The notes beneath the pieces were generated by a model. The model worked only from the letters and a program-made list of their open reading frames with translations. It ran no database searches and had not been told where the DNA came from. 28,723 nucleotides of DNA, from the IMG/VR virus record IMGVR_UViG_3300009181_000265, positions 1 to 28,723 of that record; one strand, written 5' to 3'. This document shows, one piece after another, positions 1-28,723 of the stretch (its first letter is position 1; the number at the start of each line of letters is the position of its first letter). The translations under genes and the position numbers were made by a program. The stretch is from a virus.

Positions 1-82
1 CAAAACAATAATCAATTCCTTCGTTATCCATTCGGTAACTAACCGCTTGCCAATCTTCAAATTCTTCTTCAGTCATATTCAT
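1..82 (-). CDS. Partial gene, start only (unknown phage protein)
   Basis: The first 27 codons of a gene that runs off the left edge. The product begins MNMTEEEFEDWQAV and continues with SYRMDNEGIDYCF, an acidic, aromatic-rich start. ATG at 82 overlaps the TGA of the mini-gene just upstream (ATGA overlap), which supports translational coupling. An alternative start is the second Met at 76. I recall phage proteins with a similar DNEGxxYCF string, but I cannot assign a function. The segment just upstream is AT-rich (ATTAATAAAAAC) with no purine-rich ribosome site. Confidence 0.6.
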   Translation of the reverse strand, partial: MNMTEEEFEDWQAVSYRMDNEGIDYCF

Positions 83-199
83 GTTTTTATTAATAATAGA
101 TAATTTTTGGGAAACTTCCAAATATAAATTTTGTCACGTTTCACAACCATTTCAAGGCCATCTTGTACACCCTCCCACTCAGGTAAATCAAAATAACAT
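79..199 (-). pseudogene. Mini-gene interrupted by an apparent one-base frameshift
   Basis: ATG at 199 reads Met-Leu-Phe and then meets TGA at a TTTT run (190-193). If one T is skipped, the frame stays open and gives a plausible product of about 38 residues: MLFDLPEWEGVQDGLE, then MVVKRDKIYIWKFPKNYLLL, then IKT. That frame stops at 79-81, with an ATGA overlap onto the next gene's start. No in-frame ATG, GTG or TTG otherwise opens the DLPEWEG frame after the TAA at about 205-207. Explanations are a sequencing error in the T run, a real inactivating indel, or +1 frameshifting at TTT-TGA, which resembles the CTT-TGA site of bacterial prfB. Function unknown. Confidence 0.45.
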
Positions 200-221
200 T
201 GGCCCTGTTATTTACATCGGT

Positions 222-551
222 TTAAAAATTTAAGGTAATGCTTACTGACATTATTAATGCTCCAGATATAATTGCCGCCATTCTACTTTGTGATTCCCAT
301 AACTTTTGCTTTTCCCAATGTCCTTGTTGTCCATAAAAGGTTGATGAATTACTTACATTGTCTGCAACCCATTTTTTTTCTGGAGTAGTTAATATTCCTG
401 CAACAATAAATCCTCCACCAGCAATTGCCCCCAGTAAAGTTGGACTGATTTGCAGTTTGTAATTTGTTTCTTTGTTAAAGGATTGTCCCTTTACATTTGT
501 AAAACTTAGTAAGCTACTTACTAGTAATACCATTGTGATTGTTTTTTTCAT
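222..551 (-). CDS. Small secreted or membrane protein of unknown function
   Basis: 109 residues. The N-terminus is a good Sec signal: MKKTIT, a hydrophobic stretch at about 7-17, then a small-residue region ending near VKG-QS (cleavage around 22/23). Two more hydrophobic segments follow, at about 38-55 (glycine-rich, GAIAGGGFIVAGIL) and 91-108 (AAIISGALIMSVSITL), separated by a polar stretch with WVADNVSNSS. The topology fits a small envelope protein; a holin-like or superinfection-exclusion role is possible, but nothing shows it. It sits 27 bases after the CCA-type gene and just before the frameshifted mini-gene, so it is probably co-transcribed with both. No recognised family. Confidence 0.7.
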   Translation of the reverse strand: MKKTITMVLLVSSLLSFTNVKGQSFNKETNYKLQISPTLLGAIAGGGFIVAGILTTPEKKWVADNVSNSSTFYGQQGHWEKQKLWESQSRMAAIISGALIMSVSITLNF

Positions 552-578
552 AACTTTTCTTTTTAAATTGTCTTGTTA

Positions 579-1313
579 TTATTGTTCCATTGTTGGTTTT
601 AACCACATTAATTTGTTCTCAAAGATATATCTTTTAAGTGATGGGTAATCGTTTAAAGTATCCAAAGTGTTCATGGTATCGTGTTTGAAACACTTATACA
701 ATTCTTCACGGATTCTCTCAGAAGAAACAACATTCATCTTACTTTCATAGTCGTAGTTGTTGATATAGTAATCTAATAACTTCAAACTAAAACCTTTAGT
801 GATTGCGAAACGAACGGCTCTTAAAACACGAAGTGGGTCATCATTAAATGTAATATTAGTATCTAATGGAGTTCTTAAGATACCATCCTCTAAATCTTTA
901 CGACCATTAAAAAAATCAATAATGTTACCATCATCATCTTTAGCTAGAGCATTTAAAGTAAAGTCACGTCTCTCCAAATCATCATATAAAGTCCCTGGTA
1001 CTACAATAGGAGTTCTTGTACCTTCCAAATACCCAATCTCTTTTCGAGCCATTACGAAGTCTGCAACCCCCTGATACTTGTGGTCTTTAGGGAACTTAGC
1101 TCTAACGGTGAAACAATCAGGTGTTGACAAGAAAATCTCAAACTTCTCATTAGTAAGATATGTCTCTAAGATGATAAACATCTCATGAGCACTTTTGTAT
1201 TTTTCCAATAAAATATCACTCGGGACTGCAACATAGTCCACGTCTTTGGATTGAAGTCCTAAAATCTCATCTCTAACTTTTCCACCTACCTCAAACATAG
1301 TAAATAAACTCAT
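579..1313 (-). CDS. CCA-adding enzyme / poly(A) polymerase head-domain protein (short form)
   Basis: A class II nucleotidyltransferase of the tRNA CCA-adding/poly(A) polymerase family. Visible motifs in order: GGKVRD (10-15), the metal-binding DVD (24-26), a third acidic residue in VADFV (D85), RRDFTLNALA (115-124) and DPLRVLRAVRFA (159-170), which belongs to the neck. Family enzymes normally run about 400 residues. This one is 244, so most of the C-terminal body and tail that grips tRNA is missing, and no downstream ORF supplies it. It may repair or tailor tRNA 3' ends, or nucleotidylate another RNA; substrate specificity cannot be read here. Start MSLFTMF is taken as given; Met6 is possible. 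It is the third gene of the cluster beginning at 2207. Confidence 0.88.
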   Translation of the reverse strand: MSLFTMFEVGGKVRDEILGLQSKDVDYVAVPSDILLEKYKSAHEMFIILETYLTNEKFEIFLSTPDCFTVRAKFPKDHKYQGVADFVMARKEIGYLEGTRTPIVVPGTLYDDLERRDFTLNALAKDDDGNIIDFFNGRKDLEDGILRTPLDTNITFNDDPLRVLRAVRFAITKGFSLKLLDYYINNYDYESKMNVVSSERIREELYKCFKHDTMNTLDTLNDYPSLKRYIFENKLMWLKPTMEQ

Positions 1314-1364
1314 ATCTTATTTTTTTTTATAACTCTATTTTTAAATGAACACATCAGAATTAAA

Positions 1365-1583
1365 TTATCTTGCGATAACCATATTTGTGTTTGAAATTGG
1401 AAGTCTCATAACTGGAATCGCTTGGTTTGTGTCCTCGTTTGTTTTTTGCATTACTTCGTAAAATCCGTCTTGAATTTTTACGGTAGATACATTGTCAAAA
1501 CGTTCGATACTTCCACCATTACCTCTTGGTCCTGCGAATAAAACAACATTTTTAAGTGTTGTGTTGAATACTAATGTTTGCAT
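1365..1583 (-). CDS. Small conserved-looking protein, unknown
   Basis: 72 residues, MQTLVFNTTLKNVVLFAGPR onward, with a glycine/asparagine turn (GPRGNGGSIERF) and a C-terminus rich in beta-branched residues. It reads as a compact all-beta domain. No signal peptide, membrane segment or catalytic motif is visible. It lies between the primase-like gene (12 bases upstream) and the CCA-type gene, so co-expression with nucleic-acid enzymes is likely. Upstream of the ATG is only an A/T run, typical of non-SD starts here. I do not recognise the family. Confidence 0.75.
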   Translation of the reverse strand: MQTLVFNTTLKNVVLFAGPRGNGGSIERFDNVSTVKIQDGFYEVMQKTNEDTNQAIPVMRLPISNTNMVIAR

Positions 1584-1595
1584 ATTTTTTTTAAA

Positions 1596-2207
1596 TTAAG
1601 GTATATATAAAACTGTTGGATTTTTCTTTTGAATGTCTACGTCAGGATATTTTTCTTTAAACTTCATAACGTTAAATGGTTGAGTAATAATATGGAATCC
1701 ACTCTTAGTTTTAATAAAAGTCATTCCTTGTTCTTTACCAGCTTCAAGTTGTAACTCATTAATATACTCTCTCATAGAGATGTAATACTTATCATGACTA
1801 AAACCATCAATCGATACATTATCAATATCAATAACCCATCTCTTCTCATTAGTTTTGATTTGACCAACAACACTGTCAAACAAACCTTTCTGATTCTTAA
1901 CACCATTCTTGATTCTCTCGGCGAGTGACACCATCATATCTAATGAAACATCACTATGGTTTTGTTTCTGTACGTGGATGTAAGCCCTTGCGTTGAATAT
2001 CTCACATAGTTGTTTGATTTCATCATATCTTTTCTCAAGGTACTCAACACTATCAACACAATAAGTTTTAATAGTTCTAACCGATTGGTGGTTGTCTCGT
2101 TCTCCTTCAGGTTGGTCTTTCTTTCTTTTAAACACATAAAGCATATAGAAGTCACCTTCTTTCTCGAAGTTAAGTAGGGTCTTAATTATCTTTATATTAT
2201 CAATCAT
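1596..2207 (-). CDS. Possible minimal archaeo-eukaryotic-primase-like protein
   Basis: 203 residues. The C-terminal half carries motifs in the order expected for AEP primases: a hydrophobic strand with DxD (VIDID, 125-129), then S-G-x-H (KSGFH, 168-172) followed by a hydrophobic strand, and a later acidic pair (DVDI, 189-192). The N-terminal half (RAYIHVQKQNHSDVSL) looks like a separate alpha/beta lead-in. If correct, it would make or bind primers, or act in repair, but it ends soon after the third motif, so catalysis is uncertain. It heads the minus-strand cluster ending at the left edge. The start is fixed by a TATCTTTGT promoter element only 3 bases upstream. An alternative is an uncharacterised nucleic-acid protein with fortuitous motifs. 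Confidence 0.55.
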   Translation of the reverse strand: MIDNIKIIKTLLNFEKEGDFYMLYVFKRKKDQPEGERDNHQSVRTIKTYCVDSVEYLEKRYDEIKQLCEIFNARAYIHVQKQNHSDVSLDMMVSLAERIKNGVKNQKGLFDSVVGQIKTNEKRWVIDIDNVSIDGFSHDKYYISMREYINELQLEAGKEQGMTFIKTKSGFHIITQPFNVMKFKEKYPDVDIQKKNPTVLYIP

Positions 2208-2210
2208 AGT

Positions 2211-2219
2211 ACAAAGATA
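2211..2219 (-). promoter_or_regulatory. Host-type -7 element before the primase-like gene
   Basis: Sense TATCTTTGT, ACT, ATG; 3-base spacing. A terminator T-tract ends about 15 bases further upstream. Confidence 0.65.
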
Positions 2220-2234
2220 CGAAAAATTTTGGAA

Positions 2235-2268
2235 TAAAAAAACCTTCGAGTTATTTTGAAGGTTTTTT
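2235..2268 (-). terminator. Terminator overlapping the stop of the HExxH gene
   Basis: Arms AACCTTC (2241-2247) and GAAGGTT (2258-2264), extended by A/T pairs, with T-runs on both sides. On the minus strand the stem begins in the last codons and encloses the TAA. Symmetry means it could work in both directions. Confidence 0.75.
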
Positions 2269-3444
2269 AGGTTTTGTTGTTTGTTTTTGTACTTTGGGGG
2301 TTGGATATTTCAACTCAGTAACTATCTTAGAGCTCTCACCTTTTATTTTTTGCCAAAGTTCCCAATTAATAATTGATTCTGTTTTTACATTCTTTGTCAT
2401 ATCGTATAGTTTACCAATTTTCTTAATCATCTTGATAGCCACAAAGTTAAACATTTTTTCTTCATATTCAAAATATTTTTTGTAGTTATCGTCAAATTTT
2501 TCTAAATTTTTAATATACTTTTGAAAAAACCTATCTTTTTCACTCGAAAATCCCATAAGTGATTCAAGAAAATTAGTTGATAACATTTTATGAAACATTT
2601 CCGCCTTCCAATTTTTAAGATTAAGAAAAAATAATTGTAAAGTTTTGTCAATAATTTGGTCCTCAGATAATCCAAGATATTCAATATTATTTATCTTGAA
2701 AACTTCAAGAATTTTTGGTATATCATTTTTTAAATCTTCTCTTAATTTATCATACGTAAAATCTCTTATCTCTACTAACCTCTTATAAGTTCGATTATCC
2801 ATTAAAAAGTCATAGAATTCTTTTTTGGTTATTCCCGCGGCAACAATAGCACCAGCAAACTCCGATGGTCTAACTAAATTTTCAATCATATGTGTATAAT
2901 ACAAATTATGAATAAATTTATTTAACGGGTTAATAGTCGCAAAATTATTTTTAATATAAGTTAAATACTCAGACCTTTGTTTCATGGTCCCTTTAGGCTT
3001 TTTGAATGAATCGTATTTGTGTTTTAACTCATGAGATATTGAACTAACAAATTCAATCCTATCGTCATACATTAATTTTTTAATATTGGAACCTGTAACA
3101 TTTTCAGGTGCTACAATAACAAATTTTACTTTAAATTCTTTTTTTGGTTGATTGGATTTAATATTGTATTTTTTAGTAACTTCAAAATCATCGGGAGTTG
3201 CCATACCAGCGATTGCAATCTCATCACCTTCCCTCATATCAAAATTAATCTCAATTTCTTTTATAGTTAAATCAGCAATATCATAATCACCATTTAAATC
3301 TATATTATACCCATCCAAATCTTCAAAAGTCATATCGTCATCAATAGAATCAATGGTCTTCTTGTAAATCTCATGAGCAACGTTAACTATGTTGTTTGGT
3401 ACACCCATAGCCTCAGATAACACGTTTTTAATAATTTCTCTCAT
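2251..3444 (-). CDS. Putative HExxH metallopeptidase-like protein
   Basis: 397 residues. The key feature is SSISHELKHKYDS, whose HELKH (138-142) fits a zincin helix. About 45 residues later comes YYTHMIENLVRPSEF, where E188 or E194 could be the third zinc ligand. N-terminal to this is a beta-rich region; C-terminal is a long helical, lysine-rich part ending in TKPKKPSK. The protein opens with MREIIKNVLSEAMG, one of the recurring amphipathic N-termini of this window. Possible roles are a virion maturation protease or an ejected protease; neither is shown. A TATTTAT motif lies 6 bases upstream of the ATG, and a terminator hairpin overlaps the stop codon. Confidence 0.6.
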   Translation of the reverse strand: MREIIKNVLSEAMGVPNNIVNVAHEIYKKTIDSIDDDMTFEDLDGYNIDLNGDYDIADLTIKEIEINFDMREGDEIAIAGMATPDDFEVTKKYNIKSNQPKKEFKVKFVIVAPENVTGSNIKKLMYDDRIEFVSSISHELKHKYDSFKKPKGTMKQRSEYLTYIKNNFATINPLNKFIHNLYYTHMIENLVRPSEFAGAIVAAGITKKEFYDFLMDNRTYKRLVEIRDFTYDKLREDLKNDIPKILEVFKINNIEYLGLSEDQIIDKTLQLFFLNLKNWKAEMFHKMLSTNFLESLMGFSSEKDRFFQKYIKNLEKFDDNYKKYFEYEEKMFNFVAIKMIKKIGKLYDMTKNVKTESIINWELWQKIKGESSKIVTELKYPTPKVQKQTTKPKKPSK

Positions 3445-3450
3445 ATCACA

Positions 3451-3458
3451 ATAAATAC
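3451..3458 (-). promoter_or_regulatory. TATTTAT motif before the HExxH gene
   Basis: Sense GTATTTAT, 6 bases before the ATG at 3444. It mirrors the element at 3469-3476, giving an 8-base perfect inverted repeat around the divergent spacer. Proposed phage-type promoter or start-site element. Confidence 0.6.
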
Positions 3459-3468
3459 CTGTTTAAAA

Positions 3469-3476
3469 GTATTTAT
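3469..3476 (+). promoter_or_regulatory. TATTTAT motif before 3481-3861
   Basis: GTATTTAT, 4 bases before the ATG at 3481. Right half of the mirrored divergent pair. Confidence 0.6.
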
Positions 3477-3480
3477 CAAT

Positions 3481-3861
3481 ATGGACGTTAAAATAAACGA
3501 GGATAAATTCAGAAAACTACTATTCAATTACTTGGATTCACAAGGTGAATTAAAATACGCTAACGAACATAGGACAGGATATGGTTCTAGTGTTAGAGAG
3601 TTTTTTTATGAATACCCTAATGAGGATATGGATTCTGACTATGAATTTGTATTCTCATACTACGGAACACCTGAAGACTATGAAGAGGTTGTTGGCGTTA
3701 CATCTCCTTATGAGTCTTCAACATATCCTTTAATTGAAATGGATACTTACATTTATAAAAAAATTGTAGATTTATTTGGTGATATATTTGCACCTCAATT
3801 AGTACTTGAGTGGTTAAACAAACGTTATGATTTAAACGCGGTTAGTATTGTTGAAAATTAA
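3481..3861 (+). CDS. Unknown small late protein
   Basis: 126 residues, acidic and tyrosine-rich. It begins MDVKINEDKFRKLLFNYLDS, similar in layout to the other helical N-termini here, then has YEFVFSYYGTPEDYEEVVGV and a C-terminal helix with LVLEWLNKRYDL. Soluble; no catalytic motif seen. It is transcribed divergently from the HExxH gene, and the two starts share a 36-base spacer holding mirrored GTATTTAT elements. ATG lies 4 bases after its motif. The next gene, 27 bases downstream, has its own motif. Function not recognised. Confidence 0.75.
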   Translation: MDVKINEDKFRKLLFNYLDSQGELKYANEHRTGYGSSVREFFYEYPNEDMDSDYEFVFSYYGTPEDYEEVVGVTSPYESSTYPLIEMDTYIYKKIVDLFGDIFAPQLVLEWLNKRYDLNAVSIVEN

Positions 3862-3877
3862 TTTTATTATATTATTA

Positions 3878-3884
3878 TATTTAT
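3878..3884 (+). promoter_or_regulatory. TATTTAT motif before 3889-4377
   Basis: TATTTAT then AAAA then ATG: 4-base spacing, in a 27-base intergenic gap. Confidence 0.55.
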
Positions 3885-3888
3885 AAAA

Positions 3889-4377
3889 ATGGAAAAGTCA
3901 AAATTAGAAAACATCGGCAATACTCAGTTATTTTACTTACTTAAAAGTTTTATATCAATAACTAACGATTTATCCCCTCAAATGGATGATTATAATTTAT
4001 CGAATAATTGTGACGAAGCATCACAAATTGTTGGAGTAGAATTAACTTTTCCTGTTGACCAAAACTATATTGTATCAACATTACGTTTAAATAGTAGTTA
4101 TGATTTCTCAACACAAAAACCTAATGGTGAAATTAAAAGACCGTCATTTGGTCTTTACGAATTTGATATTGACGAACATAGAAGTGAACAAGTTAGAAGA
4201 ACATATAGGCATACAATAGTTTCATATGATAAAAGTTTAGTCATACCAACAGGTCAGATGGCCGAAGGTGAAGGATGGCTTGATTATAGTGATGGTAGAG
4301 AAGTTGATGTTGATTACTATGACGGTGAAACAACTGATGTTAATTATGACCATAGTTCAGTAACAAAAATTAGTTAA
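3889..4377 (+). CDS. Unknown late protein
   Basis: 162 residues. An N-terminal helix (MEKSKLENIGNTQLFYLLKS) is followed by a mostly beta region (YIVSTLRLNSSYDF, then SFGLYEFDIDEHRSEQVRRT). The C-terminus is a strongly acidic Asp/Tyr/Gly run (DGREVDVDYYDGETTDVNYD). There is no hydrophobic segment and no known motif. It is preceded by TATTTAT at 3878-3884, 4 bases before ATG. The CxxC-repeat gene starts 1 base after its stop, so the two are almost certainly co-translated and may work together. Confidence 0.72.
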   Translation: MEKSKLENIGNTQLFYLLKSFISITNDLSPQMDDYNLSNNCDEASQIVGVELTFPVDQNYIVSTLRLNSSYDFSTQKPNGEIKRPSFGLYEFDIDEHRSEQVRRTYRHTIVSYDKSLVIPTGQMAEGEGWLDYSDGREVDVDYYDGETTDVNYDHSSVTKIS

Positions 4378-4378
4378 A

Positions 4379-5227
4379 ATGGAAAAAGTAAAATTATTAT
4401 CATTAGTTAAAAAATTATCATTATCTTATAAAAATGGTTTACATCCTGGTATTGTATTTGGTACATTAAGACAGAATAAATTCATCAGTGAGTTATTTGG
4501 TAGTAGAATATCAGGAGAAGATTTAGCTTATCTCAGTTTCCTTATACCTCAAGAAAAAAAAGGTAAAGATATTAGTGTGGCGTATGATATTATAAAATCA
4601 AATTTATTTGGGGTGTCAATAGCCACAATACTAGAGCATGACCCAAATGTTGAATGTACCTCCTGTGAAGGTGCTGGCCAAAATGGTTGTGAAGATTGTA
4701 TGGGAGATTCCTACATAAGATGTGATGAATGTGATGGTTCAGGTGAGATTCAGTGTGATGATTGTGATGGTTCAGGTGAAGATTCAGAAGGTAACGCTTG
4801 CGATGAGTGTCAAGGTGGCGGACAAGTAAGTTGTCATGATTGTGGTGGTGATGGGACTGTTGAGTGTAACTCATGTGATGGTACTGGTAGTGTTGATTGT
4901 TATGATTGTGATGGTAATGGTGATGTTGCAACTAACGATTCTATTAAATTAGAATATTTCTTTGTATTATCTTGGAATAGTAAATTTAGAGATTTGTTTA
5001 ACAATATGGAACAACCAAAAGTTATTAATATTGAAACTTATCTTAAACTTTCTGATAATTCACAATCATTAGTTTTTTTTACAGATGAAGTTGTTGACGA
5101 AGATGACGACAACGGTATTATTGAATTGGAGGACGATACTACTGTATTTATTACTGTAGACTTAGAACCTGTAATTGAATTAAGAGACTCTTCAGGTATG
5201 TTAAGGGTTATGGGTCTTTATGTTTAG
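4379..5227 (+). CDS. DnaJ-type zinc-finger (CxxCxGxG) protein lacking a J domain
   Basis: 282 residues. Residues 93-177 hold eight CxxC motifs (93, 104, 115, 126, 141, 152, 163, 174), most followed by (D/E)GxG, the pattern of the DnaJ cysteine-rich domain, which binds two zincs with four motifs. Here the set is doubled, enough for four zinc sites. There is no HPD-containing J domain; instead comes an N-terminal helical part and a C-terminal acidic beta part (VDEDDDNGIIELEDDTTVF). A role as a folding or assembly factor or zinc scaffold is plausible but inferred. It follows the upstream gene at 1 base and ends with TAG, overlapping the convergent gene by 20 bases. Confidence 0.75.
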   Translation: MEKVKLLSLVKKLSLSYKNGLHPGIVFGTLRQNKFISELFGSRISGEDLAYLSFLIPQEKKGKDISVAYDIIKSNLFGVSIATILEHDPNVECTSCEGAGQNGCEDCMGDSYIRCDECDGSGEIQCDDCDGSGEDSEGNACDECQGGGQVSCHDCGGDGTVECNSCDGTGSVDCYDCDGNGDVATNDSIKLEYFFVLSWNSKFRDLFNNMEQPKVINIETYLKLSDNSQSLVFFTDEVVDEDDDNGIIELEDDTTVFITVDLEPVIELRDSSGMLRVMGLYV

Positions 5228-5708
5228 ATAAATCTCTAAATCTTTCTAAATTACCTAATATTAGATTATAAACTTTTGGTAAATAAAAATGTTTATACCA
5301 AGTTAATAAATCTTCAATACTATCAAATTCACTTCGGCTTTTCAAGTCATCGTAATAATTACCATCGATTTCATTTCCGTCTATTTCATATTCAATAGAC
5401 TCTACAGGAGTTGTAGTACTACCATCCCAAAATGGTGTCGCCATGGTTGACATTTTTTCATCGTTAGCCCCTTTATAATACCAATAAAATACACCATCAA
5501 AACTATCTATACTTATTTCACAATTTTTATAAACAGTAGGTAATAGATTGTCATACTTTAAATCCCAAAGTAACATATTAGCAATTTCATGATTGATTGG
5601 GTAATCAGTAATCCTAACCAATTCATATCTTGGTAAACCCGTTATTTTAGACGCATCAGTTAACCCATGTTGTTCTATTAATTCTTGTATTTTTTTTACT
5701 CTACTCAT
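5208..5708 (-). CDS. Unknown protein
   Basis: 166 residues. The N-terminus, MSRVKKIQELIEQHGLTDAS followed by KITGLPRYEL, looks like a small helix-turn-helix-like region. The rest is acidic and aromatic (YWYYKGANDEKMS, EIDGNEIDGNYYDD) with a C-terminal helix LPKVYNLILGNLERFRDLS. It overlaps the upstream gene by 8 bases (start inside the end of 5701-6438) and the convergent CxxC gene's 3' end by 20 bases. The two minus genes are expected to be co-translated. No family recognised. Confidence 0.68.
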   Translation of the reverse strand: MSRVKKIQELIEQHGLTDASKITGLPRYELVRITDYPINHEIANMLLWDLKYDNLLPTVYKNCEISIDSFDGVFYWYYKGANDEKMSTMATPFWDGSTTTPVESIEYEIDGNEIDGNYYDDLKSRSEFDSIEDLLTWYKHFYLPKVYNLILGNLERFRDLSKHKDP

Positions 5709-6438
5709 AATTAACTTTAAAACTTAAATCCAAATCAACACATATTTGTGGTAACATTTGTTCAATAGTATTCATAATACTTTCTTTAACATCGTCCCAA
5801 CACCAACTAGGTAAATCATCTTCACCGTGGCCTCGTTCCCATTCGTCAGTCACTTCAAACCCTACTAAGATTCTGTTTACATTAATGTATACAGTACCAG
5901 TATATAAAGTATCTTCATCACAACCTATAAGTTCACGTTCATTTGGTTTCCATAATTCAACATTTTTAACCACGTACTCAACATACCAATCAACCATATC
6001 ATCATTATCCGAGTATGGCATTGTATAAGACCCTTGGTGTGTAGGTTTATCACTAATCAATTTAGTAATAATACTTTTAAACCTATCAACAGAGTTTGTT
6101 TGTTCTTGAATTAATTCTTTGTCAAACTCAATATAAACCTCACCGTAATTGTAACCTATACTACTAAGAGATTGTTCTATAACAAGTTTTAATAATTTCT
6201 TTAGTCTACCTAAACGTCCATCTTTAACATCAACTTTAACTTTAGCATAAACGGTATTAAAACTAATTGCTTCATCTTCACCTCTCATGTGATTCCAAAT
6301 ATTGTTTGGCCACCCACTAAGGTCAATTTCAAATTTAGGCAATTCAAAGTTGTGTTGAGTATTAAATCTCTCAACAAATTTAGGTAGTATTTGTTTTACC
6401 ACCTTTTCAACCTCAGAAATATAAGCATTCTTTATCAT
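5701..6438 (-). CDS. Unknown late protein
   Basis: 245 residues. It begins MIKNAYISEVEKVVKQILPK, an amphipathic helix like other late N-termini here. It continues with alternating beta strands and helices (FEIDLSGWPNNIW, KKLLKLVIEQSLSSIGYNYG, VYINVNRILVGFEV). A cluster of acidic and tryptophan residues (ERGHGEDDLPSWCWDDVK) sits near the end. No membrane segment. The TATTTAT motif ends 7 bases before ATG. It leads a two-gene unit with 5208-5708. Function unknown. Confidence 0.7.
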   Translation of the reverse strand: MIKNAYISEVEKVVKQILPKFVERFNTQHNFELPKFEIDLSGWPNNIWNHMRGEDEAISFNTVYAKVKVDVKDGRLGRLKKLLKLVIEQSLSSIGYNYGEVYIEFDKELIQEQTNSVDRFKSIITKLISDKPTHQGSYTMPYSDNDDMVDWYVEYVVKNVELWKPNERELIGCDEDTLYTGTVYINVNRILVGFEVTDEWERGHGEDDLPSWCWDDVKESIMNTIEQMLPQICVDLDLSFKVNYE

Positions 6439-6445
6439 CTATGAT

Positions 6446-6452
6446 ATAAATA
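6446..6452 (-). promoter_or_regulatory. TATTTAT motif before 5701-6438
   Basis: Sense TATATTTATATC, ending 7 bases before the ATG at 6438. Confidence 0.55.
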
Positions 6453-6478
6453 TATACCACAACCGTTTATGTTATTTT

Positions 6479-6544
6479 TTAAACCCCAAAACAGGTGATT
6501 GAGTGGTCACCAAAGTCGTCGTATTCGTCGTATTCGTATTCCAT
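6479..6544 (-). CDS. Candidate 21-residue acidic micro-ORF
   Basis: ATG at 6544 opens MEYEYDEYDDFGDHSITCFG plus Val, then TAA. Seven acidic residues and no lysine or arginine make it strongly negative. A host-type TATATTTG element lies 8 bases upstream (6553-6560), the arrangement seen at larger genes in this window. The first codons come from a near-repeat of GAATAC/GACGAATACGAC, so a low-complexity origin is possible. Acidic micro-peptides can act as DNA mimics or protein decoys, but that is only a thought here. It occupies the otherwise empty gap between 6438 and 6641. Confidence 0.4.
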   Translation of the reverse strand: MEYEYDEYDDFGDHSITCFGV

Positions 6545-6552
6545 TATTTTTT

Positions 6553-6560
6553 CAAATATA
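6553..6560 (-). promoter_or_regulatory. Host-type -7 element before the micro-ORF
   Basis: Sense TATATTTG (TAnnTTTG), 8 bases before the ATG at 6544. Confidence 0.45.
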
Positions 6561-6603
6561 CATTAAATATTATGAATTACCATATATTACAAAGTTAAAC
6601 TGA

Positions 6604-6610
6604 TATTTAT
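6604..6610 (+). promoter_or_regulatory. TATTTAT motif upstream of the SxGC enzyme
   Basis: TATTTAT 30 bases before ATG, the longest spacing of the set; the leader between is almost pure A/T. Confidence 0.45.
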
Positions 6611-6640
6611 TTAGTAAATAAACAAAATAAATTTTAAAAA

Positions 6641-7243
6641 ATGAGTTACACAAAAGAACAGGTTGAGTCGGCGGTTAAATCTAAAGGTTATGTTTGGTTT
6701 AATGACGATAAAAACAAAGGATTTGATGTTAATATTGTTGGGGTTAGAAAATCGTCAACTGGTGACAAAGTTACAAACGTATTCGATGATACTATGACAG
6801 TATCGTATAAAGAGAATGGGGAATGGAAATTCCATCAATGGTCATGTACTACAGACCCAGGTAAAAAAGCAATGTTAGAGTATCACAACGCTAACGGAGT
6901 TGCTAGATTAGTGGAAGGTCAATATCGTGGTTCACACACAATTGGTTTACACCAAGGAAAATATGAAGCTCTTAGACAAACTAAGAATGTCAAAGTTTAT
7001 CGTGATAAAGATAAAGACATGCAATATGATGAGAATATTATTCAAGAAGGTGTTTTTGGTATTAACATTCATCATAGTTCTGCAACAGGGACTTCAACAT
7101 TTGTTGAGAACTGGTCAGAAGGTTGTCAAGTATTTGCAAATATAAAAGATTTTGAAGTATTTATGTCTATATGTAATAAGTCGAAAGGTATTCACGGAAA
7201 TTCATTTACATATACATTAATAGAATCATCTGACATTGTATAA
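6641..7243 (+). CDS. L,D-transpeptidase-like SxGC enzyme, candidate lysin
   Basis: 200 residues. The core FGINIHHSSATGTS...NWSEGCQVF places a histidine pair (144-145) about 14 residues before S-E-G-C (159-162), matching the catalytic His...SxGC layout of L,D-transpeptidase (YkuD-like) folds. The first 100 residues are a strand-rich lead-in with HQWSCTTDPGKK and a YRGSHTIGLHQG strand. No signal peptide is visible, so access to peptidoglycan would need a holin or delivery in the virion. Such domains in phages usually act on cell walls; substrate and direction (hydrolysis or exchange) are not known. A TATTTAT lies 30 bases upstream. The downstream gene starts on its stop (TAATG). Confidence 0.65.
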   Translation: MSYTKEQVESAVKSKGYVWFNDDKNKGFDVNIVGVRKSSTGDKVTNVFDDTMTVSYKENGEWKFHQWSCTTDPGKKAMLEYHNANGVARLVEGQYRGSHTIGLHQGKYEALRQTKNVKVYRDKDKDMQYDENIIQEGVFGINIHHSSATGTSTFVENWSEGCQVFANIKDFEVFMSICNKSKGIHGNSFTYTLIESSDIV

Positions 7244-7632
7244 TGACAATAGAACAAGAAATCTCTGCTTTAAATAAGATTGTTAATTCAGGTCTTATAT
7301 TATCGGTGTACACTGACGTTGACCATATTGATGTGTCAATTGCTGGTGAACACCAGCCATATCTTATATTTAAAATTTATTTAAAAGTTAACCCTGAATC
7401 TGAAGATTCTATGGATGAGGTAGTTGACCCATTGTACTTAATTGATTTTCACGTTAGAAGAACAATCACAAAATTAATACCATTTAGTGAGTTACCAATT
7501 AAACAAGACAATTACCAAGCAATTGTATATAATGCTGACGGTGACGTAATATTTGATTGGGAAGATACTTTGAGTAAGATGAAACCTGGTAGTTCAGGTA
7601 GAACTGATTGGGAACGAAGACAAAAAAGATAA
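7243..7632 (+). CDS. Unknown protein coupled to the SxGC enzyme
   Basis: 129 residues. The start overlaps the stop of the previous gene by one base (TAATG), a strong coupling signal, so it may assist that enzyme. It is an alpha/beta protein: an N-terminal helix (MTIEQEISALNKIVNSGLIL), strands LSVYTDVDHIDVSIAG and PYLIFKIYLKV, then a basic tail SSGRTDWERRQKR. No signal or membrane segment, no catalytic motif. Its stop abuts the stop of the convergent gene with no spacing (TAATTA). Confidence 0.7.
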   Translation: MTIEQEISALNKIVNSGLILSVYTDVDHIDVSIAGEHQPYLIFKIYLKVNPESEDSMDEVVDPLYLIDFHVRRTITKLIPFSELPIKQDNYQAIVYNADGDVIFDWEDTLSKMKPGSSGRTDWERRQKR

Positions 7633-8205
7633 TTATTTCTCTCCGCTAGTAAAATCAATATCATTAAAAACAATTACAATCCCTGTTCGACTTGTTATTT
7701 CTCTTGAGAGGTATTCATCTGTACAGTCTTGAATTTCATTTTCAATCTCCCATCCAAATTCTTCTTCGTTTCTCGCATTAATTAATTTAAGAGTCTCACC
7801 GCCAGTCATAACTAATTCTACCTCACCATGAACATCATCAATAAGTACTGTAGTAGTAAATTGACTCGGTTCTTTTTCTTGTATTTCAGAGACTGTAAAT
7901 GTATAATCATAACCACCAAAAGGGTCTCCCACAACATGATGAGTACCTTTTAATAATTCTTCGGTTAATTTAATTGATTCGGATTCACCTAACCATTCTC
8001 TTAAAAAACCTAAAACATCATAATATTTAATTTTAGTTTTACCAACAATTAATTCAGGTGCTCGAGTACCTTCAAAACCAAACAACTTATAAAAGTTATC
8101 ATCAATCTTTCCCCCAAATTTGTCCCAATATTTAAAGAAGGCCTTCTTTTCAGCAAGGAACTCGTTGATACTGTGTAGTTGTTGTTCGGTTATTTTAAGT
8201 TTCAT
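7633..8205 (-). CDS. Unknown late protein with ITE-type N-terminus
   Basis: 190 residues. It starts MKLKITEQQLHSINEFLAEK, a clear example of the recurring [I/L]TExxL N-terminal helix. It then has a charged globular part with GTHHVVGDPFGGYDYTFTV and strands VLIDDVHGEVELVM, ending FNDIDFTSGEK. No membrane segments. TATTTAT lies 4 bases upstream of ATG (8210-8216), squeezed between this gene and the stop of 8219-8611. Function not recognised; the promoter and N-terminus suggest a late, perhaps virion-associated, product. Confidence 0.7.
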   Translation of the reverse strand: MKLKITEQQLHSINEFLAEKKAFFKYWDKFGGKIDDNFYKLFGFEGTRAPELIVGKTKIKYYDVLGFLREWLGESESIKLTEELLKGTHHVVGDPFGGYDYTFTVSEIQEKEPSQFTTTVLIDDVHGEVELVMTGGETLKLINARNEEEFGWEIENEIQDCTDEYLSREITSRTGIVIVFNDIDFTSGEK

Positions 8206-8209
8206 AACT

Positions 8210-8216
8210 ATAAATA
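8210..8216 (-). promoter_or_regulatory. TATTTAT motif before 7633-8205
   Basis: Sense TATTTATAGTT then ATG: 4-base spacing in a 13-base gap between genes, so the motif is not explained by leader length. Confidence 0.6.
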
Positions 8217-8218
8217 TA

Positions 8219-8611
8219 TTAATTAATCATATTAATTAAGTCATCAACTAAAATAACACCATCAATACCTTCAACTAAAATTGGGTTCTTTGTCTTACCG
8301 TCTTCAACTAACTTACCAACTGCCATGTAGAATTTACAAGGTGTGTTGAAGTTGTTCTTATACATAAGAGCGTTGTAAGCCTTTTGTTTTAACCTATCAC
8401 TTCGGTATGTTGTGGTTAAATCAATATAGATATCAATACCATCAATCTTTGTATGAAAATCAAAGTCGATGATTTGTTTATTATTGTGTGAATTAATAAA
8501 ACTCGGTTTTTGTTTTTTGGTGAATTTTTTTAGACCAGTCTTTTCCATGAAATAAGTTTCTAACTTATTCCCGTTTCTTGACTTATCACCATTTTCTATG
8601 CTATGTGCCAT
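8219..8611 (-). CDS. Possible PD-(D/E)xK-like nuclease-fold protein
   Basis: 130 residues, basic N-terminal half. The stretch IIDFDFHTKIDGIDIYIDLT followed by TTYRSDRLKQKAYNALMYK has the strand-Asp, hairpin, strand-Asp-x-Thr, basic-helix look of restriction-endonuclease-like folds, though a canonical (D/E)xK is not obvious. The end is VEGIDGVILVDDLINMIN. The start is decided by a perfect host-type element TATCTTTGC 3 bases upstream, implying early expression. It could be a small nuclease or DNA-binding protein. The family call is a hint from pattern only. Confidence 0.45.
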   Translation of the reverse strand: MAHSIENGDKSRNGNKLETYFMEKTGLKKFTKKQKPSFINSHNNKQIIDFDFHTKIDGIDIYIDLTTTYRSDRLKQKAYNALMYKNNFNTPCKFYMAVGKLVEDGKTKNPILVEGIDGVILVDDLINMIN

Positions 8612-8614
8612 GGT

Positions 8615-8623
8615 GCAAAGATA
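8615..8623 (-). promoter_or_regulatory. Host-type -7 element before 8219-8611
   Basis: Sense TATCTTTGC followed by ACC and ATG. Perfect TAnnTTTGy, 3 bases before the start, so transcription should begin at or very near the ATG. Confidence 0.65.
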
Positions 8624-8629
8624 GTAAAT

Positions 8630-9067
8630 TTATTTTAATTTTTGAATAATTTCTTGAACATCTTGTCGTTTAACAAAATCAATAACATCCTGTTTTATTT
8701 GTTTGGTTGAACAGAATCCGTTAAAGAACATTTCTGGGATATTATTCCTACTTTCTTCCCAAGTTGAGAAGTCATATCCGTCAGGAGTTAAATCCATTTC
8801 TCTGTCAGCCCACTCTTTTTCTCTGTCTGATGCGACATCAATAGTATGTACACCCTCAGAATCAATTAAGTAATCACCAACTTTAAGATAAGCATGAACT
8901 AATACATCATCAATGTTTTCGTTATCATTATCAAGTCTTTCAGCTAAAATTAGATGGTAGTTAATTTCCTCATCAGGAAGTAACTCTTGAAATACTTTTA
9001 TTAGATACTTTGCAAAGTAATGACAATGTCCAAATTGGTAATCGTTACCAAATGATGTTTTCTCCAT
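8630..9067 (-). CDS. Candidate Cys-His-Asp hydrolase (papain-like layout)
   Basis: 145 residues. QFGHCHYFAKYLIKVFQELL puts Cys15 at the start of a helix. Then VLVHAYLKVGDYLIDSEGVH gives His58 in one strand and Asp69 after the next, the order of NlpC/P60- or transglutaminase-like thiol enzymes. The remainder (DREKEWADREMDL, FSTWEESRNNIPEMF) is acidic and helical. Likely soluble. The target could be peptide, peptidoglycan or a ubiquitin-like bond; this cannot be decided. TATTTAT lies 4 bases before ATG, so it is probably late. Next downstream is the GT-D-type gene. Confidence 0.5.
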   Translation of the reverse strand: MEKTSFGNDYQFGHCHYFAKYLIKVFQELLPDEEINYHLILAERLDNDNENIDDVLVHAYLKVGDYLIDSEGVHTIDVASDREKEWADREMDLTPDGYDFSTWEESRNNIPEMFFNGFCSTKQIKQDVIDFVKRQDVQEIIQKLK

Positions 9068-9071
9068 ACTG

Positions 9072-9078
9072 ATAAATA
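9072..9078 (-). promoter_or_regulatory. TATTTAT motif before 8630-9067
   Basis: Sense TATATTTATC then AGT and ATG; 4 bases between motif and start. Confidence 0.6.
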
Positions 9079-9092
9079 TAAACCAATTTTAT

Positions 9093-9803
9093 TTATTTTT
9101 TGGTTACAATTTTTTTGATTTCAATATTCTCGTCGTTCATAAATTTTTGGTGGCTTGACCTAGACGCAACACCACAGTATGGGTCGAGTGTTGAACCTAT
9201 ATCTATTTGGGTTATTTTATTACCATAATTACCATACAGTTTATTAATAAAACTATTTGTCGCTATACTTGCGGAATATATAACCACAGGATTTTTATAT
9301 CTATTTACGACTTTATCCAACTTGGGTAATATATCATCAATGTGGTCCCAAACAAATTCTTCAGGTGTGACTATATGTTCTTTGAAGAAATCTAACTCGG
9401 ATAGGTATTTTGGCCCAACCAATATAGTGTTCCTCTGTTTAAGTAAGTTTAAAAAACTTAAAAGTTTTTCTTTACTCAAATCATGAAAAATGTGTGAATT
9501 AATCATCATATCGTGATTACTACTATTCTCCAACACTTCGTCCAACCAATTTTTTAAAACCCAAGGACTAATCCCAATATAATAATCAACAGGATTGTTT
9601 ACAATCTCTTTTAGTATCTCACCCTGTTTTGACATTTCTTCACCCCATCTTTTTATGATTACAGAATAATTAGGATTTTTTTTAAGAATCAACCCCCATT
9701 CACCGTCATTATACCTTGCAAAAGAAAAGTTTTCATTATTTAATATTTTATTGTAAAAATCACCATATGAACCTTTTTTTTTAATCGAATTAACTATACT
9801 CAT
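9093..9803 (-). CDS. GT-D-type glycosyltransferase (DUF1792-like)
   Basis: 236 residues. FSFARYNDGEWGLIL carries R-Y-N-D-G-E (30-35), matching the R-x-G-D-G-E nucleotide-sugar site of GT-D (DUF1792) enzymes. Near the end, IDIGSTLDPYCG matches the D-I-G-S-x-x-D segment of the same family. Between these are TILVGPKYLSELDFFKEHIV and NPVVIYSASIATNSFINKLY, typical alternating strands and helices. It should transfer a sugar from a nucleotide donor to a glycan or protein. With rmlB, rmlC and the GT-A-like gene elsewhere in the window, it suggests the phage builds or alters a surface glycan. TATTTAT lies 4 bases before ATG. Confidence 0.7.
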   Translation of the reverse strand: MSIVNSIKKKGSYGDFYNKILNNENFSFARYNDGEWGLILKKNPNYSVIIKRWGEEMSKQGEILKEIVNNPVDYYIGISPWVLKNWLDEVLENSSNHDMMINSHIFHDLSKEKLLSFLNLLKQRNTILVGPKYLSELDFFKEHIVTPEEFVWDHIDDILPKLDKVVNRYKNPVVIYSASIATNSFINKLYGNYGNKITQIDIGSTLDPYCGVASRSSHQKFMNDENIEIKKIVTKK

Positions 9804-9807
9804 ATTA

Positions 9808-9814
9808 ATAAATA
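9808..9814 (-). promoter_or_regulatory. TATTTAT motif before the GT-D gene
   Basis: Sense TATATTTATTAAT then ATG; 4-base spacing, in a 14-base gap after the AAA gene's stop. Confidence 0.6.
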
Positions 9815-9817
9815 TAG

Positions 9818-10804
9818 TTACTTCCCAAAACCAACTTTACCTTCACCACGTGCACTTGGAGCTCTTTTCATACCCTCTAAGTTATCCATGGTCTCCTCAA
9901 ATGTTCTACCCATAACAATTACAGACACAACAACTTCTTTCAAATGTGATAATGACATACCATCAGTTTTTGAAATCCATAAGTCAACATCAACATTCTT
10001 CAAATCATCATCACTTAATTTGTGATTAATATACGCTCTTCTAATTTCTTCATTAGGTAACTCAACTTTATATCTTCTATCAAAACGAGACGGACGATTG
10101 GTAATACGTTCCTGTAGTTTCTCAGGATAGTTAGTCGTCGCAATATATACAACCCCTTCAATTTGTTTAACACCATCAAGAATATTTAATAGTCTTGCGG
10201 TTTGACTTCTACCCTCACCCGCTAATGAATCAATATCCTCCAATAAAACAATTAATGGTCGATTAGGTTCAATCTTTCTAAGGGTACCGATAAACGATGT
10301 AAATCTTTCAACATCTTCCTCATCTTTAATATTAATAACAATACCATCGTTTTTAATGATTTGTTGTGAGATTAATTGGATGATACCTGATTTTCCACAA
10401 CCTGGTTCACCATACATTAAGATACCTCTTTTGTGAATAAAATTATATTTTTTATATACATCAACTCGGTTCCAAAAATTATCAATATCCTTTAAGATAT
10501 CCATAATTTCATATGATGGTAAGTGATACAACTCATCTGTTTTAAATGGTTGTTTCTTAAGTGTAAATGTTTGTAGATTACTATTCCACCCAATTTCATA
10601 AACACCTGACGGTACTTTAGGTACTGTTACATATGCTGGTGCGTATTCATCGTTCTTTAAGTTACTCCAACAAGACGGGATGTCCAAGTCAATTTTTTCG
10701 CTTTCGTCTTCATCCTCACGTAAAGGTAAATCATCTTCGGGGTCAATAGTTTCTCTAAGATTTATAATTCTTTTAATAATATCTTCTCTATCCATTTTAT
10801 CCAT
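9818..10804 (-). CDS. AAA+ ATPase, BCS1/proteasome-ATPase-like
   Basis: 328 residues. A 120-residue acidic N-terminal part precedes one AAA module: Walker A GEPGCGKS (132-139), Walker B LIVLLEDID (184-192), sensor-1 ATTN (222-225), and arginines in NRPSRFDRR (237-244) that can act as fingers, then a lid helical region. This is the classic AAA clade architecture seen in BCS1, FtsH-like and proteasomal ATPases, not a helicase. No membrane segment, no protease domain. A protein-remodelling role during assembly or infection is likely; the partner is unknown. The first Met is used; Met4 is equally possible. No clear TATTTAT or TAnnTTTG lies directly upstream. Confidence 0.88.
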   Translation of the reverse strand: MDKMDREDIIKRIINLRETIDPEDDLPLREDEDESEKIDLDIPSCWSNLKNDEYAPAYVTVPKVPSGVYEIGWNSNLQTFTLKKQPFKTDELYHLPSYEIMDILKDIDNFWNRVDVYKKYNFIHKRGILMYGEPGCGKSGIIQLISQQIIKNDGIVINIKDEEDVERFTSFIGTLRKIEPNRPLIVLLEDIDSLAGEGRSQTARLLNILDGVKQIEGVVYIATTNYPEKLQERITNRPSRFDRRYKVELPNEEIRRAYINHKLSDDDLKNVDVDLWISKTDGMSLSHLKEVVVSVIVMGRTFEETMDNLEGMKRAPSARGEGKVGFGK

Positions 10805-10887
10805 GCTTAATTGTTTTGTATAAAATTAGTAATTAATTTTTTATTTATCAAGTGGGGAAAACACCTATACTTAGTTAAAAATATATT

Positions 10888-11235
10888 ATGCACCCTATTA
10901 TTCACGCAAAATCCTCAGCCAAAAAATTTGGGGGAACCTGGGAAGAATACATAAATATACACAATTGGTTTGATGAAACCAAGGCTTGGTACGGACATTC
11001 TAATCATCGTATGTTCAGACACCATTCGGAAGGTATTTTTGAAATGGAAAAGGTATTTGGTATGTCATTCATCAATAGTGACGATAAAATTGTCTACACT
11101 CGTTATATTGGAGAGCAACATGTTAAAGAGGATTGTTACAACCATTTACCTTGTGCTAAAGAATGGATAATGGCTTTAGAATCTAAAGAAAGACCTATGT
11201 GGATGATGAGAACGTTAGATATTAACGTAGATTGA
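10888..11235 (+). CDS. DUF6915-family protein
   Basis: 115 residues packed with conserved-looking His, Trp and acidic residues: HPIIHAKSSAKKFGG, IHNWFDETKAW, RMFRHHSEGIFEMEKVFG, and GEQHVKEDC. This series matches what I recall of DUF6915 (HAxSS..., WFDxTK, RHHxEGIF, GEQHVxED). The spaced histidines and acidic residues suggest a metal site, and the fold may be enzymatic, but no activity is established that I know of. A TTATTTATC-like motif lies about 39 bases upstream. The next gene starts 22 bases after the stop with its own motif. Confidence 0.8.
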   Translation: MHPIIHAKSSAKKFGGTWEEYINIHNWFDETKAWYGHSNHRMFRHHSEGIFEMEKVFGMSFINSDDKIVYTRYIGEQHVKEDCYNHLPCAKEWIMALESKERPMWMMRTLDINVD

Positions 11236-11237
11236 AG

Positions 11238-11244
11238 TATTTAT
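11238..11244 (+). promoter_or_regulatory. TATTTAT motif before 11258-11962
   Basis: Sense AGTATTTATAG, 13 bases before ATG; starts 3 bases after the DUF6915 stop codon. Confidence 0.55.
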
Positions 11245-11257
11245 AGTTAAAAATAAT

Positions 11258-11962
11258 ATGACACCTAAAGTAACAGAAGAACAATTAAAAAGCCTTAAAC
11301 TATTTTCATATTATTGTATGTCTCACGGAAGTAGTGAAGTTGATGTTGATGTTTACACTGACGAATGTGATTATGATTATATGTCTGAAGAAGCATACAG
11401 TAATGATGGTACCAGGATAGAATTATATGACGCAATATCTGATGTCTTAAAAAATATTTTAGATGAAAATGATGTCTACCAAGAAACTTCAGACTGTGAT
11501 AATAGAGGGACAATTAAAATTAATATTGATTGTAAAGAACGTATACTATCTTTAAATGCTTGGCAATGGCAATACACAACATTAGAATCTCAGACAGAAA
11601 ATACAATAGAAGAAATTAAAGAGAATTATAGTGATGAATTATATGAACTAATCCTATCATTTTTTGACCAACTTCACGAAAAAAATGTTTCTGAAGGTTA
11701 TGTTGATTTTAGTGGTGGTGGTGATAGTGGTGACTGTAATGGATTTGCCTATGGCGATTTTCAAGGTCAAATAGATTTAGATAAGAAAATTATCGATTTC
11801 ATGTACGAACAATTGGAAAACCATATGGGTGGATGGGAGATTAATGAAGGTTCTCAAGGTCGTTTTATATTCAATAATGAATCTAAGGATGTTACCTTAG
11901 ACTTTCAAGAGAATCAAGAAGAAGAAGTACCAGTCCCTGTGGACTTTGTAATAAAGTTTTAA
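11258..11962 (+). CDS. Unknown acidic late protein (weakly DUF6878-like)
   Basis: 234 residues, very acidic. It begins MTPKVTEEQLKSLKLFSYYC, another TExxL N-terminal helix. Later SEGYVDFSGGGDSGDCNGF and HMGGWEINEGSQGRFIF resemble the GSGDxG and GWExNdGaxG stretches I recall from DUF6878, though this is uncertain. The first 100 residues (DVDVYTDECDYDYMSEEAYS) have no parallel I know. Soluble, no catalytic residues assigned. TATTTAT lies 13 bases before ATG; a strong hairpin terminator follows 8 bases after the stop. Confidence 0.65.
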   Translation: MTPKVTEEQLKSLKLFSYYCMSHGSSEVDVDVYTDECDYDYMSEEAYSNDGTRIELYDAISDVLKNILDENDVYQETSDCDNRGTIKINIDCKERILSLNAWQWQYTTLESQTENTIEEIKENYSDELYELILSFFDQLHEKNVSEGYVDFSGGGDSGDCNGFAYGDFQGQIDLDKKIIDFMYEQLENHMGGWEINEGSQGRFIFNNESKDVTLDFQENQEEEVPVPVDFVIKF

Positions 11963-11966
11963 AACT

Positions 11967-11996
11967 TAAAAACCCCTCCGAAGAGGGGTTTTTTTA
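11967..11996. terminator. Bidirectional terminator between convergent genes
   Basis: AACCCCTC (11971-11978), loop CGAA, GAGGGGTT (11983-11990), followed by a T run on the plus strand and with an A run before it. Read on the minus strand the loop is the very stable C(UUCG)G. It lies 8 bases after the plus gene 11258-11962. Confidence 0.88.
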
Positions 11997-12166
11997 TAAT
12001 CTGTTTGGTATGTACTTAAGTTATTTATCAATTTACGAGTGTTAAATTTTGACTTAAAAATTGTTGAACACTTGAATCTTGACTGAAGGACTGTACTACA
12101 TCAAAATCATAATATCACCAGAATAAGTTGTAAGATAAACTAAAGTGACAATACTTCCACAGACTA
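11997..12166 (+). other. Non-coding gap with a promoter-like motif
   Basis: No ORF on either strand. TTATTTATCAATTTACGAG begins at 12021 on the plus strand and resembles the motif-plus-start of the candidate RNA at 21840 (TATTTATCATTTACGAG). A loose hairpin follows (GAGTGTT... paired with AACACTT). No clear terminator for a plus transcript. Confidence 0.3.
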
Positions 12167-12604
12167 TTAGATTTGGGTCAAAGCATTGTGAGTATCCAAT
12201 TCGTCTTGGATTTTCTCAATCTCTAACTCCATATTTTTCACCATTGTATCTCTATCTAAGATTGAGATTTCAGCGGTTTTAGTGATTACGGCCTCACTTC
12301 TTCGAGAGTAGTAATCATTTGCAGTACCTTCGGTACAGTCAATTGCCTTAAGTTTAGAAGCCAATGATTTTAACTCAGACATTCTGAATATTTTACCATA
12401 CACAGGTAAATTTGCTTGGTGGATTTGAGTCTTTAACTCAACCAATTGATTGGTCAGGTTAGTTACCTCATCCAAGGATTCTTTTGAAGAATATGGTTTA
12501 CTATTACCAACCTCAATAGAATTGTACGTCTGCACTTTTACTATTGCTTCAGTAATTTCTTTTACCAATTTGTTCTTCAACTTCAACGCTTGTTTAATTG
12601 TCAT
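12167..12604 (-). CDS. DIP1984-like (septicolysin-type) coiled-coil protein
   Basis: 145 residues, almost entirely helical with heptad-like spacing. TIKQALKLKNKLVKEITEAI, KPYSSKESLDEVTNLTNQLV, ELKTQIHQANLPVYGKIFRM and a C-terminal EIEKIQDELDTHNA match the layout of the DIP1984 family (N-terminal ALxxKNxL, central Ixx(T/A)N, terminal helical pair). The role of that family is unclear. The same general type occurs in phages and bacteria, and a conserved DCTEG stretch lies at about 93. No secretion signal. Promoter not obvious; an AT-rich leader with a run of A precedes ATG. Confidence 0.6.
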   Translation of the reverse strand: MTIKQALKLKNKLVKEITEAIVKVQTYNSIEVGNSKPYSSKESLDEVTNLTNQLVELKTQIHQANLPVYGKIFRMSELKSLASKLKAIDCTEGTANDYYSRRSEAVITKTAEISILDRDTMVKNMELEIEKIQDELDTHNALTQI

Positions 12605-12661
12605 AATTTTTTTTTTGTTTGCTTGTTACTCTATTATAGGTTTAAATAAGAAAAAGTCAAA

Positions 12662-12991
12662 TTACCATACTTCATAAAACACAACTTTATTACCACCACC
12701 CCTGAATTCGTCATAGACTTTTTCCAATTGTTTCTTAATTGACATATCAAAGTCATTCCATTTCATCATTGCGAATTCAAACCCCAACATCTGACTTATA
12801 CTTCTTAGGTATGAATGAATCTCATCATCCCATTCTAAAACCTCACCAGTTAAAACAATAAAAGTATCCACATTATTTGGATAACTTTGGAATAGATAAA
12901 AGTACTTAAAATCAGGATTCCTCCTCATTGTGGGGTAATTCTCATATATTCTTTCTAATAAAGTTTCTAATCTTTTTGGATATGGTGACAT
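12662..12991 (-). CDS. Unknown small protein
   Basis: 109 residues, MSPYPKRLETLLERIYENYP onward. Helices alternate with strands FKYFYLFQSYPNNVDTFIVL. The middle (EVLEWDDEIHSYLRSISQML) is helical and the end is FRGGGNKVVFYEVW. Soluble, no motif I can name. The start lies 4 bases after TATATTTC (12996-13003), which resembles both promoter classes with a mismatch. The terminator of the zinc-finger gene ends just upstream, so an own promoter is needed. Confidence 0.68.
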   Translation of the reverse strand: MSPYPKRLETLLERIYENYPTMRRNPDFKYFYLFQSYPNNVDTFIVLTGEVLEWDDEIHSYLRSISQMLGFEFAMMKWNDFDMSIKKQLEKVYDEFRGGGNKVVFYEVW

Positions 12992-12995
12992 AGTT

Positions 12996-13003
12996 GAAAT
13001 ATA
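12996..13003 (-). promoter_or_regulatory. Degenerate promoter-like element before 12662-12991
   Basis: Sense TATATTTC then AACT and ATG; one base off both the TAnnTTTG and the TATATTTAT forms, at the usual 4-base spacing. Confidence 0.35.
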
Positions 13004-13011
13004 ATTAAAAT

Positions 13012-13036
13012 AAAAATGGGGGTCAAACCCCCATTT
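13012..13036 (-). terminator. Terminator at the end of the zinc-finger gene
   Basis: AAATGGGGG (13014-13022), 5-base loop, CCCCCATTT (13028-13036). On the minus strand the stem starts right after the TAA (13038-13040) and is followed by TTTTATTTT. Confidence 0.82.
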
Positions 13037-13037
13037 C

Positions 13038-13619
13038 TTACATCATCTTCAAGATGATTTCGGTTTTACCATCCCATTTGATGATTTGGCTCTTAGGAAC
13101 CCAAAATTCCATTTCACCGATTTCCTCAACACGTTTCATGTAATCATTACGGAAACGCTCAACCTCACTGATGTTTTTGATGTACTCAACTTTCATGTGT
13201 TTTGCACATGTCTTACCTAATTTGGTAATCATTGAGAACTCATCAGTCAAAGTTCTACCACAACACATACAGATGTTACCACGTTTTACGGTCATCTTAC
13301 CTGCAAATTTAACCGCTTTAGGTGATACCGCCAACACTTTAGTGATATCCAAAAGGATTGGGTTGAATTGGAGGTCGTATTTCTCTTTCATACCTTGACC
13401 AACCGCACGTCCGACTTTCAAAGTCTCACCAATAACATTGATGTTAAAGTTACGTGTGTTCTTAACCTCACTATCCTCTTTCTCAAGAATGTTAACAACC
13501 ACCTCTTCTTGTTTAGGGGTTAGTTTACCATACTTAGTTAAGGTGTCCTTCATCTTCCCAATGAAACTGTTTTTACCTTTGTACTCTTGAACTCTTTGGA
13601 TTGTGGATGTCTGTGTCAT
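13038..13619 (-). CDS. DUF6011-like zinc-finger protein
   Basis: 193 residues from the Met at 13619. An upstream Met at 13664 is open but lies before the promoter element (13640-13648), so the shorter start is used. C117, C119 and C120 in NICMCCGRTLTDEFS, with C138 and H141 in KTCAKH, form a zinc site like DUF6011 (CxxCGRxLTDxxS...GxxC). The N-terminal part, with KYGKLTPKQEEVVVNILEKE, is helical and common beside this finger in phage proteins. Nucleic-acid binding is likely. Its 29-base leader is nearly identical to that of 20524-21264. A strong terminator hairpin overlaps the end of the gene. Confidence 0.75.
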   Translation of the reverse strand: MTQTSTIQRVQEYKGKNSFIGKMKDTLTKYGKLTPKQEEVVVNILEKEDSEVKNTRNFNINVIGETLKVGRAVGQGMKEKYDLQFNPILLDITKVLAVSPKAVKFAGKMTVKRGNICMCCGRTLTDEFSMITKLGKTCAKHMKVEYIKNISEVERFRNDYMKRVEEIGEMEFWVPKSQIIKWDGKTEIILKMM

Positions 13620-13639
13620 AGTTATCGTGTTTTGTGAAT

Positions 13640-13648
13640 ACAAAGATA
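13640..13648 (-). promoter_or_regulatory. Host-type -7 element and conserved leader, zinc-finger gene
   Basis: Sense TATCTTTGT, 20 bases before the ATG at 13619. The bases following (ATTCACAAA...CGATA.CTATGAC) are nearly identical to those at 21265-21284. Confidence 0.65.
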
Positions 13649-13692
13649 CAACAAATAATGACAATTACAAAAATATTTTACAAATAAAACAA

Positions 13693-13699
13693 TATTTAT
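13693..13699 (+). promoter_or_regulatory. TATTTAT motif before the GT-A-like gene
   Basis: Sense AATATTTATAAATT then ATG, 5-base spacing; divergent from the host-type promoter at 13640. Confidence 0.55.
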
Positions 13700-13704
13700 A
13701 AATT

Positions 13705-14361
13705 ATGAATGAGAATGTCTCCATAATCTTACATACTTGCGATTCCTATGAATTTTGTTGGGATGGGTTCCTACATTACTTCAAAAAAAACTTTCAAATT
13801 GACAATATTAAAAAATATTTTTGCAATGAAGAAAAAAAAATAAATTTAGATAATAATTGGTCTCAATTATTAACTGGTAAAGAAGAATGGTCTAATAGAC
13901 TAATTTATATTTTAAATAATATTGAAGACGAGTATGTTATATATATACAAGAGGATATGTGGATTAAAGATGAAATGGATTATAATTTTTTAAATAGTTG
14001 TTATCAGTACATTAAAGAAAAAAATTTAGATGTGTTATATATTTGTCCCGCAGAAGTCGGTAACACTTATTCGGATTTATTTAAGTCCGACACTTTACTT
14101 GGATATGATATAAATGGATTTAATGAAAATAGTAATTATATTTTGAATCACCAATTTGGGATATGGAGACGAACATCCTTTTTAGAAAATTTAATTGAGG
14201 GCGAATCTCCTTGGCAAAATGAAAAATTTGGTACCCAAAGATTAATAAAGAGAGGTGTGAGTGGTAAATATAAAGTATTGAACAGACGATGGTATACATC
14301 TGTTAGTAGAAAAGGAAAATTGACAACTGATGGTATATTATTACAAAATATGATAAGTTAA
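13705..14361 (+). CDS. GT-A-like glycosyltransferase
   Basis: 218 residues. N-terminal strand VSIILHTCDSYEFCWDGF resembles the nucleotide-sugar binding start of GT-A enzymes. YVIYIQEDMWI (78-87) supplies the E-D acidic pair after a hydrophobic strand in the place of the DxD. HQFGIWRRTSFLENLIEGES and a C-terminal basic part follow. I expect UDP- or dTDP-sugar transfer to a surface glycan; acceptor unknown. The codons are especially AT-rich. TATTTAT lies 5 bases before ATG, and the gene is divergent from the zinc-finger gene. Convergent with 14372-14926, 10 bases apart. Confidence 0.65.
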   Translation: MNENVSIILHTCDSYEFCWDGFLHYFKKNFQIDNIKKYFCNEEKKINLDNNWSQLLTGKEEWSNRLIYILNNIEDEYVIYIQEDMWIKDEMDYNFLNSCYQYIKEKNLDVLYICPAEVGNTYSDLFKSDTLLGYDINGFNENSNYILNHQFGIWRRTSFLENLIEGESPWQNEKFGTQRLIKRGVSGKYKVLNRRWYTSVSRKGKLTTDGILLQNMIS

Positions 14362-14371
14362 TTATTTTGAA

Positions 14372-14926
14372 TTACTTTTTAGGGCCTGCAGTTGTTACTA
14401 ACCGATATTGTGACAAATCAATCCTATTACTTAACATGTTTTGTAATTCTTCTTTGTAAATGATATTTGCAGAATGAACATTCATTTCAAAATTATGGAA
14501 GACCAAACCTATTTTAGGACTATCCCATTCCGCATTAAATTCCACATCAACCTCAGGTCTGCTAGATTTTAATACCGCTTCTTTAAGAATACCCTCAATG
14601 TCGTTTAGGTAGTCATAATTTTTAAAGTTATATCCAACTAGTAATTTAATATTAAAAAATTTCTCAATATCTTTAGTCACATTTAATATTGGCCATTTAG
14701 AATCACTAATCCAAATTTGAGTGTCTTGGGGTCTTTCTTTAACTAACCCTTTATAATATTCTTCATCAAACTCACCACTATTCTTATCCATCTTAGGGCA
14801 ATCAACAACCAAAACAAGAAACTTATCTCCGTGGTGTTCTTCCATAATAAACCCATAGTTTGGTTTTACCATATGGGCATATTTTAAAATAGCTTTATCT
14901 GGAAAGTTTGGAATTTGAGTTGACAT
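14372..14926 (-). CDS. Unknown protein
   Basis: 184 residues. Beta-rich N-terminal half (NYGFIMEEHHGDKFLVLVVD, TQIWISDSKWPILNVTKDI), central LLVGYNFKNYDYLNDIEGIL, and VGL-like strand IGLVFHNFEMNVHSANIIY. It ends LVTTAGPKK. No membrane segment or known motif. It starts 5 bases after the stop of 14932-16113 and is probably co-transcribed with it, which would make it late. Confidence 0.7.
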   Translation of the reverse strand: MSTQIPNFPDKAILKYAHMVKPNYGFIMEEHHGDKFLVLVVDCPKMDKNSGEFDEEYYKGLVKERPQDTQIWISDSKWPILNVTKDIEKFFNIKLLVGYNFKNYDYLNDIEGILKEAVLKSSRPEVDVEFNAEWDSPKIGLVFHNFEMNVHSANIIYKEELQNMLSNRIDLSQYRLVTTAGPKK

Positions 14927-14931
14927 TATTT

Positions 14932-16113
14932 TTATTTTGTAGGGTGATTAAAGGTAAACTCAGTATTATCATCAGTTAAATAATCTTTGTTATCTATCAT
15001 TATTTTTGATTTAATACCATTTTCTAAATCTTCTGAAAAAGGACTTGGGTGTACGTAACCTTCAGGGTTAATAACCATCTTATTTGTACCTTCGACGGTA
15101 CCCGCTTTATTAATAGTAACTTCAATCTTAATTTTACCATCTTCACTCTTAACGTTACTAATAGTATAATTAACTTTTTTTCTATTATCTCCCCAACCAA
15201 TACTTAATAACTTTTTAGTACCAATTAACGCCGATGCAAATTTATCACCAAAATTAGTTACTCTTTCGGATTTAACATCATCTAAACTTTTTCCGTCAAT
15301 AAGATTTTGGATTTCTACTTTTGTTACACTAATAACTTTAGCATCTAAACCTGAATTATATCTTACAGGATTAGCGTGTGACATTTGTTTTGATGTTGAT
15401 GATGAATAGGCGTTACTAACTACATACCATTGATTGTTGATGAATAAATAAACAGGGTACCAATTATAGGATTTAACCACATAATACCACTCGTTTTTAC
15501 GATTAACGTCCCAGTAACCTTCGAGATTTGACCCTTTGAATGGGATTTTAGCACTACTGAATTGGTAAGCGTTATTGTTTGGCGTTTTTCTTTGTTTAAA
15601 CTCTCTGAAGTTTCTGAAAGTTGTCTTATCTAAATTCTCGTAATCACCATTAGGTCTGTAATTTGCGGTATAAACTTCGTAATAGAATCTCGAGTCAGAT
15701 TCAGGTCTTCCCACGAAAGGCATCATGGTTTTAACAAAGGCTAACATTTCAGATTGTTTACCCATATCTTGTTTATGTTTATTAAGATATTTGAATAATC
15801 TAATCTCTTTTTCCGACAAAGGATTTTCCCCTTGACCTTCAAGTTGTTCTTTAATAATTAATTTAACAATTTTAGATAAATCAAACTCAGTAATACGAAT
15901 TGATTTTGACTCATCAAACATAAATTTTCTTTTTAATTTTATTTTCATAATTCCAACGGCGTTTTTGAGTCTTTCATACTCGTTAGAATTATCAACAATT
16001 GAATATTCTTTAATAAACAAATTAATCTCTTTAATAATTTCTTTAAGCTCATTTTGAGTTTTACATGAAACTATTTTTATAATTAAATTGTTAAGAATTT
16101 CTCGTTTATTCAT
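14932..16113 (-). CDS. Large late protein with embedded ITE helix
   Basis: 393 residues. Residues 1-65 are helical and basic; residues 71-90 read SIRITEFDLSKIVKLIIKEQ, the fullest copy of the recurring sorting-like helix. Here it is internal rather than at the extreme N-terminus, but Met66 lies just before it. The middle is aromatic-rich (NEWYYVVKSYNWYPVYLF, NNQWYVVSNAY), the end beta-rich (KIKIEVTINKAGTVEGTN). The architecture suits a structural or ejected protein. TATTTAT 4 bases before Met1 (16118-16124) argues for the long start. Function unknown. Confidence 0.72.
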   Translation of the reverse strand: MNKREILNNLIIKIVSCKTQNELKEIIKEINLFIKEYSIVDNSNEYERLKNAVGIMKIKLKRKFMFDESKSIRITEFDLSKIVKLIIKEQLEGQGENPLSEKEIRLFKYLNKHKQDMGKQSEMLAFVKTMMPFVGRPESDSRFYYEVYTANYRPNGDYENLDKTTFRNFREFKQRKTPNNNAYQFSSAKIPFKGSNLEGYWDVNRKNEWYYVVKSYNWYPVYLFINNQWYVVSNAYSSSTSKQMSHANPVRYNSGLDAKVISVTKVEIQNLIDGKSLDDVKSERVTNFGDKFASALIGTKKLLSIGWGDNRKKVNYTISNVKSEDGKIKIEVTINKAGTVEGTNKMVINPEGYVHPSPFSEDLENGIKSKIMIDNKDYLTDDNTEFTFNHPTK

Positions 16114-16117
16114 AATA

Positions 16118-16124
16118 ATAAATA
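16118..16124 (-). promoter_or_regulatory. TATTTAT motif before 14932-16113
   Basis: Sense AGTATTTATTATT then ATG, 4-base spacing; supports the first Met rather than Met66. Confidence 0.6.
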
Positions 16125-16133
16125 CTGATTTAA

Positions 16134-16577
16134 TTATTTTAAAAATCTTAATTTATATAATGTTGAATTAATTAACTCACAAACAGTGTCGATTTGATTT
16201 TGGATATAAGAATCTTTACAACAATCTCTTAAATCATTAACTTTCCCACAAAGGTCTTTAAAATAATTAATAGTAGTTGTTGAGTCTTTATAATCTTCAA
16301 TATCATATTTTTTGTATCCTTTAATGATACTGTATTTACCTTGATACGATTCTATAATCCCATCGACCAATCCTCCAATTTCGTCATAATACCCATTTAA
16401 CGCACTGTGTTCTGCAAATGATTTGGTCTGTAAATGTAATGTATGGGCTTGAGTTCTAGAGTGAAATAACAGAGAAACCATCTCAATAAAATCCTTAGTA
16501 CCTGTTTTTTGTTCAGTTAATAATTCTTGTTGTTTAATAGCTTCAAAAATTTTATCTTTTAAAATTTCATTTTTCAT
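16134..16577 (-). CDS. Unknown helical late protein
   Basis: 147 residues, mostly helical: MKNEILKDKIFEAIKQQELL, TEQKTGTKDFIEMVSLLFHS, then RTQAHTLHLQTKSFAEHSAL and helices with paired cysteines (LCGKVNDLRDCCKDSY). The N-terminus ends LLTEQ after a basic helix, echoing the KEQ/EEQ ends of other late N-terminal helices. Soluble. TATTTAT lies 15 bases before ATG. Next downstream is the LTE-type protein 14932-16113, so the two may be packaged or assembled together; this is inference. Confidence 0.68.
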   Translation of the reverse strand: MKNEILKDKIFEAIKQQELLTEQKTGTKDFIEMVSLLFHSRTQAHTLHLQTKSFAEHSALNGYYDEIGGLVDGIIESYQGKYSIIKGYKKYDIEDYKDSTTTINYFKDLCGKVNDLRDCCKDSYIQNQIDTVCELINSTLYKLRFLK

Positions 16578-16592
16578 AGTAATGTTTTCACT

Positions 16593-16599
16593 ATAAATA
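16593..16599 (-). promoter_or_regulatory. TATTTAT motif before 16134-16577
   Basis: Sense GATATTTATAG, 15 bases before the ATG at 16577. Confidence 0.55.
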
Positions 16600-16601
16600 T
16601 C

Positions 16602-16871
16602 TTAGCAATCAATAAAATTAAAAGTCTCTATGTTATATTCATCATCAATTGAGAATAGTGTTAGATAAGATGATAATTGTTTATAGATATAGTGTTGTAT
16701 TACTTTATTGGTTAAACCCTTAATGTCTTTGGTTTTATAAACTTCAATAATAAAACTAAGGTCGTTCTTACCACTCTTTAACTTTATGTCAACGAAAGTT
16801 GTACCTGTCGGACTTGGCAGTTCAATAGGTATTGTTTTATTCTCATGAAATTTTATCGCTTGATTAGACAT
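16602..16871 (-). CDS. Unknown small protein in the rml cluster
   Basis: 89 residues. IPIELPSPTGTTFVDIKLKS followed by GKNDLSFIIEVYKTKDIKG is beta-rich, then a helix (NKVIQHYIYKQLSSYLTLFS) and an acidic end FNFIDC. No motif. Its start overlaps the end of rmlC by 8 bases, so it is translated from the same mRNA. Whether it belongs to sugar metabolism is unknown. Confidence 0.68.
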   Translation of the reverse strand: MSNQAIKFHENKTIPIELPSPTGTTFVDIKLKSGKNDLSFIIEVYKTKDIKGLTNKVIQHYIYKQLSSYLTLFSIDDEYNIETFNFIDC

Positions 16872-17385
16872 TAAAATTTTTAGTTACTAAATCCTTGGTT
16901 GAAATGATTAATTTACTATCACCAATAACTCTCTCTATTGTTTGTTTAATTAAATTAAAATCCCCCCAAAAAATAGAACCTTCATTTAATGGTGAGTAGT
17001 CGTTATCCACCAAGTATTGAACTACCGTATTATCCTCGGTAGTTATAAACCCGTGGGCAAATCCTTTTGGGACAAACAATTCATTGTTAGGTTTTACAAC
17101 AAACTTATAAATCTTCAGATAGTTAGGCGAACTATGTCTAATATCAACGATAAAGTCAATTATCTCCCCTGTAATGACCTTAATTAACTTAGACTGAGCG
17201 AACTCTCCTACTTGGAAATGTAACCCTCTAAACGTAAATTTATTAGGGTTAACACTAACGTTGCTTTGTACCCAATTTTTACGTAATACCGATAATTTAC
17301 CTTCACCAAATTTTAAAGGTAAAGGTGCAAATGTTCCTCGATTATCTTCGAATACTGAGTTATATATTAATAAACCTTCTTCCAT
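16864..17385 (-). CDS. rmlC: dTDP-4-dehydrorhamnose 3,5-epimerase
   Basis: 173 residues, near the usual 180. RmlC double-psi/jelly-roll motifs are clear: FEDNRGTFA (12-20), FRGLHFQ (52-58) with the catalytic base His56, KLIKVITGEIIDFIVDIR (66-83), and VPKGFAHGF (105-113). QYLVDNDY (123-130) provides the active-site tyrosines. It converts dTDP-4-keto-6-deoxyglucose to the rhamnose-configured ketosugar, acting after RmlB, which is encoded two genes upstream on the same strand. RmlA and RmlD are not in this window. The likely use is a rhamnose-type sugar for glycans. Confidence 0.92.
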   Translation of the reverse strand: MEEGLLIYNSVFEDNRGTFAPLPLKFGEGKLSVLRKNWVQSNVSVNPNKFTFRGLHFQVGEFAQSKLIKVITGEIIDFIVDIRHSSPNYLKIYKFVVKPNNELFVPKGFAHGFITTEDNTVVQYLVDNDYSPLNEGSIFWGDFNLIKQTIERVIGDSKLIISTKDLVTKNFNV

Positions 17386-17398
17386 ATTATTTAATTAG

Positions 17399-17620
17399 TT
17401 AAAAACCTAATTCATTTTTCATAATCATCAACGACTCAGCCTTATCTTTAGCATTTGTATACTGTTCAATTAATTTATCCATTTCTTCTGTGTGTTGTGG
17501 ATGTTCACCAATTGCCACAGGTGAAGTTATATAAACTTCTAATCTTGCTAAAGCATCCATCATTTCCGCAGTATACTTTGCGTTCAACGCATTAAGTAAT
17601 CTGTTTTGTTTTTCTACCAT
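17399..17620 (-). CDS. Unknown small helical protein between rmlB and rmlC
   Basis: 73 residues, helical. MVEKQNRLLNALNAKYTAEM and MDALARLEVYITSPVAIGEH are followed by a second helix TEEMDKLIEQYTNAKDKAES. No cysteines, no membrane segment. It sits 13 bases before rmlC and 10 after rmlB, so it is part of that transcript, yet looks like a generic phage structural-accessory or regulatory small protein rather than an enzyme. Not recognised. Confidence 0.7.
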   Translation of the reverse strand: MVEKQNRLLNALNAKYTAEMMDALARLEVYITSPVAIGEHPQHTEEMDKLIEQYTNAKDKAESLMIMKNELGF

Positions 17621-17630
17621 TTTTATTTAT

Positions 17631-18527
17631 TTAATTAATTATTTTTTTTAACCATTCAGTTAGTTTAGTATTTTGTATAACACCAAATTTGTTTTCATAT
17701 TTTAAAGAACTTAATGAATATCTTCTATCATGGCCCAGTCTATCTTCAACGTATTTAAACTTAACTTCCTTACCTAAAATATTACTAATTATTCCAATTA
17801 TTTGGTTATTAGTATACGATTCGCCAGTTCCAATATTATATACCGTATTAACCTCATCAGACATTAATAGGGTTAATATTGCTTTGGCGTTATCGTCAGC
17901 ATGTATCCATTCCCGAACTTGTTCACCATCACCATACACTGGTACCTCATCACCTTTTTTAATTGAGTTAATAATCTTTGGTACAAATTTTTCGTTGTGT
18001 TGGTTTTCTCCGTAATTATTACAAGTACGTGTGATTAAGTATGGAAACCCATATGTTCTACCCGCAGACGTTACCAACATATCTGCGGATGCTTTAGTTG
18101 CGGAATAATATGAACTTGGGATAATGTTATCGGTTTCAATCGCCGAATACTCATCTATGTCACCATAAACTTCGTCCGTTGAGATGTGTAAGAATTTAAT
18201 TAGATTTTTGTTTTTTCTTGCTACCTCAATCATATTGAAAGTCCCTTGTACATTTGATTTAACAAATGGTAATCCGTCTTTAATTGAATTGTCAACGTGT
18301 GACTCAGCAGCAAAATTAACTATGTAATCGTAGTCACCTAAATCCTCAGGTGTTATATCACATATATCTTTTTTTAGATATGCGGTTGGTAATATAATAT
18401 TATTAGGATTACCTGCGTATGTGAGTTTATCAATAATTAATACTTCATGGTCTGTATTCTCTCTGATATAATTTACAAAGTGTGACCCAATAAAACCTAA
18501 ACCTCCTGTTACTATAATTTTACTCAT
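17631..18527 (-). CDS. rmlB: dTDP-glucose 4,6-dehydratase
   Basis: 298 residues, somewhat short against the usual 330-360. It is an extended short-chain dehydrogenase: GGLGFIG (8-14) binds NAD, AAESHVDNSI (73-82), STDEVYGD (116-123) with catalytic Thr-Asp-Glu, and YSATK (141-145) with Tyr and Lys. RTCNNYGENQHNEKFVP and GDGEQVREWIHADD are RmlB-type substrate contacts. It turns dTDP-glucose into dTDP-4-keto-6-deoxyglucose. First gene of the cluster with rmlC. ATG directly follows the T-tract of the hairpin at 18528-18561, and no promoter motif is visible, so expression may depend on read-through. Confidence 0.93.
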   Translation of the reverse strand: MSKIIVTGGLGFIGSHFVNYIRENTDHEVLIIDKLTYAGNPNNIILPTAYLKKDICDITPEDLGDYDYIVNFAAESHVDNSIKDGLPFVKSNVQGTFNMIEVARKNKNLIKFLHISTDEVYGDIDEYSAIETDNIIPSSYYSATKASADMLVTSAGRTYGFPYLITRTCNNYGENQHNEKFVPKIINSIKKGDEVPVYGDGEQVREWIHADDNAKAILTLLMSDEVNTVYNIGTGESYTNNQIIGIISNILGKEVKFKYVEDRLGHDRRYSLSSLKYENKFGVIQNTKLTEWLKKIIN

Positions 18528-18561
18528 AAAAAAACCTTTGTCTTAATAATAAAACAAAGGT
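18528..18561 (-). terminator. Terminator or attenuator abutting the rmlB start
   Basis: Minus-strand arms ACCTTTGT (18554-18561) and ACAAAGGT (18534-18541), 12-base loop, then seven T's that run straight into the rmlB ATG. Confidence 0.78.
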
Positions 18562-18589
18562 CTTTAAATGTCAAAGTATTTTTTAATTA

Positions 18590-18910
18590 TTATTTACCAA
18601 TTACTATTTCATCGTAATTTAATTTACCCATACCTTCAGAGTCTTTAGACTCAAATTCATCATACATATATGTCTTAACAACAGTAACAATACTTTGTTC
18701 GGCCTGAGCAAGTTTAGTTTCCATCCAATCCTCAAGTTGTTCACCTTGTTCCATTTTCTCCCACATAGCGTGTGCTAATGTTGCAATAGTGAATAATTGT
18801 TGTTTTGCCATGTAAGACCCTTCTTCTCCGTGTTCTTGTATATTTCTTTTTTTAACACCATTAACTAGTGTTTCTAATTGTTTTTCTGAAATAATAATAT
18901 CTTTACCCAT
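18590..18910 (-). CDS. Unknown late protein with ISE-type N-terminus
   Basis: 106 residues, helical and acidic. It begins MGKDIIISEKQLETLVNGVK, a variant of the recurring N-terminal helix. Then it has QQLFTIATLAHAMWEKMEQG, LEDWMETKLAQAEQSIVTVV and ends DEIVIGK. A small four-helix-like phage protein; function unknown. TATTTAT lies 13 bases before ATG. A rho-independent terminator lies between its stop and rmlB. Confidence 0.72.
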   Translation of the reverse strand: MGKDIIISEKQLETLVNGVKKRNIQEHGEEGSYMAKQQLFTIATLAHAMWEKMEQGEQLEDWMETKLAQAEQSIVTVVKTYMYDEFESKDSEGMGKLNYDEIVIGK

Positions 18911-18923
18911 AATAGTTTTAATA

Positions 18924-18930
18924 ATAAATA
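18924..18930 (-). promoter_or_regulatory. TATTTAT motif before 18590-18910
   Basis: Sense GATATTTATTATT, 13 bases before ATG, just past the stop of the 43-residue gene. Confidence 0.55.
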
Positions 18931-18933
18931 TCG

Positions 18934-19065
18934 TTAATTAATTAAAGATACATAAAATGCTTGAGCACTCTCTTCATCATTATAATAATTTCTTTTATAC
19001 TCCCCATCCTCGGCATAATCAACCCACCATTGGGTTCCGTCAAAATCCATATTAATAAATTTCAT
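18934..19065 (-). CDS. 43-residue small gene coupled to the LamG protein
   Basis: The product reads MKFINMDFDGTQWWVDYAED, GEYKRNYYNDEESAQAFYVS, LIN. It is acidic and aromatic, with an evident strand-turn-strand then helix. The start overlaps the LamG gene's TGA by one base (TGATG), so re-initiation by the same ribosomes is likely. It fills the gap between the two larger genes, and its stop lies just before the TATTTAT of 18590-18910. Too short for ordinary gene callers. Function unknown; coupling suggests a companion of the virion protein. Confidence 0.65.
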   Translation of the reverse strand: MKFINMDFDGTQWWVDYAEDGEYKRNYYNDEESAQAFYVSLIN

Positions 19066-20084
19066 CATAATCCGTAGTATGTTTTAGTTGCGTTATATAC
19101 TTGTAGTATTTCACTGTCAGATAACATTTTATTATAACATAAGACTGTCCCAATTCCGCCACTGTAACAAGTACCCGCATATCCATTACCGATTACAATA
19201 TCTGCGGCGGTAACTAACGCAACATTACTTCTAGAAACATAATCTTGTACCCAAGCGCTTCCATTTTTACTTCTGTAACCAACTCTAGGACTAGTTGTTT
19301 TGCCTGTTGACATTTTAAGAGCCATCATACTCCAAGATATTGATGAGGTTGTCCCCTCCATAAATGCGTAATCGTAAGCTGGTGATAAACGACTATAGTA
19401 ACTAAAAGCCGAATTACCTTCCCAAGTTATTGCAATTTCTTGTTCGTATGATTGATTAGTTGTTCCATTTTTTTGAAAAATTGTTGTTCTGGTACCTCCT
19501 TGATTACCATAAACCCACAGTACAACAGTACAATCACCACCTAAATCAACTAATGAATAGTTAGTACTACATTGCCAATACCCTGTCCCATTGAATTGAA
19601 ATCCTTTAGCGCCATTTAATGTTGTTAATGGTGTCATGGCGCCTTGATAATCAAACACTAAACCATTAATTAAATCAAACCACTGTCCATCAGTACTTTG
19701 ATTATGACTTGAGGTGTTATGGGGTATGAGACATAAAGATAAACTATCAGTAACAATCGCCCCTGGTTCATTATTTAATAACATGGTATCGGACCTACTT
19801 ATAAAGTAATTATTACATTGAGATATTACGGTAAATGTTTGTCCAAATAAAGTATTAGTTAAAAGTATTAATTGTGAGTCAGTTGATGCGGTGTATATCT
19901 TAGGTTGGTTAGTACCACTTCGAGCAACATATAATGTGTATCCGCCAAGAACAGGTGTTATACCGTGGTAATAACTAGTTCCACTAGTTGGTCCTTTACC
20001 AACATCTCCAACACCTAAATAAAAATTACCTTTTTTTAAAGCTAAAGGTAGTGTTGTAAGATTGTAGTTAACTGATATCGCCAT
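19065..20084 (-). CDS. LamG/concanavalin-like virion protein
   Basis: 339 residues, rich in Ser, Thr, Gly and Tyr with few charges, typical of phage tail or fibre proteins. From about 125 on it reads as a LamG-type domain: SLSLCLIPHN, QWFDLINGLVFDY, GFQFNGTGYWQCS, TVVLWVYGNQGGTRTTIFQK, ending with IGTVLCYNKMLSDSEILQVY and NATKTYYGL, the classic Y(N)xxLSxxEIxxxYNAxKxxYGL close. It probably binds carbohydrate on the virion. The first 120 residues could be an attachment domain. TATTTAT lies 17 bases before ATG. Confidence 0.8.
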   Translation of the reverse strand: MAISVNYNLTTLPLALKKGNFYLGVGDVGKGPTSGTSYYHGITPVLGGYTLYVARSGTNQPKIYTASTDSQLILLTNTLFGQTFTVISQCNNYFISRSDTMLLNNEPGAIVTDSLSLCLIPHNTSSHNQSTDGQWFDLINGLVFDYQGAMTPLTTLNGAKGFQFNGTGYWQCSTNYSLVDLGGDCTVVLWVYGNQGGTRTTIFQKNGTTNQSYEQEIAITWEGNSAFSYYSRLSPAYDYAFMEGTTSSISWSMMALKMSTGKTTSPRVGYRSKNGSAWVQDYVSRSNVALVTAADIVIGNGYAGTCYSGGIGTVLCYNKMLSDSEILQVYNATKTYYGL

Positions 20085-20101
20085 TAGAATATTTTATATC
20101 A

Positions 20102-20108
20102 ATAAATA
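20102..20108 (-). promoter_or_regulatory. TATTTAT motif before the LamG gene
   Basis: Sense TATATTTATTG, 17 bases before the ATG at 20084. It heads a clearly virion-type gene and is the best argument for late timing. Confidence 0.6.
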
Positions 20109-20129
20109 TATTCATTTTCGTTTTAAATA

Positions 20130-20153
20130 AAAAAGGAGACCGAAGTCTCCTTT
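20130..20153 (-). terminator. UUCG-loop terminator after 20214-20489
   Basis: Minus-strand AAAGGAGAC, loop TTCG, GTCTCCTTT, then T's. The loop closing pair gives C(UUCG)G. Coordinates of the arms: 20145-20153 and 20132-20140. Confidence 0.85.
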
Positions 20154-20213
20154 AGGGCCGACAGGATATGTCAGGTTCCACCACCTTGTTTTTCTAAACA
20201 AGGAAACATTGTT
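20154..20213 (-). other. Structured 3' region after 20214-20489
   Basis: Between the stop codon and the terminator lies a perfect hairpin, arms CCTTGTTT (minus sense, 20196-20203) and AAACAAGG (20184-20191) with a 4-base loop. A weaker GACA/TGTC pair follows. With the terminator it makes three stems in series. It could protect the mRNA 3' end or be a processed RNA. Confidence 0.4.
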
Positions 20214-20489
20214 TTATTTGGTAACTAAAGCCTCGATTTTGCTTTTCGCGTGGTCAGCCAAATTGTACTCATTAGTTGATGTAACAATAATTGAATCCTT
20301 CAAAAATTTGTAAGGGATGTTGATTAAGAAATCGATTCCGTTGAAGAATGTTAAATCATTCTTTAACTCCAAACATCCACTAACCATCTTCAAAAATAAT
20401 TTGAATTGGATTCCGTCAATAAACGTTTCATTCAAAAGTTTACCAAATTTCTCGTTCTCGATTCTAATGTTATATGTCTGTGTGTTCAT
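20214..20489 (-). CDS. Unknown small, probably early, protein
   Basis: 91 residues. NIRIENEKFGKLLNETFIDG, then FKLFLKMVSGCLELKNDLTF, then FLINIPYKFLKDSIIVTSTN. Alpha/beta with no motif or membrane segment. A host-type TATATTTGT element lies 16 bases upstream (20506-20514). It is followed by a hairpin-rich 3' region ending in a UUCG-loop terminator. It lies after 20524-21264 on the same strand, but its own promoter argues for separate control. Confidence 0.7.
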   Translation of the reverse strand: MNTQTYNIRIENEKFGKLLNETFIDGIQFKLFLKMVSGCLELKNDLTFFNGIDFLINIPYKFLKDSIIVTSTNEYNLADHAKSKIEALVTK

Positions 20490-20505
20490 ATCTTTAATTG
20501 TTTCT

Positions 20506-20514
20506 ACAAATATA
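20506..20514 (-). promoter_or_regulatory. Host-type -7 element before 20214-20489
   Basis: Sense TATATTTGT, 16 bases before the ATG at 20489; lies in the 34-base gap after 20524-21264. Confidence 0.55.
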
Positions 20515-20523
20515 CGGCGTTTT

Positions 20524-21264
20524 TTACAATTCTCCTAATTTTTCTACTAAAGAAGTTAAATTAAATTCTGTTGGTACAATAATCTCTTTATTAATAAATT
20601 CAATCTTATCATTAACAGAATCATATCTGTACCCTAAAACAATCTTGGTTCTATTAAGATTAGTTACTGTAAAGAAATTAAATTCGTTTTGTTTTGTTGG
20701 TGTTCCAAAATCAATGATTGAAAATCTAAACATACTCATTAGTTCTCTAAAAGCACGACTTCTAATATCTTGTTTAAGTAATCGAGCCTTTTCCTGCTCC
20801 CATAAAGAATCAACATACTCAATTACTTTCTTAGCAACAGTTCTACCTGATTTGTAGTATGGGCCTTCAGTATAATCTAATGAAGTTCTAATTTTAAACC
20901 CCAAACTTTTTTGTCTCCAAGAACCTCTTGGGGTAACATGTTGTTCACTAACATCAATACGAACTTTACCACTTGACACTACTTCAGGTAATTTACCTGT
21001 GTATTTAATTTCACAATCAAAATAGTTTAATGTAAATGTTTCTACAGGAAAATTATCAATCCAAACTTTATAGTCCGCAGAATTTGGTTTCTTAACCAAT
21101 TCAAAATCTGGAGATACTTTAACCATATCATTATAAAAACCTTCAAAAACTTTTTGGTTATCATCAGTCGCCAACTTTAGTTGGTCATAATTTCTTAAAG
21201 CAATACGTTTAGCGTCTTGATATTTAGTTTTTGCAATTTCTTTTTGGGTTAATGTCTCTGTCAT
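20524..21264 (-). CDS. Unknown early protein
   Basis: 246 residues. Helical, basic start (MTETLTQKEIAKTKYQDAKR), a strand region (YKVWIDNFPVETFTLNYFDC), a basic helical middle (DSLWEQEKARLLKQDIRSRA) and beta-rich end. No catalytic or zinc motif. Its promoter (21284-21292) and leader are nearly the same as those of the zinc-finger gene 13038-13619, suggesting joint expression early in infection. Possibly nucleic-acid associated, by that analogy only. Confidence 0.7.
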   Translation of the reverse strand: MTETLTQKEIAKTKYQDAKRIALRNYDQLKLATDDNQKVFEGFYNDMVKVSPDFELVKKPNSADYKVWIDNFPVETFTLNYFDCEIKYTGKLPEVVSSGKVRIDVSEQHVTPRGSWRQKSLGFKIRTSLDYTEGPYYKSGRTVAKKVIEYVDSLWEQEKARLLKQDIRSRAFRELMSMFRFSIIDFGTPTKQNEFNFFTVTNLNRTKIVLGYRYDSVNDKIEFINKEIIVPTEFNLTSLVEKLGEL

Positions 21265-21283
21265 AGTATCGGTGTTTGTGAAT

Positions 21284-21292
21284 ACAAAGATA
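21284..21292 (-). promoter_or_regulatory. Host-type -7 element and conserved leader, 20524-21264
   Basis: Sense TATCTTTGT, 19 bases before the ATG at 21264; leader shared with the zinc-finger gene. Confidence 0.65.
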
Positions 21293-21302
21293 CAAAAAAT
21301 TT

Positions 21303-21737
21303 TTAAATACCACGCATAATTTCTCTATTAATATCTCTTTCTTTAATAGATTCTCTCTTATCATGTAATTTTTTACCTTTACCTAAAACTATTTCCATCT
21401 TTAATAATCCCCTATCATTTGAAAATATTCTGTACGGGACTAATGTTAACCCTTTAACAAGTTCTTTTTGTAACTTAATAATTTCTTTTTTCTTAAGTAA
21501 TAACTTTCTATCTCGTAATGGTTCGTGAGTGTACGCCATTTTATATTCAGGAATGTTCATTCCTTTAACCACTAACTCGTTATTAACAAAAAAACAATAA
21601 GCATCAACTAATGATACTTTACCACTACGAATTGATTTAACCTCAGGTCCAACCAATTTAATACCAACAATTAAAGTTTCAATAAATGAATATTCAAATT
21701 TAACTTTACGATTTATTATGTTGATTTGATTTCCCAT
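21303..21737 (-). CDS. smpB: SmpB, tmRNA-binding protein
   Basis: 144 residues from the Met at 21737. The longer frame from 21776 begins with a hydrophobic string and crosses the promoter, so it is rejected. SmpB features: NRKVKFEY near the start, GIKLVGPEVKSIRSGKVSL, AYTHEPLRDRKLLLKKKEI, LTLVPYRIF, and the basic C-terminal tail GKGKKLHDKRESIKERD that enters the ribosome. SmpB delivers tmRNA to stalled ribosomes for trans-translation. A phage copy could keep translation running or redirect tmRNA. TATCTTTGC ends 3 bases before ATG, implying a leaderless, host-polymerase mRNA. No ssrA is visible in the window. Confidence 0.92.
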   Translation of the reverse strand: MGNQINIINRKVKFEYSFIETLIVGIKLVGPEVKSIRSGKVSLVDAYCFFVNNELVVKGMNIPEYKMAYTHEPLRDRKLLLKKKEIIKLQKELVKGLTLVPYRIFSNDRGLLKMEIVLGKGKKLHDKRESIKERDINREIMRGI

Positions 21738-21740
21738 AAA

Positions 21741-21749
21741 GCAAAGATA
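21741..21749 (-). promoter_or_regulatory. Host-type -7 element before smpB
   Basis: Sense TATCTTTGC, TTT, ATG. The 3-base spacing fixes the smpB start at 21737 and implies a leaderless mRNA. Confidence 0.7.
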
Positions 21750-21757
21750 GTAATTAA

Positions 21758-21796
21758 AAATTAAAAACCCTAACAATTTTTACACTGTTAGGGTTT
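21758..21796 (-). terminator. Terminator upstream of smpB
   Basis: Arms AAACCCTAACA (21786-21796, minus sense) and TGTTAGGGTTT (21765-21775), 10-base loop, then a T-rich run ending just before the smpB -7 element. The nearest upstream minus coding gene stops at 22268, so it may end the candidate small RNA instead. Confidence 0.78.
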
Positions 21797-21840
21797 AAAT
21801 ATTAACCAACTTAAGAAAGGGGGTTGTTGGGCTCGTAAAT
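21760..21840 (-). ncRNA. Candidate small RNA next to smpB
   Basis: A TATATTTATC motif (21842-21848) faces no ORF. Downstream in the same sense come ATTTACGAGCCC, a hairpin CCAAC...GTTGG (21806-21830), and a strong terminator (21765-21796). This promoter-hairpin-terminator order, about 75 bases long with no open frame, fits a small RNA. Function unknown; proximity to smpB may be chance. Confidence 0.4.
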
Positions 21841-21918
21841 GATAAATATAATGTTTTTTTAAAAAGTTTACTTTTAATATAAAATTTATTTAATAATTTC
21901 TATTTTAATTAAATTGTA

Positions 21919-21925
21919 TATTTAT
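21919..21925 (+). promoter_or_regulatory. TATTTAT motif before DUF192
   Basis: Sense GTATATTTATGG. It contains the first ATG (21924) and is followed 4 bases later by the second (21930), so the second is taken as the start. Confidence 0.6.
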
Positions 21926-21929
21926 GGAT

Positions 21930-22271
21930 ATGATAATCAGTATAAAAAATAATAAATTTAAAGTTAAAACCGTTGTTTCGTCCAAAGATACTCAAAAGGG
22001 TATGATGGGTAGAAAATTTGACAATACCTTTAATGGTATGTTATTTTTAATGGGTGATGATGAACATTGTTTTTGGATGAAAAACTGTATCATTCCATTA
22101 GATATTATTTTTATTGATGGTAATACTATAATTGAAATCCATAATAATTGCCAACCGTGTACCACAGAAGATTGTAGTAATTACTGTGGTGAAGGTGATA
22201 TGATTTTAGAAATTATGGGTGGTACCGCAAAAAAATTAGGATTACAAATCGGTGATGAAGTTAATTTTTAA
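21930..22271 (+). CDS. DUF192 family protein
   Basis: 113 residues from the second Met (21930). The first ATG (21924) lies inside the TATTTAT motif, and starting at 21930 gives the 4-base spacing seen at other genes. DUF192 signature: KGMMGR, FNGMLFLM, FWMKNCIIPLDIIFIDGN, then C-rich NNCQPCTTEDCSNYC and VLE-type EIMGGTAKKLGLQIGDEV. The biochemical role of DUF192 is unsettled. It occurs in bacteria, archaea and some phages. The extra cysteines could bind metal. It converges with the DHH gene, overlapping by 4 bases. Confidence 0.9.
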   Translation: MIISIKNNKFKVKTVVSSKDTQKGMMGRKFDNTFNGMLFLMGDDEHCFWMKNCIIPLDIIFIDGNTIIEIHNNCQPCTTEDCSNYCGEGDMILEIMGGTAKKLGLQIGDEVNF

Positions 22272-23674
22272 CCTTCATTAATTTTAGACTGTAACACATT
22301 CACCAATTCTTTTTGAACCATTTTAGTAAACTTCACATAAGGAGAATCATCTGACTCAGCATTATATTTGTACTTTCCTGCTGGTGGTCTTTTAGACCTA
22401 CCTAAATAACTAAGACCCGATATATTAGTGATACATTTGTGTCCACCACTATTAGCCTGAATTAAATCCCAAGCATTAATCGTAACACCATCTAACATTT
22501 TCATTTCTTCCTCACTTAATTCAGTAAAAGGAATTTCCATCATTTTACCAATTTGTGTTAAATGTTCTTTACCATTCTCCATTGTTTTAAAATTGTCCCC
22601 ATATAATGCGACAAAGTCTCTAAATGTAAATCCAACTGATTCAGGACCAAATCCTTTTGAACCTTCAGAAATCCATTTAATTGTTGATAAGGGTATTTGT
22701 CTTTCTTGTAATTGTGTTTCCCATTTAGCAAGTACTTCCTGAGCAATCTCACCTAAGTTAACACCTTTTAACTCACGTTCTTTTTTATAAGGATTACAAG
22801 ACGCTTGAACTAAACCTAATGGCCAAGCAATAACTAAGAAATCAGCGTCAGGGTTATTTTTGAAAGGTGTGTATCTATCATAAGAACCAGGTTTCATCAT
22901 ACTACCACCTCCGTATTGAACAATAATGTTACCCTCAATTTTAACATTATGGTGGTTTTTCATTTGGTCAATATAACCTTCTTTGTTTTTCTGTAATTCG
23001 GGTACAGTGGCGTAACCTTTCTCAATCATGATTCTTTTTATGTTAGTAACAAGATTCATAAGTGATGGGGTACCAACCATAACAAGTTCTTCTAAGAACC
23101 CTGGTTTATTTTTAAACGCCAATAATAACTTATTAGCAACTAAACCTAAGGCAGTTTTGTTTTTACTCAAAGATTTTTCTTTATCTAATTTGAATAAGTA
23201 ATTTATTACTTGGTCAACAGTTACTTCGTTAGCTGCGTAATTAGCAGAGTCAACCATAGATATTAATTGAATGTCTTCAGGTGAAAATATTTCATTAGGT
23301 GATACAACTTGAGATATTGTTTCAACATTTGAACGTGAACTTCTAAATGAAGTTGATTTAGTATCTTCCGCCCCCGCTTGTCTATCGTGGTGGTCTGTAT
23401 GGATAACAAACATTGGTTTACCGTGAGCGAAATCCACAAGTACTGGCATAATATCACCTTGTGCATCGTTCTTCTTTACAGAGAACTCTTTATCCCCATA
23501 TTGAATAACGTGAGCATCAACAACTTTAATCCCATTATCCTCAAGGTATTTTTTCATCGCAATTGCGGTTGTCACGCCATCTAAATCTTGGTGAAAATAA
23601 ATCTCAGCTTTAGAATAACGTTTAGCTAACTTATTGATATCTCTAATGCCACTTTCTTTAATTAATTTTTTCAT
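22268..23674 (-). CDS. DHH/DHHA1 phosphoesterase
   Basis: 468 residues. DHH motifs: HQDLDGVTTA (28-37), Asp81 in VDFAHG, HTDHHD (92-97) and VDSANYA (D142), all metal ligands of RecJ/NrnA-type phosphoesterases. A DHHA1-like end appears as SGGHKCITNISGL (409-421). The middle holds helical and strand regions specific to this protein. It could degrade single-stranded DNA, oligonucleotides or cyclic dinucleotides; the last would counter CBASS-like immunity, but no motif decides. It begins MKKLIKESGIRDINKLAKRY. Start overlaps the upstream gene by 4 bases (ATGA), so it is co-expressed with a late gene. Confidence 0.85.
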   Translation of the reverse strand: MKKLIKESGIRDINKLAKRYSKAEIYFHQDLDGVTTAIAMKKYLEDNGIKVVDAHVIQYGDKEFSVKKNDAQGDIMPVLVDFAHGKPMFVIHTDHHDRQAGAEDTKSTSFRSSRSNVETISQVVSPNEIFSPEDIQLISMVDSANYAANEVTVDQVINYLFKLDKEKSLSKNKTALGLVANKLLLAFKNKPGFLEELVMVGTPSLMNLVTNIKRIMIEKGYATVPELQKNKEGYIDQMKNHHNVKIEGNIIVQYGGGSMMKPGSYDRYTPFKNNPDADFLVIAWPLGLVQASCNPYKKERELKGVNLGEIAQEVLAKWETQLQERQIPLSTIKWISEGSKGFGPESVGFTFRDFVALYGDNFKTMENGKEHLTQIGKMMEIPFTELSEEEMKMLDGVTINAWDLIQANSGGHKCITNISGLSYLGRSKRPPAGKYKYNAESDDSPYVKFTKMVQKELVNVLQSKINEG

Positions 23675-24780
23675 ACTAACGCTTTTCCTCCACCTAATAG
23701 TGAACCAATTAATGATGTGAATGCGTCTGTTTTAACCACAGTTGACGCTGATTGTGTTGCAGTAGATAATGATGGTACAACTGAATTTCCTGTCGTTTGA
23801 CCTGCGGCAAACTCTTGGTTCCATAAACTTTGTGATTCAGGTGTCTCACTATATTGATTAACTCTTTCCTCTAAATTAGGGACTATATTTTCTAATTCCT
23901 CAGGACCAACAAAGTTACCAATACCTAACCAATCTAATAAACCTAAATACCATTTAGTTCTTCTCATTAACGACCTTGTTGCTCTATTACCAAATAGACG
24001 ACCCATACCACCTGAGATATATTTACTTGACATTGATTGTAAACCTCCTTTATAATCTCTAAACCCTCTGAAAGATTGGTCTTTACTCATTTGTTTTAGT
24101 AATTCCTCTTTTTCAACCGCACTTAAGGCTTTTTCACTTTTCATAACACCTTTACCAATTTCAGTTCCTGCTTTCATTTCTTTTCCAGCTTTTCCAAAAA
24201 TTTGAACGTACTCTTCAACAACTTTAACTAATCCAGACCCTAACATAGGAACTCTACCAACAGAACCTTTTAAAAAGGTAACTAATTTCTCACCCCAACT
24301 CGGAGCGGTCTCAACCATCTTAGCAATAGGTCCACCAGCTCTTCTTGCAGTACCCGCTATTTTAACGGCATCACCTGTTAAGGCCGCCGCTTTAAATGCT
24401 TTAGCGGCACCACCACCTAATTTCATAACACCAATAACAGGTTTAGCGATAAGGTCACCTAAGTAAGGAACCGCAGAGATTAATGAAAGAAGTGCATATA
24501 ATTTATCACCTTGTCTCCAGTAACTAATACCATTAACAATATCAACAACGCCTGTTGGGTCAAAGATACCAACAATATCCCCAACGGTATTATACCATTT
24601 AGATTCTTTGATTAATTTGGCTTGTTCAGGGTATATTTCTTTTGCAAATTCAACAACAAACATTTTATCTTCTTTAGATAATTTGTTCCATTTTTCTTCG
24701 AGAATCTTATATTGTTCCTCTTTATAAATTTGAACTATTCTGTCTTTTAATTCAGACTCAGTAAGTTTCATTCCTTTCAT
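23671..24780 (-). CDS. Late protein with LTES N-terminus and hydrophobic DPTG hairpin
   Basis: 369 residues. MKGMKLTESELKDRIVQIYK carries the recurring N-terminal helix. About 67-145 is hydrophobic and glycine/alanine-rich: GIFDPTGVVDIVNGISYWRQ, then GDKLYALLSLISAVPYLGDL, then GGGAAKAFKAAALTGDAVKI. This GDPxG...GD...S(L)ISAVPxxGD layout is found in phage virion or ejected proteins and polymorphic-toxin pre-domains, where it may insert into membranes. The C-terminus is Gln/Ser/Thr-rich. Candidate ejected or membrane-penetrating protein; inference. TATTTAT lies 15 bases before ATG; Met4 is another possible start. Confidence 0.7.
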   Translation of the reverse strand: MKGMKLTESELKDRIVQIYKEEQYKILEEKWNKLSKEDKMFVVEFAKEIYPEQAKLIKESKWYNTVGDIVGIFDPTGVVDIVNGISYWRQGDKLYALLSLISAVPYLGDLIAKPVIGVMKLGGGAAKAFKAAALTGDAVKIAGTARRAGGPIAKMVETAPSWGEKLVTFLKGSVGRVPMLGSGLVKVVEEYVQIFGKAGKEMKAGTEIGKGVMKSEKALSAVEKEELLKQMSKDQSFRGFRDYKGGLQSMSSKYISGGMGRLFGNRATRSLMRRTKWYLGLLDWLGIGNFVGPEELENIVPNLEERVNQYSETPESQSLWNQEFAAGQTTGNSVVPSLSTATQSASTVVKTDAFTSLIGSLLGGGKALV

Positions 24781-24795
24781 GTGTATTTTTTTATT

Positions 24796-24802
24796 ATAAA
24801 TA
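24796..24802 (-). promoter_or_regulatory. TATTTAT motif before 23671-24780
   Basis: Sense GATATTTATAATA, 15 bases before ATG, directly after the terminator closing the methylase cluster. Confidence 0.55.
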
Positions 24803-24810
24803 TCATGAAA

Positions 24811-24839
24811 ACAAAAAAGAGGATGTTAAATCCCCTCTT
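24811..24839 (-). terminator. Terminator overlapping the methylase stop
   Basis: Minus-strand AAGAGG (24834-24839), 11-base loop containing the TAA, CCTCTT (24817-24822), then TTTTG. The left arm encodes the final Glu-Glu-Gly. Confidence 0.65.
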
Positions 24840-25695
24840 CGTTAAATTCTAATTCAATTTGTTTTTTCTTATCCACAAATAGTTGGACTCTTTTTTTAGC
24901 AACTTCCGCATAATTTTCAGACACTTCAATACCAATCCATCGTCTATTTAATGTTTCAGCGGCAACTAAACTAGTTCCAGAACCAACAAATGGGTCCATG
25001 ACAATCTCATCTCTATACGTTAATATTTTAATAGCCCTTGTTGGAATGTCCATTGAGAATGTCGCTTTGGTCATTTGTTTGGTGTCGGCAAAATAACTCC
25101 ATTGTCCGTATACTAATCCCATAAACTCTTTTTTGGCTTCATCGGTATACAATACTTTCTTTTTAAATGAACCATTTTCCTGTTCAATATCATTTATAAC
25201 CCCGACCCATTGTGGTATACCTTTATTTTGTTTCTTAGAAACGGTTTTGTAGGCTAATATGACACATTCTTTAGGATTATAAATGTAAGGTGATGACGGT
25301 GACATCCAACTACCCCAAGCCGTTGTCTTACTTCTATGAGGTGAATCCTCATTAAGGTCGACCAACCCGTAAAATTTAAAACCAACCTCTTTCATAACAC
25401 CCCAAAATTCAGCCATGAATAAAACTCTACCACCTCTATCTTGAACGTTAACTTCATAAGGTATGTTGATTGCAACTCGACCATCAGGTTTTAGTGTTCG
25501 ATAAACCTGAGATAACCAATTCTTGGTGAATTCCCAATACTCATCCATCTTAAGTCTGTCATCATGATTGTCATACTCAATCCCTACATTGTATGGTGGG
25601 GATGTAACAACTAAATCAATCGTATTATCATCCATTGTTGACATAACACTAACACAATCACCATTTACAACTTTTCCTATATAATTTTCTGTCAT
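24826..25695 (-). CDS. Beta-class DNA methyltransferase (N4-C or N6-A)
   Basis: 289 residues. Catalytic TSPPYN (31-36) precedes the SAM-binding FVGSGT (236-241), the beta-group order. Other family pieces: NGDCVSVM, a target-recognition stretch TAWGSWMSPSSPYIYNPKE, and ALL-type NRRWIGIEVSENYAEVAKKR. It methylates an exocyclic amino group of adenine or cytosine; target sequence unknown. No restriction nuclease is adjacent, so self-protection against host restriction or regulation is likelier than a restriction system. Last gene of the minus cluster; the closing terminator overlaps its final codons. Confidence 0.9.
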   Translation of the reverse strand: MTENYIGKVVNGDCVSVMSTMDDNTIDLVVTSPPYNVGIEYDNHDDRLKMDEYWEFTKNWLSQVYRTLKPDGRVAINIPYEVNVQDRGGRVLFMAEFWGVMKEVGFKFYGLVDLNEDSPHRSKTTAWGSWMSPSSPYIYNPKECVILAYKTVSKKQNKGIPQWVGVINDIEQENGSFKKKVLYTDEAKKEFMGLVYGQWSYFADTKQMTKATFSMDIPTRAIKILTYRDEIVMDPFVGSGTSLVAAETLNRRWIGIEVSENYAEVAKKRVQLFVDKKKQIELEFNEEGI

Positions 25696-25696
25696 T

Positions 25697-25885
25697 TTAT
25701 TTGTTCTCTATTTTACTGTATGCGTCACAGTTTACTGTTTCTGATGATTTACAACTACTAAGAATTACCATTAAACTAATTATTAATCCAAGTATAATTA
25801 AAATTAACGAATACTCAAAAACTTTATAATTATTTTTTACTTGTCTTCTTGAACGTCCTTGCCATTCATTACGATTCCATTTCAT
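25697..25885 (-). CDS. Small lipoprotein or single-pass membrane protein
   Basis: 62 residues. A long basic N-region (KWNRNEWQGRSRRQVKNNYK) leads to a hydrophobic core (27-42, SLILIILGLIISLMVI), then LSSC (42-45), a good lipobox with Cys45, and a short polar tail KSSETVNCDAYSKIENK. A mature lipopeptide of about 18 residues is reminiscent of small outer-membrane spanins, but no partner inner-membrane spanin is recognised. Overlaps the DUF3310 gene by 17 bases and abuts the methylase gene. Confidence 0.65.
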   Translation of the reverse strand: MKWNRNEWQGRSRRQVKNNYKVFEYSLILIILGLIISLMVILSSCKSSETVNCDAYSKIENK

Positions 25886-26099
25886 TGTTAGATAGTGTTT
25901 TAATGTGATGTTGTAAGTACCATAAAGCTTTTTTAAGGTCTTCTAACTCTTTTTCTTTATTTTTTTTACCCGCTCTTGAGATATATTTTACAGTATTCCC
26001 TAATGAAAACCCTAAACCCCAAGCATCAATTACTTTGATGGCTTCGTAAAGATTATCTTCACCCCCATAATGTTGTGGATGGTCTACCTGCTCACTCAT
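25869..26099 (-). CDS. DUF3310 (SaV-like) protein
   Basis: 76 residues from the Met at 26099, 5 bases after the glutamine synthetase stop. A Met at 26138 would overlap that gene by 35 bases. DUF3310 consensus is nearly complete: VDHPQHYGG, YEAIKVIDAWGL, FSLGNTVKYISRAGKK and LEDLKKALWYLQHHI. The family is nearly phage-restricted and sometimes labelled nucleotide kinase without good support. Likely linked to nucleotide or DNA metabolism. In the same transcript as glutamine synthetase and the methylase. Confidence 0.92.
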   Translation of the reverse strand: MSEQVDHPQHYGGEDNLYEAIKVIDAWGLGFSLGNTVKYISRAGKKNKEKELEDLKKALWYLQHHIKTLSNNEMES

Positions 26100-26103
26100 A
26101 TTA

Positions 26104-27297
26104 TTAATTTTTATTGTCAATTGATTTTGGTTTGACATATGCGCTAGAATTGGTCATTTCTTCTGATAATTCATATTCATCATCATTTTTGTACTCATCC
26201 AAAAGTTCTTCTGCGGTTGGTATTCCATTGTATTTAGATTTTAAATCATCAAAGTTTTTAGTGTTAACGTTTGAATACATATTATTTAACGTAACAGATA
26301 ACTCATCCGCCATATCAATAGTATCACTTATCACCTTAATAACCTCGTATGGGTTTGCATTAGATGCTGGTCTTCTATCTTCAACATAACCTTTCCATAA
26401 TTCGGCAACGGACCTTGGGACTCTAATTGACGCCCCTCTGTCACTTACACCCCAACTAAATTTGTGAATTGATTGTGTTTCATGTTTACCAGTTAATCTA
26501 AGATTATTATCAGAACCGTAGACTTCGATATGTTGTTCTCTTCTTGATTCAAGAGCATTAAATAATGTTTTGAAATAACTTTCCCCACCAACTTCCCTCA
26601 TCTTTTTTGTTGAGAAGTTTGTGTGTAATCCTGAACCATTCCAATCTCCTGAGGTAATTGGTTTTGGGTGATAGTTAATATGATATCCGTATTTCTCAGA
26701 TAATTTCTCCATCAAATATCTTGACATCCATAAATCGTCACCAGCTTTAATCTTACCTTTAGCAAACACTTGGTACTCCCATTGACCTAAAGCAACTTCA
26801 GCATTAACACCAGTGATTTCAATACCCATATTTAAACACAAGTCCATATGTTCTTCAACTAATTCTCGACCAACAACATTACTACCAACACCACAATAAT
26901 ATTTACCTTGTCCTTCAACGTGAGGTCGGTTAAATCCTAAGATTGGTTTACTAATACCTTCTTGAATAAAATATTCTTGTTCAAACCCAAACCACATATC
27001 ATTGACCTCGTCACCTAACATATCTCTATGATTTGATTCATGTGGTGTTCCGTCAGGATTCATTACCTCACATAAAACATATACTTTATCACTACTATTC
27101 ATCTCACGATATAATCGAACTGGTTTTAATATACCGTCAGAACTATACCCCTCCGCTTGTTTTGTTGACGAACCGTCAAAGTTCCATTCAGGTACTTCTG
27201 ATAAGTCAGGAATTCCTCCTTCAATTACTTTTATCTTACTCCTTAAATTAGGTTCTGGTGTATAACCGTCTAACCATATGTACTCAATCTTTATCAT
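26104..27297 (-). CDS. Glutamine synthetase, GSII type
   Basis: 397 residues. GSII features throughout: PEWNFDGSSTKQAEGYSSDG (37-56), WFGFEQEYF with metal-binding glutamates (102-110), GKYYCGVGSNVVGRELVEEH (131-150), ITGVNAEV and GQWEYQV, GDWNGSGLHTNFSTKKMR with the ATP-side His, LTGKHET, FSWGVSDRGASIRVPR and EDRRPASN. All catalytic residues seem present. It adds ammonia to glutamate using ATP. The last 45 or so residues (acidic, after EVIKVISDTI) go beyond the usual end. In an infection it could raise glutamine for nucleotide synthesis. Unlike the dodecameric GSI, GSII is not adenylylated, so it would escape that host control. Confidence 0.95.
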   Translation of the reverse strand: MIKIEYIWLDGYTPEPNLRSKIKVIEGGIPDLSEVPEWNFDGSSTKQAEGYSSDGILKPVRLYREMNSSDKVYVLCEVMNPDGTPHESNHRDMLGDEVNDMWFGFEQEYFIQEGISKPILGFNRPHVEGQGKYYCGVGSNVVGRELVEEHMDLCLNMGIEITGVNAEVALGQWEYQVFAKGKIKAGDDLWMSRYLMEKLSEKYGYHINYHPKPITSGDWNGSGLHTNFSTKKMREVGGESYFKTLFNALESRREQHIEVYGSDNNLRLTGKHETQSIHKFSWGVSDRGASIRVPRSVAELWKGYVEDRRPASNANPYEVIKVISDTIDMADELSVTLNNMYSNVNTKNFDDLKSKYNGIPTAEELLDEYKNDDEYELSEEMTNSSAYVKPKSIDNKN

Positions 27298-27302
27298 CTT
27301 TT

Positions 27303-27530
27303 TTATTTTATTTTAGTTATGTAATACTTACCAATTTTTAATGATTTCTTACGACCATTTCTTAATGAAAACCTTGGTTTAGATGTAAGACTAAATCCTT
27401 TCTCGTTTTTGCCAAACCGAAACCAAATATCATAGTCGCTGAGATTAACTACAATAGGGTACCCAAACACTTTAATTATGTGTTGAGTACCTACTCCGTG
27501 TACCTTATAAGTTTTCTTTTGAAATGACAT
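27303..27530 (-). CDS. Unknown small basic protein
   Basis: 75 residues from the Met at 27530; an upstream Met at 27560 would extend the overlap with the previous gene from 26 to 56 bases. Basic, beta-rich: TYKVHGVGTQHIIKVFGYPI, VVNLSDYDIWFRFGKNEKGF, then SLRNGRKKSLKIGKYYITKI. Basic loops suit nucleic-acid binding, not proven. Six bases from the start of glutamine synthetase, clearly the same transcript. Confidence 0.62.
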   Translation of the reverse strand: MSFQKKTYKVHGVGTQHIIKVFGYPIVVNLSDYDIWFRFGKNEKGFSLTSKPRFSLRNGRKKSLKIGKYYITKIK

Positions 27531-27708
27531 AATAGTCTTTAGTTGTTTTACTTTCTTCAATTTTTCCTTTATCTACCAATTCTTGTAGTAATTTTTTAGT
27601 GTTTTTATAACTATCATTCGTAATCTCCTTACAAATATAGTCAATATGAATAGGTTGTCTTAGTTTTGAAAATAACAAATTAATTTTTTGTTGATTCATA
27701 AAGTTCAT
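27505..27708 (-). CDS. Small winged-helix-like protein
   Basis: 67 residues. Helix (NQQKINLLFSKLRQ), PIHIDYICKEI, helix YKNTKKLLQELVDKGKIEES and strand KDYYVISKENL follow the helix-helix-helix-wing order of small MarR/wHTH domains. It may regulate this cluster or bind DNA otherwise. No partner domain. Starts within the previous gene (29-base overlap); Met4 at 27699 is also possible. Pattern-based call only. Confidence 0.55.
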   Translation of the reverse strand: MNFMNQQKINLLFSKLRQPIHIDYICKEITNDSYKNTKKLLQELVDKGKIEESKTTKDYYVISKENL

Positions 27709-27886
27709 TTATTTTTAGTTTTATTTCTTCTTCAGTTAACTTTTTAGTATACCACCCATAAACTTTAGACGCCGTGTTATCCATAAAAATAAACGCGTCC
27801 GCTTTAAATAATACATCTAAATTTTCTTTACCATTTAAATAACGATTGATAGTGTCGATGTCGATAAATCTTTTGTTTAACCCCAT
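27680..27886 (-). CDS. Unknown small protein
   Basis: 68 residues. MGLNKRFIDIDTINRYLNGK followed by ENLDVLFKADAFIFMDNTAS, then SKVYGWYTKKLTEEEIKLKI. FIDIDT and AFIFMDN give two hydrophobic strands ending in acidic residues. Start overlaps the stop of the upstream gene by one base (TAATG). Coupled translation; function not recognised. Confidence 0.68.
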   Translation of the reverse strand: MGLNKRFIDIDTINRYLNGKENLDVLFKADAFIFMDNTASKVYGWYTKKLTEEEIKLKINELYESTKN

Positions 27887-28665
27887 TATTCTATATATTT
27901 AACTGTTTTTTTACTACTACCACCACTTTGATTAATGTAAGCTAACACTTTTCTTTTAAAGATTGGTATTAACGTTTCCTCAAGTGGGAATATATCTTTA
28001 CAAAACATTTCAAAAACAGGATTATTAACTTCCTCATTCTTTTCATATGTTTTAGAAAATTTAGATATAATTTCGTGTATTGTCAAACCATCTTGTGGTC
28101 CTTCGTAAATTAATTTCGTAGTTGTTTTACTTTGATTCTTAGTCCTATAAACTTTTTTGGTGGTATATTGCCAAACATAGACAATATTATTTGATTTGAA
28201 GTAAAAAAAACCTGTATTACTTTTAAGGTTACCCTTATTTTTTTTAACAACAATATCAACAGAATCATACACTATACTCCAAATTGATTTTGCAAAATTG
28301 AAGTAGTCAAATAATTGTGGTTGTGTGTTTTTTAAAATCTGATGGTATTCATAAACTTCCTCCTCTGCAAGAACTGGAATATCTTTAACTCTTAAATCTG
28401 ATAACACTAATTCGTCATCATTGGTTAAGAATTTTTTTTCGGTGTATAATATTTTGTTTTGATTAAGTAATGTTTGGATATTACCTAAATGTAATGATAG
28501 TTCAATAAACATCGGATAAACTTCCATTCGTTCCAAATGTTTATTTAATTTTTGGAAATAGTTTAATAAAACGTATTGTTTTTGTTCCGCATCTAAGATA
28601 CCTTGGAACAACCAATCGGTATCCATTATGAACTCTACTTTTTTATGTCTTCGTTTCTTTTCCAT
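27886..28665 (-). CDS. Unknown phage protein heading the GS cluster
   Basis: 259 residues. Basic start (MEKKRRHKKVEFIMDTDWLF), then helix GILDAEQKQYVLLNYFQKLN and KHLERMEVYPMFIELSLHLG, a pattern (D-W-L-F, D-x-E-x-K-x-Y-V-L-L, Y-P-x-F-x-E-L-x-x-H) I have seen in proteins of marine tailed phages, function unknown. The middle has a beta part with KSNTGFFYFKSNNIVYVW. Likely first of an eight-gene minus transcript ending at 24826. No clean TATTTAT or TAnnTTTG in the 58 bases left before the edge. Confidence 0.72.
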   Translation of the reverse strand: MEKKRRHKKVEFIMDTDWLFQGILDAEQKQYVLLNYFQKLNKHLERMEVYPMFIELSLHLGNIQTLLNQNKILYTEKKFLTNDDELVLSDLRVKDIPVLAEEEVYEYHQILKNTQPQLFDYFNFAKSIWSIVYDSVDIVVKKNKGNLKSNTGFFYFKSNNIVYVWQYTTKKVYRTKNQSKTTTKLIYEGPQDGLTIHEIISKFSKTYEKNEEVNNPVFEMFCKDIFPLEETLIPIFKRKVLAYINQSGGSSKKTVKYIE

Positions 28666-28723
28666 TTATTAAAATATACAAAGACTTTATGAATAAATGA
28701 ATACTTTTACTCGACTCTCATGA

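Follow-up and report, generated by a model that had tools for sequence, protein, structure and literature searches.

The window, meaning here the whole stretch of DNA analysed, is the 28,723-nucleotide IMG/VR virus record IMGVR_UViG_3300009181_000265. The gene studied (Table 1) encodes a protein, P0001, all sixteen cysteines of which lie inside eight CxxC motifs. Successive motifs are 11, 11, 11, 15, 11, 11 and 11 residues apart, an arrangement written here as 4+4, with four motifs on either side of one central loop. When P0001 was shuffled 20,000 times the mean number of CxxC motifs was 0.85 and the maximum six, and the window's 35 other ORFs contain two CxxC altogether in their 7,873 residues. 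At the DNA level, this gene has two occurrences of a pattern of four CxxC motifs at 11-codon steps, a pattern that 100 shuffles of the window never produced. A 33-base tandem repeat at positions 4721-4787 (94% match) spans motifs 3 and 4 and is a sign of recent duplication of a rung (see below) in the DNA. The gene evolves under purifying selection, with a crude dN/dS of 0.24-0.26 against four relatives; against the same four the N-terminal domain is the most constrained part (0.14-0.19), the C-terminal domain is intermediate (0.23-0.25) and the array is relaxed (0.37-0.55).

Table 1. Features of the putative zinc-ladder gene and of other genes in the window
Feature	Position	Strand	Remarks
Putative zinc-ladder protein gene (P0001)	4379-5227	+	282 aa, ATG to stop
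N-terminal domain, residues 1-92	4379-4654	+	five helices, net charge +2
Ladder arm 1, residues 93-133	4655-4777	+	CxxC motifs 1-4 at residues 93, 104, 115, 126
Central loop, residues 134-140 (predicted hairpin axis)	4778-4798	+	2-residue indel of relatives at loop edge
Ladder arm 2, residues 141-184	4799-4930	+	CxxC motifs 5-8 at residues 141, 152, 163, 174
C-terminal alpha/beta domain, residues 185-282	4931-5224	+	net charge -14
Coupled upstream ORF	3889-4377	+	162 aa, acidic; stop one base before ladder ATG
Next ORF upstream	3481-3861	+	126 aa, acidic; kept in L002 and L050
Phage-encoded SmpB	21303-21776	-	Pfam 154.8 bits
Glutamine synthetase-like protein	26104-27297	-	
Leader-bearing ORFs	2251-3444, 7633-8205, 11258-11962, 14932-16113, 18590-18910, 23671-24780		

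Neither the J domain (PF00226) nor the C-terminal substrate-binding domain (PF01556) is present in P0001 among Pfam matches at E<=1, and scans of Pfam, PHROGs and NCBIfam gave no named family for either flank of the array. Its best Pfam scores, 24.1 bits to BSD2_CRD (PF25436, cut-off 27) and 23.7 bits to DnaJ_CXXCXGXG (PF00684, cut-off 32.7), are below the cut-offs, as are the scores to anti-TRAP (14.4 against 32 in Pfam and 19.9 against 65 in NCBIfam). The NCBIfam scan contained no match above any cut-off, and the PHROGs scan gave weak matches only, to families without assigned function. An earlier note on this DNA had described eight CxxC motifs (twice the number in DnaJ), the lack of a J domain, flanking domains of no known identity and a one-base coupling to an acidic protein; all of this is borne out, the coupled upstream protein carrying -8.6 net charges per 100 amino acids.

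Relatives L002 and L050 share the one-base spacing between these two genes, and the upstream protein was found only in relatives about 80% identical to P0001. In the other branch of the family a different, apparently unrelated gene of ~120-170 codons occupies the same coupled position. A two-gene unit shared across the branches was rejected, the probability being 0.1% when the upstream protein was compared with a profile of ten upstream genes of the other branch (one of which, L264, is itself a ladder-type ORF). Several otherwise unlike ORFs of the window (Table 1) open with a similar leader, for example "ITEQQL" or "ISEKQL", which from its sequence is perhaps a shared signal. SmpB, the protein that partners tmRNA, is also encoded here; a tmRNA was looked for in the window and not found. 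Freshwater "moraphages" of Bacteroidota are described as carrying glutamine synthetase, DnaJ and DnaK (PMC12619734), and since a glutamine synthetase gene is present here as well, the window may derive from a moraphage-like phage.

An AlphaFold2 model of P0001, built on a 54-sequence alignment, has a mean pLDDT of 92.0 and a pTM of 0.77. In this model the mirrored strand pairs 134/140, 123-125/149-151, 112-114/160-162, 101-103/171-173 and 90-92/182-184 each sum to residue 274, which is what one nested hairpin requires, and strand 77-87 of the N-terminal part is mirrored by the first strand of the C-terminal domain, 189-198. A Foldseek search of the PDB with the model ranks BSD2 at the top (E 1.1e-3), and in VIA-align BSD2 (6ekb) superposes on the two inner rungs, formed by motifs 3 to 6 (residues 111-163), with Z 6.9 and an rmsd of 1.5 A over 53 residues at 34% identity; a Z below 8 is no proof by itself, yet the BSD2 entries score higher than the unrelated ones. 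VIA-align scores anti-TRAP lower, at Z 4.4, and the zinc domain of E. coli DnaJ lower still, at Z 3.5; matches to Q antiterminators (Z 4.0, and E 0.27-0.43 in sequence comparison) were discounted as weak. The model of a 5+5 relative, L111 (pLDDT 85.7, with residues 114-121 below 50), has strand pairs that sum to 310, and BSD2 again falls on the two inner rungs (residues 129-181, Z 6.8, rmsd 1.4). In Foldseek and VIA-align the two terminal domains, each compared within the whole-protein model, had no convincing match, which is not evidence of a new fold.

Because of the 4+4 steps, the mirroring of strands about one axis and the placement of BSD2 on the inner rungs, P0001 very probably forms a single long hairpin in which four zinc rungs are nested, a fold we call a ladder. 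The DnaJ zinc domain has motif 1 paired with motif 4 and motif 2 with motif 3. In P0001 the two rungs of the DnaJ/BSD2 zinc domain would have become four, nested within one extended arm, motif 1 pairing with 8, 2 with 7, 3 with 6 and 4 with 5, and one zinc being held by each pair. Zinc binding is predicted from the geometry of the CxxC motifs and the BSD2 match, and from the model we infer four zinc ions per protein. The head of the molecule would be formed from both protein ends, by the N-terminal helices and the C-terminal alpha/beta part, with a long, stiff, acidic hairpin arm projecting out of it. Against this explanation count the Pfam scores below both cut-offs and, in the wider comparison given further on, the non-significant covariation of facing rungs and the unmirrored arm gaps of viral arrays.

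The earlier note had taken the array to be a doubled DnaJ-type domain. Taken literally, this would mean two DnaJ zinc domains in tandem, motifs 1-4 pairing among themselves and motifs 5-8 likewise. The motif count is indeed exactly twice that of DnaJ, but motifs 4 and 5 are the only neighbours spaced by more than 11 residues, whereas tandem domains should have long gaps between 2 and 3 and between 6 and 7; in addition, the model strands fit a single axis, BSD2 superposes across the centre of the array in both P0001 and L111, and modules of four motifs cannot build 3+3 and 5+5 relatives. We consider tandem domains most improbable. What survives of that interpretation is a stand-alone, J-less DnaJ-type zinc protein, the nearest solved folds being BSD2 and the DnaJ zinc domain, and what falls is the side-by-side arrangement of two DnaJ sets. 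Of the checks proposed in the note, structure prediction gave an ordered fold (pLDDT 92), as one extended hairpin and not as a doubled domain, and the search for relatives of the same layout yielded a family with 3+3, 4+4 and 5+5 arrays.

Nine full-length relatives at about 80% identity (L002-L008, L050 and L051) came from two targeted scans, and many more relatives in viral contigs were picked up by scanning for motifs spaced 11 codons apart; of the 277 viral loci, L001-L051 stem from targeted searches. Profiles of the N- and C-terminal domains, with the array left out, were searched against 8,865 ORFs taken from 394 sources and match 98 ORFs, of which 76 are distinct and 66 are uncut by the end of a locus (among the matches listed). 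These 66, again among the matches listed, have six (n=16), eight (n=40), ten (n=9) or seven (n=1) CxxC motifs, and these counts describe array-bearing members, because all loci were drawn by array pattern or by similarity to P0001 and array-less members are thereby missed, as are 2+2 forms in the pattern scans, which need three or four motifs at 11-residue steps. The member with seven motifs has a stray CxxC 43 residues ahead of a 3+3 array. The longest gap is off centre in none of the 66 (among the matches listed), and in L072, L273 and L229 the gaps are so even that no longer gap marks the centre. The 2-residue indel among relatives falls at the central gap of P0001, and BSD2_CRD is matched at E<=0.01 by 36 of 54 family members. 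The ladder gene belongs to a family without a name, found in metagenomic viruses, whose members have 3+3, 4+4 or 5+5 arrays. The C-terminal domain alone as query found no relative in viral_contigs. Among named phage records there are partial matches to P0001 in three huge phages, two of which are also matched by L111, and a plasmid search gave eight weak matches to the array only; seven came from haloarchaea, a group with generally acidic proteins.

Similar arrays are not confined to this family and occur in viruses, bacteria and archaea. Among the matches listed, 272 ORFs over all loci carry the pattern; two without a parsed array, 21 cut at the end of a locus and 35 duplicates were dropped, and removal of copies more than 50% alike left 159 arrays. 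An even count of at least six motifs is present in 119 of these, and 109 of the 119 have one largest gap (matches listed). That gap is at the exact centre in 100 of the 109 testable arrays (16.0 expected), made up of 54 of 56 from viral loci (8.3 expected) and 46 of 53 from cellular genomes (7.7 expected), all among the matches listed; counted by clusters defined by their flanks, 42 of the 47 that are testable (of 68) are central against 6.9 expected (matches listed), with 3 to 9 rungs per arm. In arrays from genomes the steps other than 11 are mirrored between the arms, with a difference sum of 207 against 293 when shuffled (5 of 5,000 shuffles as low), as in the steps 13,13,11x5,15,11x5,13,13 of L361. 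Variation of the arm gaps is not mirrored in viral arrays (66 against 66.8 shuffled), and covariation of facing rungs is slight and not significant (mirrored minus other MI 0.0056, at or below zero in 19 of 200 bootstraps, 83 arrays). The motif count is odd in 34 of the 159 arrays, and several long arrays are irregular, so that these lie outside the simple rule of equal arms about a central gap.

Individual members of this wider set are diverse. The genome contig L361 encodes at 4421-4897 a protein of 16 CxxC motifs (8+8) with almost no other sequence, and a second genome contig, L348, has 18 (9+9). A peptidase-like phage protein (phrog_4191, E 1e-63) is fused to an eight-motif zinc array at L014 547-2646, and the ladder protein of L356 has a peptidoglycan-binding match; beyond these two, Pfam, PHROG and NCBIfam gave no useful domain for the bacterial and huge-phage ladder proteins. 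Terminal acidic zinc ladders are also carried by huge-phage proteins in which an "SCM" motif lies within a domain of ~400 residues (L009, L011, L013, L017, L065, L201 and L205); some genomes have several copies, and N-termini of SCM proteins such as MKINRYIDFINES resemble the T4 capsid-targeting leader. In five of these huge-phage proteins (L009, L011, L065, L201, L205) the ladders, like that of P0001, have mostly equal arms, from 3+3 to 7+7, but their N-terminal domain is of another kind and ~400 residues long, and they have no C-terminal domain.

Of the named systems the closest is BSD2 (Bundle Sheath Defective 2, PDB 6ekb), a plant Rubisco assembly chaperone that lacks a J domain, as P0001 does, and shares with it the CxxCxGxG zinc hairpin, the 11-residue steps within each arm (by alignment) and the nested fold seen in the P0001 model. 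BSD2 differs in having two rungs against four predicted here, in being much shorter, without domains like those at the N- and C-terminus of P0001, and in its charge, its aligned stretch being neutral overall whereas the P0001 array is strongly acidic. The DnaJ cysteine-rich domain (PF00684, PDB 1exk; Z 3.5) likewise has CxxCxGxG motifs in palindromic spacing (14, 26, 14 in the DnaJ of huge phages), but with two rungs, no acidity and a J domain and DnaJ_C in the same protein. Anti-TRAP (RtpA, PDB 3ld0 and 2bx9; Z 4.4) is a short DnaJ-like zinc protein that acts by protein binding; it is only ~53 residues long, and P0001 falls below both anti-TRAP cut-offs. Tam37/EMB2737 of the Ycf2-FtsHi complex (PDB 8xku) also has DnaJ-like zinc motifs and no J-domain name, but in the aligned stretch it has a long insert with two motifs per side and no extended ladder. 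In the literature, as covered by titles and the start of abstracts, there is no description of ladders of more than two rungs and no name for the P0001 domain. Other reports describe a phage polymerase with a partial DnaJ domain of two motifs (PMC9038755), J-domain proteins in jumbo phages (PMC7824862, PMC12619734) and RiPP precursors with a single CxxCxGxG-D-CxxCxGxG unit (PMC10787088).

The P0001 array contains 24 D/E and one K/R, a net charge of -23 over 92 residues. If 0.466 of the charged residues were basic, as in the other ORFs of the window, at most one basic residue among 25 charged ones would turn up with a probability of 3.6e-6, and no 92-residue stretch in the 35 other ORFs is as acidic, the lowest reaching -19. 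Fifty-four arrays of the family (less than 90% alike) range from -17.9 to -30.2 charges per 100 residues, with a mean of -24.1. Among the matches listed, the mean net charge per 100 residues is -21.5 for viral arrays, 65 of 67 being negative, and +3.3 for those of cellular genomes, 17 of 76 being negative; the 67 viral arrays (42 of the window type, 15 of the SCM type and 10 others) belong mainly to two families and so are not independent cases. The acidic residues are scattered over all variable positions of the repeat instead of being fixed at a single one, and this spread, with the relaxed dN/dS of the array, suggests that charge is conserved more than sequence.

Two J-less chaperones, BSD2 and the algal ZnJ2, share the zinc unit, and ZnJ2 is reported to keep proteins from aggregating without cooperating with DnaK (PMC5818400). 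By analogy, P0001 is tentatively proposed to be chaperone-like, a J-independent holding or assembly factor, and the ladder fold together with a BSD2-like, J-free holding or assembly role is the explanation we favour, although we put its prospects a little short of even. The arm would then grip client proteins, probably ones with basic surfaces, in the manner of a BSD2/ZnJ2-like factor, and its acidity fits a grip on basic clients or imitation of DNA. P0001 is not simply the DnaJ of its phage, since a separate DnaJ is present on the contigs of three close relatives (in the one scanned, L046, with J domain, C-terminal domain and an ordinary zinc domain). A chaperone-like role is weakened by the small number of hydrophobic residues available for client binding and by the array's net charge of -23 in 92 residues, compared with 0 for the BSD2 stretch; the zinc domain of DnaJ in related phage contigs carries +5 charges per 100. 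Because acidity this extreme is unlike DnaJ and BSD2, non-chaperone roles remain to be weighed.

One such role is that the acidic rod is a DNA mimic that blocks DNA-binding proteins of host or phage, with the number of rungs setting the length of the mimic. The polyanionic character of the array, its improbable shortage of basic residues, the contrast between viral and cellular arrays and the apparent conservation of charge over sequence all point this way, and DNA mimicry by a phage protein is known from T7 Ocr (PMC7064336). Structure searches of P0001, however, matched no DNA mimic fold, stretches nearly as acidic occur in other ORFs of the window, and the viral arrays come from few families; we regard mimicry as unlikely. 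A stiff arm of defined length could also serve in the virion or its assembly as a spacer that parts two components, the number of rungs being the ruler; rungs vary from 3 to 5 within the family while the head domains persist, and the huge-phage family has terminal ladders of 3 to 7 rungs, but the neighbouring genes are mostly without assigned function and no linkage to virion genes was seen, which makes a spacer decidedly unlikely. Sixteen cysteines, all in CxxC motifs, might instead store zinc or supply thiols in a buffer or redox protein; storage needs no ordered structure, conserved flanking domains or equal arms, and this possibility is very unlikely.

The zinc domain, which has only two rungs in the solved structures found here, is apparently extendable rung by rung, each extension adding to both arms at once. 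This would give a simple rule for reading many unannotated cysteine-rich proteins and would define a new kind of repeat protein, the length of which can be counted from the sequence. In the broadest form of the idea, which we hold to be rather unlikely as a whole, the DnaJ/BSD2 zinc unit would be the shortest form of a general rung-countable ladder, with rung numbers from 2 to 9, that viruses, bacteria and archaea share and from which some phages would have made a polyanionic, DNA-imitating rod that disarms DNA-binding or defence proteins of the host. The near-universal strong acidity of the phage versions is a testable lead on the job that these widespread phage genes may do.
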